64,000 bases of DNA from Streptococcus sp. NPS 308 (GTDB lineage Bacteria; Bacillota; Bacilli; Lactobacillales; Streptococcaceae), in assembly GCF_002355895.1 (NCBI RefSeq), contig NZ_AP017652.1, positions 1,087,001 through 1,151,000 on the forward strand, read 5' to 3'. Every line of letters starts with the position of its first letter. Positions within the stretch are counted from its first letter, which is position 1. Of the stretch, positions 1 through 64,000 are shown in pieces. The position numbers and the translations under genes are program-made. The notes beneath the pieces are model-generated. The model was not told where the DNA came from and made no database searches. It was given only the letters and a program-made list of their open reading frames with translations.

Positions 1-45
1 ACTCTCGAAAGATGGAATGATACTTCCTATCAAAGAAAATAATGA

Positions 46-75
46 AACTTGATCCCAGCGGTCAAGTTCTTTTTA
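46..75 (+). terminator. Rho-independent terminator of an upstream gene outside the window
   Basis: A 7-bp perfect stem (AACTTGA at 46-52 with TCAAGTT at 62-68) is followed by a CTTTTT run. It faces the plus strand, so a plus-strand gene probably ends just left of the window. Confidence 0.7.
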
Positions 76-112
76 GTTTTCAAAGAATATCCGTGAATTT
101 CTCTGCTATTTA

Positions 113-121
113 TGATAAAAT
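113..121 (+). promoter_or_regulatory. lysS promoter (extended -10)
   Basis: TGATAAAAT lies about 60 bp before the lysS start, with no good -35. The leader carries a strong AGGAGG ribosome binding site at about 170-175. Extended -10 promoters with weak -35 boxes recur throughout this window. Confidence 0.55.
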
Positions 122-171
122 GGGAGTATCGCAAAAAATGACTCATCGTATCAAATTTTGAGTAAAATTAG

Positions 172-1671
<1,500 letters not shown>

Positions 1672-1678
1672 ACTCTTA

Positions 1679-1705
1679 TCCTCTGGTACTTGCCAGAGGA
1701 TTTTT
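1679..1705 (+). terminator. lysS terminator
   Basis: TCCTCTGG and CCAGAGGA form an 8-bp perfect stem with a 6-nt loop, followed by five T residues. It begins 8 bp after the lysS stop codon. Confidence 0.9.
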
Positions 1706-1711
1706 CGATAC

Positions 1712-1743
1712 AAAAAGAGACTGAGGTAAACTCAATCTCTTTT
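1712..1743 (-). terminator. Terminator of the amino acid ABC operon
   Basis: Read on the minus strand, AAAAGAGATTGAG pairs with CTCAGTCTCTTTTT, with one mismatch and a short loop, and ends in a T-run. It sits 2 bp beyond the stop codon of the substrate-binding lipoprotein. Confidence 0.8.
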
Positions 1744-1744
1744 C

Positions 1745-2584
1745 TTATTCTTGATTTTTAACTTGACTGGTGGCTACATCTTCTCCAAACCATTTCTGGC
1801 TGATTTCCTGAAATTTTCCTTCTTGGTATAGCGAGATAAAGGCTTGATTCAGAGTAGCTAGCAAAGTTTTATCAGCAGGTCTAACACCCACTGCAAAAGA
1901 CTCACTTTCAAATCCAGCTGAAAAGACATTGTAGTCATTTAATATACCTTCAGACTGAAGGTAGTAATTGGCATAGACACGGTCAATCAACAGGGCATCA
2001 ATCCGATCATTCTTCAAATCAATCAAGGCTTCATTGAAACTTTGGTATTGATTTGCCTTCTGGTCTTTTACTTGACTTTTTAACAAGTCTGGCTGCGCTT
2101 CAAAGTCTAAATAACCAGAAGAACCTGCCTGAGCTCCCAAAACCTTGTTACTCATATCTTTGACTGACTGGATGTTCTGAGATTTCTTAGAAACTAAAAC
2201 TTGCTGATTTTCCATATAAGGTATGGTAAAAGCAACCTTCTCTTTCCGTTCATCTGTAGCTGTATAGCCATTCCAGATAGCATCAATAGTACCGTTTTGT
2301 AGTTCGGTTTCTTTCATATCCCAGTCGATGGGTTGAAATTTAATCTGAATTCCTAGCTTTTCAGAAACAGCTTGAGCTAAGTCAATATCAAAACCTGCAT
2401 ACTGGCCATTCTTTTCCTCAAATCCCATGGGAACAAAGGTATTGTCAAAGCCAATAGTAATGCTACCCTGCTTTTGATATTTGACCCAATTATCCTGATT
2501 TGGGTCACTTGCCTTCTGCGTACAAGCCGTCAGGAAGAAGCTAAAGAACAGAGCAAGTACAAGGGCAATTTTCTTTCTCTTCAT
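1745..2584 (-). CDS. Amino acid ABC transporter substrate-binding lipoprotein
   Basis: This protein captures an amino acid outside the membrane for the permease and ATPase encoded just upstream. It starts with a lipoprotein signal peptide (MKRKKIALVLALFFSFFLTAC), and the lipobox LTAC places the lipidated Cys at residue 21. The rest is a bacterial family 3 (PF00497) solute-binding fold, recognisable from IDWDMKETELQNGTIDAIWNG and the closing QKWFGED. The ATG at 2584 lies 6 nt after AGGAGGTG and is preferred over an in-frame GTG two codons upstream that overlaps that ribosome binding site. The family suggests polar amino acids; the exact substrate cannot be read from sequence. Confidence 0.9.
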   Translation of the reverse strand: MKRKKIALVLALFFSFFLTACTQKASDPNQDNWVKYQKQGSITIGFDNTFVPMGFEEKNGQYAGFDIDLAQAVSEKLGIQIKFQPIDWDMKETELQNGTIDAIWNGYTATDERKEKVAFTIPYMENQQVLVSKKSQNIQSVKDMSNKVLGAQAGSSGYLDFEAQPDLLKSQVKDQKANQYQSFNEALIDLKNDRIDALLIDRVYANYYLQSEGILNDYNVFSAGFESESFAVGVRPADKTLLATLNQAFISLYQEGKFQEISQKWFGEDVATSQVKNQE

Positions 2585-2593
2585 AGGCACCTC

Positions 2594-3223
2594 CTACTTC
2601 GGCTCAACCTTAAGGATCTGATCAGCAATATTTTCGGCAAACTGAAGATCGTGGGTCACAACAATCTGGGTCATCCCACGCTCTTTATTTTGAAGGATAA
2701 GTTTTTCTACTTCTAATCGTAGCTCTGGGTCTAAAGCCGATGTCGGCTCATCATATCCGATAATTTCAGGATCAATCATCATGGCACGCGCTAAGGCAAC
2801 ACGCTGTTTTTGCCCACCTGAAAGTGAGAATGGAAAGGCATCTGCATGTCCTGCTAACCCAAGTTGTTCTAACAAACCACGCGCCTTCTTCTCAGCAACT
2901 TCCTTCTCCATACTCATCGTTTTTATGGGCGACAAGGTTAAGTTATCTAGAACTGACAAATGCGGAAAGAGTTGAAAATCTTGGAAAACAAATCCCAGAA
3001 GATTGCGCTTTTCTAGTTCATCTATAGCTAGCGATTCGCCGTTATAGTAGATTTCCCCAGAATCGATGGTTTCCAATCCAGCTAGCATACGTAACAAGGT
3101 GGTCTTTCCGCCTCCTGATGGACCTACGATTGCAAGGATTTGCTTTTCAGGAATTGATAGGCTGAAATTGGTTAAGATTTGTTTGCCACCAAAGGCCTTG
3201 TTAATGTTTCGTAATTCTAACAT
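2594..3223 (-). CDS. Polar amino acid ABC transporter ATP-binding protein
   Basis: This is the ATPase subunit of the three-gene importer (GlnQ/ArtP type). The 209-residue protein contains Walker A GPSGGGKTT, Q-loop FVFQDFQLFP, signature LSGGQKQR, Walker B IIGYDEPTS and the switch histidine in VVTHD. The start MLELRNINKAF at 3223 follows GGAGG with good spacing. A longer reading frame extends upstream into the permease gene but has no ribosome binding site. The gene lies 10 bp after the permease stop and 9 bp before the lipoprotein start, so the three are co-transcribed. Confidence 0.93.
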   Translation of the reverse strand: MLELRNINKAFGGKQILTNFSLSIPEKQILAIVGPSGGGKTTLLRMLAGLETIDSGEIYYNGESLAIDELEKRNLLGFVFQDFQLFPHLSVLDNLTLSPIKTMSMEKEVAEKKARGLLEQLGLAGHADAFPFSLSGGQKQRVALARAMMIDPEIIGYDEPTSALDPELRLEVEKLILQNKERGMTQIVVTHDLQFAENIADQILKVEPK

Positions 3224-3233
3224 AGCAATCCTC

Positions 3234-3875
3234 CTATCTGTAATAACTGTACTTCTTCTCAAGTTTTTTCGCTACAATGGTTACAAGACCAATCATAATT
3301 AAATAAATCGCTCCAGCTAAAAACATAGGAACAAGACTGGCGTCCCGATTGGCTGCTGTCCGACTAGCCAAAATCAAATCTGAAATCCCCAAAGCATAGA
3401 CCAAAGAAGTATCCTTGACCAAACTCATGATTTCATTAAAAACACTCGGTAAGACGATCTTTGTCACCTGAGGAAGTATGATATAGCGAACTGTCGCAAC
3501 TGGACTAAACTTCAACACTTTTGCAGCCTCGTACTGTCCTTTCGGAATAGTCTCAATACCTCCACGAAAGATTTCTGCAAAGTAGGCAGCATAGTTGAGC
3601 ACAAAGGCGATAACAGCTGCAGGAAGACGATCCAAACGAATGCCAATACTAGGCAACACATAGTAGATAAAGATTAATTGCAAGAGCAAGGGAGTGCCTC
3701 GCATCACCCATATATAGATATTAATCAGATAATGGAGGGGTTTACAATGGATTTGCAAGGCAAAAGCGATGATAATCCCTAAAGGAATTGAAAAGATTAA
3801 GACCAGAGCAAAGACTTGAAGAGTCATACTTGCACCGTTCAATAAACTTGGTAAAATCTCGAATATATAAGACAT
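3234..3875 (-). CDS. Polar amino acid ABC transporter permease (HisM family)
   Basis: This membrane subunit of the amino acid importer has 213 residues and about five membrane segments. It carries the conserved EAA loop region (EAAKVLKFSPVATVRYIILPQ, about 137-157) that docks on the ATPase, and the typical MRGTPLLLQLIFIYY stretch near residue 58. It is the first gene of the operon and is preceded by AGGAGGTG and an extended -10 promoter. Only one permease gene is present, so the channel is probably a homodimer. The family assignment is secure; the substrate is not known. Confidence 0.92.
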   Translation of the reverse strand: MSYIFEILPSLLNGASMTLQVFALVLIFSIPLGIIIAFALQIHCKPLHYLINIYIWVMRGTPLLLQLIFIYYVLPSIGIRLDRLPAAVIAFVLNYAAYFAEIFRGGIETIPKGQYEAAKVLKFSPVATVRYIILPQVTKIVLPSVFNEIMSLVKDTSLVYALGISDLILASRTAANRDASLVPMFLAGAIYLIMIGLVTIVAKKLEKKYSYYR

Positions 3876-3904
3876 ACTACACCTCCTAAAAAATAATTAT
3901 TCTT

Positions 3905-3932
3905 ATTATAGCATAAATAAACAATTTAGCAA
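3905..3932 (-). promoter_or_regulatory. Promoter of the amino acid ABC operon
   Basis: On the minus strand TTGCTA (-35) is followed after 16 bp by TATAAT, and TGC precedes the -10 box (TGCTATAAT). The predicted start is about 30 nt before the permease ATG. Confidence 0.75.
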
Positions 3933-3972
3933 GAGAAAATATGTGAAAAATTCTATTGTTTTCAGAAAATAT

Positions 3973-4009
3973 AAAACTGTATCTATCCAAAGTGATGAGA
4001 TACAGTTTT
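3973..4009 (-). terminator. Terminator after the TPR gene
   Basis: A 12-bp perfect stem (AAAACTGTATCT with AGATACAGTTTT) encloses a 13-nt loop, 16 bp beyond the TPR gene stop codon. The minus-strand tail is T-rich but interrupted (TATATTTTC). Confidence 0.7.
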
Positions 4010-4025
4010 ATATTATAGGGAATTT

Positions 4026-5255
4026 TTAAAGCGTTTCTATGAGTTCTTGCATCTGAACATCATCTGGAATCAGTTTTAAATATGCTTCTGCTTGCATCTT
4101 AGCTTCTTCGAAATAACCCAATTCACGCAAAAGATAAGTATATTGCTCCAGAAACTCTGGATTGTCCTTGAGGTCAGATGACAATTCTTGATAGAACTCA
4201 TAAGCCTTATCTAAATCCTCGATTTCCTGATAAGAACGGGCAATCATCCACTTGGTCAGAAGGTTTTCGGGTTCTTGACTTTGAAGAGCGATAATATCCT
4301 CAAATCGCTCTTGTTCCATATAAATGGTTGCGAGTCGAAGGAAAATCTCCTCAAGATCTTCTGCATCTTCTTTTGCAATAAGGAGAAAGTCCTCCGCTGC
4401 CTTAGCATCATGCAATTCATAAGAAAACTGAGAAGCCGCTAACAAGAGCCGAGTTTCAAATGGATTTTTCTCCAAACCCTGTTTAACGATACGAAGGGCT
4501 TCTTCCACCTGATGTTCCTTGTGCAAGGCTTGACTATAACCATACTCATATCCTTCAAAATTAGGTGAAATGGTATCAATCTGCTTAAAGTAAAGAACAG
4601 ATTTTTGATACTCTTCTTGATCAAAGTATAGACTGGCCAGTTCAAAAGCGGTTTGGTCATCGTATTCTAACTCTAGAGCCTTTTCTAAAAATTCTGTAGC
4701 TGCTTCAAACTTGCCTAACTGAGCATATGCGTAGCCGATTCGTTGGTAGGTTGATAAGCCCGTTTGTTCGTAAATATAGCGGTTGTCCAACTGAGCGTAG
4801 CCTTGAATGGCTTCCTGATAGTTTCCTAACTCGCTATCCAACTCAGCCAAACCAAAAACTAATAAGGCATCATCTGAGTAATTTAAGGCTTCCAGTAACT
4901 TTTCGCGTGCTACATCTGTCAATCCTTCCAACTGATAGAGGTCTGCCTTCAAGGCCAAGGCCGATACATACCAATCACTATCTGGTGAGATTTCCTCAAG
5001 ATAGGCAAAGGCTTCCTCAACATTGCCATCCTCGCTAGCAATGCTTGCTAGGTTTAGATTCACTTCTGGAAATTCTGTCACAATTTTTAGATAGATTTCC
5101 TTGGCTTGTGGATAAAAGCCAATTCCCTCAAGATAATTTGCTAATTCATAGAGAACTTCGGTCGAATCAGTTTCAAGTGCTTTACGAAAATACTGATCTG
5201 CTTTACTTAAATCCTGTTCATCCAAAGCCTGGAGCATGCGTTGACTATTGTTCAC
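4026..5255 (-). CDS. Tetratricopeptide (TPR) repeat protein
   Basis: This soluble 409-residue protein is built almost entirely of TPR-like helix pairs, for example DLSKADQYFRKALE and GKFEAATEFLEKALEL, spaced about 34 residues apart. Such proteins act as protein-interaction scaffolds; no catalytic motif is seen. The likely start is a GTG at 5255 (VNNSQRML), 9 nt after GGGAGG. The longer frame upstream lies inside the neighbouring gene. The reading frame overlaps the 3' end of the AI-2E-type membrane gene by 11 bp, suggesting translational coupling. The specific function is unknown. Confidence 0.85.
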   Translation of the reverse strand: MNNSQRMLQALDEQDLSKADQYFRKALETDSTEVLYELANYLEGIGFYPQAKEIYLKIVTEFPEVNLNLASIASEDGNVEEAFAYLEEISPDSDWYVSALALKADLYQLEGLTDVAREKLLEALNYSDDALLVFGLAELDSELGNYQEAIQGYAQLDNRYIYEQTGLSTYQRIGYAYAQLGKFEAATEFLEKALELEYDDQTAFELASLYFDQEEYQKSVLYFKQIDTISPNFEGYEYGYSQALHKEHQVEEALRIVKQGLEKNPFETRLLLAASQFSYELHDAKAAEDFLLIAKEDAEDLEEIFLRLATIYMEQERFEDIIALQSQEPENLLTKWMIARSYQEIEDLDKAYEFYQELSSDLKDNPEFLEQYTYLLRELGYFEEAKMQAEAYLKLIPDDVQMQELIETL

Positions 5256-6411
5256 TCTTGATTTCCTCCCCTTCTTCTTCATACAAACCGCTGACCTTTT
5301 TGTACCAGTTAAAGATAGCAGAGATAACCACCTTAGCAGAGGCATAGACAGGGATTCCCAGCAAGACTCCCCAAATACCAAACATAGAACCTGAAGTTAG
5401 GAGAACAAAGAGAACATTGATAGGATGAATATTGAGTTGACTACCTAGAATAAGAGGTGAAACGAAGCGACCTTCAATCGTTTGTTCTACGATAAAGACT
5501 ATCACAACTTTCAATAGCATGACAGGTCCGGCTATTAAACCTAAAACAAGGGCAGGAAGCATGGCGAGAAAACTACCTAGATAAGGGACTAGATTGAGAA
5601 TACCTGCCGTTACACCTAGAGTGACAGCGTAGCGTAGACCGATAATCTTAAAGAAGATAATAAACATGATGGCTACAATAATAGCTACTGTAACCTGTCC
5701 TCTAACATAGTTTGACAGTTGTTTATTGACATCTGATAGGACTTCACCTACAGGTTCTTTTAACTTGTTTGGGATGAATTTAGTTAGGTAATCTCGCAAG
5801 CCTTTCCCATCTCTCAAAAGATAAAAGAGCATGAAGGGTACGATAATAACCGCTACAATAACTTGGGAAACGCTACTGATAAAGGCGCTAGCCCAGTTAA
5901 CAGCTTGAGAAGAGATTTTGCTCGCCCACATGGTCGCCTCACTAGAAACATTAGCAAGAACTTGCTCCAACTGTGGTCTAAAATCATCTGGCAAGCGTTT
6001 GGTTACAAGATCATTGATAACACGGTCAGCATCTTCGAGATAGCTAGGCACATTCTTTGCAAAATTTAAGACCTGGCGTTGGAGATTTGGAATAGCGACT
6101 GCCAGCCCCCAAATGATAAAAATTCCAATAATGACAAAAACAATACTGATAGCAAGCACACGATTAATTTTGTGCTTCTCCATCCAGTCAACAATCGGAT
6201 TGAGGAGGTAATAAAGTAAACCAGATAAAATAACTGGCAACATGACAACCCCTAAAAAGTCTAAAACGGGTAAAAAAATAAAACTAATCTTACTTAGAAT
6301 GAAAATGTTTAACCCCAGTAACAAGGTTACTAAAAATACAGTGATAGCTTTGTTATCTAAAAACCACTTGAAGAACCAGGATAAGCTAAAATGTTTCTCT
6401 TTATGTTCCAT
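5245..6411 (-). CDS. AI-2E family transporter (PF01594, formerly UPF0118)
   Basis: This 388-residue integral membrane protein has about eight hydrophobic segments and the family's characteristic region TLGVTAGILNLVPYLGSFLAMLPALVLGL (about 267-295). The family contains proposed exporters of AI-2, ions or small molecules; the substrate here is unknown. A second paralogue of the family lies at 26679-27788. It has its own extended -10 promoter (TGGTATAAT at 6438-6446) and is coupled to the TPR gene downstream. Confidence 0.88.
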   Translation of the reverse strand: MEHKEKHFSLSWFFKWFLDNKAITVFLVTLLLGLNIFILSKISFIFLPVLDFLGVVMLPVILSGLLYYLLNPIVDWMEKHKINRVLAISIVFVIIGIFIIWGLAVAIPNLQRQVLNFAKNVPSYLEDADRVINDLVTKRLPDDFRPQLEQVLANVSSEATMWASKISSQAVNWASAFISSVSQVIVAVIIVPFMLFYLLRDGKGLRDYLTKFIPNKLKEPVGEVLSDVNKQLSNYVRGQVTVAIIVAIMFIIFFKIIGLRYAVTLGVTAGILNLVPYLGSFLAMLPALVLGLIAGPVMLLKVVIVFIVEQTIEGRFVSPLILGSQLNIHPINVLFVLLTSGSMFGIWGVLLGIPVYASAKVVISAIFNWYKKVSGLYEEEGEEIKSEQ

Positions 6412-6437
6412 AAATACATCCTTTCTGTCATTCTCTC

Positions 6438-6446
6438 ATTATACCA
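6438..6446 (-). promoter_or_regulatory. Promoter of the AI-2E/TPR pair
   Basis: TGGTATAAT on the minus strand, about 27 bp before the AI-2E gene start. The -35 is weak. It is back to back with the lactonase promoter about 75 bp away. Confidence 0.6.
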
Positions 6447-6518
6447 TTTTTAATCTAAAATAACTCTTTTTTAAAGTGCTTACATAGATAAGACTGATGC
6501 TTCATGGCAGTTATTTTG

Positions 6519-6527
6519 TGGTATAAT
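6519..6527 (+). promoter_or_regulatory. Promoter of the lactonase gene
   Basis: TGGTATAAT on the plus strand, 28 bp before the chosen start codon. The -35 box is poor, as in most extended -10 promoters of this window. Confidence 0.6.
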
Positions 6528-6555
6528 GAACTTATCATTATTAAGAGGTATGGAC

Positions 6556-7569
6556 ATGAAAGAAACTGTTTATTTTGGAACTTACACTCGTCGCTTATCT
6601 AAAGGGATTTACAAGGCAGATTTTGATACAGAAACAGGCCAGCTTGCAAACCTTGAACTTTTTGCTGCTGAACCCAGTCCGACCTACCTTACCTTTGACC
6701 AGAAACAACACTTATACACCGTAGGAAGTCAGGATGGCTTAGGTGGCATCGCTGCTTACAAGACAGATGGCGCTTTGCTAAATCACGTGGTTGAAGAAGG
6801 CGCTCCCCATTGCTATGTGGCAGTGGATGAAAAGCGTAGCCTCGTGTACGGTGCCAACTATCATAAAGGTCAAGTTCTAGTTTATAAACGTCAAGCGGAT
6901 GGTAGCCTCATCCAAACGGATTTAGATCAGCATAGCGGACAAGGTCCTCATGAAAACCAAACTTCCCCACATGTACACTATACAGACCTAACACCTGATC
7001 AGTATCTCGTGACATGTGACCTTGGTACGGATGAAGTAACGACCTACGATGTTAGTCCAGAAGGAAAACTAAGTAAACTCAATACTTATCAAAGCCAGCC
7101 TGGAGCAGGTGCTCGTCACATCGTTTTTCATCACCACTATAAGATTGCCTATCTCATCTGCGAACTGAATAGCACTATTGAGGTCTTGATTTATGATGGT
7201 GTTGGTGAGTTTGAACGCATGCAAGTTATTTCGACCTTGCCGGACGGGTATACGGGCTTTAACGGTACTGCTGCTATACGTCTTTCAAAAGATGGTAACT
7301 ACCTCTATGCATCCAACAGAGGCCATGATTCCATTGCAGTCTATACAATCCTCGCTGATGGTAGTCTGGAATTATTAGAGATTGTTCCAAGTCACGGTAA
7401 AACACCACGTGATTTTGATATCACACCTGATCAGGAATTTTTGATTGCTGTTCACCAAGATTCTGATAATGCAACGGTCTTTAAGCGCAATCCTGAAAGT
7501 GGTCGTCTTGCAGAGCTTTCTAACGACTTCCATGTCCCAGAAGCAGTTTGCATCAGTTTTTCTAACTAA
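6556..7569 (+). CDS. Lactonase-family beta-propeller protein (6-phosphogluconolactonase-like)
   Basis: The family (PF10282) includes YbhE/Pgl, which hydrolyses 6-phosphogluconolactone in the oxidative pentose phosphate route. The 337-residue protein has propeller-type repeats throughout and the conserved stretches GPHENQTSPHVHY (about 138-150), ARHIVFHHHYKIAYLICELN and HGKTPRDFDITPD. The ATG at 6556 lies 7 nt after AAGAGG; an earlier ATG at 6550 is too close to it, and a still earlier one overlaps the -10 box. It is monocistronic, between its own promoter and a bidirectional terminator. The function is inferred from the family. Confidence 0.85.
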   Translation: MKETVYFGTYTRRLSKGIYKADFDTETGQLANLELFAAEPSPTYLTFDQKQHLYTVGSQDGLGGIAAYKTDGALLNHVVEEGAPHCYVAVDEKRSLVYGANYHKGQVLVYKRQADGSLIQTDLDQHSGQGPHENQTSPHVHYTDLTPDQYLVTCDLGTDEVTTYDVSPEGKLSKLNTYQSQPGAGARHIVFHHHYKIAYLICELNSTIEVLIYDGVGEFERMQVISTLPDGYTGFNGTAAIRLSKDGNYLYASNRGHDSIAVYTILADGSLELLEIVPSHGKTPRDFDITPDQEFLIAVHQDSDNATVFKRNPESGRLAELSNDFHVPEAVCISFSN

Positions 7570-7577
7570 GATAAAAA

Positions 7578-7606
7578 AATGAACTTGAGTTTCAAGTTCA
7601 TTTTTT
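7578..7606. terminator. Bidirectional terminator between the lactonase gene and atpC
   Basis: TGAACTTGA (7580-7588) and TCAAGTTCA (7592-7600) form a perfect 9-bp stem flanked by A-run and T-run. It serves both converging genes; the atpC stop codon lies inside the T-run. Confidence 0.88.
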
Positions 7607-8024
7607 ATAGTTTATTTCTAACATTAATACGGTTAATGGCACGTTGAAGAGCAATCTTAGCACGTCGTTCTTGGTCTATTAAGTGCTTTTCATGGGCTTC
7701 TTCGATTTCTCGTTCGGCGCGAAGTTTGGCACGTTCCGCACGACTGATATCGATATCACGAGCACGCTCTGCTGAGTCGGCTACAATGGTAATAATGTCA
7801 TTGGCAATCTCGATAATCCCTCCGTTCACTGCAATCCAGTTTACATGAGTATCATCATCGATTCGCTTTACCTTTACTTCATCAACCGCTAAAACCGCAA
7901 TCATATTTTCATGTCGTGGCAAGATCCCCATCTCACCATCCAGAGTTCGAACCGATACAAAGCTGGCATGGTGATCATAGACGAGGCCATCTGGTGTCAC
8001 GATCTGGACAGTTAACTGAGCCAT
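7605..8024 (-). CDS. atpC: F1Fo ATP synthase epsilon subunit
   Basis: This is the central-stalk subunit that couples rotor movement to catalysis and restrains ATP hydrolysis. The 139-residue protein has the N-terminal beta-sandwich ([43 protein letters not shown]) and a C-terminal helical hairpin (about 88-139). It is the last gene of the atp operon, 10 bp after atpD, and its stop codon overlaps the terminator. Length is normal. Confidence 0.95.
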
Positions 8025-8034
8025 AGGTCACCTC

Positions 8035-9450
<1,416 letters not shown>

Positions 9451-9476
9451 CTATTCTATATAAGATACTGTCGGTT

Positions 9477-9538
9477 CCTAGTTTATCTAGGTCCAAAGTT
9501 CATTTTGATACCTACAGGGTAAAGCCTTATTCTAAGGC
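9477..9538 (-). other. Two small hairpins in the atpG-atpD spacer
   Basis: The spacer holds CCTAG/CTAGG (9477-9491, 5-nt loop) and GCCTTA/TAAGGC (9524-9538, 3-nt loop); the second overlaps the atpG stop codon. Neither is followed by a T-run, so they are not terminators. They may influence processing or stability of the message between gamma and beta. Confidence 0.4.
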
Positions 9539-10405
9539 GCTAGCACCTGCTACAATTTCTGTAATTTCTTGTGTAATCGCCGCCTGTCTGGCACGGTTAT
9601 ACTGGATTGTCAAATCATTGATGACTTTCTTGGCATTATCAGTCGCTGTCTGCATAGCTGTCATACCTGCGGCATTTTCAGCTGTCTTGGCATCGATAAT
9701 AGCCCCGTAAATCATACTTTCAGCATACTGTGGCAACAATTGCTCCAAAATTTCATCTCGGCTTGTTTCCAACTCAAATGTCAAGCTATACTCCTCGTCT
9801 GCTTCGTTCGGATCGAGGTCTACAATCGGAAGCATTTGCTCCACACGCATTTGGCTGGTGAGCGTATTAACGTGGTGATTGTAGCAGACATAGAGTTCGT
9901 CAAAAAGTTCATTTTGATACATTTCAATCGTTTTTGAAATAATTTTACGAACTTCATCAAAGCTAGGTTGGTCAGCCAAGCCTCGTAATTCATAGATTGG
10001 TTGAATGCCACGAGCCTTGAAAAAGTCAGCTCCCATACCACCAATACAAATGACTTCAAAGTCATCTCCATTTGGATGATATTCTTCTTTCAACTCCATA
10101 ACAGTTTTAAGGATGGAAGCATTGTAGCCTCCGACCAAACCACGATCCGAAGTGATGACAATATAGCCTGTCTTTTTAACTGGACGACTAATCAACATAG
10201 GATTGTTCGAACCACCAGCTCCATTTCCGTGAAGGATATCTGTCAAGAGTTTACGAACCTTTTGAGAGTATATTTGAAAGTTTCGAGCTGCTTCTTCAGA
10301 GCGACCTAACTTAGCAGCTGATACCATTTGCATGGCATTGGTGATTTGACTAGTATTCTTGGTTGAGGCGATTTTTGTTTTAATATCATTTAGAGATACT
10401 GCCAT
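9527..10405 (-). CDS. atpG: F1Fo ATP synthase gamma subunit
   Basis: This rotor shaft of F1 has 292 residues. The N-terminal helix ([33 protein letters not shown]) and the C-terminal helix ([49 protein letters not shown]) form the coiled coil that turns inside the alpha/beta ring. Length and termini match the family. It follows atpA by 15 bp. Confidence 0.96.
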
Positions 10406-10420
10406 CTGACACCTCTATTC

Positions 10421-12476
<2,056 letters not shown>

Positions 12477-12477
<1 letters not shown>

Positions 12478-12971
12478 TAAGCTTCTCCTAGCTGATCGAT
12501 GTACTGATCAATGAGTTCTTTATGGGCTTGTCCGTCAAGGTTTTGTGAGATGATTTTACCAGCGAGACTAATCGTCAAATCTGCTACCTCACCCTTAACG
12601 CTTTGTAAAGCTTCCGCTTTATTTTGAGCAATTTCTTGGTTAGCTTTTTCTTTCAAGCGTCCTGCTTCCAGTTTCGCCTCAGCCAAAATGTCAGCTCTAC
12701 TTTTCTCAGCTGTTTCCTTTGCATTCTCGATAATTGTCTTAGCTTCCGAACGGCTACCTGCCAACTCAGCTTCACGTTTGCTAGCGAGTTCTTCGGCCTT
12801 CTTACGGGCAGCTTCTGCTCCGTCAATATCTGAAGAAATTTTTTCAGCACGTTCATCTAAAATATTGGTAAGATTTCCCCAGGCATATTTTTTCACTAAA
12901 AAAATTAATAAAAGGAAGGAACCAGCGATAAGAATAAAGTCACCAATAATGGTACTAATAGTTAAATCCAT
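12477..12971 (-). CDS. atpF: F1Fo ATP synthase b subunit
   Basis: This peripheral-stalk subunit has 164 residues, with one N-terminal membrane helix (about 6-26) followed by a long charged helix rich in Ala, Glu and Lys that forms the stator dimer. It lies 18 bp after atpB and overlaps atpH by 1 bp. Confidence 0.94.
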
Positions 12972-12989
12972 CTTCTAATCCTCCTCTAC

Positions 12990-13706
12990 TTACTCTTCCT
13001 CAGCATTTATCTTCTTACCAATGTACATTGATGACAACATGGTAAAGACATAGGCTTGAATACATGAAATGAAAATCGAAAAGGCTGTCCATAACATGTT
13101 TGCGATAAAGGCAAAAGGATACCAATAAAAGGCATTTTGTGCTAAGGCTAGTAACAAGCCAGCCAAGACTTCACCGGCAAAAATATTTCCGTATATCCGA
13201 ATTGCCAAAGAGGCAAAATTGGTGAACTCTTCTAAAAGGTTCATCGGAGTCATAAAGCCAGGTGTAACAAATGCTCTCAAATATTCTTTAACGCCTCTAC
13301 GACGAACTCCTTCTACATGGGCGATCAAAGTGATCAATAACGAGAGGGATAAATCGTATCCAAGGTTAGCTGTTGGGGAAGTCCACAAGTTATAACCGTT
13401 TGTTGTTTGTACTTTAGCCATTAAACCAATATTATTGGCTACCAAGATAAACAAAAATAGAGAAAACAAGAACAAGGAATAATCCTTCATATAAGTTTCC
13501 CCAATATTTCCCTTGGAAAAGCTAATCACAAAATCATAAATCATCTCAAGAGCATTTTGTTTACCCTTTGGACGGATTGTCATTTTACGACTAGTCCAGT
13601 AAACAAAAGCAAAGACCATCAAAACAGTTACAAGAGACATGGCAAGTAGGGTCAAATCAAAGGATATAGGTCCAATATTTAAGGTTGGATTCACACTTTC
13701 TTCCAT
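12990..13706 (-). CDS. atpB: F1Fo ATP synthase a subunit
   Basis: This proton-channel subunit of Fo has 238 residues and several membrane helices. The essential arginine helix is visible in [25 protein letters not shown] (about 163-187). It follows atpE and precedes atpF. Changes in this subunit, together with the c subunit, are known to alter optochin susceptibility in pneumococci. Confidence 0.95.
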
Positions 13707-13738
13707 GGTTTGACACCTCTTTTTCTAAATAGAGTGAT

Positions 13739-13939
13739 CTATTTGATAACGAATGACATCGCCAAGGTTACAAAGAAGGTACCTTCAACAAAAGCAACCC
13801 CAAGAATCAACAGACTACGTAATTGGTCGATAATTTCAGGTTGGCGTGCAGCAGATTTGAACAGACTGCTCACAATCATTCCTTCAGCGATTGAAACACC
13901 AAAACAGGCAAAACAAAGACCCAAAAATGTTAAATTCAT
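13739..13939 (-). CDS. atpE: F1Fo ATP synthase c subunit
   Basis: This proton-carrying ring subunit has 66 residues and two membrane helices joined by the polar loop ARQPE (31-35). The ion-binding carboxylate is Glu52 (AFVEGTFF). It is the first gene of the atp operon, with GGAGA ahead of the ATG and a consensus promoter about 35 bp upstream. Compared with the pneumococcal sequence as I remember it, several residues of helix 1 differ (Phe13, Ile17, Ala18, Val23), in the segment where optochin-resistance substitutions map. Confidence 0.96.
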
Positions 13940-13975
13940 AATGAATTCTCCTTTTTTATTTAAATTTACTTCCTT

Positions 13976-14004
13976 AGTTTAGTCCTAAAATTTGTTTTTG
14001 TCAA
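13976..14004 (-). promoter_or_regulatory. atp operon promoter
   Basis: A perfect TTGACA -35 (13999-14004) is followed after 17 bp by TAAACT (13976-13981). Transcription should start near 13969, about 30 nt before atpE. Confidence 0.75.
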
Positions 14005-14017
14005 CTTTTTACTAACA

Positions 14018-14031
14018 TTGAAAGCGTTTAA
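14018..14031 (+). promoter_or_regulatory. cre-like site upstream of the atp promoter
   Basis: TTGAAAGCGTTTAA resembles the catabolite-responsive element core TGWAARCGYTW. It lies about 14 bp upstream of the atp -35 box, a position more usual for activation than repression by CcpA. This rests on motif match only. Confidence 0.45.
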
Positions 14032-14093
14032 GATAATTAATTTCTAATTTTACTTTTTTTGGTACTATAATATAGAAAAGTTTTCCTTTTAAG

Positions 14094-14115
14094 GGGAGAA
14101 ATCCCGTATTTTTTT
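14094..14115 (+). terminator. Compact plus-strand terminator-like hairpin
   Basis: GGGA-GAAA-TCCC (a GNRA-type tetraloop) is followed by GTA and seven T residues on the plus strand. No plus-strand gene precedes it; a TATAAT lies 28 bp upstream (14066-14071). The pair could delimit a very short RNA. Confidence 0.45.
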
Positions 14116-14138
14116 AATTCTTCTGAAACAAAATGAAA

Positions 14139-14161
14139 GACCCAAGCTTAAAGCGTGGATC
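14139..14161 (-). terminator. Terminator of the U32/CHY operon
   Basis: On the minus strand GATCCACGCTT pairs with AAGCTTGGGTC, with one mismatch and one G-T pair, followed by a T-rich tract (TTTCATTTT). It lies 9 bp beyond the CHY gene stop. Confidence 0.6.
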
Positions 14162-14170
14162 TATTTTTGT

Positions 14171-14482
14171 CTATTTAAAATAAAATGAATGATGTAGTTT
14201 GCAAGCTGGATTAAATGGACATGAGCAGAATGGACAAGCTATCTGCTTTTGATATTCTTGAAATGTCATAATCCTCTTACAAGCTCCACATAAAATTGGT
14301 TTATCCTTAGAAAGTTTTAGGGGATAGGGAGAAAATACATGTTTCTCCACAGCATTGTGACACTGATAGCATGCGTAGTATTTTTTGCATTCATAACACT
14401 GGAGGGAAACAATATCCTTTTCACTATGATAATGAACACATCTGCTTTCATCATCTACCAATAAACCTTGAGCTTGTATCAT
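14171..14482 (-). CDS. CHY zinc-finger protein
   Basis: This small 103-residue protein is dominated by zinc-ligand pairs: CVHYHSEKDIVSLQCYECKKYYACYQCHNAVEKH, then CGAC, then CPFC, C and H. The C-x-H-Y spacing is the signature of CHY zinc fingers (PF05495), also found in eukaryotic Pirh2 ubiquitin ligases. Bacterial members are uncharacterised. It starts 14 bp after the U32-family gene and shares its operon, so a role linked to tRNA modification is possible but unproven. Confidence 0.85.
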   Translation of the reverse strand: MIQAQGLLVDDESRCVHYHSEKDIVSLQCYECKKYYACYQCHNAVEKHVFSPYPLKLSKDKPILCGACKRIMTFQEYQKQIACPFCSCPFNPACKLHHSFYFK

Positions 14483-14496
14483 TCCCTTTTCCTTAT

Positions 14497-15783
14497 CTAG
14501 GCACGAACTGTAACACTTGTCCCGTCTTCCTTATAGAGATTGATAAGACCTTCCTTGAGAGCACGAACCATGTCACCTGCTTGTACAGGTTGTGGAACCT
14601 TGATTGTCAAGAGTTCCATTGGATTTGGAGCACGATCGATTTTATTTCCCTTGGCATCGTGAAGATCCTCAATATAGGTTTCAAAATGTCGGAAACCTGG
14701 TCCATAAAACTCAACTTGGTCGCCTTCATTGATTACGTTCCGTTGACGAATAGTTGCTGTCTGGGTAGCATCATCATAAGAAACAACTTCCGCAACAAAC
14801 TTGTACTCAGGGATCTTACGACGTGCACCAAACAACTGTTCATTTTCTGTAGGTGTACCATAGTAGAAACCTGTTGCCAATTCACGTTGGGCAACCTTCC
14901 ACATCTCATCCACCAAGTCCTGTTTGATAGCTTCAAATTTCTCAGGGCTTTCGAGATAAGCATCTACAGCCGCCTTGTAACAGTTAGTTACAGTTGAAAC
15001 ATAGTGGATAGACTTCATACGACCTTCAATCTTGAGACTGTCTACACCATTTTCAATCATATCTGGAATATGATCAATCATAGACATGTCAACGGCTGAC
15101 ATCGAAAATTCTTCTGGGATTTCACCCTTAAGGCTCTTACGTTCTTGACCAAAAGGCATGTCATAGAGATCGTATTTCCAACGGCAAGACTGAGAACATC
15201 CCCCACGGTTAGCATCACGCATACTCATGTGGTTTGATAGCGTACAGCGACCTGAGTAGGAAATACACATGGCTCCATGGACAAAGGCCTCAATCTCAAC
15301 ATCTGTACGTTTGCGAATCTCTGCCAATTCCTCCATTGAAACTTCACGAGCCAAAACCACACGAGTTAGACCAAGTTCTTTCCAGAACTCTAGAGTTTCA
15401 TAGTTGGTTGCACTGGCTTGAGTTGAAAGATGGATTTCAAGACCTGGTGCTTCGGTTGCTGCAATCATAATCAAGGCCGGATCTGACACGATAACTGCGG
15501 CAATCCCGATGTCACGCAACTTACGGAACCATTCTCCAGCACCAGCTTCGTTTCCTTCGTGCATAACCATGTTAGCAGCCACATAGACCTTGGCACCGTA
15601 CTTTGCAGCAAACTGAACGCCTTCTTCCATCTGTTCAAAGGTAAAGTTCCCAGCACGGCTACGAAGACCATAGGCCTGTCCACCGATGAAGACTGCGTCC
15701 GCACCATATTGAACAGCTACTTTCAGCTTCTCTAAAGTCCCTGCAGGTGATAAAACCTCAGGACGTTTTAATGTTTTTGTCAT
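14497..15783 (-). CDS. U32 family protein, TrhP-like tRNA hydroxylation enzyme
   Basis: The 428-residue protein belongs to the peptidase U32 family, whose bacterial members (TrhP/YrrO, RlhA) are now known to act in 5-hydroxyuridine or hydroxycytidine formation in RNA. The N-terminal barrel starts RPEVLSPAGTLEKLKVAVQYGADAVFIGG. The family cysteines occur in GAMCISYSGRCTLSNHMSMRDANRGGCSQSCRWKY (about 170-204). The ATG at 15783 follows AGGAGA; an in-frame upstream codon does not. Only one U32 gene is here, whereas Bacillus has an adjacent pair. Confidence 0.87.
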   Translation of the reverse strand: MTKTLKRPEVLSPAGTLEKLKVAVQYGADAVFIGGQAYGLRSRAGNFTFEQMEEGVQFAAKYGAKVYVAANMVMHEGNEAGAGEWFRKLRDIGIAAVIVSDPALIMIAATEAPGLEIHLSTQASATNYETLEFWKELGLTRVVLAREVSMEELAEIRKRTDVEIEAFVHGAMCISYSGRCTLSNHMSMRDANRGGCSQSCRWKYDLYDMPFGQERKSLKGEIPEEFSMSAVDMSMIDHIPDMIENGVDSLKIEGRMKSIHYVSTVTNCYKAAVDAYLESPEKFEAIKQDLVDEMWKVAQRELATGFYYGTPTENEQLFGARRKIPEYKFVAEVVSYDDATQTATIRQRNVINEGDQVEFYGPGFRHFETYIEDLHDAKGNKIDRAPNPMELLTIKVPQPVQAGDMVRALKEGLINLYKEDGTSVTVRA

Positions 15784-15828
15784 TTTTTCTCCTATTTGCA
15801 ATATAAAAGTTTGACGTTTTTCCTTCTC

Positions 15829-15857
15829 ATTTTATAGTAAATAATAGATAAAATCAA
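15829..15857 (-). promoter_or_regulatory. Promoter of the U32/CHY operon
   Basis: TTGATT (15852-15857), 17-bp spacer, TAAAAT (15829-15834) on the minus strand, about 45 bp before the U32 gene start. Confidence 0.65.
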
Positions 15858-15903
15858 GCCTAGGCAAATTGTTTTGACAATTCTAATCTTCTTAGAAACT
15901 AAA

Positions 15904-15925
15904 AACTAGTCTTTTAAGACTAGTT
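15904..15925 (-). terminator. Terminator of the GntR gene
   Basis: AACTAGTC and GACTAGTT form an 8-bp stem with a 6-nt A/T loop and a minus-strand T-run. It overlaps the stop codon of the GntR regulator. Confidence 0.8.
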
Positions 15926-16618
15926 GTTTTCAAGATAAAATTCAAAACGTTCACCCACATACTGACTCTTAACATATTCAAAAGCCGTCCCATCATCGAG
16001 ATAGGAAACCTGAGTCAAGGCTAAAATGGCATGCCCCTTTTCGACTTCTAGATAGTGAGCAATCTTTTCCTTAGCCAATCTCGCATAAATGGTCTGTTGG
16101 GATTTGCCAATTCGGTAACCATGTTGCTGCAAGGTTTGGAAGAAATGACTGGTTACTTCTTCTTTTTTAAAATTCTTAATAAACTTTTCGGGAATAGAAG
16201 CAACTTCATAGACCAGTGGAACTTGATCGGCGTAACGCACCCGTTCCATACGGATGATATTTTCAGTTGGTGAAATACCTAGCTTTGCCACTTCCTGCTC
16301 ATTGGGAATGGTTCTCCTATAGGAAATCAGCTGACTAGAAGGAACTTTCCCTTGGGATTTGACAATCTCCGTAAAACTAGTGGTGCCCCGCATTTTTTCT
16401 TGGACACGAGTGCTAGAGACAAAGGTCCCACTTCCTACACGACGCTCCAAAACCCCCTCCTCAACTAAGAGAGAGATGGCTTGTCGCAAGGTCATCCGAC
16501 TGACTTGAAACTGGTCTGCAAGATCCCGTTCACTTGGCAGTCTTTCTCCTATCATCCAACGATGCTCGTCGATATCTTTTTTTATCTGATCGTGGATTTT
16601 CATATAAGCTGGTAACAT
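15920..16618 (-). CDS. nagR: GntR/HutC-family regulator, NagR-like
   Basis: The 232-residue protein has an N-terminal winged helix (LPSERDLADQFQVSRMTLRQAISLLVEEGVLERRVGSGTFV, about 27-67) and a C-terminal UTRA ligand domain. The overall sequence resembles streptococcal NagR (DasR/YvoA type), which senses amino-sugar phosphates and controls nagA/nagB. The identification is from memory of the pneumococcal gene next to guaA, so the symbol is tentative. The ATG at 16618 is preferred over a GTG three codons upstream. It is divergent from guaA, with its own promoter TTGACT-18-TACAAT. Confidence 0.8.
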   Translation of the reverse strand: MLPAYMKIHDQIKKDIDEHRWMIGERLPSERDLADQFQVSRMTLRQAISLLVEEGVLERRVGSGTFVSSTRVQEKMRGTTSFTEIVKSQGKVPSSQLISYRRTIPNEQEVAKLGISPTENIIRMERVRYADQVPLVYEVASIPEKFIKNFKKEEVTSHFFQTLQQHGYRIGKSQQTIYARLAKEKIAHYLEVEKGHAILALTQVSYLDDGTAFEYVKSQYVGERFEFYLENN

Positions 16619-16647
16619 GATTCTCACTTCTTTTCTTTATTTTCTCC

Positions 16648-16677
16648 ATTGTACCGTATTTGCTAAGAAAAAGTCAA
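16648..16677 (-). promoter_or_regulatory. Promoter of the GntR gene
   Basis: TTGACT (16672-16677), 18-bp spacer, TACAAT (16648-16653) on the minus strand. Confidence 0.65.
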
Positions 16678-16693
16678 ACTTTGCCTTGTTTAG

Positions 16694-16723
16694 TTGGTAA
16701 TTCGCCCCTATTTGTGATAGAAT
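16694..16723 (+). promoter_or_regulatory. guaA promoter
   Basis: TAGAAT (16718-16723) is preceded by TGA (extended -10), with TTGGTA 18 bp upstream. The GntR promoter lies back to back within 20 bp. Confidence 0.55.
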
Positions 16724-16758
16724 ATTGAAAAAGATATTTCTTTTGAGAAAGGAAAATG

Positions 16759-18321
16759 ATGAGCAAGATTTCAACTGATTTGCAAGATGTCGAAAAAATC
16801 ATCGTACTGGACTATGGTAGCCAATACAACCAGCTAATTTCACGCCGTATCCGTGAAATTGGTGTTTTTTCAGAGCTAAAAAGCCATAAGATTTCAGCAG
16901 CAGAGGTTCGTGCGATTAACCCGGTAGGGATCATTCTCTCAGGTGGACCAAATTCTGTTTATGAAGAGGGATCATTTGATATTGACCCAGAAATTTTTGA
17001 ACTTGGTATTCCAATTTTGGGAATCTGCTATGGTATGCAACTTCTTACCCACAAACTTGGAGGTAAGGTTGTCCCAGCAGGTGATGCTGGAAACCGCGAG
17101 TATGGTCAATCCCCACTTACTCACACTCCTTCTGCCCTCTTTGAAGGGACTCCTGAAGAACAGATAGTTTTGATGAGCCATGGCGATGCTGTTACAGAGA
17201 TTCCAGCTGATTTTGTTCGTACTGGAACTTCTGCTGACTGTCCTTATGCAGCTATTGAAAACCCAGAAAAGCACATCTATGGTATCCAATTTCACCCAGA
17301 AGTGCGCCATTCTGTATACGGAAATGATATCCTTCGCAACTTTGCACTTAATATCTGTAAGGCTAAAGGCGACTGGTCAATGGATAACTTTATCGAGATG
17401 CAGATTCAAAAAATCCGTGAAACTGTTGGAGACAAACGTGTCCTTCTCGGTCTATCTGGTGGTGTTGACTCTTCTGTCGTTGGCGTTCTTCTCCAGAAAG
17501 CAATCGGCGATCAATTGATCTGTATCTTTGTAGACCACGGTCTTCTTCGTAAAGGGGAAGCAGACCAAGTTATGGAGATGCTTGGTGGTAAGTTTGGATT
17601 GAACATCGTCAAAGCAGATGCTGCCAAACGTTTCTTGGATAAATTGGCAGATGTTTCTGATCCTGAACAAAAACGGAAGATTATCGGTAACGAGTTTGTT
17701 TATGTCTTTGATGACGAAGCAAGCAAGCTCAAAGATGTGAAATTCCTTGCTCAGGGAACGCTTTACACTGACGTGATTGAGTCTGGTACAGATACTGCTC
17801 AAACCATCAAATCACACCACAACGTTGGTGGTCTTCCAGAAGATATGCAATTTGAATTGATTGAACCATTGAACACTCTTTATAAAGACGAAGTTCGTGC
17901 CCTCGGTACAGAGCTTGGTATGCCAGACCACATCGTATGGCGTCAACCATTCCCAGGGCCAGGACTTGCGATCCGTGTCATGGGTGAAATCACTGAAGAA
18001 AAACTAGAAACTGTTCGTGAGTCTGATGCAATCCTTCGTGAAGAAATTGCCAAAGCGGGACTTGACCGCGATATCTGGCAATATTTCACTGTCAACACAG
18101 GCGTTCGTTCAGTAGGTGTTATGGGTGATGGTCGTACTTATGATTACACAATCGCCATTCGTGCAATCACTTCTATCGATGGTATGACAGCTGATTTTGC
18201 TAAAATTCCATGGGAAATCCTTCAAAAAATCTCTGTTCGTATCGTAAACGAAGTTGACCACGTCAACCGTATCGTCTACGATATTACAAGTAAACCACCT
18301 GCAACCGTTGAGTGGGAATAG
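16759..18321 (+). CDS. guaA: GMP synthase (glutamine-hydrolysing)
   Basis: This enzyme converts XMP to GMP using glutamine and ATP, the last step of guanine nucleotide synthesis. The 520-residue protein has an N-terminal class I glutamine amidotransferase domain with catalytic Cys in GICYGMQ and the His/Glu of HPEV. The ATP-pyrophosphatase domain follows with the P-loop [10 protein letters not shown]. The C-terminal dimerisation domain ends at KPPATVEWE. Two adjacent ATGs are possible (16756 and 16759); the second has better spacing from AGAAAGGA. A strong terminator follows. Confidence 0.97.
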
Positions 18322-18336
18322 AGTTAATGAGTTAAA

Positions 18337-18371
18337 AAGTCCTAGAAATATTGATTTCTAGGACTTTTTTT
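18337..18371 (+). terminator. guaA terminator
   Basis: AAGTCCTAGAAAT and ATTTCTAGGACTT form a 13-bp perfect stem with an ATTG loop and seven T residues. Confidence 0.92.
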
Positions 18372-18446
18372 CAATTTTGAAATTCGATGGTTTCAAGGTT
18401 GTAGAAATCCCTCCCCCCTACTTCTCTTTTTAAATCCTTAAAATCA

Positions 18447-18455
18447 TGCTATAAT
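18447..18455 (+). promoter_or_regulatory. Distal promoter P1 of the Bce-like operon
   Basis: TGCTATAAT, a consensus extended -10, lies about 135 bp before the first gene. A transcript from here would carry the hairpin CTGACT-ATAGA-AGTCAG (18479-18495) in its leader. Confidence 0.55.
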
Positions 18456-18507
18456 ATAATAAGTATAAGTCCAATAAACTGACTATAGAAGTCAGCGATA
18501 AAGATTT

Positions 18508-18553
18508 CTTACATCATCCGTAAGTGTTATTCTACTCTGATTCATACTATAAT
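18508..18553 (+). promoter_or_regulatory. BceR-type operator and proximal promoter P2
   Basis: An inverted repeat CTTAC-N7-GTAAG (18508-18524) directly abuts a non-consensus -35 (TGTTAT, 18525-18530), followed after 17 bp by TATAAT (18548-18553). Bacillus BceR boxes read TNACA-N4-TGTAA; this site reads TTACA-N5-CGTAA, so it is similar but not identical. The placement suits a response-regulator activator site. This is inference from sequence. Confidence 0.5.
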
Positions 18554-18582
18554 GAAAGTAACAAAAGATGGAGGTGTTTCAC

Positions 18583-19356
18583 ATGGAAACCATTTTACGA
18601 GTAGAATCATTAAAAAAGCATTATGGGAAAGAGCCCAATATCACAAAAGCCTTGGACGGCATATCTTTTAAAGTTATAAAAGGCGAATTCCTAGGGATTA
18701 TGGGGAGTAGCGGTTCTGGGAAAACAACCCTTCTTAACTGTCTCGCTACTATCATCAAGCCAACTGACGGTTCCATTCAAATGCAAGAAAAGGATTTAGG
18801 TCAGTTAAAAGGGAGTCAGTTAGCTGATTATCGTGGCAGGGAAATTGGCTACCTCTTCCAGAATTTTGAGCTCTTGGACAATCTTACAGCCAAAGAAAAT
18901 ATTTTACTCCCCTTGTCTTTGCACAAGGTCGATGCCAACGAAAGCAAGGTTCGGTTAGAATTGCTTTCCCAATATCTGGATATTTCTGAACTTCTGGATA
19001 AGTTCCCATCTCAATTATCAGGTGGTCAACGGCAAAGGGTAGCTGCTGCTCGTGCCTTGATTTTAGACCCTAAGATTGTATTTGCGGATGAGCCCACAGG
19101 GGCTTTGGATTCAAAAAACGCAACCATTTTGATGCAAAAATTATCCGAAATGAATCAAGTGGAAGAAACCACCATTCTCATGGTTACCCACGATTCAGTT
19201 GCAGCCAGCTTTTGCAACCGCATCTTGTTTATCCAAGACGGAAAACTATTCCATGAAATCCGTCGTGATTATCCAAGAGAAAGTCAAGAAGACTTCTACC
19301 ACAGAATACTAAAGGTTATGGCAGCCCTAGCTGGAGGTGATGGCAATGTTTTCTAA
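18583..19356 (+). CDS. Bce/Mbr-type ABC transporter ATP-binding protein
   Basis: This is the ATPase of a peptide-antibiotic detoxification and sensing transporter. The 257-residue protein contains Walker A GSSGSGKTT, Q-loop YLFQNFELLD, signature LSGGQRQRVAAARAL, Walker B KIVFADEPTGALDS and switch His in VTHDS. The ATG at 18583 lies 6 nt after GGAGGTG; an earlier ATG at 18568 overlaps that site. It overlaps the permease gene by 11 bp. Gene order (ATPase, permease, regulator, kinase) equals mbrABCD of S. mutans, which responds to bacitracin; the actual inducer here is unknown. Confidence 0.9.
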   Translation: METILRVESLKKHYGKEPNITKALDGISFKVIKGEFLGIMGSSGSGKTTLLNCLATIIKPTDGSIQMQEKDLGQLKGSQLADYRGREIGYLFQNFELLDNLTAKENILLPLSLHKVDANESKVRLELLSQYLDISELLDKFPSQLSGGQRQRVAAARALILDPKIVFADEPTGALDSKNATILMQKLSEMNQVEETTILMVTHDSVAASFCNRILFIQDGKLFHEIRRDYPRESQEDFYHRILKVMAALAGGDGNVF

Positions 19357-21400
19357 ATTAGTCTCAAGAAATAGCAAGAGAGATCGAAAGAATAACAGCT
19401 TGTATTTTAGTTCTATGGTTCTTTCCATCATCTCCTTTTACATCATCCTTTCTTTGTCTCATCAAGATGTGATGATCTTTCTCAAACAAATAGAAAGTGA
19501 TGCTGTAAATAAACTCTTTAGCATGATTCCCATTCTTTATGTAGCAACGCTCTTTATCCTCTTTTTTCTAGTCTACTTCGCAAGCAGTATGCAGATGGAA
19601 AGGAGAAAACATGAATTTGGGGTTTATCTCACACTAGGCATGCGGAGAGGTAAACTGTTCTTACTGCTCCTACTCGAGGATTTGAGAAACAGTGTCCTTG
19701 CCCTTGGAATAGGCCTTCCTATTGCCATCTTAATTTCGGAACTAATTAGTCTAATAACAGTCAAAATTGTTGGGTTGGGGATTATTGAACATCAATTTTC
19801 TCTATCTACTACAGCTCTACTCTATACAGTCATCGGCTTCCTAGCTGTTAAATTAGTCGTCTTTGTTCTTTTAAGTGCAAAAACAGCCAATAAGGAAATC
19901 GGAGATCTTCTTGCCTTTTCTCCTTCTGGTATGAAGAAACTACTTCCCAAGGGGGTATACCTTCTTGCTTCCGTCCTCGGAATCTTGCTTCTCGGAACAG
20001 CCTATTACTTGGGGATGAGTGGACGTGCTTGGGAAAGTGTCATAACCATGGGCATCACTGTTTTCCTGGGAACTCTAGGAACTATCCTACTCTTCTTTGG
20101 TATGCGTTTATTTATAGACATTCTAGTCAATCTTGGTAGCCATCGAAAACTCCATACCTATAATTTTAGACAGATTCAGGAATTAGTTATCCAGCGCTCA
20201 ACTATACTGGCCATCTGCTCCCTCTTAATCTTCTCTGCCTTGTGCCTCTTTGGAGCAGGTGTTGCCATTGCAAGCGGCAATTCTGGTAATCAGGCTCATG
20301 TCTTAGATTATACATTTAGAGATAGCAAGCAGGAATCAGATGAAAATCTTGATGTGAATACAGTTAAAAAAGAGCTTGAAGCAGCAGGACTAGCATCACA
20401 GTTTTCAAAGATTCTACAAATCAAAGTCGGGAAACCAAAAGAAAACGAGTCCGTGGCCTTTGAACAGTTTATCAAGGTATTAAAAGAGCAAAGAGACAGT
20501 AAAAACAAGGAAATCTTAGTCCATAATTTCCAGAAGTATAGAAGTTGCCACCTTTTGCCGCTCTCTGAATACAATGAACTTAGAAAAGCTGCCAATCTCC
20601 CTCCTTTAGAATTAACTAGTAAGGAAGCCTACTTGTATATGGGGAAAGATTTTCTCCCAGATGAGAATCTTGTCAACTCTGTCCTAAAGACAAATCCTCA
20701 AATCAAAGTCATGGGAAATGATATAAAATTGATTGGAGATGTGCAGTCTTTACCAATTGTAACGGACCGTGAAATTACCCTCTCTGTAGCACTCATTCTT
20801 CCAGATGAGACTTTTATGAGTTATACTGACAGTAAATACTCAAACTATGTCAGCGGTATCTTGGCTCCTGAGCTAGTCAAGGAAAAAGGCCTGATGAGAG
20901 CTATCTCAGATACCAATGAAAAGCTAGATCAAACCTCTCTTGGTTATGAAAGCTATATACAAAATATGGGAAGACAATTATTTTACATTATCTCTGCCAG
21001 CTATATCACTATCTATCTGGCTATCATCTTCCTTGTTGTCGCTAAGACAATCATCGGCGTCCAGTTTTTGATGGGACAAAGACAATCCTACAGACGATAC
21101 CAAACCTTGATCCATCTTGGAGCTAACTACGAAACTCTTTGTAAATCTTCAGAAAAACAAATCAACTGGTATTTCGGTCTGCCAATAGCCCTTGCACTTC
21201 TCAGTAGTAGCTTCGGAGTGAGCTCCCTCCTCACAGGAATAGTACCCGCTAGCGCAAGAATGGTTATGGGGCAAAAATTTATCACAGCCATGCTGATAGT
21301 ACTGCTCTTAGCTGGATTTGAAGTCATCTATATCAGAATTGTAAAGAAAAATAGCAATAATTACTTGTTGTCCTTAATGGAACCCAAAAGAGATGAATAA
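19346..21400 (+). CDS. Bce/Mbr-type ABC transporter permease
   Basis: This 684-residue membrane protein has the BceB layout: about ten membrane helices, FtsX-type domains and one large extracellular domain (about residues 311-541) between helices 7 and 8. In BceB that domain determines the peptide recognised. The ATG at 19346 lies 8 nt after GGAGG, which itself sits in the end of the ATPase gene; the upstream GTG and ATG codons are too close to it. In known systems the permease also acts as the true sensor by forming a complex with the histidine kinase. Confidence 0.9.
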   Translation: MFSKLVSRNSKRDRKNNSLYFSSMVLSIISFYIILSLSHQDVMIFLKQIESDAVNKLFSMIPILYVATLFILFFLVYFASSMQMERRKHEFGVYLTLGMRRGKLFLLLLLEDLRNSVLALGIGLPIAILISELISLITVKIVGLGIIEHQFSLSTTALLYTVIGFLAVKLVVFVLLSAKTANKEIGDLLAFSPSGMKKLLPKGVYLLASVLGILLLGTAYYLGMSGRAWESVITMGITVFLGTLGTILLFFGMRLFIDILVNLGSHRKLHTYNFRQIQELVIQRSTILAICSLLIFSALCLFGAGVAIASGNSGNQAHVLDYTFRDSKQESDENLDVNTVKKELEAAGLASQFSKILQIKVGKPKENESVAFEQFIKVLKEQRDSKNKEILVHNFQKYRSCHLLPLSEYNELRKAANLPPLELTSKEAYLYMGKDFLPDENLVNSVLKTNPQIKVMGNDIKLIGDVQSLPIVTDREITLSVALILPDETFMSYTDSKYSNYVSGILAPELVKEKGLMRAISDTNEKLDQTSLGYESYIQNMGRQLFYIISASYITIYLAIIFLVVAKTIIGVQFLMGQRQSYRRYQTLIHLGANYETLCKSSEKQINWYFGLPIALALLSSSFGVSSLLTGIVPASARMVMGQKFITAMLIVLLLAGFEVIYIRIVKKNSNNYLLSLMEPKRDE

Positions 21401-21432
21401 AGTAGAATAAAATAGGAGAAGGAGGAGCCGAT

Positions 21433-22122
21433 ATGAAGCATATTCTGGTTATTGAAGATGAAGCCTTGATTCGAGATGAAATTGTCATCTTGTTAGAGAA
21501 AGCGGGTTATCAAGTTGATAAGTTGACTGACTTCAAAGATACAAGCCAGCAAGTGTTGCAATACGCTACGGATCTAATCATACTGGATTTGAATTTGCCG
21601 GGAGAAACAGGTTTTCATATTTGTAAAAATCTCAAGTCCAAACGCTCTGTGCCCATATTGGTTCTCACCTCTCGTGAACAATTAAAAGATGAAATCCACG
21701 CTCTGAAATTAGGGGCAGATGAGTACCTAACAAAACCTTTCAAGAAAGAAAGATTTTTGGCACGTATAGAAAATATCTTGAAACGCTATGAAGGTAGACA
21801 AAATCTACTTGAAAAAGATAATTTCCTGCTGGATAGAAATACCTATACCCTTTATATCAATGGACACTCGATTTTACTCCCCCAAAATCAAGGGAAATTG
21901 TTAGAAACCTTATTGGTTACTAATGCACCCGTCGTCACAAAAGAAGAACTAAGCATGAAACTCTGGAACACAACTGAGTTCATCGATGAAAATGCCCTAC
22001 AAGTAAACATTGCAAGGCTCAAAAAGGTGATGAAACAGGCTGGCATTGCCCTTCAAGTCAAGTCCGTCAGAGGCATCGGTTACAAATTGGAAGAGGAAAG
22101 GCAAGATGAAACAGAATCTTAA
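21433..22122 (+). CDS. Response regulator, OmpR/BceR family
   Basis: This 229-residue regulator has a receiver domain with acidic pair Glu8-Asp9, phosphoacceptor Asp52 (LILDLNLPGETG) and Lys101 (YLTKPF). A C-terminal winged helix follows, ending in VRGIGYKLEEE. It should bind the inverted repeat upstream of the operon once phosphorylated. It is preceded by GGAGGAG, 32 bp after the permease, and overlaps the kinase gene by 17 bp. Confidence 0.92.
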   Translation: MKHILVIEDEALIRDEIVILLEKAGYQVDKLTDFKDTSQQVLQYATDLIILDLNLPGETGFHICKNLKSKRSVPILVLTSREQLKDEIHALKLGADEYLTKPFKKERFLARIENILKRYEGRQNLLEKDNFLLDRNTYTLYINGHSILLPQNQGKLLETLLVTNAPVVTKEELSMKLWNTTEFIDENALQVNIARLKKVMKQAGIALQVKSVRGIGYKLEEERQDETES

Positions 22123-23104
22123 ATATTTGGCTGCCTATCTGCCCTGGTTACTTGTTCTTTTAGCATTTGATCTATTTACAGCTGTCCTGCTTTGGCTTTC
22201 AGACGTGAGAAAGTTTCAAGTCCTCATCCTCCTCTATCTCTTAGCTTCAGTCCTACTCTTTTTTATCCTATCATTCCTACTTATAAGAAAAGAAAGAAAA
22301 AAAGCAGCTACTTATAAGGCTTTCATAGACAATCCTAAGATGGATACGGAGCTGGAATTATTGCGTTTATCAAGTGCCTCAGAGAAAGAAAGCATCGAAG
22401 AAATCGCAAATGCGCTTTACCAAAGGCAAGCGGAAATAGGAAAACTCAACTCATTACTAGCCGAGTACGAGGACTATGTTGAAAAATGGGCTCATGAAAT
22501 CAAACTCCCTCTATCGCTTCTTTCCCTCCTTTTGGACAACCAAAGTGACCAGCTGCCAAAGGATACAGCTTTTAAGTTGGATTATGTAAAAAATCAAATC
22601 CAAGGAAATGTATCACAGATACTATTCTATTATAGGGTTAAAAGTGAAAAAAATGATTTTCTATTTGAAGATGTCGACCTCCAAGAGTGTATTCAGGATC
22701 TTTTGGAAAACTTTGCTCCCTTGATTAAAGAAAAGAATTTTACGATTCATCTAGAAAATATACAGGGAAACTACTACACCGATCAACGCAGTTTTGAATT
22801 TATCCTGTCTCAAATACTAGCCAACGCCCTTAAATATAGCTCTGATAAGCCAGAACTCAGGATTTCTATGTCAAGAGACAAGGGGCGCACAAGTCTGATT
22901 ATTAGGGATAATGGGTGTGGAGTTAAAACTTGCGATCTCCCTCATATCTTTGAAAAAGGATTTACTGGTGATTCAGGTGATACAAGGAAAAAATCAACAG
23001 GTATGGGGCTCTATCTTGTCAAACAATTAGCAGATGCTTTAAAAATTGACATCGCAGTAAAATCCGAATGGATGCATGGATTTGAAATCTCTCTTTCTAT
23101 TTAG
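22106..23104 (+). CDS. Intramembrane-sensing histidine kinase (BceS-type)
   Basis: This 332-residue kinase has two closely spaced membrane helices (about 5-27 and 36-58) with almost no extracellular loop, typical of BceS-like kinases that rely on the ABC permease for sensing. The phosphoacceptor is His130 in WAHEIKLPLSLLS. The ATPase domain has the N box (ILANALKYS), DNGCGV and GMGLYLVK. The ATG at 22106 lies inside the regulator gene after GGAAAGG. It is the last gene of the module. Confidence 0.92.
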   Translation: MKQNLKYLAAYLPWLLVLLAFDLFTAVLLWLSDVRKFQVLILLYLLASVLLFFILSFLLIRKERKKAATYKAFIDNPKMDTELELLRLSSASEKESIEEIANALYQRQAEIGKLNSLLAEYEDYVEKWAHEIKLPLSLLSLLLDNQSDQLPKDTAFKLDYVKNQIQGNVSQILFYYRVKSEKNDFLFEDVDLQECIQDLLENFAPLIKEKNFTIHLENIQGNYYTDQRSFEFILSQILANALKYSSDKPELRISMSRDKGRTSLIIRDNGCGVKTCDLPHIFEKGFTGDSGDTRKKSTGMGLYLVKQLADALKIDIAVKSEWMHGFEISLSI

Positions 23105-23114
23105 TAAATGTTTC

Positions 23115-23135
23115 GATTAGGAAAATTGCCTAATC
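23115..23135 (+). other. Hairpin after the kinase gene
   Basis: GATTAGG and CCTAATC form a 7-bp stem with a 7-nt loop, without a T-run. It is followed 24 bp later by the real terminator; it may protect the 3' end of the transcript. Confidence 0.35.
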
Positions 23136-23158
23136 ATAGAAAGCACATATTTTATATC

Positions 23159-23189
23159 AAAAAGGAAAGCACTTCTGCTTTCCTTTTTT
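23159..23189. terminator. Bidirectional terminator between the kinase gene and ffh
   Basis: AAAGGAAAGCA and TGCTTTCCTTT form an 11-bp stem with a CTTC loop, flanked by A- and T-runs. The ffh stop codon lies in the T-run. Confidence 0.9.
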
Positions 23190-24759
23190 ATTTGCGTTTT
23201 TTCTTAGCTTTTTTCATTTTGTTAGCCATGCGTTTCATTGACTGCTTCATAGCAAATTCGCCGATTTTACCTTTTAGTCCACCACCAAACATCTGGCTCA
23301 TATCTGGCATTCCTGCTCCTCCGAGAGCTGACATATCAGGCATACCACCTTGCCCCATCATGCCTTCTAGGGCAGACATATCCATTCCTCCCATATTTGG
23401 CATATTTTTAGGAAGGTTATTTGGATTGATGCCCATTTGTTTCATCATCTTGTTCATATCACCAGACATGACCCCTTGCATGAGCTGTTTGGCCTGATTA
23501 AAGTCCTTGATGAATTTATTGACTTCGACAAAGGTATTTCCAGAACCTGCAGCGATACGACGGCGACGACTTGGATTTAACAGTTCAGGATTTTCACGTT
23601 CCTCAGGAGTCATAGAAGACACGATGGCACGTTTGCGCGCAATCTGGCGCTCATCCACCTTCATATTTTGAAGAGCTGGATTGTTAGCCATCCCTGGAAT
23701 CATCTTGAGCAAGTCTTCCATCGGCCCCATATTTTGCACCTGATCCAATTGATCAATGAAATCATTGAAATCAAAGGTATTTTCGCGCATCTTCTCAGCC
23801 ATTTCAAGAGCTTTTTGCTCATCGTATTCTTGAGAAGCTTTCTCGATCAAGGTCAGCATATCCCCCATACCAAGGATACGGCTTGACATACGATCTGGGT
23901 GGAAGGTTTCGATATCTGTAATCTTTTCACCCGTACCAGTGAACTTGATTGGTTTTCCAGTGATGTGACGAACAGATAGGGCCGCACCACCACGAGTATC
24001 CCCATCAATCTTGGTAAGAATAACCCCAGTCACTTCTAACTGAGCATTAAACTCACGGGCAACATTGGCCGCTTCCTGACCGATCATGGCATCAATGACG
24101 AGCAGGATTTCATTTGGTTGAGCCAAGGCCTTAACATCACGAAGCTCATTCATCAAGAGCTCATCAATCTGCAAACGCCCTGCCGTATCAATCAAAACAT
24201 AGTCGTTGTGATTAGCCTGCGCTTGCTCCAAACCTTGTCGAACAATCTCAACAGCTGGTACTTCTGTTCCAAGAGCGAAAACAGGAACATCAATCTGCTG
24301 TCCAAGCGTCTTCAACTGATCAATGGCAGCTGGGCGATAAATATCTGCAGCAATCATCAAAGGACGAGCATTTTCTTCCTTCTTGAGTTTGTTAGCCAGC
24401 TTACCAGCAAAGGTTGTTTTACCAGCCCCCTGCAAACCAACCATCATGATAATCGTAGGAATCTTTGGTGACTTGATAATTTCAGCTGTATCAGATCCTA
24501 AAATAGCTGTCAATTCCTCATCAACGATTTTGATAATCTGTTGTGCTGGATTAAGGGTATCAATGACCTCGTGTCCGATTGCACGTTCACGAACCTTCTT
24601 GATAAAGTCCTTTACAACAGGCAAAGCAACGTCGGCTTCCAGCAAGGCCAAACGAATCTCTTTGGTTGCTTCTTGGACATCAGTCTCAGAAATTTTTCCT
24701 TTTTTACGTAGATTTTTAAAGACGTTCTGTAAACGTTCTGTTAAACTTTCAAATGCCAT
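23188..24759 (-). CDS. ffh: Signal recognition particle protein Ffh
   Basis: This SRP GTPase binds 4.5S-type RNA and signal sequences and delivers ribosomes to FtsY. The 523-residue protein has the N domain (1-90) and the G domain with GLQGAGKTT, DTAGR and TKIDGDTRGG. The methionine-rich M domain follows (about 300-450), with a C-terminal tail rich in Met, Gly and Lys. It is 11 bp after ylxM, the usual partner. Confidence 0.97.
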   Translation of the reverse strand: MAFESLTERLQNVFKNLRKKGKISETDVQEATKEIRLALLEADVALPVVKDFIKKVRERAIGHEVIDTLNPAQQIIKIVDEELTAILGSDTAEIIKSPKIPTIIMMVGLQGAGKTTFAGKLANKLKKEENARPLMIAADIYRPAAIDQLKTLGQQIDVPVFALGTEVPAVEIVRQGLEQAQANHNDYVLIDTAGRLQIDELLMNELRDVKALAQPNEILLVIDAMIGQEAANVAREFNAQLEVTGVILTKIDGDTRGGAALSVRHITGKPIKFTGTGEKITDIETFHPDRMSSRILGMGDMLTLIEKASQEYDEQKALEMAEKMRENTFDFNDFIDQLDQVQNMGPMEDLLKMIPGMANNPALQNMKVDERQIARKRAIVSSMTPEERENPELLNPSRRRRIAAGSGNTFVEVNKFIKDFNQAKQLMQGVMSGDMNKMMKQMGINPNNLPKNMPNMGGMDMSALEGMMGQGGMPDMSALGGAGMPDMSQMFGGGLKGKIGEFAMKQSMKRMANKMKKAKKKRK

Positions 24760-24770
24760 TTTTCTTCCTC

Positions 24771-25103
24771 TTATTCTCTATTATCAATGCTTGTTAAAAT
24801 TTCTATCTGCTCCTGTAAAAAATTATCCTTTGGATAACGCCCCAAGATCTGATCAAAAATCTGACTGCGGACAATGTAGTCTGAATACATGTGCAATTTC
24901 ATCTCATAGTCTTCCAGAATCTTTTCTGTCCGCTTGATATTGTCATAGACAGCTTGCCGACTAACACCGAACTCTTCAGCAATCTCCGCAAGACTGTAAT
25001 CATCTGCATAGTAGAGTTCAATATAATTCATCTGCTTATCTGTCAAAAGCGCAGCATAAAATTCAAAAAGCGCATTCATGCGATTGGTTTTTTCGATTTC
25101 CAT
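24771..25103 (-). CDS. ylxM: YlxM, SRP-associated helix-turn-helix protein
   Basis: This 110-residue UPF0122 protein has a sigma-region-4-like helix-turn-helix ([29 protein letters not shown], about 30-58). In streptococci YlxM associates with the SRP and modulates Ffh/FtsY activity. It precedes ffh by 11 bp. The -10 box ends only 7 nt before this ATG, so the mRNA is predicted to be leaderless; AAAGG lies in that 7-nt space. Confidence 0.92.
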
Positions 25104-25110
25104 AACCTTT

Positions 25111-25119
25111 ATTATACCA
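25111..25119 (-). promoter_or_regulatory. ylxM-ffh promoter with almost no leader
   Basis: TGGTATAAT on the minus strand, with the last T at 25111 and the ylxM ATG at 25103. Normal start-site spacing puts +1 on or next to the A of ATG. Confidence 0.6.
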
Positions 25120-25169
25120 AAAAAACTATCATATCGCTATACTAGAAGACCTTCTAAGATAATTTGAAT

Positions 25170-25202
25170 AAAAAAAGAACCTTGCAAAGCAAGATTCTTT
25201 TA
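25170..25202 (-). terminator. tuf terminator
   Basis: On the minus strand AAAAGAATCTTGC pairs with GCAAGGTTCTTTT around a TTT loop and ends in a long T-run. Confidence 0.88.
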
Positions 25203-25244
25203 GTGTCTGACTTAAATAATTGTTCTTCTGGGAACTAAATCGAA

Positions 25245-26441
<1,197 letters not shown>

Positions 26442-26512
26442 TTGAGTAAAAGCCTCCAATAAAATATATTTTATAGATAGACAGTAGGCAATACAGTCTA
26501 ACTTTCCTTACT

Positions 26513-26540
26513 ATTTTATCAAATTTCAGCTAAATTGCAA
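26513..26540 (-). promoter_or_regulatory. tuf promoter
   Basis: TTGCAA (26535-26540), 16-bp spacer, TAAAAT (26513-26518) preceded by TGA on the minus strand. The leader is about 65 nt. Confidence 0.7.
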
Positions 26541-26655
26541 GTGTTTTACACATATTTTGTTAATTAATCTAAATCTTATGGGATCCCTTTCTTACGCTTC
26601 TTATCAAGATCCTCTGTTCTATCATATTTTAGTTTTAAAGCTTATTTATATAAGT

Positions 26656-26680
26656 AAAAAACCAGGTTTCCCTGATTTTT
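26656..26680 (-). terminator. Terminator of the second AI-2E-type gene
   Basis: On the minus strand AAAATCAGG pairs with CCTGGTTTT (one mismatch) around GAAA, followed by a T-run. It overlaps the stop codon of the gene at 26679. Confidence 0.75.
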
Positions 26681-27788
26681 AAACTGATTCTGTTTTTTCT
26701 TGTTCTTTGGCTTCCTTATGATTTTCATACAATTTCGCAAAGAACTTAGTAATTTCTTTTAAGATAGAATAGCTAGGTACTGCTACTACCATACCAATCA
26801 CACCATAGATATTACTTGATAGTAAGAGAAGGACTAAAATGGTGATTGGATGAACTTTCATAACCCCTCCAACGATACGAGGGTAGAGAATATTGCCATC
26901 AACCTGTTGAATAATCAGCATATAGACAACTGCAATTAACATCCGTTGAGGATCAGTGAATACATTTGCAATAATCATCGGAATCAAACCAATACTTGGA
27001 CCAACATATGGAATCAGATTGGCAATTCCAGAAAAAATAGCAAAGACTAAGGCATACTTCAAACCAATAACACTGTAACCCACATAGGCCAAACATCCGA
27101 TTATGACGGCATCAATCGCAATTCCACTGATATATCTTGCCACAGTAGCATTCAAATTTTTCAAGAGACTGGTTAGGTTCAGCTTGTCATGTTTGAGAAC
27201 TGTTCGTTCCAACATCGGTAAAAATTTGTTGCCATCCAGTAGGAAATAGATCAAGAAGACTGGTGTCATAATAAGAATGAGGATTGTACTAAATAAAGCA
27301 GAAAGGACACTTCCTAAGCTATTGCTGACGCTATTAAGGATATTTTGGAGAATATCAACATAGGATAGATTTAACTGTTGAATGGTTTTTTGGATATCAA
27401 TATTTTGGAAAATAGGATTCATCGATAAATCAATAACCAAATCCTGCAGTCTGCTGTAGATATTTTGGCTAGAGATAATCAAACTTGTCAGCTGGTTGAT
27501 TAAAATAGGTAAGAGATAAACTACACCAACCACGATGGCTCCAATCAAGGCGCAAAGAGTGACCAAGACACCAATCAAACGATTAATCTTACATCTTTTC
27601 TCCAAGAAGGTTACGATTGGATTTGTCAGGTAGTAGAAAAATCCCCCCAATAAGAATGGAATCATAATCGTATTGATAACTGTGACAAAGGGAGTAATGA
27701 TGGACCCCATCTCTCTCCAAAGATAAAAAATAATGGTTAATAGTAAGATTTCGGCTGTCCAAAAAAATAATTTGTTTCTACGGAACAT
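26679..27788 (-). CDS. AI-2E family transporter (second copy)
   Basis: This 369-residue membrane protein belongs to the same PF01594 family as the gene at 5245-6411. It has about eight hydrophobic segments and the signature FAIFSGIANLIPYVGPSIGLIPMIIANVF (about 254-282). It is clearly a distant paralogue, not a recent duplicate. It is monocistronic and divergent from dacA. The transported substrate is unknown. Confidence 0.87.
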   Translation of the reverse strand: MFRRNKLFFWTAEILLLTIIFYLWREMGSIITPFVTVINTIMIPFLLGGFFYYLTNPIVTFLEKRCKINRLIGVLVTLCALIGAIVVGVVYLLPILINQLTSLIISSQNIYSRLQDLVIDLSMNPIFQNIDIQKTIQQLNLSYVDILQNILNSVSNSLGSVLSALFSTILILIMTPVFLIYFLLDGNKFLPMLERTVLKHDKLNLTSLLKNLNATVARYISGIAIDAVIIGCLAYVGYSVIGLKYALVFAIFSGIANLIPYVGPSIGLIPMIIANVFTDPQRMLIAVVYMLIIQQVDGNILYPRIVGGVMKVHPITILVLLLLSSNIYGVIGMVVAVPSYSILKEITKFFAKLYENHKEAKEQEKTESV

Positions 27789-27874
27789 AACTATCCTCCT
27801 TCTATCTATTTTACCATATTTCTGAAAAAGATAAGTTGGCTTTAGTAAAAAAGCGAGAATATTTTTTTGCTTTA

Positions 27875-27883
27875 TGATAAAAT
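27875..27883 (+). promoter_or_regulatory. dacA promoter with very short leader
   Basis: TGATAAAAT ends 9 nt before the dacA ATG (27893), predicting a leader of about 3 nt. No Shine-Dalgarno sequence is visible. Confidence 0.5.
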
Positions 27884-27892
27884 AAAGCTAAT

Positions 27893-29134
27893 ATGAAAAA
27901 AATAATTATATCCTTACTAACACTTCTTACTTTTGGCACTATCTCTACTGTTTCAGCTCAAAGTTTTGATGTTGCTGCTAAGCACGCTATTGCTGTTGAA
28001 GCAACAACAGGAAAAATCCTTTATGAAAAAGATGCGAGTCAGCCTGTCGAGATTGCTTCTATTACAAAACTTGTTACTGTCTATTTAGTTTATGAGGCCT
28101 TGGAACAAGGAACAATCAGCCTATCAACCCCTGTTGATATTTCAGACTATCCATACCAGCTCACCACCAATTCAGAAGCAAGTAACGTCCCTATGGAAGC
28201 TCGAAATTATACTGTTGGACAACTATTAGAGGCTACAATGGTATCCAGTGCAAACAGTGCTGCAATTGCGCTAGCAGAAAAGATTGCCGGTTCTGAGAAA
28301 GACTTCGTTGACAAAATGAGGGCGAAACTTTTGGAATGGGGAATCCAAGATGCAACTATTGTAAACACAACTGGATTAAACAACGAGACTCTTGGAGATA
28401 ACATCTATCCAGGTTCTAAGAAAGACGAGGAAAATAAACTTAGTGCTTACGATGTTGCCATCGTTGCTCGTAACCTCATCCGAGATTATCCGCAGGTTTT
28501 GGAAATCACCAAAAAGCCAACTTCTACCTTTGCAGGACTTGAAATCCACTCAACTAACTCTATGTTGGAGGGGATGCCAGCCTACCGAGGAGGAATTGAC
28601 GGTTTAAAGACAGGAACAACTGATAAGGCAGGAGCTTCTTTCGTTGGAACCACTGTCGAAAAAGGGATGCGTATCATTACAGTTGTTTTAAATGCCGATC
28701 AACAAAACGGCAATCCTTATGCACGATTTACAGCTACTTCTTCTCTTTTAGACTATATCTCTGCAAACTTTAGCCTTCAGACTATTGTTAAAAAAGGTGA
28801 AACTTACAAAGATAGTAAGGTTACTGTCCTTGATGGAAAAGAAGACAGCGTGCCTGCAGTTGCTAAATCAGAGATTGCAGTCGTCCAACGAGTTGGAAGC
28901 GGAACTACATCAGCTCTTCAATTCACACCAAAATCAAAATCAGAAACTGCTCCTTTGGAAGAAGGAAAGGTTGTCGGTACCCTAACCTATGATGACCAGG
29001 ATTTGATTGGTCAAGGCTACCTCACTTCTAAAAAACCATCTTTTGAAATGGTTTCTGAAAAAAAAGTTGAAAAAGCCTTCTTCTTAAAAGTTTGGTGGAA
29101 CCAATTCATCCGCTTTATCAATGAAAAACTATAA
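27893..29134 (+). CDS. dacA: D-alanyl-D-alanine carboxypeptidase (PBP3)
   Basis: This low-molecular-mass penicillin-binding protein trims the terminal D-Ala from peptidoglycan pentapeptides and so limits cross-linking. The 413-residue protein has a signal peptide cleaved near SAQS (about residue 22), active-site Ser56 in SITK, SAN at 119-121 and KTG at 239-241. A C-terminal PBP5-like beta domain and an amphipathic membrane anchor (AFFLKVWWNQFIRFINEKL) complete it. Length equals pneumococcal PBP3. It is monocistronic with a strong terminator. Confidence 0.95.
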   Translation: MKKIIISLLTLLTFGTISTVSAQSFDVAAKHAIAVEATTGKILYEKDASQPVEIASITKLVTVYLVYEALEQGTISLSTPVDISDYPYQLTTNSEASNVPMEARNYTVGQLLEATMVSSANSAAIALAEKIAGSEKDFVDKMRAKLLEWGIQDATIVNTTGLNNETLGDNIYPGSKKDEENKLSAYDVAIVARNLIRDYPQVLEITKKPTSTFAGLEIHSTNSMLEGMPAYRGGIDGLKTGTTDKAGASFVGTTVEKGMRIITVVLNADQQNGNPYARFTATSSLLDYISANFSLQTIVKKGETYKDSKVTVLDGKEDSVPAVAKSEIAVVQRVGSGTTSALQFTPKSKSETAPLEEGKVVGTLTYDDQDLIGQGYLTSKKPSFEMVSEKKVEKAFFLKVWWNQFIRFINEKL

Positions 29135-29162
29135 AAAAATCGCGATTCTTCGCGATTTTTTC
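29133..29162. terminator. Bidirectional terminator between dacA and the thioredoxin-like gene
   Basis: AAAAAATCGCG and CGCGATTTTTT flank ATTCTT. The stem is perfect and works in both directions. Confidence 0.92.
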
Positions 29163-29174
29163 ATATTCTTTAAT

Positions 29175-29720
29175 TTATTTCATCTCTTTAAATGCTGCTT
29201 CTGCGTCAGCATTGCTAATAGCACCAAATTGGATTTTTCCAATTTTTCCTTGACTATCAATCAAGTATTCTGTTGGAATACTACGAATTTGGTAGGCTTG
29301 GAAGGTAGTTGCCTTGGTATCATATAGAACTGGTATATCCTTGTAACCTTGTTCTTGGTACCATTTTGGAAACTCTTCAACTGTTTTTTCACCTTGTAGT
29401 CCTGGTGCAACGACACTTAGTATTTCAAAGTCCCGATCTTGTTTTGCAGCTAATTCCATCAACTCTGGCATGCTCTTTCGACAAGGTCCACACCAAGAGG
29501 CCCAGAACTTCAAATAGACCTTTTTGCCCTTATAGTCTGATAACTTGACTTCTTTGCCATCCATAGACTGCAGGGTGAAGTCTGGCGCGTCCTTTCCTAC
29601 TGCGATTTGTTGTACAGCAGGCTGTTTTGGACTGCTTGTCTGTTTGGTTTCTTTTTCACCACAGGCAATCAACAACAATAAAGACATGAGGCTCAATCCT
29701 GCAAAAATAACTTTTTTCAT
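29175..29720 (-). CDS. Extracytoplasmic thioredoxin-like lipoprotein (TlpA/Etrx type)
   Basis: This surface thiol-disulfide oxidoreductase starts with a lipoprotein signal (lipobox LIAC, lipidated Cys20). The thioredoxin-fold redoxin domain has the redox pair WCGPC (Cys77 and Cys80) and the cis-Pro loop SIPTEYLID. In pneumococci Etrx proteins receive electrons from CcdA and keep surface methionine sulfoxide reductase active. Its gene follows ccdA by 12 bp, which supports that pairing. No msrAB is adjacent, so it may correspond to the Etrx2 locus; I am not certain which. Confidence 0.9.
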   Translation of the reverse strand: MKKVIFAGLSLMSLLLLIACGEKETKQTSSPKQPAVQQIAVGKDAPDFTLQSMDGKEVKLSDYKGKKVYLKFWASWCGPCRKSMPELMELAAKQDRDFEILSVVAPGLQGEKTVEEFPKWYQEQGYKDIPVLYDTKATTFQAYQIRSIPTEYLIDSQGKIGKIQFGAISNADAEAAFKEMK

Positions 29721-29732
29721 CTTTTTCTCCTT

Positions 29733-30440
29733 TTATCCAAGAATTCCTGACAAGGCATTTAACTGCCCTAGCATCAATAACAAGCCCATCAAAATAATCA
29801 AAGCTCCCCCAATTTTCTTTAGTAGAATCATATGGGGTTTTAATTTACTAAAGTAGGGCATGATCCAACCCGAAGCCAAGGCCAAAACGATGAACGGTAG
29901 GGCCATTCCCAATGTGTACACTAAGGTTAGTATAGCTCCTTGCCAAGCACCATTCCCTCCTGAAGCTGCAAGAGCCAAGACCGAACTTAAAACTGGTCCG
30001 ATACAAGGGGTCCAACCAAAACTAAAGGTTATCCCAAGCAAGAAGGCTGACAGATAGTGATTCGACTGTGATTTTTTGAAGGTGACTGTTTTTTGCACTT
30101 CCAGTTTATTGAAATGCAAAATTTCCATCTGGTGTAGGCCCAAGAGGATAATGACTGCTCCCATAAGATAACGAAACCAGTCAGCATAGAGCATATGCCC
30201 TAGGAAACCAGCTCCAAATCCCAAAATGAAGAAAATGAGGGAGATGCCAGCAATAAAGCACAAGGTCCGAATTAAGCCTGACCATGCAACCTCTCTTCCG
30301 AAAAATCGAAAGCTTTTCGAATTTCCCTGATCATCCAGTAAAATACCTGCATAGACTGGTAGCAAAGGGAAGATGCAGGGTGAAAAGAAAGACAGAATGC
30401 CAGCTAAAAAAACGGATACTAGAAATATAATCGACTCCAA
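29733..30440 (-). CDS. ccdA: Cytochrome c biogenesis / thiol electron carrier CcdA
   Basis: This 235-residue membrane protein has six helices and conserved cysteine motifs SFFSPCIFPLLP (about 17-28) and GWTPCIGPVL. It moves electrons from cytoplasmic thioredoxin to the extracytoplasmic lipoprotein encoded next. The best start is a TTG at 30440, giving MESIIFLVSVFLAGILSFFSPC, with AGTAGG about 8 nt upstream. A downstream ATG would delete the first helix and its cysteine, so TTG is preferred. Confidence 0.9.
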   Translation of the reverse strand: MESIIFLVSVFLAGILSFFSPCIFPLLPVYAGILLDDQGNSKSFRFFGREVAWSGLIRTLCFIAGISLIFFILGFGAGFLGHMLYADWFRYLMGAVIILLGLHQMEILHFNKLEVQKTVTFKKSQSNHYLSAFLLGITFSFGWTPCIGPVLSSVLALAASGGNGAWQGAILTLVYTLGMALPFIVLALASGWIMPYFSKLKPHMILLKKIGGALIILMGLLLMLGQLNALSGILG

Positions 30441-30472
30441 CGAATTACCTACTTTCTCAAAATTCTAATCTT

Positions 30473-30503
30473 ATTTTACTACAAAAGAAAAAATTTGTGA
30501 CAA
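30473..30503 (-). promoter_or_regulatory. Possible ccdA promoter
   Basis: TTGTCA (30498-30503) and TAAAAT (30473-30478) on the minus strand. The 19-bp spacing is longer than ideal, so this is tentative. Confidence 0.4.
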
Positions 30504-30537
30504 CTTTGCTACGCTTGTCTATTTTATCTAAACTGAA

Positions 30538-30561
30538 TATAAAAAAGGAGCTAAGCTCCTT
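30538..30561 (-). terminator. Terminator of the murA-map operon
   Basis: AAAGGAGCTTAGCTCCTTT on the minus strand forms a near-perfect hairpin followed by a T-run, 6 bp beyond the map stop codon. Confidence 0.9.
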
Positions 30562-30566
30562 TCGTT

Positions 30567-31427
30567 TTAATACGTTCCTTCTTCACCTTGACTGGTCAAG
30601 ATAACAGGACCGTCTTTTGTAATCACAAACTGGTGTTCATATTGACAAGATAGGCCGCCATCGATGGTTTTATGAGCCCAGCCAGTCTTCATATCTGTAT
30701 CAATTTCCCAATCCCCAGTATTGATCATGGGTTCAATGGTCAGCACCATTCCTTCACGGAGACGGAGACCACGACCTGCAACACCATAGTTAGGGACCAT
30801 TGGCTCCTCGTGCATAGTTGGACCAACTCCGTGACCAACCAAATCACGGACGACACCATAACCGCGACTTTCAGCGTATTCTTGAATGGCCGCACCGATA
30901 TCGCCAATACGGTTTCCAACGACTGCTTGCTCAATCCCTTTGTACATAGCTTCTTTGGTCACGTCCATCAAGTTCTTCACTTTTTCAGACGGTGTACCAA
31001 CCGCATAAGCCCAGCATGAGTCTGCTAAACCGCCAGTATAGCTTTGGGTGTATTTTTTCATTTGCTCAACATTGTTAAAGTTGAGTTTAGATACATTGAG
31101 GTCGGATTTGGCAATCGGACCACCCAGTACCATGTCTACCTTGAGCAAATCGCCATCTTTCAAGATGTAATGACGTGGAAAAGCGTGAGCTACTTCATCG
31201 TTGAGAGAGCAACAGGTGGCATAGGGGTAATCCATGACTGCACCATCTACTCCAATCTGTAGAGGAAGGAAATTTTCCTCTTTACAACGACGACGAACAT
31301 ACTCTTCTACTTCCCACATATCCACGCCTGGCTTAATCAAATCACGTAAGCCGATATGGATACTAGCTAGGAAATCACCAACCTTGTCCATGGCTTCGAT
31401 TTCACGTGCTGATTTTAAAGTTATCAT
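30567..31427 (-). CDS. map: Methionine aminopeptidase, type I
   Basis: This enzyme removes the initiator methionine from new proteins. The 286-residue protein carries the five metal ligands in KVDMVLGG, GLADSCWAYAVG, GHGVGPTMHEEPMV, LTIEPM and YEHQFV. It is longer than E. coli MAP (264 residues); streptococcal enzymes are known to have an insert in the catalytic region. The start follows AGGAGA. It is the last gene of the murA-GNAT-ytoI-map operon. Confidence 0.95.
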   Translation of the reverse strand: MITLKSAREIEAMDKVGDFLASIHIGLRDLIKPGVDMWEVEEYVRRRCKEENFLPLQIGVDGAVMDYPYATCCSLNDEVAHAFPRHYILKDGDLLKVDMVLGGPIAKSDLNVSKLNFNNVEQMKKYTQSYTGGLADSCWAYAVGTPSEKVKNLMDVTKEAMYKGIEQAVVGNRIGDIGAAIQEYAESRGYGVVRDLVGHGVGPTMHEEPMVPNYGVAGRGLRLREGMVLTIEPMINTGDWEIDTDMKTGWAHKTIDGGLSCQYEHQFVITKDGPVILTSQGEEGTY

Positions 31428-31442
31428 TTTTTCTCCTAGATT

Positions 31443-32720
31443 CTAATTGATTTTCACTGTAACATTTGCTTTTGATACAATCTGATGACCATGATAAATA
31501 TCGTAATCAATAATAGCAGAGCGTCTTGTGTGATGAATAATGCGAGCCTGAATACGAAGAGTATCATCAATCTGAACAGCCTGCAAGAAATAAATCAACA
31601 TCTGCTCTATGATGAGATTGCGCCCACTATTCACAACGAGGTCTTGGGTCATGTGATTAAGGATTTCAGCCAAGACTCCATTAGCAAGGACACCATTTTT
31701 CTCCAACATGAAGGGCTCAACAGTAATGACGACTTCATCATGATGATAAGAAAGTTTTTGCCCGATTTGCTCTGAAAAAGTCGGCAAAGCTGAAACCTGA
31801 GAACGGCTCATCTTTTCCATGACATCTCGTCGTGTTACGACCCCAAGTAGAGTCTGGTTACTTCGAACAACGGGAACCATCTCAAAGTCTTCAGCTATCA
31901 TTCGTTGGCTAACATTGGCAATATTAGTCGCCAAACCTGTTACGAAGACACTTCGCGTCATCACCTTGTCAATCGTTGTACTGGGTGACTTATCTCCCGC
32001 GTCACGCATGGTAACAACTCCGACAACCACTTGGTGTTGGTTAATGACTGGGAAACGGCTACTTCTGTTCTTACGTACCAAATCTAGATAGTCTTTGACT
32101 GTATCCGTTTCTCTCAAAAAGCCATACTCATGACTCGGACGATAGAGTTTTTCAACTGTTAAAATGTCAGTTTTAATCTGAACATTTGAGAGAGCTTTGT
32201 TAATCATGGTTGCAACTGTAAAGGTATCATGCTTACTTCTCAGAACAGGGATACCTTTTTTATTGGCAAGAGTCAATACATCATCTTGGACATGGAAACC
32301 ACCAGTTACAAGGACTGCATTCTCATTTTCAAGCGCTAAAAGTTGAATGCGAGTACGGTCACCTACAATCAAAAGGCCACCATCATGGAGATAAGAGAGG
32401 ATATTCTGCTCAGTCATGGCGCCAATAGAAAATTTACTAAATTCTCTCTCTAACCCTTCCTGACCTGCTAAAACCTCAGAGCTAGTCACTTCTGCGATCT
32501 CTGCATAGGTTAGCCGTTCGATAGCTACTTTTTTTGACTTGACACGTATGGTTCCACTGCGGGGGCGAGTCTCAACAATTCCCCGATTTTCAGCTTCTTT
32601 GATAGCCCGATAGGCTGTTCCATCACTGACACCTAGGTGATTTGAAATACTACGAACACTAACTCTCTTCCCAATTGGTAACTCTTCCAGATAAGACAAA
32701 ATTTCCTGGTGTTTACTCAT
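31443..32720 (-). CDS. YtoI-like protein: HTH, DRTGG, two CBS and hotdog domains
   Basis: This 425-residue multidomain cytoplasmic protein has, in order, a winged helix (GKRVSVRSISNHLGVSDGTAYRAIKEAENRGIV, about 17-49) and a DRTGG domain (about 70-180, ILSYLHDGGLLIVGDRTRIQ). Then comes a CBS pair (about 190-305) that usually binds adenine nucleotides, and a C-terminal hotdog thioesterase-like domain (about 310-425). The layout matches Bacillus YtoI, whose function is unknown. It suggests a nucleotide- or acyl-thioester-responsive regulator. It overlaps the GNAT gene by 8 bp. Confidence 0.88.
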   Translation of the reverse strand: MSKHQEILSYLEELPIGKRVSVRSISNHLGVSDGTAYRAIKEAENRGIVETRPRSGTIRVKSKKVAIERLTYAEIAEVTSSEVLAGQEGLEREFSKFSIGAMTEQNILSYLHDGGLLIVGDRTRIQLLALENENAVLVTGGFHVQDDVLTLANKKGIPVLRSKHDTFTVATMINKALSNVQIKTDILTVEKLYRPSHEYGFLRETDTVKDYLDLVRKNRSSRFPVINQHQVVVGVVTMRDAGDKSPSTTIDKVMTRSVFVTGLATNIANVSQRMIAEDFEMVPVVRSNQTLLGVVTRRDVMEKMSRSQVSALPTFSEQIGQKLSYHHDEVVITVEPFMLEKNGVLANGVLAEILNHMTQDLVVNSGRNLIIEQMLIYFLQAVQIDDTLRIQARIIHHTRRSAIIDYDIYHGHQIVSKANVTVKIN

Positions 32721-33264
32721 TGAACTCTCCTTTTACGTAACGAAATTCAAGATAGTCCCTCATTTTTCGTGTATAGCGATCACTTCCCTTAAACTGTCGG
32801 ACAAGGCTAAAGCCCGATTTTAAGGCTACTTTTTGGCTAGCTTGATTCTCCAGATGAGTGATGATGGATAATTGTTTTAAACCAAATTCTTCAAAGGAAA
32901 GTTGACAGAGTTTGCTAACAGTCTCTGTCATAAAACCTTGCGACCAAGCATCTTTTTTTAAGAAATAACCGATTTCTGCTTCTTTCTTGATTTCGTCGAT
33001 TTTTTCAAATTTGATGGAACCAATCATTTCCTGATTGTCTTGATTACAAATTGCCCAGACACCTAGAGGAGCCTTCATAAAATAGTTGGCAAGAGCATAT
33101 TGACTCTCCTCTAAACTTGCTTGACTGGGAAAAATAAATTGCAGATTTTCTGGATCAGAAGCAATCTCATAAAAGGCTTTACTGTCACTAAAAAAGAAAG
33201 GACGCAAATACAAGCGCTCCGTTTCAAAGAAAGAAAACATTGCTAATTTGGTCCAAATATTCAT
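32713..33264 (-). CDS. GNAT family N-acetyltransferase (RimJ/RimL-like)
   Basis: This 183-residue protein resembles acetyltransferases that modify protein N termini or small amines: FETERLYLRPFFFSDSKAFYEI at the start, then MIGSIKFEKI and IGYFLKKDAWSQGFMTETV around the acetyl-CoA site. The ATG at 33264 follows GAGGTG; the longer upstream frame runs into murA and lacks a ribosome binding site. It lies 16 bp after murA and overlaps ytoI. The acceptor substrate is unknown. Confidence 0.85.
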   Translation of the reverse strand: MNIWTKLAMFSFFETERLYLRPFFFSDSKAFYEIASDPENLQFIFPSQASLEESQYALANYFMKAPLGVWAICNQDNQEMIGSIKFEKIDEIKKEAEIGYFLKKDAWSQGFMTETVSKLCQLSFEEFGLKQLSIITHLENQASQKVALKSGFSLVRQFKGSDRYTRKMRDYLEFRYVKGEFNE

Positions 33265-33280
33265 AATCACCTCAATGGTT

Positions 33281-34540
33281 TTAGTCTTCGACGAGTGTAA
33301 TATCTGCTCCAAGACTACGTAATTTTTCAATGATATCTGAGTAGCCACGAAGGATAAACTCAATATTTGTAATTTCGGTCTGGCCTTGAGCCATCAATCC
33401 AGCAATGACAAGTGCGGCACCTGCTCGCAAATCTGTAGCTTTAACACTTGCTCCATGCAAGCTACGACCACCTTTATAGATAATGTGATCATTCGTAGTC
33501 GTAATATCCGCATCCATTTTTGCTAACTCAAAAACATGGTTGACACGTTTTTCATAAATGGTATCAATAATCGTTCCACGGCCTTGAGCTGTTAATAAAA
33601 GTGGCGTGATAGGCTGTTGCAAATCAGTTGCAAAACCAGGATAAGGAGCAGTTTTAATATTGATTGCCTTCAAGTCTGACTGCTCTTCAACGAAAATACT
33701 ATCCTCAGAGACAGTCATACGAACGCCCATTTCCTCTAGTTTGGCGATAAAGCCTTCAAGATGCTCATAAAGAACGTTGTTAATACGAATTCCTTTACCA
33801 ACCGCAGCAGCAAGTGAAATATAAGTTCCAGCTTCAATACGGTCTGGAATGACTTGGTGACGAGTCCCATGAAGCGTCTCAACACCATCAATAATGATAA
33901 TATCAGTACCGGCACCACGAATATGGGCCCCCATGTTGTTCAAAAGGGTAGCCACATCAATGATTTCTGGTTCACGGGCCGCATTTTCAATGACAGTACG
34001 TCCCTTTGCTTTGACCGCGGCAATCATGGTGTTAATCGTTGCACCAACGCTAACGGTGTCCATGTAAATACTTGCTCCATGAAGACCCTTACCTTGGGCA
34101 GATAAATTCATATTATCTCCCTCGTAGCTCACCTTAGCCCCCATAGCTTCAAAGGCTTTTAAGTGAAGGTCAATCGGGCGAGGACCCAGATCACATCCAC
34201 CAGGAAGTCCAACCGTAGCTTCGCCAAAGCGCCCTAAAAGACTTCCGTAAAAATAATAAGAAGCACGTAAGCTATTAATCTTGCCATACGGCATTGGAAT
34301 GTTTTGAACGCCTCTTGGATCAATCTCCAAGACATCGTCATAACGCTTAACAGATGCCCCCATGATCTCCATGATTTCGACAAGACTAGCAACGTCTGAA
34401 ATATCTGGAACACAATCTAAAGTGACAATATCATCTGCTAAGATAATAGCTGGAATAAGCGCAACGACACTATTTTTAGCACCACTAATGGTGATCTCAC
34501 CTTGCAATGGACGTCCACCATTGATGACAATTTTTCTCAT
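33281..34540 (-). CDS. murA: UDP-N-acetylglucosamine 1-carboxyvinyltransferase
   Basis: This enzyme makes the first committed peptidoglycan precursor from UDP-GlcNAc and PEP. The 419-residue protein has Lys22-Asn23 near the N terminus and active-site Cys116 in [12 protein letters not shown], so fosfomycin sensitivity is expected. Low-GC Gram-positives carry two copies; this one resembles the pneumococcal MurA2/MurZ gene, judging from memory of its neighbours. The ATG at 34540 follows GAAAGAG; a TTG five codons upstream overlaps that site. Confidence 0.95.
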
Positions 34541-34582
34541 GTTATACTCTTTCAAAATTTACTAAAAAGGTCTTTTCATTCT

Positions 34583-34591
34583 ATTATACCA
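34583..34591 (-). promoter_or_regulatory. murA operon promoter
   Basis: TGGTATAAT on the minus strand, about 43 bp before murA, without a clear -35. It drives murA, GNAT, ytoI and map. Confidence 0.6.
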
Positions 34592-34653
34592 TAATTTTCA
34601 ATTTTTTCCCATTACTCTTGATTATTTCCTGCCTCTTTTTTTATTTTTGTTCA

Positions 34654-34700
34654 CAAAAAAAGACCCATCACACAAGCTTTGGAGCTTGATATGATAGGCT
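34654..34700 (-). terminator. pyk terminator
   Basis: A long two-part minus-strand hairpin (CCTATCA/TGATGGG outside, CAAGCT/AGCTTG inside) is followed by a seven-T run. Confidence 0.85.
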
Positions 34701-34712
34701 TTAAAAGTTAGA

Positions 34713-36218
34713 TTAACGTACTGTACGGATACGCATTGTGTTTGTACGAGCAGCTTCTCCAAGTGGCACACCAGCAACGATAACGATATCGTCGCCAGAT
34801 TCAACCAAGCCTTGTTCAACTGCAATCTTTTCAGCAAGATCAAACATATCGTCAGTATTTGAAGGACGTTCAGTTGTTACTGGAATAACACCCCAGTTCA
34901 ACATCAATCCACGTTCAGTCAATTCATCGAAAGTGATTGCCAAAATGTCAGCATTTGGACGGTATTTAGAAATCAAACGTGCTGTGTGACCAGTCTTAGT
35001 AAGGGTAACAACCAATTTGATATTCATTGAGTTAGTAGCATCTTTAACAGCTGAAGCCATAACTTCTGTCTTAGAGTTACGCTCGAATGCATCTGAGTTC
35101 AAACGACCATATTCATTAAGAAGAGTTTGAGCGTTCTTGTCGATTGTAGCCATTGTTGTTACTGATTCAAGTGGGTATTTACCGTTTGCAGACTCACCTG
35201 AAAGCATTGTTGCGTCAGTTCCGTCGATAACAGCATTGAACACGTCTGATACTTCTGAACGAGTTGCACGTGGTTTCTCAGTCATTGTTTCAAGCATGTT
35301 TGTTGCAGTGATAACAACTTTACCAGCAGCATTCACTTTAGTAATGATCATTTTTTGGTAAACTGGAACCATTTCGAATGGTACTTCGATACCCATGTCA
35401 CCACGAGCGATCATGATACCATCAGCAGCTTCGATGATCTCATCCAAGTTATCGATACCTTGTTGGTTTTCGATTTTCGCGAACAATTGAACATGTCCGT
35501 TTCCAGTTTCTTCACAAATTGCACGAACTTCATTCACGTCTTTAGCAGTACGTACGAATGAGATCGCGATGAAGTTGATACCTTGCTCAAGACCAAAGCG
35601 GATGTCGTCGTTATCACGTTCTGCAAGAGCTGGGAAAGGAATTTTAGTGTTAGGGATGTTTACACCTTTTTGTTTTGCAACAACGCCATCATTTTCAACT
35701 TCTACTTCAAATTCACGAGTTGCATCGTCTTTAGCGATAACACGAAGACCAAGTTTACCATCGTCAACCAAAACTTGACGACCAACTTCAACATCATCAT
35801 AGATATCAAGAGCGCCAGCAACGTTCAAAGCAATCACTTCACGAGTTGATTTGATACCTTGTTTGGTTGCAACACGGATTTTTTCACCAGTTTTATAAGA
35901 GTACTCTTTTGCATCGCCTTCGAACAATTCAGTACGGATTTCAGGACCTTTTGTATCCAGAAGGAAACCAACTTTTTTACCTGCAAGTTTTTCAGCAAGT
36001 TTAACAGTTGCCATACGGTCACCTTGTTCTTGGTGGTCACCGTGTGAGAAGTTGAAACGGAAAGTGTTTGCTCCAGCTTCAATCAGCTGAGCAATATTTT
36101 TAGCTGAAGCTTCAACGTCAAGTTTTTCTCCCCAGTATCCGTCATCACCGAATTTTTTACCACCACGGATTTCTACCGCAGGACCCAAGGTTGCAACGAT
36201 TTTTACACGTTTGTTCAT
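34713..36218 (-). CDS. pyk: Pyruvate kinase
   Basis: This last glycolytic enzyme turns PEP and ADP into pyruvate and ATP. The 501-residue protein has FRFNFSHG (about 53-60), DTKGPEIRTE, the catalytic lysine region AKIENQQGIDNLDEI and IARGDMGIE. A C-terminal regulatory domain, usually activated by fructose 1,6-bisphosphate in streptococci, follows. It lies 66 bp after pfkA and has no promoter of its own that I can see, so pfkA-pyk form one unit. Confidence 0.97.
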   Translation of the reverse strand: MNKRVKIVATLGPAVEIRGGKKFGDDGYWGEKLDVEASAKNIAQLIEAGANTFRFNFSHGDHQEQGDRMATVKLAEKLAGKKVGFLLDTKGPEIRTELFEGDAKEYSYKTGEKIRVATKQGIKSTREVIALNVAGALDIYDDVEVGRQVLVDDGKLGLRVIAKDDATREFEVEVENDGVVAKQKGVNIPNTKIPFPALAERDNDDIRFGLEQGINFIAISFVRTAKDVNEVRAICEETGNGHVQLFAKIENQQGIDNLDEIIEAADGIMIARGDMGIEVPFEMVPVYQKMIITKVNAAGKVVITATNMLETMTEKPRATRSEVSDVFNAVIDGTDATMLSGESANGKYPLESVTTMATIDKNAQTLLNEYGRLNSDAFERNSKTEVMASAVKDATNSMNIKLVVTLTKTGHTARLISKYRPNADILAITFDELTERGLMLNWGVIPVTTERPSNTDDMFDLAEKIAVEQGLVESGDDIVIVAGVPLGEAARTNTMRIRTVR

Positions 36219-36284
36219 GATTTTTTGTGACTCCTTTATATAATTCGACCTTTTTGGTCATTTTACTAGATTAATAAAAGTTGA

Positions 36285-37322
<1,038 letters not shown>

Positions 37323-37328
37323 TTACTG

Positions 37329-37337
37329 ATTATACCA
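37329..37337 (-). promoter_or_regulatory. pfkA-pyk promoter
   Basis: TGGTATAAT on the minus strand, about 37 bp before pfkA. An upstream inverted repeat GGAAAAT/ATTTTCC (37348-37367) sits near the -35 region and just after the dnaE stop. Confidence 0.6.
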
Positions 37338-37372
37338 CATTTAATTGGAAAATTCTTCTATTTTCCGTATTT

Positions 37373-40300
37373 TTAGCGATAAATCGTTTTCATAACAATT
37401 CCCTCTAATTTTTCCTGTAAAACTGGGTCTTTTTTTACAAAATGTTGGGAGGAAACAATTGTCTTTTCTTCCTCAACATACCTGATAATAACAGGAATAG
37501 AGCCTTTATGTTGTTCTAAGATAGTTGAAATTTCTTTATCGTTGTCGTGATTTTTAACTTGAATCCAGAATCGTTCAGCGACTGCTTCTTTCAAATCTTG
37601 TGCAATCATTTGCAGACGACCATCTCGGGATTGAACTTTGCCATTGATGTAGTAGAATTTCCCTTCAGATAAGATGGAAGCGAATTTTCGATACTGATCT
37701 GAAAATACAGTCACATCCAGTTTAGACTTACTATCGTGAACCTGTAGAAAAGCCATATTCTCGCCTTTCTTAGTTCGAATGACTTTTATTTTTTGCACTT
37801 CAACTAGAAGTGTTGCTTGACACCCCTCAGTGAGAGTAGCAATGGGCGTTGTCGGATAAAGGGCCTGTTTGGCAAGTGTTTGCAAAGGATGAGCGCTGAT
37901 ACCAACCCCGATTAGTTCCTGCTCCTTGTAAAATTTCTCTGCTTCCGTAAAATCATCCGCCTCAGTCCAGCTATAGCTTGCATCTGCAAAGAGACCACCC
38001 AACTCCTCAACAAAAACAAATAAGTTAGGTAAGTTCACTAAGATTTTCTGGCGATTTTTGTCAAAGTCATCAAAGAGCCCTAGTTCAACCAAAGGAGTCA
38101 AAAGCGACAGTTTCTTGTAATTCTTGGGAAGACGTGTGACAAAATCTTCAATGCTTGAGAAAGGACGATTTTCAATAATCCAGTAAGACAAATCTCTTGG
38201 CATCCCTTTAATGGCTTTCAAACCAAGATAGATTGTCTTCTGGGTAATTTTATCATGAAAGGGAATGCTGTTGATGGCTAAAGGTGCTACATCAAATCCC
38301 ATCTGCAATGCATCTACAATGTAATCACTGCTAGAATAATTCAACATGACTTGAAAGAAAATAGCAGGATAGTGCGTCTTGAAATAAGCAAGTTGGAAAG
38401 CAAGGGCTGAGTAGGCATAGGCATGGGATCTATTAAATCCATAACCTGCAAACTTTTCCATCACTGCAAAAACTTGGTTGGCTTTCTCTTCTGAATGACC
38501 GAGTTTTACTGCTCCAGCGATAAAATCTTCCTTCATCAGATGCATCTCTTTAGCATTTTTCTTACCCATGGCACGTCTGAGAATGTCGGCTTTGCCAAGA
38601 CTGAATCCTCCAAAGCGCTGAGCTACCTGCATGACTTGCTCTTGATAGAGCATAATACCGTAGGTTGATGACAGGATGTCTTCCAAGGCAGGGTCTAACA
38701 CCGACACCTTTTCTTTACCATGCTTACGAGCCACAAAGTTATCAATATAATCGCTAGCGCCTGGTCTATTGAGGGATGTCGTTGCTACCACTTCTTCGAA
38801 GACTTGTGGTTTGACCCGTTTCAAGAGTCGAATGGCGCCTGGTTGTTCAAATTGGAAAATACCTTTCGTATTTCCAGCTGCAAAGAGGGCTAAAGTTTCA
38901 CTGTCTTCCAGATCAATCTCTTCGATTTTTAGATGAACACCCTCTGATTCCGCAAGCAATTCCTGCATTTTTTGTACGAAAGTCAGGTTACGTAATCCGA
39001 GGAAATCCATTTTTAGAAGTCCATTGGCTTCAACGCCATGAGCATCATACTGGGTGATCAGCATATCCTCACCATATTTTAGAGGAATATAGTCAGTCAA
39101 GTCTTGGTCACTCATAACGACTCCAGCCGCATGGATAGAGGTTTGACGAGGATAACCTTCGATCTTACGAGCAATCTCAAAAGCTTTTTGGTATTCAATC
39201 TTGCTATTGATGACCTGCCTAAATTGCAAATTCTTTTCATAGGCCGTCGTTAGCGTATCTCGGAAACTGATTTTTTTCGTAATATTTGTTAATTCGTACT
39301 CTGGAACACCATAGCGTTTAAAAACATCACGAATTGCTTGTTTTGCTCCAAAGGTCGAATAAGTGACAATCTGTGCAACGTGTTGACTGCCATAGCGATC
39401 ACGAACATAACGAATGAACTCTGGTCTATAAAGGTCTGGAATGTCAATATCAATATCAGGCATGGTGTAACGCTCGCGATTTAAAAAGCGCTCGAAAATC
39501 AGGTTCTTCTCAACCGGATCAATCCCTGTAATATCCAGTGAGTAAGCCACCAGACTACCAACCGCAGAACCACGCCCCATTCCCATATAGTAGCCTTGGG
39601 AACGTCCAAAACGCAACAAATCCCAAACAACTAGGAAATAGTCATCAAAGCCCATATCATGAATAACAGCCAACTCTTCATTCAGTCGCTCATGATAGAG
39701 AACTGAGGTTAACCCCTTGGCTATCAAGCCTTGTTCAGCCCTCTCTCTAAGTTCTTCTACTGCCGGCCTTTCAGGGTTAAAGCGAGGGAGTTTTAAACTT
39801 GGATCAAGTTGATAGCTAACATTCTCTATCAAACCTTGAAGATTGGCAAGTGCCTGAGGAAAGCGATTTTTAAATCTTGCTTCTAAGTCTGAGGCTGGTA
39901 GAAAGATCCCTTGCTGTGAATGCACATCCACTTCTCTCAGACTGACATTATCCTTGACTGCCGACAAAATCTGCAAAACCTGTAGGTCTTCTTTGTCAAA
40001 GGAGTTAACCTGATACAGTGGAAGAATGGGTTTTGTAAAGACTTCTTGAGGAGCATCTGGACTGACACCGATAAAATAATCATGCCCCAAATCCAGCTGC
40101 TCGATTTCATCAAAATAAGGAACAATAACAGCAACATCCTCAAGGTGACTTGTAAAATCAGACCAATTTTTTCGTCCAGTCATTTTTAAAGTGGATAACT
40201 TCATCAACTCTTGGTAACCTTTAGTAGATAGAGCTAGAAAACGGAAAGAGATCGCCTTTTCGTCTGTAATCAAGGTCATTTCAAGACCAATTAAAGGTTG

Positions 40301-40474
40301 GATTCCATATTTTCGAGTCACCTCTAAAAAGTGATAGGCTCCATAAAGATTATCCACATCCATGATAGCAAGGTGAGAATAGCCATAATCTTTAGCTGTA
40401 TGTACATATTTTTCAATCGAAACCACACTTTCCATAAAACTGTAAACAGTCTTGGTATCGAGTTGTGCAATCAT
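37373..40474 (-). CDS. dnaE: DNA polymerase III alpha subunit DnaE
   Basis: In low-GC Gram-positives DnaE extends RNA primers before handing over to PolC. The 1033-residue protein starts with a PHP domain (about 1-200). The palm follows, with metal-binding aspartates in YTMPDIDIDIPD, then fingers, a helix-hairpin-helix region and a C-terminal OB fold (about 880-970). It lacks the exonuclease insert of PolC. The start follows AGGAGGAG. No canonical terminator separates it from pfkA. Confidence 0.96.
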   Translation of the reverse strand: MIAQLDTKTVYSFMESVVSIEKYVHTAKDYGYSHLAIMDVDNLYGAYHFLEVTRKYGIQPLIGLEMTLITDEKAISFRFLALSTKGYQELMKLSTLKMTGRKNWSDFTSHLEDVAVIVPYFDEIEQLDLGHDYFIGVSPDAPQEVFTKPILPLYQVNSFDKEDLQVLQILSAVKDNVSLREVDVHSQQGIFLPASDLEARFKNRFPQALANLQGLIENVSYQLDPSLKLPRFNPERPAVEELRERAEQGLIAKGLTSVLYHERLNEELAVIHDMGFDDYFLVVWDLLRFGRSQGYYMGMGRGSAVGSLVAYSLDITGIDPVEKNLIFERFLNRERYTMPDIDIDIPDLYRPEFIRYVRDRYGSQHVAQIVTYSTFGAKQAIRDVFKRYGVPEYELTNITKKISFRDTLTTAYEKNLQFRQVINSKIEYQKAFEIARKIEGYPRQTSIHAAGVVMSDQDLTDYIPLKYGEDMLITQYDAHGVEANGLLKMDFLGLRNLTFVQKMQELLAESEGVHLKIEEIDLEDSETLALFAAGNTKGIFQFEQPGAIRLLKRVKPQVFEEVVATTSLNRPGASDYIDNFVARKHGKEKVSVLDPALEDILSSTYGIMLYQEQVMQVAQRFGGFSLGKADILRRAMGKKNAKEMHLMKEDFIAGAVKLGHSEEKANQVFAVMEKFAGYGFNRSHAYAYSALAFQLAYFKTHYPAIFFQVMLNYSSSDYIVDALQMGFDVAPLAINSIPFHDKITQKTIYLGLKAIKGMPRDLSYWIIENRPFSSIEDFVTRLPKNYKKLSLLTPLVELGLFDDFDKNRQKILVNLPNLFVFVEELGGLFADASYSWTEADDFTEAEKFYKEQELIGVGISAHPLQTLAKQALYPTTPIATLTEGCQATLLVEVQKIKVIRTKKGENMAFLQVHDSKSKLDVTVFSDQYRKFASILSEGKFYYINGKVQSRDGRLQMIAQDLKEAVAERFWIQVKNHDNDKEISTILEQHKGSIPVIIRYVEEEKTIVSSQHFVKKDPVLQEKLEGIVMKTIYR

Positions 40475-40884
40475 TCCATCTCCTCCTTGCTTTAAATATA
40501 GTACTATTATACCATTTTAAGTTCCATAATGAACTGGCTCAGACTCTTTCTTTCAAAACCTTGTTGAAATTTTTTCAACTGTTCATCCATTATGTTTCTT
40601 GAAAATGAAAATTAAGAAGAATAAAATATCTATATCTTATAATATTTTTAATAGTAATTTTGGACATTTTTATGCTAAGTGACGAATATTGAAATAATAT
40701 TCCTTATGCAAATTTACATATAAATATCTTTAAGGTGGCTTTTAATTAGAAGATTTATTCAATATTTTATAATAACTTGCTTAAAGTTCATTCCTGTTTT
40801 TTAAATTTATTTCATTTGAGTTTATTTATTCCATTTTTCCTCTTTTTTTGATATAATAAATTTATCACTTCAAAGGAGAGCGCC
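40475..40884. other. AT-rich intergenic region between dnaE and pepX
   Basis: This 410-bp divergent spacer holds the dnaE promoter (TGGTATAAT, minus strand, about 40505-40513) and the pepX promoter. It also has two inverted repeats: GTTGAAA-TTT-TTTCAAC (40563-40579) and GAATATT/AATATTC (about 40687-40705). The middle is very AT-rich with no plausible coding sequence. I see no mobile element remnant. Confidence 0.5.
40849..40857 (+). promoter_or_regulatory. pepX promoter
   Basis: TGATATAAT on the plus strand, 27 bp before the pepX start. AAAGGAG provides the ribosome binding site. Confidence 0.65.
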
Positions 40885-43167
40885 ATGCGTTTTAATCAAT
40901 TCAGCTACTTGCCCACTCCTCGTTCTCAACTATTAGATGAATTAGAGAGTCTTGGCTTGAAGCTATCATCTAAACTGCCTATAAAAAGACAGTTTGAAGA
41001 CTTCATTCGTTGGAGTTTCTTCACCTATACTAATACCGATTACGCTCTATCTACCCTAGCTGCAGATAGAGAAACGGATCTACTGACCTTCTTTCAGTCT
41101 GATAAAGAGCTGACAGCTGATATTTTCTATACCGTAGTTTTTCAACTTTTAGGCTTCAATTATCTTATTGACTTTGAGGATGCTGAGAAATTTCGTAAAG
41201 AAACTAGATTTCCTGTTATTTATGGAGATTTGATTGAAAATCTCTACCATTTGCTCAATACTCGAACCAAAAAGGGAAATACGCTCATCGACCAACTTGT
41301 TAGTGATGGACTTATTGCAGAAGACAATCACTACCACTACTTTAACGGCAAGAGCTTGGCAACCTTCTCTAGTCATGATGTCATTCGTGAAGTTGTCTAT
41401 GTAGAGAGTCGTGTGGATACTGATAAAGACGGTCTCCCTGATTTAGTCAAGGTCAGCATTATTCGTCCTCGCTATGATGGACAAATCCCTGCAGTTATGA
41501 CAGCAAGTCCTTATCACCAAGGGACCAACGACAAAGCCAGCGACAAGGCTCTCTACAAGATGGAAGGAGACTTGGAGGTCAAACCTGCCCATATTATTGA
41601 ACTTGAGAAGCCTGAGGTTGATTTTGTCGAGCCTCTTGGTCAAGCCGAACTCGTCTCTGAGTCTGAAGAAAAGCTAACTCACATCAATAGTTCTTACACT
41701 CTCAACGATTACTTCCTCCCAAGAGGATTTGCCAATCTCTATGTTTCGGGTGTTGGTACCAAGGATTCCCAAGGGCTCATGACCAATGGAGACTATCAGC
41801 AGATTGAAGCCTATAAAAATGTCATTGATTGGCTTAACGGTCGTTGTCGTGCCTTTACGGACCACACGCGCAAGCGTGAGGTCAAGGCTGATTGGTCCAA
41901 TGGCAAAGTTGCCACAACTGGCCTTTCTTATCTAGGTACCATGTCCAATGGTCTTGCGACCACTGGAGTTGATGGCTTGGAAGTGATTATCGCAGAAGCA
42001 GGTATTTCCTCTTGGTACAACTACTATCGGGAAAATGGCCTGGTAACCAGTCCTGGAGGTTATCCAGGTGAGGATTTTGACTCACTTGCTGAATTGACCT
42101 ACTCCCGCAATCTCTTAGCCGGTGACTATATCCGTGCTAATGAAGCCCACAAAGCAGATTTAGAAAAGGTAAAAGAAGAATTAGATCGCAAGACTGGTGA
42201 CTACAATCAATTTTGGCATGACCGCAACTATCTACTAAATGCTCATAAGGTTCAAGCTGAGGTCGTCTTTACACATGGTTCCCAGGATTGGAACGTCAAA
42301 CCACTTCATGTTTATCAAATGTTTCATGCTCTTCCAGCTCATATCAACAAGCACCTCTTTTTCCATCATGGTGCCCATGTCTATATGAACAACTGGCAGT
42401 CGATCGACTTCCGCGAGTCCATGAATGCCTTGTTAAGTAAGAAATTGTTAGGACTTATAACAGACTATCAACTTCCTACTGTCATCTGGCAAGACAATAC
42501 CGAACCTCAAACATGGCAGAGTCTTGATGACTTTGGCAAGCAAGATGAATTGCATACTTTCTCACTTGGAACTGAAGAAAAAGTGATTCAGAACCACTAT
42601 GAACAAGAAGATTTTGAGCGTTATGGAAAGACTTACCAGATCTTCAACACAGAACTTTACCAAGGAAAAGCCAATCAGATCACCATTGACCTTCAAGTAA
42701 GTCAAGACATTCATTTAAATGGTCGAGTTGAGCTGAAACTTCGTATCAAATCAAGTACAAACAAGGGGCTCTTATCAGCCCAACTGCTAGAACTTGGGCA
42801 AAAGAAATATCTACAGCCTTATCCAGCGGTTTTAAGTGCTAGAACCATTGACAACGGTCGCTACCACATGTTAGAAAATCTCTGTGAACTACCATTCAAT
42901 CCAAGAGCCCAACGTGTCCTCACCAAAGGTTACCTTAATCTTCAAAATCGAACCAATCTTTTGACGGTTGAAGAAATCCAACCCAATAAATGGATGGACT
43001 TCAAGCTAGAGCTTCAACCAACTATCTACAAACTTAAAGAAGGAAATACTCTCCGTTTGGTTCTCTACACGACTGACTTTGAGATTACAATTCGAGATAA
43101 TACAGACTATCACCTGACTGTCGATCTTGAACAGTCTACTCTTATTATACCTTGTCAAAAGGTATAA
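40885..43167 (+). CDS. pepX: X-prolyl dipeptidyl aminopeptidase
   Basis: This S15-family serine peptidase removes X-Pro dipeptides from peptide N termini, supplying amino acids. The 760-residue protein has an N-terminal helical domain, a catalytic alpha/beta fold with nucleophile Ser348 in GLSYLG, and the catalytic Asp and His near QDWNVKP and [10 protein letters not shown]-terminal jelly-roll domain (about 540-760) follows. Ser348 matches the position known for lactococcal PepX. A decayed second copy of its C-terminal domain follows immediately. Confidence 0.96.
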
Positions 43168-43168
43168 T

Positions 43169-43672
43169 ATACCAGACTTTCAATATGGAAGTATTCCAAG
43201 GAAAAGGCAGTCAAATTATCCATTGAACTTCCTGTAACCAAAGATTTCCACTTGAACAGTCAAATTAAACGTAAATTTTGTATCAATTCCAGTTCAAATA
43301 AGAATCTTTATAAGTCTACAGATTGAACTTGGACAAAAGATACTCCCCCCAATCAACATGTGTCACCATTTATCATACACGCTACTAGACCACATGTTGG
43401 AACTCTCTGTGAATTGACATTTAGAGGAAATTCACAACAAGCCGTGACAAAATGCTACCCTAATTGGATGATTCACTGTCATTAAAGAACATCAATGTAG
43501 ATGAACGGATTGCTACCCAGTTTATCTGCACGCAACTAGTGACAAGTTAAAAGAAGGAGATTCTCTCCCTCTAGTTCTTTATCCTACTGACTGTGAAATC
43601 ATCATACGTGACAATACCGCCTACCACCAGACTGACGTTTTCGTTCAGTCCACGCTGTACCTTTTAAAAGGA
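43169..43672 (+). pseudogene. Decayed duplicate of the pepX 3' end
   Basis: Directly after the pepX stop, the sequence aligns with pepX from about 42634 to its end. TACCAGACTTTCAATATGGAAG matches TACCAGATCTTCAACACAGAAC, and CCAAGGAAAAG is identical. Later matches include AAAGAAGGAGATTCTCTCC versus AAAGAAGGAAATACTCTCC, and CGTGACAATACCGCCTACCACC versus CGAGATAATACAGACTATCACC. The reading frame meets a TGA after about 18 codons and is broken by indels. It looks like an old tandem copy, or the displaced tail of a former pepX allele, with no remaining function. Confidence 0.88.
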
Positions 43673-43683
43673 GTACTTACTTT

Positions 43684-44154
43684 ATGAACAAATCAGAACA
43701 CAGACACCAACTTATCCGCGCCCTCGTTTCAAAAAATAAAATTCATACCCAAGCAGAATTACAAGCCTTACTAGCTGAGAATGATATCCAAGTCACACAA
43801 GCAACTTTATCACGTGATATCAAAACCATGAACCTTTCAAAAGTTCGGGAAGAAGACCAATCCTACTATGTTCTAAATACTGGTTCTATTTCTAAATGGG
43901 AGAAACGTTTAGAAAACTATATGGAAGATGCTCTTGTCATGTTACGTCCTGTCCAGCACCAAGTCATTCTAAAGACTCTTCCAGGTTTGGCTCAGTCATT
44001 TGGAGCTGTCATTGATGCCCTAGATTTCAACGATGTTGTTGCTACACTATGCGGTGATGATGTCTGCATGATCATCTGCGAAGATGCTACAAAAGCACAA
44101 GCATGTTTTGAAAATCTTAAAAAATATGCTCCGCCATTTTTCTTTAGCGAATAG
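43684..44154 (+). CDS. ArgR-family transcriptional regulator
   Basis: This 156-residue protein has the ArgR winged helix ([30 protein letters not shown], about 22-51) and the C-terminal oligomerisation and arginine-binding domain with [13 protein letters not shown]. Streptococci carry several ArgR paralogues; which one this is cannot be told here. The ribosome binding site AAGGAG falls in the last bases of the pepX remnant, so that decayed sequence now supplies its leader. A terminator follows. Confidence 0.9.
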
Positions 44155-44158
44155 AACA

Positions 44159-44190
44159 AATCCCGTGATTTAAAATCACGGGATTCTTTT
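44159..44190. terminator. Terminator between the ArgR-family gene and the 54-residue gene
   Basis: AATCCCGTGATT and AATCACGGGATT form a 12-bp perfect stem with a TTTT tract on the plus strand. The minus-strand tail is weaker. Confidence 0.85.
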
Positions 44191-44353
44191 ATTCATTTGA
44201 AAGTGTTTCTTCTTTCTTCATACGTGCCAATCTAAGAGCACGTTTGGGATTGAGACGATTAAACAATTCTTCTAGTTTCTTTTCATTCCATACGTCTGCT
44301 GCAGAAACAAAATTTCCATCTGCATCTCGGAATGATATCGGTTTATCTCCCAT
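44189..44353 (-). CDS. Small conserved hypothetical protein downstream of obg
   Basis: A 54-codon frame reads MGDKPISFRDADGNFVSAAD at the start and ends KKEETLSNE. It starts 9 bp after the obg stop, with AGGAGA six nt before the ATG. The C-terminal half is basic (FNRLNPKRALRLARMKKE). A very similar small protein follows obg in pneumococcus, as I remember it. No function is known. It is too short for many gene finders but its ribosome binding site and charge pattern are convincing. Confidence 0.85.
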   Translation of the reverse strand: MGDKPISFRDADGNFVSAADVWNEKKLEELFNRLNPKRALRLARMKKEETLSNE

Positions 44354-44362
44354 ATCAATCTC

Positions 44363-45673
44363 CTAGTCTACAAATTCAAACTCAAACTTGCCGATTCGTA
44401 CCAAGTCTCCATCCTTAGCTCCACGCGCACGAAGGGCTTCGTCAACCCCCATACCACGTAATTGACGAGCAAACTTCATGACTGACTCATCACGGTCAAA
44501 GTTGGTCATGTTAAAGAGTTTCATGAGTTTTTCACCAGTAAGTACCCATGTTGCATCGTCATCACGGCTAATTTCAAAGGCTTTTTCTTCCTCATCAAAG
44601 CCATAGTAAGCTTCTTCTTCCATATCAGACTCGTCGTAGAGCAAGAACAAAGGAGTTTTATCCAACAATTCAGCTGTCGCATCCAAAAGAGTAGCCAACC
44701 CTTGCTTGGTTAAACCAGAAATCGGGAAGATGGCTGGTAGTTCTTCAAACTCGTCGTAGTTAGCTGCCAATTTCTTCTTGAAGGCTTCCAGATTTTCCTG
44801 ACTTTCGGGCATGTCCATCTTGTTAGCCACGATGATCTGCGGACGTTCCATGAGACGAAGGTTGTAGGATTCCAATTCTTTATTGATAGCAAGGTAGTCC
44901 TCATAAGGATCACGTCCTTCACTAGCTGACATATCAATGACATGGAGGATAACTCGAGTGCGTTCGATATGTCGAAGGAACTGAGTTCCCAAGCCAACAC
45001 CTTGACTAGCCCCTTCAATCAAACCTGGAAGGTCTGCAACAGCAAAGGACTCACCTGACTGCGTACGGACCATCCCTAGATTAGGGACAATAGTCGTGAA
45101 GTGGTAGGCACCAATCTTTGGTTTGGCTGAAGTAATAACACTAAGCAAAGTTGACTTTCCGACAGATGGGAAACCGACTAAGCCGACATCCGCCAAGATT
45201 TTTAATTCCAGTTGCAACTCACGTTCCTGACCCGGTTCTCCATTCTCAGAGATTTCAGGTGCAGGATTTTTTGGCGTGGCAAAACGGATATTTCCACGAC
45301 CGCCACGACCGCCATGAGCCACGATAAATTCTTGACCATGTTCAATCAAGTCTGTAATGACTTTTCCTGTTTCCGCATCACGTACAGTCGTTCCCTGTGG
45401 TACGCGAACACGAAGATCTTCTGCACCACGCCCATGCATTCCTTTGGTCATCCCCTTTTCACCGGATTCGGCCTTGAAATGACGGTTATAGCGGAAATCC
45501 ATCAAGGTGCGTAAGCCTTCGTCTACTACGAAAACGACGTTCCCTCCACGTCCACCATCACCACCCCAAGGACCACCATTCGGGACATATTTTTCACGGC
45601 GAAAGGCAACCATGCCATCACCACCATTACCAGCCTTGACTTTGATCTTGGCTGTATCTAAAAACATACTCAT
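44363..45673 (-). CDS. obg: Obg GTPase
   Basis: This essential GTPase acts in late 50S assembly and stress responses. The 436-residue protein has the glycine-rich Obg fold (1-158, with [28 protein letters not shown]), the G domain with [19 protein letters not shown] and NKMD, and a C-terminal OCT domain (about 355-436). A hairpin terminator lies between the small membrane protein gene upstream and obg. Confidence 0.96.
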
Positions 45674-45687
45674 ATTTTTTCTCGCTT

Positions 45688-45709
45688 TAAAAAGGCTGGG
45701 AAATCCCAG
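45688..45709 (-). terminator. Terminator between the DUF4044 gene and obg
   Basis: CTGGGATTTCCCAG followed by CCTTTTTAAA on the minus strand. It could reduce read-through into obg. Confidence 0.7.
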
Positions 45710-45742
45710 TCATTAGTTATTGTTTCTGTCTAAACAACTTGC

Positions 45743-45877
45743 TTAGAATCTGCTAAAAGCTCCAAGCGCCGTTGCAAAGATACCAGCAAGGGTCACAAAC
45801 AACATGATAAGCACGACAACAAGTGTCACCTTTTCAAACATTGTTTTTTTACGGTTACCATTATCTCCAAAAGCCAT
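45743..45877 (-). CDS. Small membrane protein, DUF4044-like
   Basis: A 44-codon frame begins MAFGDNGNRKKTMFEKVTLV, continues with one hydrophobic helix (about 18-38) and ends in GAFSRF. It matches the short DUF4044 family of streptococcal single-helix proteins. GGAG lies 6 nt before the ATG, and the PspC gene ends 30 bp upstream. Function is unknown; it is below the usual size cut-off and easily missed. Confidence 0.8.
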   Translation of the reverse strand: MAFGDNGNRKKTMFEKVTLVVVLIMLFVTLAGIFATALGAFSRF

Positions 45878-45907
45878 AGTTTCTCCTTTTCACTCTATAA
45901 TTTTAAT

Positions 45908-46099
45908 TTAATATTCTGTAGAAACAGGTGCAATTGCCCACAAAATCAAGTAAGCAAGAACCCCTGCTCCATAACAAAAGGCTAGAACTCCCCAAATCAC
46001 ACGGACAATCGTCGGATCAATATCAAAATAGTGGGCCACTCCTGCGCAAACGCCTCCAATTTTTTGATCTTTACCGCTTCTCATAAATTTTTTCGCCAA
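45908..46099 (-). CDS. PspC domain protein
   Basis: This 63-residue protein is nearly all PspC domain (KIGGVCAGVAHYFDIDPTIVRVIWGVLAFCYGAGVLAYLILWAIAP). This is a membrane-associated module of phage-shock or LiaF-like stress proteins. The start is probably a TTG at 46099, 9 nt after AAAGGAG; the ATG five codons later is too far from any ribosome binding site. Envelope stress is the likely context, given the glycolipid genes upstream. Confidence 0.87.
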   Translation of the reverse strand: MAKKFMRSGKDQKIGGVCAGVAHYFDIDPTIVRVIWGVLAFCYGAGVLAYLILWAIAPVSTEY

Positions 46100-46126
46100 C
46101 TTTTATTTCTCCTTTTTTACTTTTTG

Positions 46127-47443
46127 TTAATCTTTCCAGTAGTCTCGCATACTGGACAACTGTTTTTTAGACGCTTTCAGAATGCGTTTAGATTCTTTTA
46201 CCGGGACGCTGACTGCTTGTTGAGGGAGATATAAAATAGTTTTTAGAAAACGTTGACTCATAGGTTCTCCATCGAGCAATTCTTGTTCAAAATTATTTGA
46301 AATAATGGCATCAAGGTAAAGCTCATGAACTCGTTTCCCAAAATTCTCAGCCGAAATCTCATACAACTTGTCCGCCAACTTTTGCTCATCCATATCTGGA
46401 GTGGCAATCAAAGCCTCCAAGATGGCACCTGCAAGATCCTGTTCTCCATAGTAGAGAGTTCCAAACATCTTGTCATTGATCAGATTATCCAGATAAGGAT
46501 TGCCATGAGCGATGACAGGCGTTCCACTAGCTAGACTCTCTAGATAAGTCAACCCTTGGGTTTCACTAGTGGATGCAGAGATAAAGAAGTCTGCCGACTT
46601 ATAGTACAAGGCTGTTTCACTTGGAGCGATCATACCAGTAAAAATCACCTGATTTTGAATTTGCAACTGGACGGCTTGTTCTTTCAGACTGTCCAAATAA
46701 GGACCGTCACCAGCAACAACCAGTTTCACCTTGTCTTCTTCTTTCAAAACCTGCGCAAAAGCGGCTAGAACCGCTTGGATATTCTTCTCATAGGAGATAC
46801 GAGAAAGACTCAGTAACATTTTCTCGTCTTCTTTTATTCCAAGTTTAGATCGAAGGGAAGCTAAATTCTCTTCCTTAATCTCAGGGCGTTCAAATTTAGC
46901 TAACTCAATACCAGTTGGAATAACCCGCTTTTCAACCTTGACCTTGTACTTAGAGAGAAGGTCCCGAACGATCTCACTAGGACAAATCACTCCATCAACA
47001 TCGTGAAGAAAGCCCCGTACCAGATATTTTACCATACTTGGACGAATCAGCATACCCTTCGCAATATAATGCACGTAATCTTCGTACTGGGTATGATAGG
47101 TATGGATAACAGGAATTTTTAACTCTCTCGCAATCCAAATCCCTAACAAACCTAGTGAAAACTCTGTTTGAGTATGAATGATATCTAGCTGATACTGTTT
47201 AGCAATTTCAAGCGCCTTTGTAAAGCCACGATAAGCAAAACGTCGATCCTTAAATGCAAAGAAGGGAACACTCGGTATTCGGATAATTTGCCAATCCTCG
47301 TAGCGATTCACATCTTTATCTGTTGTTGTAAAGATAAAAACTGCATGTCCTTGCTTCTCAAGCTCTGTCTTTAAGGTTCGAATACTGGTCGCAACCCCAG
47401 AAACCTGAGGAAAATAAGTGTCTGTAAATAAACCAATTCGCAT
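46127..47443 (-). CDS. Glycolipid glycosyltransferase (GT4), glucosyl-diacylglycerol synthase-like
   Basis: This 438-residue GT4 enzyme has the N-terminal MRIGLFTDTYFPQVSGVATSI and the donor-site stretch SETQGLTYLESLASGTPVIA (about 290-310). It resembles the pneumococcal enzyme that adds glucose to diacylglycerol, the partner of CpoA. The product anchors membrane curvature and lipoteichoic acid synthesis. It follows cpoA by 8 bp after GAGGTAA. The exact sugar specificity is inferred from the locus. Confidence 0.85.
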   Translation of the reverse strand: MRIGLFTDTYFPQVSGVATSIRTLKTELEKQGHAVFIFTTTDKDVNRYEDWQIIRIPSVPFFAFKDRRFAYRGFTKALEIAKQYQLDIIHTQTEFSLGLLGIWIARELKIPVIHTYHTQYEDYVHYIAKGMLIRPSMVKYLVRGFLHDVDGVICPSEIVRDLLSKYKVKVEKRVIPTGIELAKFERPEIKEENLASLRSKLGIKEDEKMLLSLSRISYEKNIQAVLAAFAQVLKEEDKVKLVVAGDGPYLDSLKEQAVQLQIQNQVIFTGMIAPSETALYYKSADFFISASTSETQGLTYLESLASGTPVIAHGNPYLDNLINDKMFGTLYYGEQDLAGAILEALIATPDMDEQKLADKLYEISAENFGKRVHELYLDAIISNNFEQELLDGEPMSQRFLKTILYLPQQAVSVPVKESKRILKASKKQLSSMRDYWKD

Positions 47444-47451
47444 AAATTACC

Positions 47452-48495
47452 TCACTTTTTGCCCAAAGCCGCCTGCTCCCGATAGAACTTCAACCAGATT
47501 TCCAGTAAATGTTCCTCGGAGTACTCTTTAGAAATTTTTCTAGCTTTTTCTTTCAAGTCTTTCAACTTTTCAGGACGATCTTTGTATTCGAGAATAGCTT
47601 TTCTCATCTCTGAAACATCACTTGTAGCACGATAATTCCCTTCGAGAATGACCTTGTATAAATCTAAATCCCTTAGCATTATCGGTGCTTCACAACTAGC
47701 TGCCTCTAAGATGGTCATAGGGAATAGTTCATTGTAACTTGGTAGCAAGAAGAGATCCGCTAAAGCATAGAGCTCTCGCATTCGCTCTGGAGGAACAATA
47801 CCTGGAAAAATTAGATTTTTAGGTGGATTGTCCATGATTTTTTTATAGCGTTCATAACCATCTGTCATCCCGCCAAATGAAAAACCCCCAGCCCAGATAA
47901 AAGTAATTTCTGGCAATTCCTCAGCAAGACGGATAAAGTCATCAATCCCTTTACGTTTCTGAACCTGACCCGCACCAACAACAACAAACTGATCCTCAGC
48001 TAAATCCATTCCCTGACGAAGTTTTGCTACTTGGTCAGCTGGCAGTGGATGCCATTTTTCCTTATTTACAAAGTTTGGAATATAAGTTACTTTTTCACGT
48101 GGAATACCAGCTGCCACCAAATCCTCGATAAACATGGGATTAACCACCACCAAGTGTTCCATCCGGTTGTAAAATGAAAAAACATAACGTTTGATAATTC
48201 CCTTTAAGAAAAATGGAATTTTCAAACTCCCCTCAAGCGTATCAGGCAAAAAATGCACATAGCCAATTTTTCTCCCAGATCGCTTCTTTTGAAATGTAGA
48301 TAAATAATAAGGGAAATCAATGGTATGAAAGTGAGTTACATCTGCCTCAACAGGAAGATTCTCCGTAACAATCAACTGGTCTTTGGCATCACGGTGAAGG
48401 AGACTAACCAATTCTCGATAAGCTCCTGATACTCCTTGACCAGCTACTTTTTCACTTGAACTTAGCATATTAATACGCAATTTTTCGTTTTCCAT
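47452..48495 (-). CDS. cpoA: CpoA, galactosyl-glucosyl-diacylglycerol synthase
   Basis: This 347-residue GT4 enzyme is known in pneumococci for adding galactose to glucosyl-diacylglycerol; mutants show beta-lactam phenotypes. Donor-site residues occur in LPSYNELFPMTILEAASCEAPIM (about 254-276). The start at 48495 (MENEKLRINML) gives exactly the pneumococcal length. The -10 box TATAAT ends 7 nt before this ATG, so the mRNA should be leaderless. It heads a pair with the next glycosyltransferase. Confidence 0.88.
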   Translation of the reverse strand: MENEKLRINMLSSSEKVAGQGVSGAYRELVSLLHRDAKDQLIVTENLPVEADVTHFHTIDFPYYLSTFQKKRSGRKIGYVHFLPDTLEGSLKIPFFLKGIIKRYVFSFYNRMEHLVVVNPMFIEDLVAAGIPREKVTYIPNFVNKEKWHPLPADQVAKLRQGMDLAEDQFVVVGAGQVQKRKGIDDFIRLAEELPEITFIWAGGFSFGGMTDGYERYKKIMDNPPKNLIFPGIVPPERMRELYALADLFLLPSYNELFPMTILEAASCEAPIMLRDLDLYKVILEGNYRATSDVSEMRKAILEYKDRPEKLKDLKEKARKISKEYSEEHLLEIWLKFYREQAALGKK

Positions 48496-48502
48496 ACCTT
48501 TC

Positions 48503-48511
48503 ATTATACCA
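48503..48511 (-). promoter_or_regulatory. cpoA promoter with almost no leader
   Basis: TGGTATAAT on the minus strand, followed by seven bases (GAAAGGT) and the cpoA ATG. The layout is nearly the same as at ylxM. Confidence 0.6.
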
Positions 48512-48529
48512 TTTTATTTCTAGAAAATC

Positions 48530-48591
48530 AGCAAAAGAAAGAGAGACCAGAGGAAAAAGGAGGAATTTATCCTATTTTCCAATCGTCTCTC
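48530..48591 (-). terminator. Terminator of the dnaG-rpoD-MIP18 operon
   Basis: GAGAGAC and GTCTCTC enclose an inner GGAAAA/TTTTCC stem, followed by a TTTCTTTT tract on the minus strand. Confidence 0.78.
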
Positions 48592-48606
48592 ATATTTTTC
48601 TGCTGT

Positions 48607-48936
48607 TTATTTAATTCCTAGGGCGATACGCGCATAGCGACTCATTTTCTCAACAGTCCAAGCTGGATACCAGACCAATTTAACTTCGGTATTGGTTACC
48701 TCAGGAACATCTGTCATCGCATCGTGAATCTGGTCTGTCAAGAGATCTGCCAATGGGCAGCCCATAGTTGTCAAGGTCATATCAATTTCAGTGTGACCAG
48801 TCTCACCATCAAAACGAATTTCATAAATCAAACCTAAGTTGACAATATCAATTCCCAACTCAGGGTCAATTACTTCTTCCAAAGCATTTAAAATGCGGGT
48901 TTTGATAACCTCAATTTGCTCTTCTGTATAAGCCAT
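48607..48936 (-). CDS. MIP18-family (DUF59) iron-sulfur assembly protein
   Basis: This 109-residue protein is a single DUF59/MIP18 domain with the conserved acidic start EEVIDPELGIDIVNLGLIYEI and the cysteine of TTMGCPLAD. Bacterial relatives (SufT) help mature Fe-S proteins. The ATG at 48936 lies 6 nt after GTGAGG; earlier frame codons are less well placed. It is the last gene after rpoD, 14 bp downstream. Confidence 0.87.
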   Translation of the reverse strand: MAYTEEQIEVIKTRILNALEEVIDPELGIDIVNLGLIYEIRFDGETGHTEIDMTLTTMGCPLADLLTDQIHDAMTDVPEVTNTEVKLVWYPAWTVEKMSRYARIALGIK

Positions 48937-48950
48937 GTTCATCCTCACTC

Positions 48951-50060
48951 TTAATCTTCAATAAAATCACGAAGCGGTTTGCTGCGACTTGGTTGACGTA
49001 GTTTTCTCAAAGCCTTGGCCTCGATCTGACGGATACGTTCACGAGTTACGTTAAAGACTTTACCAACATCTTCAAGGGTACGCATTTTCCCATCGTCCAA
49101 ACCGAAACGAAGGCGCAGAACGTTTTCTTCACGGTCTGTGAGAGTATCCAAGACTTCATCCAACTGCTCACGCAAAACGATACGAGTTGTGTAGTCTACT
49201 GGATTTTCAATCACTTCGTCTTCGATAAAGTCCCCAAGATGGCTATCGTCCTCTTCACCAATCGGTGTTTCAAGTGACACTGGCTCTTGGGCGATTTTCA
49301 AGATTTCACGCACCTTGTCAGGTGTCATATCCATACGTTCAGCGATTTGTTCAGGAGTTGGATCTTGACCCAATTCTTGAAGGAGATTACGCTGTTCTCG
49401 GACAAGCTTATTAATGGTTTCAACCATGTGGACAGGGATACGAATGGTACGAGCCTGGTCAGCGATGGCACGGGTAATCGCCTGACGAATCCACCAAGTT
49501 GCATAAGTAGAAAACTTAAAACCTTTTGAATAGTCAAACTTGTCAACGGCCTTCATCAAGCCCATGTTTCCTTCTTGAATCAAGTCAAGAAACTGCATGC
49601 CACGCCCTACGTAGCGCTTAGCGATCGAAACCACCAAACGAAGGTTGGCTTCGGCAAGACGTTGTTTGGCTTCGATATCACCAGCCTCAACTGCTAAGGC
49701 CAATTCTTTTTCTTCTTCGTTGGTCAAGAGAGGAACAACCCCAATTTCCTTCAAATACATACGGACAGGGTCATTCACCTTAGCAGAGGTTGAGCCAATC
49801 AAGTCCTCATCACTGAGTTCTGGCTCTTCTTCTGTACTAAGGACACGTGCACTTGGATTCCCTTCGTTATCCGTGATAGAAATTCCAGCATCCTGAATCC
49901 GTTGCAAAAGGTCTTCAATACCATCTGCATCTAAAGTAAAAGGAATAACTAGACTTGAGTTGATTTCATCGTCTGTTGCTGTTCCTGTTTTTTTGTGGTT
50001 ACGGATAAAGTCTGCTACTTGCACATCAAATGTAGTTACTTCTTTTTGTTTTGTTGCCAT
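48951..50060 (-). CDS. rpoD: Primary sigma factor (sigma-70/SigA)
   Basis: This housekeeping sigma factor has 369 residues. Region 1.2 and 2 include [40 protein letters not shown] (about 165-204). Region 3 follows, and region 4.2 carries the helix-turn-helix ([27 protein letters not shown], about 331-357). It is 2 bp after dnaG in the classic macromolecular synthesis operon. Confidence 0.97.
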
Positions 50061-50062
50061 TA

Positions 50063-51823
50063 TTACTCCATTCTTCTCTTTTGGGAAATCAATCGTTGCA
50101 ATTCTTCCAAGGCTGTGTCTGTATCTCCTAGATGACTAGCTTCCTGCACTTTCTTTTTAATCCTTAAATTGTCCTTGCTGAGGAGGGCACGGTTACGAGT
50201 CGCTTCGACTTCAGAAAGTTCTTGAGGCGACATCTCAGCTGGCAAATCTAGACCAAGAACATGGTACCAGGCATTTTCAACCTCAGGAGTCTGATGAGAC
50301 AGTTCCTCTGATCCGATTTCTCCCTCTACACTTAATAATTCGTAAAGAATCTGAAATTCTGGGGTATCAAAGAAAAAATCTCCTCTTAATCGATAGTCAT
50401 TTAACACAACTGGATTCTCAGCCATCCTATAAAGGAGATGAGCCTCTGCTCTCATAACTGCTGTCAGTTGCCGCGTCACAGGCAAACTAATCGCTACTGG
50501 CGTAGGATGCTCCTTGACTCTCTCCTGCCTTTGAACAATCCGACTTTCATTTACAATCTGTTCTACTTGCTGGTAATCAAAGGAAGGTAGGTTATCCGCC
50601 AGAATGTGGATGTAAGAATTCTGGGCAGTGATAGACTTTTCTTTGGCGATTAAGGGCGCAATCTTTTCAATGAACTCAATTTGCGCCTGCAAGTTGTCAC
50701 TATTCACAGGTTTGAGTTGGTGAATATAGAACTCTATAGGACTAATCCGAGTCTTAGTTAAGAGGTAAGCCAGGTCTTCAGCAGAATTCTTTTGCAAATA
50801 CTCATCTGGGTCCATGGTATCAGGTACTCGAACAACTTCCACTGAGAAATCTTTTAATTCTTCCAGAGCTTTGGCTGTCGCTGCCTGTCCTGCCTTGTCA
50901 CCATCATAGCTGAGAACTATCTTTTTGGTGAAGCGTTTAAGGTGATCAACATGCTCCTTGCTCAGCGCTGTCCCCATGGAAGCCACAGCATTTTCTATAC
51001 CAGCACGGTAGGCCGCGATAACATCCATGAAACCTTCCATCAAGTAGAGTTCTGCTACCTTTCCAGTTGCTTTTTTAGCCTTGTCCAAATGATACAATTC
51101 GTAACTCTTGTTAAAAATTGCAGTCGAGCGACTATTTTTATACTTGGCAGTCTGATTATCCGTTTCTTGCCAGATACGACCTGAAAATGCAATAACCTGC
51201 CCCTTGTCATTGGTCAAAGGAAAGATGATCCGACCAAAAAAAGTATCATAAAATTGATTACTATCTGACAGATAAAACAAGCCCGAATCCAATAAATCCT
51301 TTTCCTCAAACTTGCCAGATAAACGTTGGTAGAGATAGTTTCTCTCGGCTGGAGCTAGTCCAATTTGGAAGTGCTTCAGGACATCTTCCGTCAATCCACG
51401 TTTGTAGAGATAAGCCCTTGCTTCTTCTCCCATCTTAGTCGTCATGAGGATTGCATGGTAAAAGCGTGCTGCTTCTTCATGCATATCATATAGAGCTTGA
51501 TGAGGAGAAAGCTGTTGAGGACGAGACTGGATAGGCATAGCTAGTTGAATACCGACACGCTCACCTAAGAGCTGAACGGCTTCCATAAAGGATACACCTT
51601 GGTATTCTTCGATGAACTTAAAAACATCTCCTGAGCGCCCACAACCGAAACAATGGTAAAATTGCTTGTCTTCAACAACGTTGAAAGAGGGGGTCTTTTC
51701 ACCATGAAAAGGACAGAGCCCTAAATAGTTCCGTCCAGCCTTTTGTAAAGAAATCACGTCACCTATGATTTCCACAATGTTGGCATTGTTTTTGATTTCT
51801 TCAATGACTTGTTTGTCAACCAT
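50063..51823 (-). CDS. dnaG: DNA primase
   Basis: This enzyme makes RNA primers at the replication fork. The 586-residue protein starts with the CHC2 zinc finger ([12 protein letters not shown], then [11 protein letters not shown], about 37-64) and has the TOPRIM domain with [16 protein letters not shown] and [12 protein letters not shown]-terminal helicase-interaction domain follows. The ATG at 51823 lies 8 nt after GGAGG. rpsU, often first in this operon in other bacteria, is not in front of it. Confidence 0.96.
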
Positions 51824-51861
51824 ACACAATACCTCCATCTTATCATAGTTTCACGTTATCT

Positions 51862-51890
51862 AGTATAGCTTATTTCTGAAAAAAAGTAAA
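51862..51890 (-). promoter_or_regulatory. dnaG-rpoD promoter
   Basis: TTTACT (51885-51890), 17-bp spacer, TATACT (51862-51867) on the minus strand, about 40 bp before dnaG. Confidence 0.7.
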
Positions 51891-51950
51891 CCATTTCATA
51901 CACTTTCCGTAATTCTCTTTGCCTTATTTTTCTTGATAGAATGGGAAGAT

Positions 51951-51987
51951 AAAAAACTCAGAAACACTGACGTGTTTCTAAGTTTTT
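51951..51987 (-). terminator. Terminator of the trpXYZ-like operon
   Basis: AAAAACTTAGAAACAC and GTGTTTCTGAGTTTTT (one mismatch) with a 4-nt loop on the minus strand, about 33 bp past the ATPase stop. Confidence 0.85.
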
Positions 51988-52019
51988 CTTCTCTATTTTT
52001 TGACGAGAAATTCTCTACT

Positions 52020-52778
52020 TTACTCAAATAATTGATAGTAGTCTGAAATCTTCATTTTTGCTTTTTCTTCTTTGTTCAAATCTTGGATGATACGACCTTC
52101 TTTCATGACAATCAGACGATTTCCATACTTCAGTGCATCTTCCATATGGTGGGTAATCATGAGGGCAGTCAGCTTATCTTTTGTGACAAATTCATCCGTT
52201 AATGCCATTAAAGCCACGCTGGTCTTGGGGTCAAGTGCTGCTGTGTGTTCATCCAACAAGAGCAACTCTGGTCGTTTCAAGGTTGCCATCAAGAGACTCA
52301 AGGCCTGACGTTGACCACCTGATAGAAATTCAATCGGAGTGTCGAGATGTTTTTCAAGGCCATTTCCCACTTTTTCAATGGTAGCCTGAAACTCTTCTCT
52401 ATGACTTGATAGTCTTCTAGGCAGGAGCCCTCTCTTCTCACCACGAAACTTGGCAATCAAAAGGTTTTCTGCAACGGTCATACGAGGAGCCGTACCCATT
52501 TTAGGATCCTGAAAGACACGAGACAAGTACTTAGCTCGCTTTTCTGGTGAAAAATGCGTCACATCCTCGCCCATGATACGGATACTTCCACTTGTTAAAG
52601 GTAGGGTACCTGCAATAGTGTTAAAAAGCGTTGACTTTCCTGCTCCGTTTCCACCTAGTATTGTAATGAAATCATGTTCAAAAATCTCAAGAGAAACATC
52701 ATTTAGAATGATTTTTTCCTCGTCAAAGCCATTCGTAATGACTTTGGTAGCATTTTTTAATTCTACAATTGCTGTCAT
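52020..52778 (-). CDS. Tryptophan-type ABC transporter ATP-binding protein (TrpZ-like)
   Basis: This 252-residue ATPase has Walker A GGNGAGKST, Q-loop RVFQDPKMG, signature FLSGGQRQALSLLMA, Walker B LLLLDEHTAALDP and switch His in ITHHMED. The Walker B glutamate is followed by His rather than the common Pro (DEHTAALDP). It overlaps the permease gene by 4 bp. The substrate assignment rests on the T-box in front of the operon. Confidence 0.88.
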   Translation of the reverse strand: MTAIVELKNATKVITNGFDEEKIILNDVSLEIFEHDFITILGGNGAGKSTLFNTIAGTLPLTSGSIRIMGEDVTHFSPEKRAKYLSRVFQDPKMGTAPRMTVAENLLIAKFRGEKRGLLPRRLSSHREEFQATIEKVGNGLEKHLDTPIEFLSGGQRQALSLLMATLKRPELLLLDEHTAALDPKTSVALMALTDEFVTKDKLTALMITHHMEDALKYGNRLIVMKEGRIIQDLNKEEKAKMKISDYYQLFE

Positions 52779-53641
52779 TTGCTAAACTTGACTCCTTTCA
52801 GGTATTTGCTTTTGAAGGTTGGAATCATAAGGCAAGCTGCCAAAATCAAGGCGCTATATAGTCGTAAATAGCTCGTGTTAAATCCAAGAGCAATCACTCC
52901 CCATACGAGGAACTGATAAGCAATAGACCCTACAACGATGGTCATGAGTCGCTCTGCCAGGGTCAAACTCTTGAACAATACTTCACCAATAATCAAGCTA
53001 GCAAGCCCTACGACAATCACTCCAATTCCTCGAGAAACATCTGCATATCCTTCTTGTTGAGCAATTAAGGCCCCTGCAAGCGCGATAATCCCATTTGAAA
53101 GAACCAAACCCATGAGTTCCATACGTCCTGTATTGATACCAAAGCTACGAGCCATATCGGGATTATCTCCTGTAGCGATGTAGGCCTGACCTAGTTTGGT
53201 ATCTAGGAAAAAGAGCATGAGACCAATAACAAAGGCAACAAAGATAAAGCCAGTCAGGAGTTGATTGAGGTCTGAATCGAAAGGCAAGACATCCTGAATT
53301 TGCTTGGTTCCAAGAAGACCCAGATTGGCACGTCCCATAATCATGAGCATGATGGAATGGCAAGAAGTCATGACCAAAATCCCTGATAAGAGAGTTGGTA
53401 TTTTACCTTTGGTGTATAAGAGACCTGTTGCCATACCAGCTAGGCAGCCCGCTCCTACTGCAGCCAAGGTCGCTAAAAATGGATTGACGCCTTGTGTTAT
53501 CAAGGTTACAGCTACTGCTCCCCCTAGTGGGAAAGAGCCCTCAGTCGTCATATCCGGGAAATTCAAAATTCGAAAAGTCATAAAGATTCCCAAACCTAGA
53601 ATCGCCCAGACCATTCCCTGAGAAATAATGGATACTATCAT
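52775..53641 (-). CDS. Tryptophan-type ABC transporter permease (TrpY-like)
   Basis: This 288-residue membrane protein has eight or more hydrophobic segments and belongs to the branched-chain/LivH-like permease fold (GLGIFMTFRILNFPDMTTEGSFPLGGAVAVTLI near the N terminus). In Gram-positives this permease type pairs with a DUF534-type binding protein in predicted tryptophan importers. It follows the binding-protein gene by 65 bp containing a hairpin, and overlaps the ATPase gene. Confidence 0.87.
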   Translation of the reverse strand: MIVSIISQGMVWAILGLGIFMTFRILNFPDMTTEGSFPLGGAVAVTLITQGVNPFLATLAAVGAGCLAGMATGLLYTKGKIPTLLSGILVMTSCHSIMLMIMGRANLGLLGTKQIQDVLPFDSDLNQLLTGFIFVAFVIGLMLFFLDTKLGQAYIATGDNPDMARSFGINTGRMELMGLVLSNGIIALAGALIAQQEGYADVSRGIGVIVVGLASLIIGEVLFKSLTLAERLMTIVVGSIAYQFLVWGVIALGFNTSYLRLYSALILAACLMIPTFKSKYLKGVKFSK

Positions 53642-53674
53642 AATCTTTCACTCATTTCTTTCTTTAGTAAAAAC

Positions 53675-53699
53675 GGGAGGAGATGTCCCCAACTCCTCC
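53675..53699 (-). other. Intercistronic hairpin between binding protein and permease genes
   Basis: On the minus strand GGAGGAG and CTCCTCC form a GC-rich stem with a 10-nt loop, followed by CGTTTTTAC. The short T-run suggests partial termination, which would give more binding protein than permease. Confidence 0.55.
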
Positions 53700-53706
53700 T
53701 TTATCT

Positions 53707-54702
53707 TTATTCAATCACTTGTCCTGCTTCTTTTAGAACAGACTCAGGGATTGTGATACCAAGTTCTTGCGCTAGTTTTTTATTGATAACCGACTTACCA
53801 GTTGAGAAGACATTAACTGGCGTATCAGCTGGTTTTTCACCTTTCAAAACTTTAGCAATCATCTTACCAGTAGCCACTCCAAGATCGTGTTGGTCAACTA
53901 CTACAGATGCTAATCCACCTGCTTCTACCATGGCAGTAGCACTTGGGTAGATCGGTTTTTTAGCTGTTTGGTTGCTTGATACAACTGTTGGGAAGGCTGA
54001 TGCAATGGTGTTGTCAATTGGAACCCAGATTGCGTCGACCTTGCTGGTCATAACATTAACAGTTGAAGCAATTTCGTTAGTGGAAGGAACGGCAAAGGTT
54101 TCGACTTTCAAACCTGCTTTTTCAGCATAAGCCTTGAATTCCTCAACTTGTGATTTTGAGTTATCTTCGCTACTTGAGTAGAGAGCTCCGATTGTTTTGA
54201 CATTTGGTGTCAAAGTTTTAATCAATTCCACTTGCTGTTCAGCTGGGTTATGATCTGACACCCCTGTGATGTTGCCACCTGGTTTTTTCAAATCTTTGAC
54301 CAAGTTAGCACCGATTGGGTCTGTAATAGCAGCCATGATAACAGGTAGGTCTTTTGTAGCACTAGCAAGTCCTTGAGCAGCTGGTGTTGCAATCCCAACA
54401 ACAACGTCATTTCCATTTGCTACCAATTGTTTACTCATGGTTGCAACCTTGCTCTGATCTCCTTCAGAGTTCATAAAGTCGATTTTTACTTGGTCGTCCT
54501 TATAGCCTTCTTCAGCAAGTCCATCTTGAATTCCTTGATAAATCAAGTCCAAGGATGGATGACTAACAAATTGAAGGACACCAACCTTAGCGACCTTTTG
54601 CTCTTCTTTAGCTGCTGGCTTGTTCATTGATGAATAAATCAAGCTAGCCACTACCAATACTGCTAATCCAGCGATAATTCCAATCAAACGTTTATTTTTC
54701 AT
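53707..54702 (-). CDS. Tryptophan-type ABC transporter substrate-binding protein (TrpX-like)
   Basis: This 331-residue DUF534/PF04392 binding protein has one N-terminal hydrophobic segment (about 5-24), then KVAKVGVLQFVSHPSLDLIYQGIQDGLAEEGY and GVSDHNPAEQQVELIKTL. It lacks the lipobox cysteine expected of a Gram-positive binding protein; the anchor reads VVASLIYSSMNK, so it is probably held by an uncleaved helix. It is the first structural gene of the T-box-controlled operon, with AAGGAG before the ATG. Tryptophan is inferred from the T-box. Confidence 0.88.
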   Translation of the reverse strand: MKNKRLIGIIAGLAVLVVASLIYSSMNKPAAKEEQKVAKVGVLQFVSHPSLDLIYQGIQDGLAEEGYKDDQVKIDFMNSEGDQSKVATMSKQLVANGNDVVVGIATPAAQGLASATKDLPVIMAAITDPIGANLVKDLKKPGGNITGVSDHNPAEQQVELIKTLTPNVKTIGALYSSSEDNSKSQVEEFKAYAEKAGLKVETFAVPSTNEIASTVNVMTSKVDAIWVPIDNTIASAFPTVVSSNQTAKKPIYPSATAMVEAGGLASVVVDQHDLGVATGKMIAKVLKGEKPADTPVNVFSTGKSVINKKLAQELGITIPESVLKEAGQVIE

Positions 54703-54741
54703 TTTTCTTTCTCCTTAATCCTTTTACCTTAACTTTTTAAA

Positions 54742-54783
54742 TCACATCATCAAGCGATGCCATCGTTTAAATTCCATCATCAT
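54742..54783 (-). CDS. Short Trp-containing leader ORF before trpX
   Basis: A perfect AGGAGG (54784-54789) precedes three in-frame ATGs and a frame reading MMMEFKRWHRLMM, stopping at TGA. The third ATG (54777) has the best spacing. It lies between the T-box terminator and the binding-protein gene and contains one Trp codon (54760-54762), near the palindrome CGATGGCATCG. It may be a translated leader peptide adding a second control step; this is inference, and no similar described peptide is known to me. Confidence 0.5.
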   Translation of the reverse strand: MMMEFKRWHRLMM

Positions 54784-54794
54784 CCTCCTAATAG

Positions 54795-55031
54795 AAAAAG
54801 TCCTCACACAAAAAACTTGTGTGAGGACGTCGATGCGCGGTGCCACCTCAATTATAGGGAATATCCCTATCGCTCTTTCTCGCATTCACGAGTTGCACTG
54901 TAAGGTGTGCTCACCGAATTTTTATGATTTCAAATTCTTTATAACATTCAGCCCAATTTTCATCACTTTCATCTATCTGTTTCCACCAAGCACAGACTCT
55001 CTAAAAAACTTCAATGATTACTTTCTGAATG
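54795..55031 (-). promoter_or_regulatory. T-box riboswitch, tryptophan specifier
   Basis: The minus-strand leader has stem I closed by ATTCAG/CTGAAT (part of an 8-bp complement, 55025-55032 and 54944-54951) and an AGUA loop-E element at 55019-55022. A TGG specifier candidate lies at 54953-54955. The T-box AGGTGGCACCGCG (54841 area) carries the bulge TGGC, which pairs with GCCA, the acceptor end expected for tRNA-Trp. A terminator (GTCCTCACAC/GTGTGAGGAC, 54800-54828) with five T residues follows. Uncharged tRNA-Trp should switch on the transporter. Confidence 0.92.
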
Positions 55032-55036
55032 TTTAA

Positions 55037-55064
55037 ATTATATCATTTTTCAAATACTTGTCAA
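55037..55064 (-). promoter_or_regulatory. Promoter of the T-box and trpXYZ operon
   Basis: A perfect TTGACA (55059-55064), 16-bp spacer and perfect TATAAT (55037-55042) preceded by TGA. It is the strongest-looking promoter in the window, as expected for an attenuated operon. Confidence 0.85.
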
Positions 55065-55091
55065 GACTATTTTTAGAATTTTTTAAACAAT

Positions 55092-55124
55092 TCAAAAACT
55101 TCCCCTAGAAAAAGAGGAAGTTTA
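55092..55124 (-). terminator. ppc terminator
   Basis: AAACTTCC and GGAAGTTT flank a 12-nt loop, with a TTTTT tail on the minus strand. Confidence 0.8.
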
Positions 55125-55131
55125 GAAAATA

Positions 55132-57828
55132 TCAACCTGAATTACGCAAACCGGTTGCAATTCCGTTAATGGTTGTATGAATCAATCTTTCTTCGTCTGC
55201 TGACAATTCACCACGACGTTGACGTTTAATCAACTCCAACTGGATATAGTTGAGGATATTAAAGTAAGGCATACGATAGTTTAGACTGTCTTTTAGGTAA
55301 GAGTTTTCTGCCAAGAGTTCGTCATAACCTTCAATAGCTAAAATAACATCCTTGGTCAATTGCCATTCATCTAAAATAGTGTAGTAGATAGCTTGCACTT
55401 CTTCGTCTTCACAGAGCTTAGCATATTCAAAAGCAATGTTCATGTTAGACTTAGATAAGACCATGTCCACATTGGAAAGAAGAGATTGGAAGAAAGGCCA
55501 GTTCTGGTACATATCACGAAGGAACTCGATATTCTTTGGATCTTGATCTATAAACTCTTTAAAGCTTGATCCCACACCATACCATCCAGGGAACATGACA
55601 CGACTTTGTGACCATGAGAAGACCCAAGGAATGGCACGCAAACCGCCAATTTCAGTGATGGTCTTACGAGCGGCTGGGCGAGAACCGATATTAAAGCTTG
55701 AAATAGCCTTAATCGGACTGGACTCAAAGAAATAGTCATAGAAATGTTCATTTCCAAAGACCAAATCACGGTAGATATCGTAGCTGCGATCCACTACTTG
55801 ATCCATAATAGCTTCGTAACGGTTTGATGTGTTGGTATCACTCTTCTTCTTGGTAATCATACGGTTAATGGCTGCAGAAACCAACATCTCAAGGTTGTAA
55901 TAAGCAGCGTCTTTGTTACCGTATTTGTTTCCAATCACTTCTCCTTGCTCAGTCAGACGGATACGGTCCTTTATAGACTTGAGCGGTTGAGATGTAATGG
56001 CTTCATATGTTGGACCACCACCACGACCGACAGTCCCACCACGACCGTGAAAGAAAGTGACTTTAACGCCAAATTCATCACCGATAGCAGTCAGTTGTTG
56101 TTGCGCCTTGTACAGGGTCCAACACGATGACAGGTAACCACCATCTTTGTTACTATCAGAGTAACCAAGCATGATTTCCTGATAGTTATCTTTTGAAGCA
56201 ATCCATTTTTTAGCCAAAGGAAGAGAGAAATATCTTCTCATGGTTTCTTCCGAATGGTCTAAGTCCTCGATAGTTTCAAACAGGGGAACAATCTGAACTC
56301 GTGCTTTTTGGGCATCAACCAAGCCGACTTCCTTGAGCATAATTGCTAGCTCTAGCATATCGGATACACTTGTTGCATGTGAGATAATGGTTTGACGAAT
56401 GACATTTTCACCCAGTTTATCCTTCAACTTGCGGGCAGCTTTAAAGATAGACAGTTCCTTTTCAAGAAGTTCTGACTTTTCAGCATGAGTGGCTGAGAGG
56501 ATACGAGGGTCTTCTTCCAACTCTTTTAAGAGAAGGGCGCATTTTTCGTCTTCAGAAAGGTCGCTATAGTGATCATTGATACCAGCAGATTCAAGCAATT
56601 CTGCTACACAGGCTTCATGAACACTAGAATCTTGGCGCATATCAATAGAAGCAAGGTAGAAACCAAAAATTTCGACAGCTTGCATCAACTCGACAAATTC
56701 TCCTGAAATCAGGTATTCCCCTTTGTTTTCAAGGAGAGAATCGCGAATGGCCAACAAATCTTGATAAAATTCATCTGCAGTGGCATATCTAGGCTGAAGT
56801 TCCTTGTCTTCAATGAGATAAGCCTTGGTTGCCTGCATCTTAGCTTGGATATCAAAAAGAGCACGACGATAGAGTTCTTTTTCGCGATAAATCGAGTTAT
56901 CCTGTGACTTAAGAGCCATCTCACGAACCTTGTCGCTGACATTCACAATACTGGTTGAGAGTGAGAATTCACGATAGAGGTTATAAATCTTCTCATCGTA
57001 GTAATTCATAATGACTTCACACTGGGTCAAGGCAGATTTATTGAGGGTTTCAGCAGTTACGAAAGGATTTCCATCACGGTCTCCTCCGATCCACATCCCC
57101 ATGGTAATCGGTTTTGGATGCTCAAGCTCGATACCTTGTTCTTTGGCCAATTTTTTATACTCAGCCGTCAAACGGGGAACAGCATTCAAGAATGAACTTT
57201 GATAGTACTCCATCACGTTGGTGATTTCGTTGGTTACTTTCAATTTCTTCTCGCGAATCATGTCCGTCTGCATAATAATCTCAATATAACGACGGAGATC
57301 CGTGTGCCATTTTTCTTTGTTAATCAAGCCTAGTTTGACATCACGGTACTTACGCAAAAGATTATGGATGTGATTGGTCAAATCCAACATACTCTTACGT
57401 TGGACCTGCGTCGGATGGGCAGTCAGAACAGGCACAACATTCAGCTGTTCCAAAATTGTAGCTGCATTTTCTTTTTCAGCCACCATTTTAATGGTTGTAG
57501 ATAGTTTCCCTAGATAGTCTTGGTCCACATTGTTTTGGTGATTGATCTCATAAGCCAAATCCACATCCTCAGAGATATTGATCAAGAGTGGAAGGATTGA
57601 GAAATAGCGTGAAATGTAAATCATTTCTTCATTCGAAAGACTGGTCACTAGGTCATTGAGCCCTTGATAATTCTCGCTAGTTGATAATTCCTTCAACTGG
57701 ATAATCTTTTCAAAGGTTTCTGGCGCTAGCATATTTTTTGTGATATCTTCTAATAGCTCAGTCAGAATCAAGACTTCTTCTTGGACGACTGCTTTATTAC
57801 TATAGTTTTCTAATTTTTGAAGAGACAT
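55132..57828 (-). CDS. ppc: Phosphoenolpyruvate carboxylase
   Basis: This enzyme carboxylates PEP to oxaloacetate, feeding aspartate-family synthesis in a bacterium with an incomplete citric acid cycle. The 898-residue protein has the catalytic histidine region [13 protein letters not shown] (about 133-145), [10 protein letters not shown], the glycine-rich [14 protein letters not shown] and the C-terminal NSG-type end (ATGLRNSG). It follows ftsW by 23 bp and shares its promoter. Confidence 0.97.
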
Positions 57829-57851
57829 ATACTTTCCTTTCCATACAATCC

Positions 57852-59075
57852 TTACAGACTTTCATCGGTTTGATTCTCGTATTCTCTGATAAGCTTGGCA
57901 CGTTTTTCGCTGGCATCAATGTTCAGTACAAGCGCGATGGCTACGGATAATACCAGTAGACTGTTCCCACCTTGTGAAAGGAAGGGGAAGGTTACCCCTG
58001 TAGAAGGAATCAACCCTGAAATCCCACCGATATTGACAAAGACCTGAACAAGGATCATCCCTCCGACACCAATAGCAACCATGGAGTTAAAGGGATCCTT
58101 TGCTCGAATACCAACCAAGATGATTCGCAAAATCAAGAAGAAGAGTAAAGCCAAAATCATACTGGCTCCTACGAATCCAAACTCTTCGATGACAATCGAA
58201 AAGACAAAATCCGTATGGGCTTCTGGCAGATAACCACGCTTCTCGATAGAATTTCCCAGTCCCAGTCCGAACCAGCCTCCATTTACCATGGCATAGTAGG
58301 AATTTGCGAGCTGGTGTCCTGCACCTGCTAGGTCATTAAAGGGATTAAAGAAGGCACTAAAACGTTTAGCAACGTACCCAAATAGTGGGATTTTAGAAAA
58401 CTTTTCAACCCCAACAAAGCGAATGACAGACAAGACTAACATTGAACTCCCTGCCAAGAGAGCCAGAATGGTCGAAAACCAACGATAAGCGATCCCACTT
58501 ACGGTATACATGATGAGCGCCACCAGGACCAAGATGGTCGCATTTCCCAAGTCTGGGAAAATCCCCAAGCTACCAATCAGAACCAGCAGAACAAAACGCC
58601 AGTCATTAAAAGCTCGAGGTAGCCACTGATTCTGTGTCAAAACCTGGAAGTCATAAACTGCAATCTCATCTTGTTGTTTTGAAAATCGATGTGCCAGGTA
58701 CCAGATGATGATAATCTTAAGGTACTCCGCAGGCTGAATCGTTACAGGTCCTACAGAAATCCATCCGTATGCTCCATTGACAGGTGTTCCGACCAGTCGC
58801 GCCAGAGCTAAAAGAATCATCTCCACAATCATTACGATAAAGATGAGACGCCCGTTTCTTAGGAAACCTAATTTTAATTTATAGATTAAGGCAATCAGAA
58901 TCAAACTAGCTATCCAGAAGATCCCCTGGTTTCGTACCAATTGAAAGGCACTTTTCCCTTCTTCGATCAAGGTTGCACTCGTTGTCGAGTATACCACAAT
59001 CAGCCCCAAAATCGATAAAAGGAAGTAAGGAATCAAAATGGAATAGTTTAGTAGGTGCCTTTTACTAATTTTCAT
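57852..59075 (-). CDS. ftsW: FtsW, septal peptidoglycan polymerase
   Basis: This SEDS-family glycosyltransferase works with a class B PBP to build septal peptidoglycan. The 407-residue protein has about ten membrane helices and the family stretches [21 protein letters not shown] (about 103-123), [22 protein letters not shown] and [24 protein letters not shown]. The 5' leader contains a perfect 20-bp palindrome. ppc is downstream in the same operon. Confidence 0.95.
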
Positions 59076-59092
59076 ATTTCACCACTCTAATA

Positions 59093-59112
59093 GGAACAGA
59101 AGCTTCTGTTCC
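59093..59112. other. Perfect 20-bp palindrome in the ftsW leader
   Basis: GGAACAGAAGCTTCTGTTCC reads the same on both strands. It lies about 17-37 bp before the ftsW ATG and downstream of its -10 box, so it is part of the untranslated leader. It has no T-run. It could be a dyad operator or an RNA hairpin near the ribosome binding site. Confidence 0.6.
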
Positions 59113-59144
59113 CAATTCCGTTTTATTTTCTAGTTTTGATTGCT

Positions 59145-59153
59145 ATTATACCA
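59145..59153 (-). promoter_or_regulatory. ftsW-ppc promoter
   Basis: TGGTATAAT on the minus strand, about 70 bp before ftsW, with no clear -35. Confidence 0.6.
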
Positions 59154-59263
59154 TTTTTTCAGAAAGAAAAAAACTCTTATCCTTTAATCCTTCGAATTTT
59201 ACTCATTTTCTAGTTTCAAGCATAAAAAATACAAACCTCTTTTGAGATTTGTATTTTAAGTTC

Positions 59264-60205
59264 TTAGTTAGATGAAGAGCTGCTGCTTGAGCTTGAGTCA
59301 CCACCACCGATATATTGGGTGAAGATGTTTTGGAAGGCTTGATCTTTAACCTTGATGTTTGCTGCTTGCAATTCTTTACCAATTACTCCTTGAACAAAGG
59401 CTGAATCATTTTGTTTCTGAGTCAAGATGATGGTCTTCAATTTTTCTTTGTAATCCTCTATATTAGAAGATTTTTCTGTTTTCTTCGTTACTTTGATGAT
59501 GTAGAACTGACTGCTGTAGGCTTGTGTTCCAGTAGCTGTAATCACATCAGAAATCCCGTTCACATCCAAGGCAAAGGCTGCTTTCTTGACTTGTTCTGGA
59601 AGCTCTGTAGAAGCAGAGTCAAAAGTGATTTCGCCACCATTTTCTTTTGTTTTGTTGTCGTTAGAGTTGTCTTTTGCTAATTGAGCAAAATCCGCACCTT
59701 CTGCTTTGGCTTTTTCAAGCACTTCTTTTGCCTTGTCTTCATTGTCCATACGAATGATTTGAGCTGTTACATCTGGTGTATAAGACTCAAAAGCCTTTTG
59801 GTAGGCTTCGTCTGTCAATTCGCTCTCAGCGGCCTTCTTAACAGCCAATTCAACCAATTTGCTTGTACGAATTTGTGCTTTACGAGTTTCAGGAGTCATA
59901 CCTGCACGTTGAAGCACGCTGTTATAGCTATCACCGTATTTCTTTTGTTCTTCAGCAACGGCGTCATCCACATCTTTATCCGTTACCTCTGATCCATATT
60001 GTTGTTCAAATACTTTTTGGATGGTCATATTGAGCAAGACTTGTTGCGCAGTTGGATTATTCTTTACTTCTTCAAAGAATTGTTGTTCTGTAATCACATC
60101 ACCCTTCATGCTGATCAAATCTTTTCCTTCAGAACTGTTTGAACAAGCTGCAAGTGTTGCTACTGATAAAAGTGTGATGGCTCCTGCCATAAGTTTTTTC
60201 TTCAT
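59264..60205 (-). CDS. prsA: Foldase lipoprotein PrsA (parvulin type)
   Basis: This surface-anchored peptidyl-prolyl isomerase assists folding of secreted proteins. The 313-residue protein has a lipoprotein signal (ATLAAC, lipidated Cys21), an N-terminal chaperone region, a PpiC/parvulin-like core (about 140-240, including NGGEITFDSASTELPEQVKKAAFAL) and an unusual serine run at the C terminus. The ATG at 60205 lies after AAAGGAG; the longer upstream frame overlaps the methyltransferase gene. Its promoter lies in the end of that gene. Confidence 0.94.
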   Translation of the reverse strand: MKKKLMAGAITLLSVATLAACSNSSEGKDLISMKGDVITEQQFFEEVKNNPTAQQVLLNMTIQKVFEQQYGSEVTDKDVDDAVAEEQKKYGDSYNSVLQRAGMTPETRKAQIRTSKLVELAVKKAAESELTDEAYQKAFESYTPDVTAQIIRMDNEDKAKEVLEKAKAEGADFAQLAKDNSNDNKTKENGGEITFDSASTELPEQVKKAAFALDVNGISDVITATGTQAYSSQFYIIKVTKKTEKSSNIEDYKEKLKTIILTQKQNDSAFVQGVIGKELQAANIKVKDQAFQNIFTQYIGGGDSSSSSSSSSN

Positions 60206-60220
60206 GTTTACTCCTTTTAC

Positions 60221-60233
60221 GGTAAGTGTTACC
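60221..60233. other. Inverted repeat in the prsA leader
   Basis: GGTAA-GTG-TTACC lies 15 bp before the prsA start codon, between the TAAAAT-type -10 (about 60241-60246) and the ribosome binding site. It could be an operator. No known regulator motif is matched with confidence. Confidence 0.4.
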
Positions 60234-60272
60234 TTATCTATTTTACTATAATTTCTTAAATTTTTCTGAAAA

Positions 60273-60986
60273 TCAGTCACTCTCAGGAAGTCGGACATCT
60301 GCTACATTTTTTCTTAGCATGAGAATGCCGTCTCCAAGTGGAACTAGAGTTGCTGTTAGACCTGGATTGTCCAAAGTCGCGTCAAAAAGTCTTTGCAAAC
60401 CACGGTAAATGGTTCGTTGACCACGGCGGACTTCCATGATGTCCTTAGCAACATCTCCTCCTTGGAAAATATCATCCAAGACCACCACTCCACCGACTTC
60501 CAAGTGTTTGAGGATTTCTGGTAAAAAGACGATGTACTTGGACTTGGCTGAGTCCATAAAGACAAAATCATAAGTTTCTGTCAGACTAGATAAAACATCG
60601 ACTGCATCTCCCTCTAAGAGGGTGATTTGCTTGCGGCTATCAAACTGAGAAAAGTTTCCCTTGGCAAAGCCGATCATCTCAGGATTACGGTCAATGGTTG
60701 TAATCTTAGCATCTGGCGCATGCTCCGCCATCAGGAGGGCAGAAAAGCCAATTGCCGTTCCAATCTCCAAAATGTTCTTGGGCTGCATGGTTTCCATGAG
60801 AAAACGGAAATAAGCAACTGTTTCATGGGGAATAATGGGAATATTTTCCTTGCGAGCGAAAGTCTCCAATTCTTTCAAGGAACCTGACACCTGCTTTTGA
60901 CGCTGGCGCATGAGTTCTACGATGTCTTCTTTGACGACGGGACGACGCATATTGTGATTGGCATTTTTACTATAAGACTCTACCAT
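60273..60986 (-). CDS. SAM-dependent O-methyltransferase
   Basis: This 237-residue class I methyltransferase of the catechol/caffeoyl-CoA O-methyltransferase family has the SAM site ILEIGTAIGFSALLMAEHAPDAKITTID (about 76-103), then DFVFMDSAKSKYIVFLPEI and GGVVVLDDIF with metal-binding aspartates. Relatives such as TrmR methylate wobble 5-hydroxyuridine in tRNA, so a link to the U32 protein at 14497 is possible. It lies just after pepF (2-bp gap), with a weak ribosome binding site. Confidence 0.85.
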   Translation of the reverse strand: MVESYSKNANHNMRRPVVKEDIVELMRQRQKQVSGSLKELETFARKENIPIIPHETVAYFRFLMETMQPKNILEIGTAIGFSALLMAEHAPDAKITTIDRNPEMIGFAKGNFSQFDSRKQITLLEGDAVDVLSSLTETYDFVFMDSAKSKYIVFLPEILKHLEVGGVVVLDDIFQGGDVAKDIMEVRRGQRTIYRGLQRLFDATLDNPGLTATLVPLGDGILMLRKNVADVRLPESD

Positions 60987-60987
60987 C

Positions 60988-62790
60988 TTAAGCTAGTCCC
61001 AATTTTTCAACAAGGGCTTCAAACTCGTTCAAGCGACGTTCAAAGACTGCAAAGGCATCGTTGAGGTAGTCTTCTTTCTCCATATCAACACCCGCTTTTC
61101 TCATGACATTGAGTGGATAGTCTGATTTACCTGCCTTGAGGTAGTCGATATAGCGGTCACGATCTTCTTGACTACCATGGACAATCTTCTCAGCTAAGGC
61201 TGAAGCGGCTGCAAAACCTGTTGAATACTGATAAACATAGTAGTTATAGTAGAAGTGTGGAATGCGCGCCCACTCGTATTGGATCTGAGGATTATCTTCC
61301 TTGCTGAGTCCATAGTACTCTTGATTCAAGTCAGCGTAGAGTTTATTAAGGAAATCACTTGTCAAGACTTCTCCATTTTGATCTGCTTGATGGATAGCAT
61401 GTTCAAACTCAGCGAATTGAGTTTGACGGAAGACTGTTCCACGGAAACCGTCCAAGAAGTTATTGAGGATTGCAAAGCGTGTCGCATCGTCTTCTACTTC
61501 TTCTAACAATTTCTCCGTCAAGATGTTTTCGTTGGTCGTTGAGGCAATCTCAGCCAAGAAGATAGAATAATCTCCGTAAACGTAAGGCTGAGTTTCACGA
61601 GTATAGCTAGAGTGCATACTGTGACCTGTTTCGTGTACAAGGGTAAAGAGATTGTCTAGATTGTCCTGCCAGTTGAGGAGCATGAAGGCATTGGTATCAT
61701 AAGAACCACCAGAGTAGGCACCAGAACGCTTGCCTTGGTTTTCATAGACATCAATCCAACGCTCGCTAAAGGCACGTTTGACTCGACTCAAGTAATCGTC
61801 ACCCAAGACCGCCAAGGCTTCTTCTGCCTTTTTCAAGGCTTCCTCATAAGTAAAGCTGTATTCTACTGAAGATAGCGGTGTGTAGACATCGTACATCTTG
61901 AGATCAGAAATCCCCAAGATTTTAGAACGAAGTTCAAGGTAACGATGCAAGAGTGGCAAATGCTTGCGAACTGCTGCTACTAGATTGTCATAGACACTTT
62001 CTGGAACAAAGTTTGCTGCGAGGGCTGCATGGCGAGCACTCTTATAGTTGCGAACTTTTGCGCGGTAGTTTTGCACTTTAACATTTGTCTGCAAAGTCTT
62101 AGCATAAGTGTGTTGGAATTGCTCGTATGTCGCATAAAGGGCTTCATAGGCACCACGACGCACTTCACGGTTTTTAGACTCCATCAAACGGATGTAAGTA
62201 CCGTGTGAGAGTTGTACTTCATTGCCTTCGTCATCAAGAACGTATGGGAAGCTAATATCCGCATTATCCAAAATAGCAAAGGTTTCACTAGCAGCGCCAA
62301 AGATTTCTCCTGCTCCAGCAAGCAATTCTTCTTCACGTTGCGAAAGAACATGGTCTTTCTTTTGCAAGAGCTTGTCAAAAAAGTGCTTATAAACTTGGAG
62401 TTTTGGTTGAGCTTCTAGGAAGGCCGCATACTGCTCCTCACTAATCTCCATAAACTCAGGTTCATAGAATGAAAAGGCTTGTTCTAACTGACTGTATAAG
62501 GTCATAGCCTTAGCATAGTACTCCTGATACTTGGCTTCACGCGTGTCTTGGTCATTTTTCATATGTGCATAGACATAAAGTTTTTCAACTTGGCGTTCCA
62601 AGTCAAGTGAGAATTCTGTAATCTCAAGCAAACTGTCTGCTCTGTCCAAGAGATGCCCCTCATACTGGGCTGCTGTTTGTACTTTTTCAGTTAAGTCTTT
62701 CAAGGCTTCTTCCCAAGCTTGATCTGTTGGGTAGATTGTTGAAAGATCCCATGTATCTTTTTCATTTATTTCATGTCGTTGTAATACCAT
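60988..62790 (-). CDS. pepF: Oligoendopeptidase F
   Basis: This M3B metallopeptidase cleaves short peptides in the cytoplasm. The 600-residue protein has the zinc site [11 protein letters not shown] (about 391-401) and the later conserved EIASTTNE. It follows coiA by 18 bp with no terminator, so it is co-transcribed in competence but probably also from other promoters. Length is normal for the family. Confidence 0.95.
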
Positions 62791-62808
62791 AAGATTCCTC
62801 CATCCTTT

Positions 62809-63765
62809 CTATTTTACCACATTTTTTGAGAAATATAAGTGATAAAAGGCTGGTGGATAGAGCTTTTGGCGATTATTTTTCGGATTTTTTTGATAGTAAG
62901 CCTGAAAATTTCTATAATAGCTAGTCAAATCCGTTTCAATCTGCAAAAAATCACCTGACTCTATCGGTCTGACCTGGGGATACCAGTCGTCCAGTTGATG
63001 GTTTAATAGATTGTCTCTTTGATAATAAGCTTCCTCCTGCTTCTTCATCCAGTAGGACGTTTGGTAGTACAACTGCTGGCGAATGTAGTGACAGATAGTG
63101 GAATCTTGCACAACTGCAAAACGAGGTAGTTTTTGTTTTTGATAAGGAAATCGTAGGATTTCCAAGAGATTTCCTTGACCATAGGGAAATTCTTTGACCT
63201 GAAAATGAAGCTTGCCACGTAGGTCCTGATGCAAAAGATATTTGAGTCTCAAAACTTGTTTTTTGAAATCTAGTTCCCAAACATAGAAACCCATATTTTG
63301 ACTAAAATAGAGAAATCCCCTTTGCAGTTGTGTTAATCGCTCCTTTAACCAGAGTTTTTCTCCCAGTAGCCAAATAACTTTGTAGCCCTGACTACGGTAG
63401 CCTTGACTTCTGTCGCCTAAAAGCTTTTGAGACAAGGGACTGCACTGAACCTCCAGAGCTAGTTTCTCATTGACGAGAACATCTGCTATCTGCTGAATCT
63501 CGGGCAGACTATATTCTAAGGCGACCTGATTGTCCTTCTTGGCCCAGTGATAAAGGGCCTCTTTGTTGCCCATGTGTTCTGGACTTTCATTCTCGAAAAT
63601 AGCCATGCAATCCCTTAACCTTTCATGGGCAAAATGCGTCCGAATACTCTGTCCTTGGCGTAATCGTAGTCTGCCCCCACAGGCTGGACAAGTATAAGCT
63701 TGCTTGGTAACATCTTTTTCGAGAGCATTCACCAAATTTCCCTTGGCATCTCTGGCTACAAACAT
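62809..63765 (-). CDS. coiA: Competence protein CoiA
   Basis: This late competence protein is needed for recombination after DNA uptake. The 318-residue protein has an N-terminal cysteine and histidine cluster (CPACGGRLRLR, then THFAHE and DC) and a nuclease-like core with LALEVQCSPLSQ. It carries a small internal repeat RSQGYRSQGY. A com-box lies about 22 bp before its ATG. It starts after AGGAGGT and leads into pepF. Confidence 0.94.
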   Translation of the reverse strand: MFVARDAKGNLVNALEKDVTKQAYTCPACGGRLRLRQGQSIRTHFAHERLRDCMAIFENESPEHMGNKEALYHWAKKDNQVALEYSLPEIQQIADVLVNEKLALEVQCSPLSQKLLGDRSQGYRSQGYKVIWLLGEKLWLKERLTQLQRGFLYFSQNMGFYVWELDFKKQVLRLKYLLHQDLRGKLHFQVKEFPYGQGNLLEILRFPYQKQKLPRFAVVQDSTICHYIRQQLYYQTSYWMKKQEEAYYQRDNLLNHQLDDWYPQVRPIESGDFLQIETDLTSYYRNFQAYYQKNPKNNRQKLYPPAFYHLYFSKNVVK

Positions 63766-63786
63766 GGTCTACCTCCTTTTCTCATT

Positions 63787-63794
63787 TATTCGAA
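63787..63794 (-). promoter_or_regulatory. com-box (SigX promoter) of coiA
   Basis: TTCGAATA on the minus strand matches the competence sigma factor box TACGAATA at seven of eight positions and is preceded by a T-rich tract. It lies 22 bp before the coiA start. Confidence 0.75.
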
Positions 63795-63801
63795 AAAAAC
63801 T

Positions 63802-63825
63802 AAAAAAGACTGGAATTCCAGCCTT
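63802..63825 (-). terminator. Terminator of the HicB-like gene
   Basis: AAGGCTGGAATTCCAGTCTT on the minus strand contains the perfect palindrome CTGGAATTCCAG, followed by a T-run. It sits immediately upstream of the com-box. Confidence 0.85.
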
Positions 63826-63830
63826 TTCGG

Positions 63831-64000
63831 TTAAAGCTGCAAGCGACTTTCTAAAGCCTGCGTCAATACTTCAGAATAGTTCACTTTTTCACGATCTGCC
63901 AATCTGACCAACCACTTTGAAACCGTGACATTCTTTCGAATCGCCTTATTATTTTTCACAAAAGGCAATGGATTTACTTGAATCAAAGTTACAAATCCAT
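63831..64000 (-). CDS. HicB-like antitoxin, C-terminal part (cut by window edge)
   Basis: The partial frame reads ...VTLIQVNPLPFVKNNKAIR, then KNVTVSKWLVRLADREKVNYSEVLTQALESRLQL and stops. This looks like the ribbon-helix-helix or HTH-like tail of HicB-family antitoxins (VTVSKWLVRLADREKVNYSEVLTQAL). The upstream part, where the HicB domain and a possible hicA toxin gene would be, lies outside the window. The call is by resemblance only. Confidence 0.6.
   Translation of the reverse strand, partial: GFVTLIQVNPLPFVKNNKAIRKNVTVSKWLVRLADREKVNYSEVLTQALESRLQL

Follow-up and report, generated by a model that had tools for sequence, protein, structure and literature searches.

The window, by which we mean the whole 64,000-nucleotide stretch of Streptococcus sp. 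NPS 308 analysed here, contains an intact pepX gene (40885..43167; 760 aa) followed by an ArgR-family regulator gene, argR (43684..44154; 156 aa); these and all features located below lie on the plus strand. The pepX product is a Xaa-Pro dipeptidyl-peptidase according to NCBIfam model NF003783 (1364.8 bits, cut-off 988), and that of the downstream gene is arginine-repressor-like, its best NCBIfam model being TIGR01529 at 124.2 bits, just under the cut-off of 130.45. Judged by identity to groups of related genomes (per 300-nt window in the case of pepX), argR and the body of pepX are both oralis-type. The pepX stop (43167) and the argR start (43684) are separated by 516 bases, and within these lies a decayed duplicate of the final ~530 bases of pepX, hereafter the remnant (43170..43671).

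This second copy adjoins pepX in the same orientation, and its similarity to the working pepX tail is beyond chance. Local alignment places 42634-43162 against 43170-43671 in the same order, with 346 of 493 aligned bases identical (70.2%) and many small indels, and the match extends to the last codons ahead of the pepX stop. The alignment scores 273, whereas 500 dinucleotide-preserving shuffles averaged 32.8 (sd 4.7) and reached 56 at most. When the window was searched against itself by blastn (word 11, E ≤ 1e-6), the pepX tail and the remnant gave the sole non-self match, which covers the first 173 aligned columns. The interior of the remnant holds no open reading frame of 50 aa or more in the ORF list of the window. 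The first-pass annotation had described the spacer as aligning in order with the pepX tail and as a decayed, highly diverged and non-recent tandem copy of the pepX 3′ end; this observation is confirmed, the copy differing from the working tail by 30% and carrying frameshifts and stops.

The same annotation had proposed looking at this spacer in relatives, and the same pepX-like block is present in 36 of the 284 Streptococcus genomes that were searched, 100 of which gave any match. By identity to the window, 13 of the carriers stand at 88-92%, 22 at 78-82% and one, the early form G203, at 71%. We fetched 71 of the 100 matching genomes, the other 29 having partial or short matches only. The block sits between pepX and argR in 36/36 carriers, and the spacer is 16-18 bp in the 35 other fetched genomes, all mitis- or oralis-type; one of the latter, L148, is counted as short-spacer although an N run cuts its ORF, as its pepX end has that form. 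Presence is patchy in both groups: 30 fetched genomes are oralis-type (13 with and 17 without the remnant) and 41 mitis-type (23 with, including G203, and 18 without), these labels being set by pepX identity to the window (at least 86.8% versus at most 86.1%, a narrow gap) together with the form of the pepX 3′ end. In a contig scan, 80 pepX loci were kept of 137 confirmed. The block is present at 13 of them, argR lies 16-18 bp behind pepX at 20 (mitis, oralis, pneumoniae and kin), the pepX frame overlaps the argR start by 50 nt at 6, and no argR was found at the locus at the remaining 41. In the infantis-like L032, L035, L039, L041, L044 and L046, the pepX frame extends 50 nt beyond the start of an argR-like gene with 69-70% identity to that of the window.

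Some variation around the spacer was observed along the way. The remnant-free oralis-type genomes (L165-L181) have two argR allele classes tied to spacer length, 16 bp in 11 genomes and 17-18 bp in 6, and the argR of the window and the other carriers belongs to the 17-18 bp class. L026, with the same remnant as L139, has an insertion of ~105 bp within the remnant (~7385-7486 of that locus), bounded by AATACTC...GAGTAT, which we take to resemble the RUP repeat of pneumococcus.

The remnants have one origin. Their lesions are common to carriers across species, and in a tree of 36 remnants and 11 intact tails they form a single clade (support 100), sister to or beside the mitis-type intact tails and apart from the oralis-type tails (100). 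This set comprises the window and 35 genomes; L123/G001 was left out for an N run, and L148 is also absent from the remnant alignment. The G203 remnant branches outside all others (support 100). The oralis-type remnants form one clade (100) nested among the mitis-type remnants (supports 80 and 82), a position that conflicts with the oralis-type pepX body and argR on either side, as in a recombination tract. An earlier tree of 45 tails (from the 80 loci) and 13 remnants (the window and 12 loci), which left out the L008 and L023 tails and the L008 remnant, likewise recovered one remnant clade (100) inside the mitis/oralis group, its exact place there being poorly supported.

The join between unit end and unit start is still recognisable in G203 and in the window. 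In G203, the sequence left of the junction is identical to the end of that genome's remnant (CTTGTCAAAAGG; there an AG comes next, in the Shine-Dalgarno sequence of argR), and on the right the sequence follows an internal pepX site 534 bases before the stop: GG, seven partly matching bases, then TA(C/T)CAGAC. We therefore read the junction (43161..43169) as a tandem duplication at a 2-nt match, in which the unit ended with the GG of the Shine-Dalgarno sequence of argR and was fused there to an internal GG of pepX; in the window the common GG is at 43161-43162, followed by 7 nt that match pepX weakly. A TATAAT at the junction is not conserved among carriers. A pattern search of the 284 genomes with up to 2 mismatches did not find the undecayed parent allele from before the duplication, the sole exact match being G203's remnant.

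At its other end the remnant carries the ribosome binding site of argR, as had been claimed: the Shine-Dalgarno sequence AAAAGGAG (43666-43673) stands 10 nt before the ATG. This is true as sequence. A better description is that the site belonged to the downstream gene from the start and was retained by the downstream copy: in relatives without a remnant, a motif of this kind overlaps the stop codon of pepX. L135 carries the remnant, yet the 22 bases that precede its argR are identical to those of 8 remnant-free relatives, and this points to recombination into the 3′ end of its remnant.

Coding constraint was lost in the second copy, as its frameshifts, stops and near-even rates of change at the three codon positions indicate. 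Counted at sites identical in all the mitis-type intact tails compared, the rates at positions 1/2/3 are 0.27/0.26/0.28 in the remnants of oralis-type carriers, 0.24/0.25/0.35 in those of mitis-type carriers, 0.22/0.21/0.34 in G203 and 0.28/0.26/0.24 in the window; for working oralis-type pepX they are 0.10/0.035/0.32. Differences between positions are not significant in the window (p = 0.85) or in G203 (p = 0.14); on the stem leading to the non-G203 remnants, Fisher's test of the third-position excess gives p = 0.084. This pattern fits decay from the outset at the first origin in the mitis clade. Since third-position rates are somewhat raised in mitis-type carriers, in G203 and on the stem, a small amount of earlier coding divergence is possible as well. 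A sister chromosome and closely related DNA are both compatible with the data as the source of the upstream copy.

We carried out several searches for a function of the remnant itself. When ORFs of at least 20 aa were grouped by stop column, none was widely shared, the best being common to just 18 of 36 remnants (minus strand) and the next to 17 of 36 (plus strand). No Rfam match was obtained at E ≤ 1. Two sigma-70-like promoter sites are present versus 1.7 expected, which is the chance level, and the sole terminator-like site is on the minus strand (0.2 expected). RNAalifold draws a long helix at an inverted repeat (43354..43400) whose arms are 43354-43362 and 43391-43400 (CAACATGTG ... CACATGTTG); the changes in its arms are one-sided, a pair is broken in 4 of 35 remnants, and neither a known-family match nor two-sided covariation was found that would indicate a structured cis-regulatory RNA. 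On these grounds, roles in protein coding, as a structured RNA and as a promoter were rejected. The inverted repeat is absent from G203 and formed inside the remnant after the split from that early form. Template switching could have copied its left arm from its right arm, which is suggestive only: the score is 25, and 2000 shuffled sequences gave a mean of 16.5 and a maximum of 28.

The more general idea that the block is kept as a putative leader or spacer, setting argR expression apart from that of pepX, draws on several of these observations. Mitis-type carriers are more alike in the 3′ two thirds of the remnant (84-91% per 60-nt bin) than in the first third (67-79%), the remnants differ overall less than linked 4-fold sites do, all 10 pairs of the inverted repeat are retained in 31 of the 35 non-G203 remnants, and the block has crossed species. 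It is conceivable, then, that the decayed copy was kept and passed between species as a new putative leader that would change the response of the ArgR-family regulator, with ~0.5 kb of untranslated, hairpin-bearing RNA replacing a 16-18 nt link in which pepX stop and ribosome binding site overlap; on that view, what had been a dead gene end would have turned into a regulatory module capable of transfer. The negative searches above speak against this, as do the one-sided changes in the repeat and the 35 close relatives that live without the block, and L135 illustrates how the 3′ end can be renewed by exchange with remnant-free DNA. We regard the general idea as unlikely, and the detailed version of it, like the proposed change in the regulator's response, as equally doubtful.

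Which part of this locus is foreign can be read from its borders. The pepX of the window has its highest mean identity to remnant-free oralis-type genomes in every 300-nt window. At 30-nt resolution, the two windows at -150..-90 do not discriminate the groups, and the last 60 nt change to the mitis type: over the last 30 nt, mitis-type carriers match the window at a mean of 88.5%, remnant-free mitis-type genomes at 72.9% and remnant-free oralis-type genomes at 49.6%. In the window (43114..43167) and in L111 this mitis-like tip spans 54 nt, against ~28 nt in the other 11 readable oralis-type carriers, junctions being readable in the window and 12 further oralis-type carriers (L111-L122) and hidden by an N run in L123. 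When oralis-type carriers are compared with mitis-type ones, third-position identity rises from 37% at -120..-60 of pepX to 82% at -60..0 and falls to 50% over the first 78 bases of argR, where identity at 4-fold sites is 19%. The remnants of the two groups are 79.5% alike (all sites, 80 pairs of a subset), whereas whole pepX genes of oralis-type and mitis-type genomes agree at 46-49% of 4-fold sites. Similarity to the other species is thus far above that of the flanks, with sharp borders on both sides, and together with the mitis-like tip these identities mark a tract of ~570 bases that crossed between the mitis-type and oralis-type groups, the pepX tip being its left part. The 4-fold and group means used 11 of 17 oralis-type genomes without the remnant, 8 of 14 with it (window included), 10 of 22 mitis-type genomes with it and 9 of 18 without, plus G203; the comparisons of pepX ends and tract borders used 16, 13, 21 and 17 genomes of those groups, with G203 absent from most rows. 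The pepX codon alignment left out L148, L123, L172 and L126 (N runs, broken or incomplete reading).

It might be argued that the duplication is older than the split between oralis and mitis and was inherited vertically in both, with many losses, as both groups have carriers with the same lesions. However, the remnants are far more alike between groups than the 4-fold sites of pepX, the mitis-like stretch ends at the tract borders, and the remnants join the mitis-type rather than the oralis-type intact tails, which makes this history quite improbable. The first-pass proposal that a foreign pepX came in and displaced the resident gene, leaving the resident tail behind in the window's lineage, finds room in the 30% difference between the two tails and in the slight, non-significant third-position excess of the stem, which would allow pepX DNA of close kin to have been inserted when the remnant first arose in the mitis clade, but it is not borne out and is highly improbable, given an oralis-type pepX body beside a mitis-like tip and remnant, oralis-type remnants nested among mitis-type ones, borders of the tract that fall ~54 nt before the end of pepX and at the argR start, and near-even codon-position rates. 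Its roles appear to be reversed: in the window's lineage the foreign part would be the remnant and the last ~54 nt of pepX, with the pepX body native and oralis-type.

We consider it probable, taking these comparisons together, that an old tandem duplication arose in the S. mitis lineage, decayed, and later passed to an S. oralis-like lineage through DNA exchange. An ancestor belonging to the S. mitis clade would have duplicated the final ~530 bp of pepX, extending to the argR ribosome binding site, in tandem, the ends being joined at the 2-nt match between the GG of the argR Shine-Dalgarno sequence and the GG of an internal pepX codon. The downstream copy, without a start codon, would then have decayed while the upstream copy stayed as the end of the working pepX. 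The decayed block, together with the last pepX bases, would have moved later by homologous recombination into the oralis-type lineage that includes the window. Natural transformation is known in these streptococcal species and is presumably the route. The direction from mitis to oralis is suggested by the grouping of the remnants with mitis-type tails, by their nesting and by a mitis-like tip on an oralis-type gene. Several points count against this account. Node supports for the nesting of the oralis-type remnants are 80 and 82. Divergence among the remnants is lower than at linked 4-fold sites, and lower in the 3′ two thirds than in the first third, which is unexpected if the remnants are strictly neutral, as they would be here. 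No undecayed parent allele was found among the 284 genomes searched. Finally, the transferred tract is short and flanked on each side by oralis-type sequence, which implies that any longer mitis flanks were lost to subsequent exchange.

Elements of this history have parallels in the mitis group. The 9.2-kb patAB tandem duplication of pneumococcus is reported with just two identical bases at its join (PMC4432121), and it resembles the pepX case in being tandem, in those two bases and in occurring in a mitis-group species; as described there, however, it is large, recent and unstable and raises expression, whereas the pepX remnant measures ~0.5 kb, is old and decayed, and has become fixed in many genomes. 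Pneumococcal transformation can produce tandem duplications (merodiploids), there at longer repeats (PMC3784515). These too are tandem duplications in a naturally transformable streptococcus, but by that account they need a repeat common to donor and chromosome, and the pepX junction shows a GG match only. The interspecies mosaic genes of the mitis group, such as the penicillin-binding protein genes (PMC8715442, PMC8321556), similarly have gene ends from another species with sharp borders; in contrast to what is described for those, the cargo at pepX is a pseudogene fragment without known advantage. A literature search limited to titles and the starts of abstracts found no description of this pepX duplication among its top matches, and a distant-mode search of a plasmid collection gave no match.

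The remnant is most likely a genetic fossil, ordinary in kind and unusually well documented. As a scar it is polymorphic: some close relatives carry this ~500-bp fossil and others lack it, and it occurs at varied stages of decay, with its junction recognisable and its species-crossing borders clear. It suggests that exchange between mitis-group species involves debris of no known use as well as useful alleles, and it can serve as a near-neutral yardstick next to a housekeeping gene. The tight spacing of pepX and the ArgR-family regulator is broken in 36 of the 71 fetched mitis- and oralis-type genomes, which is relevant to studies of this regulator.
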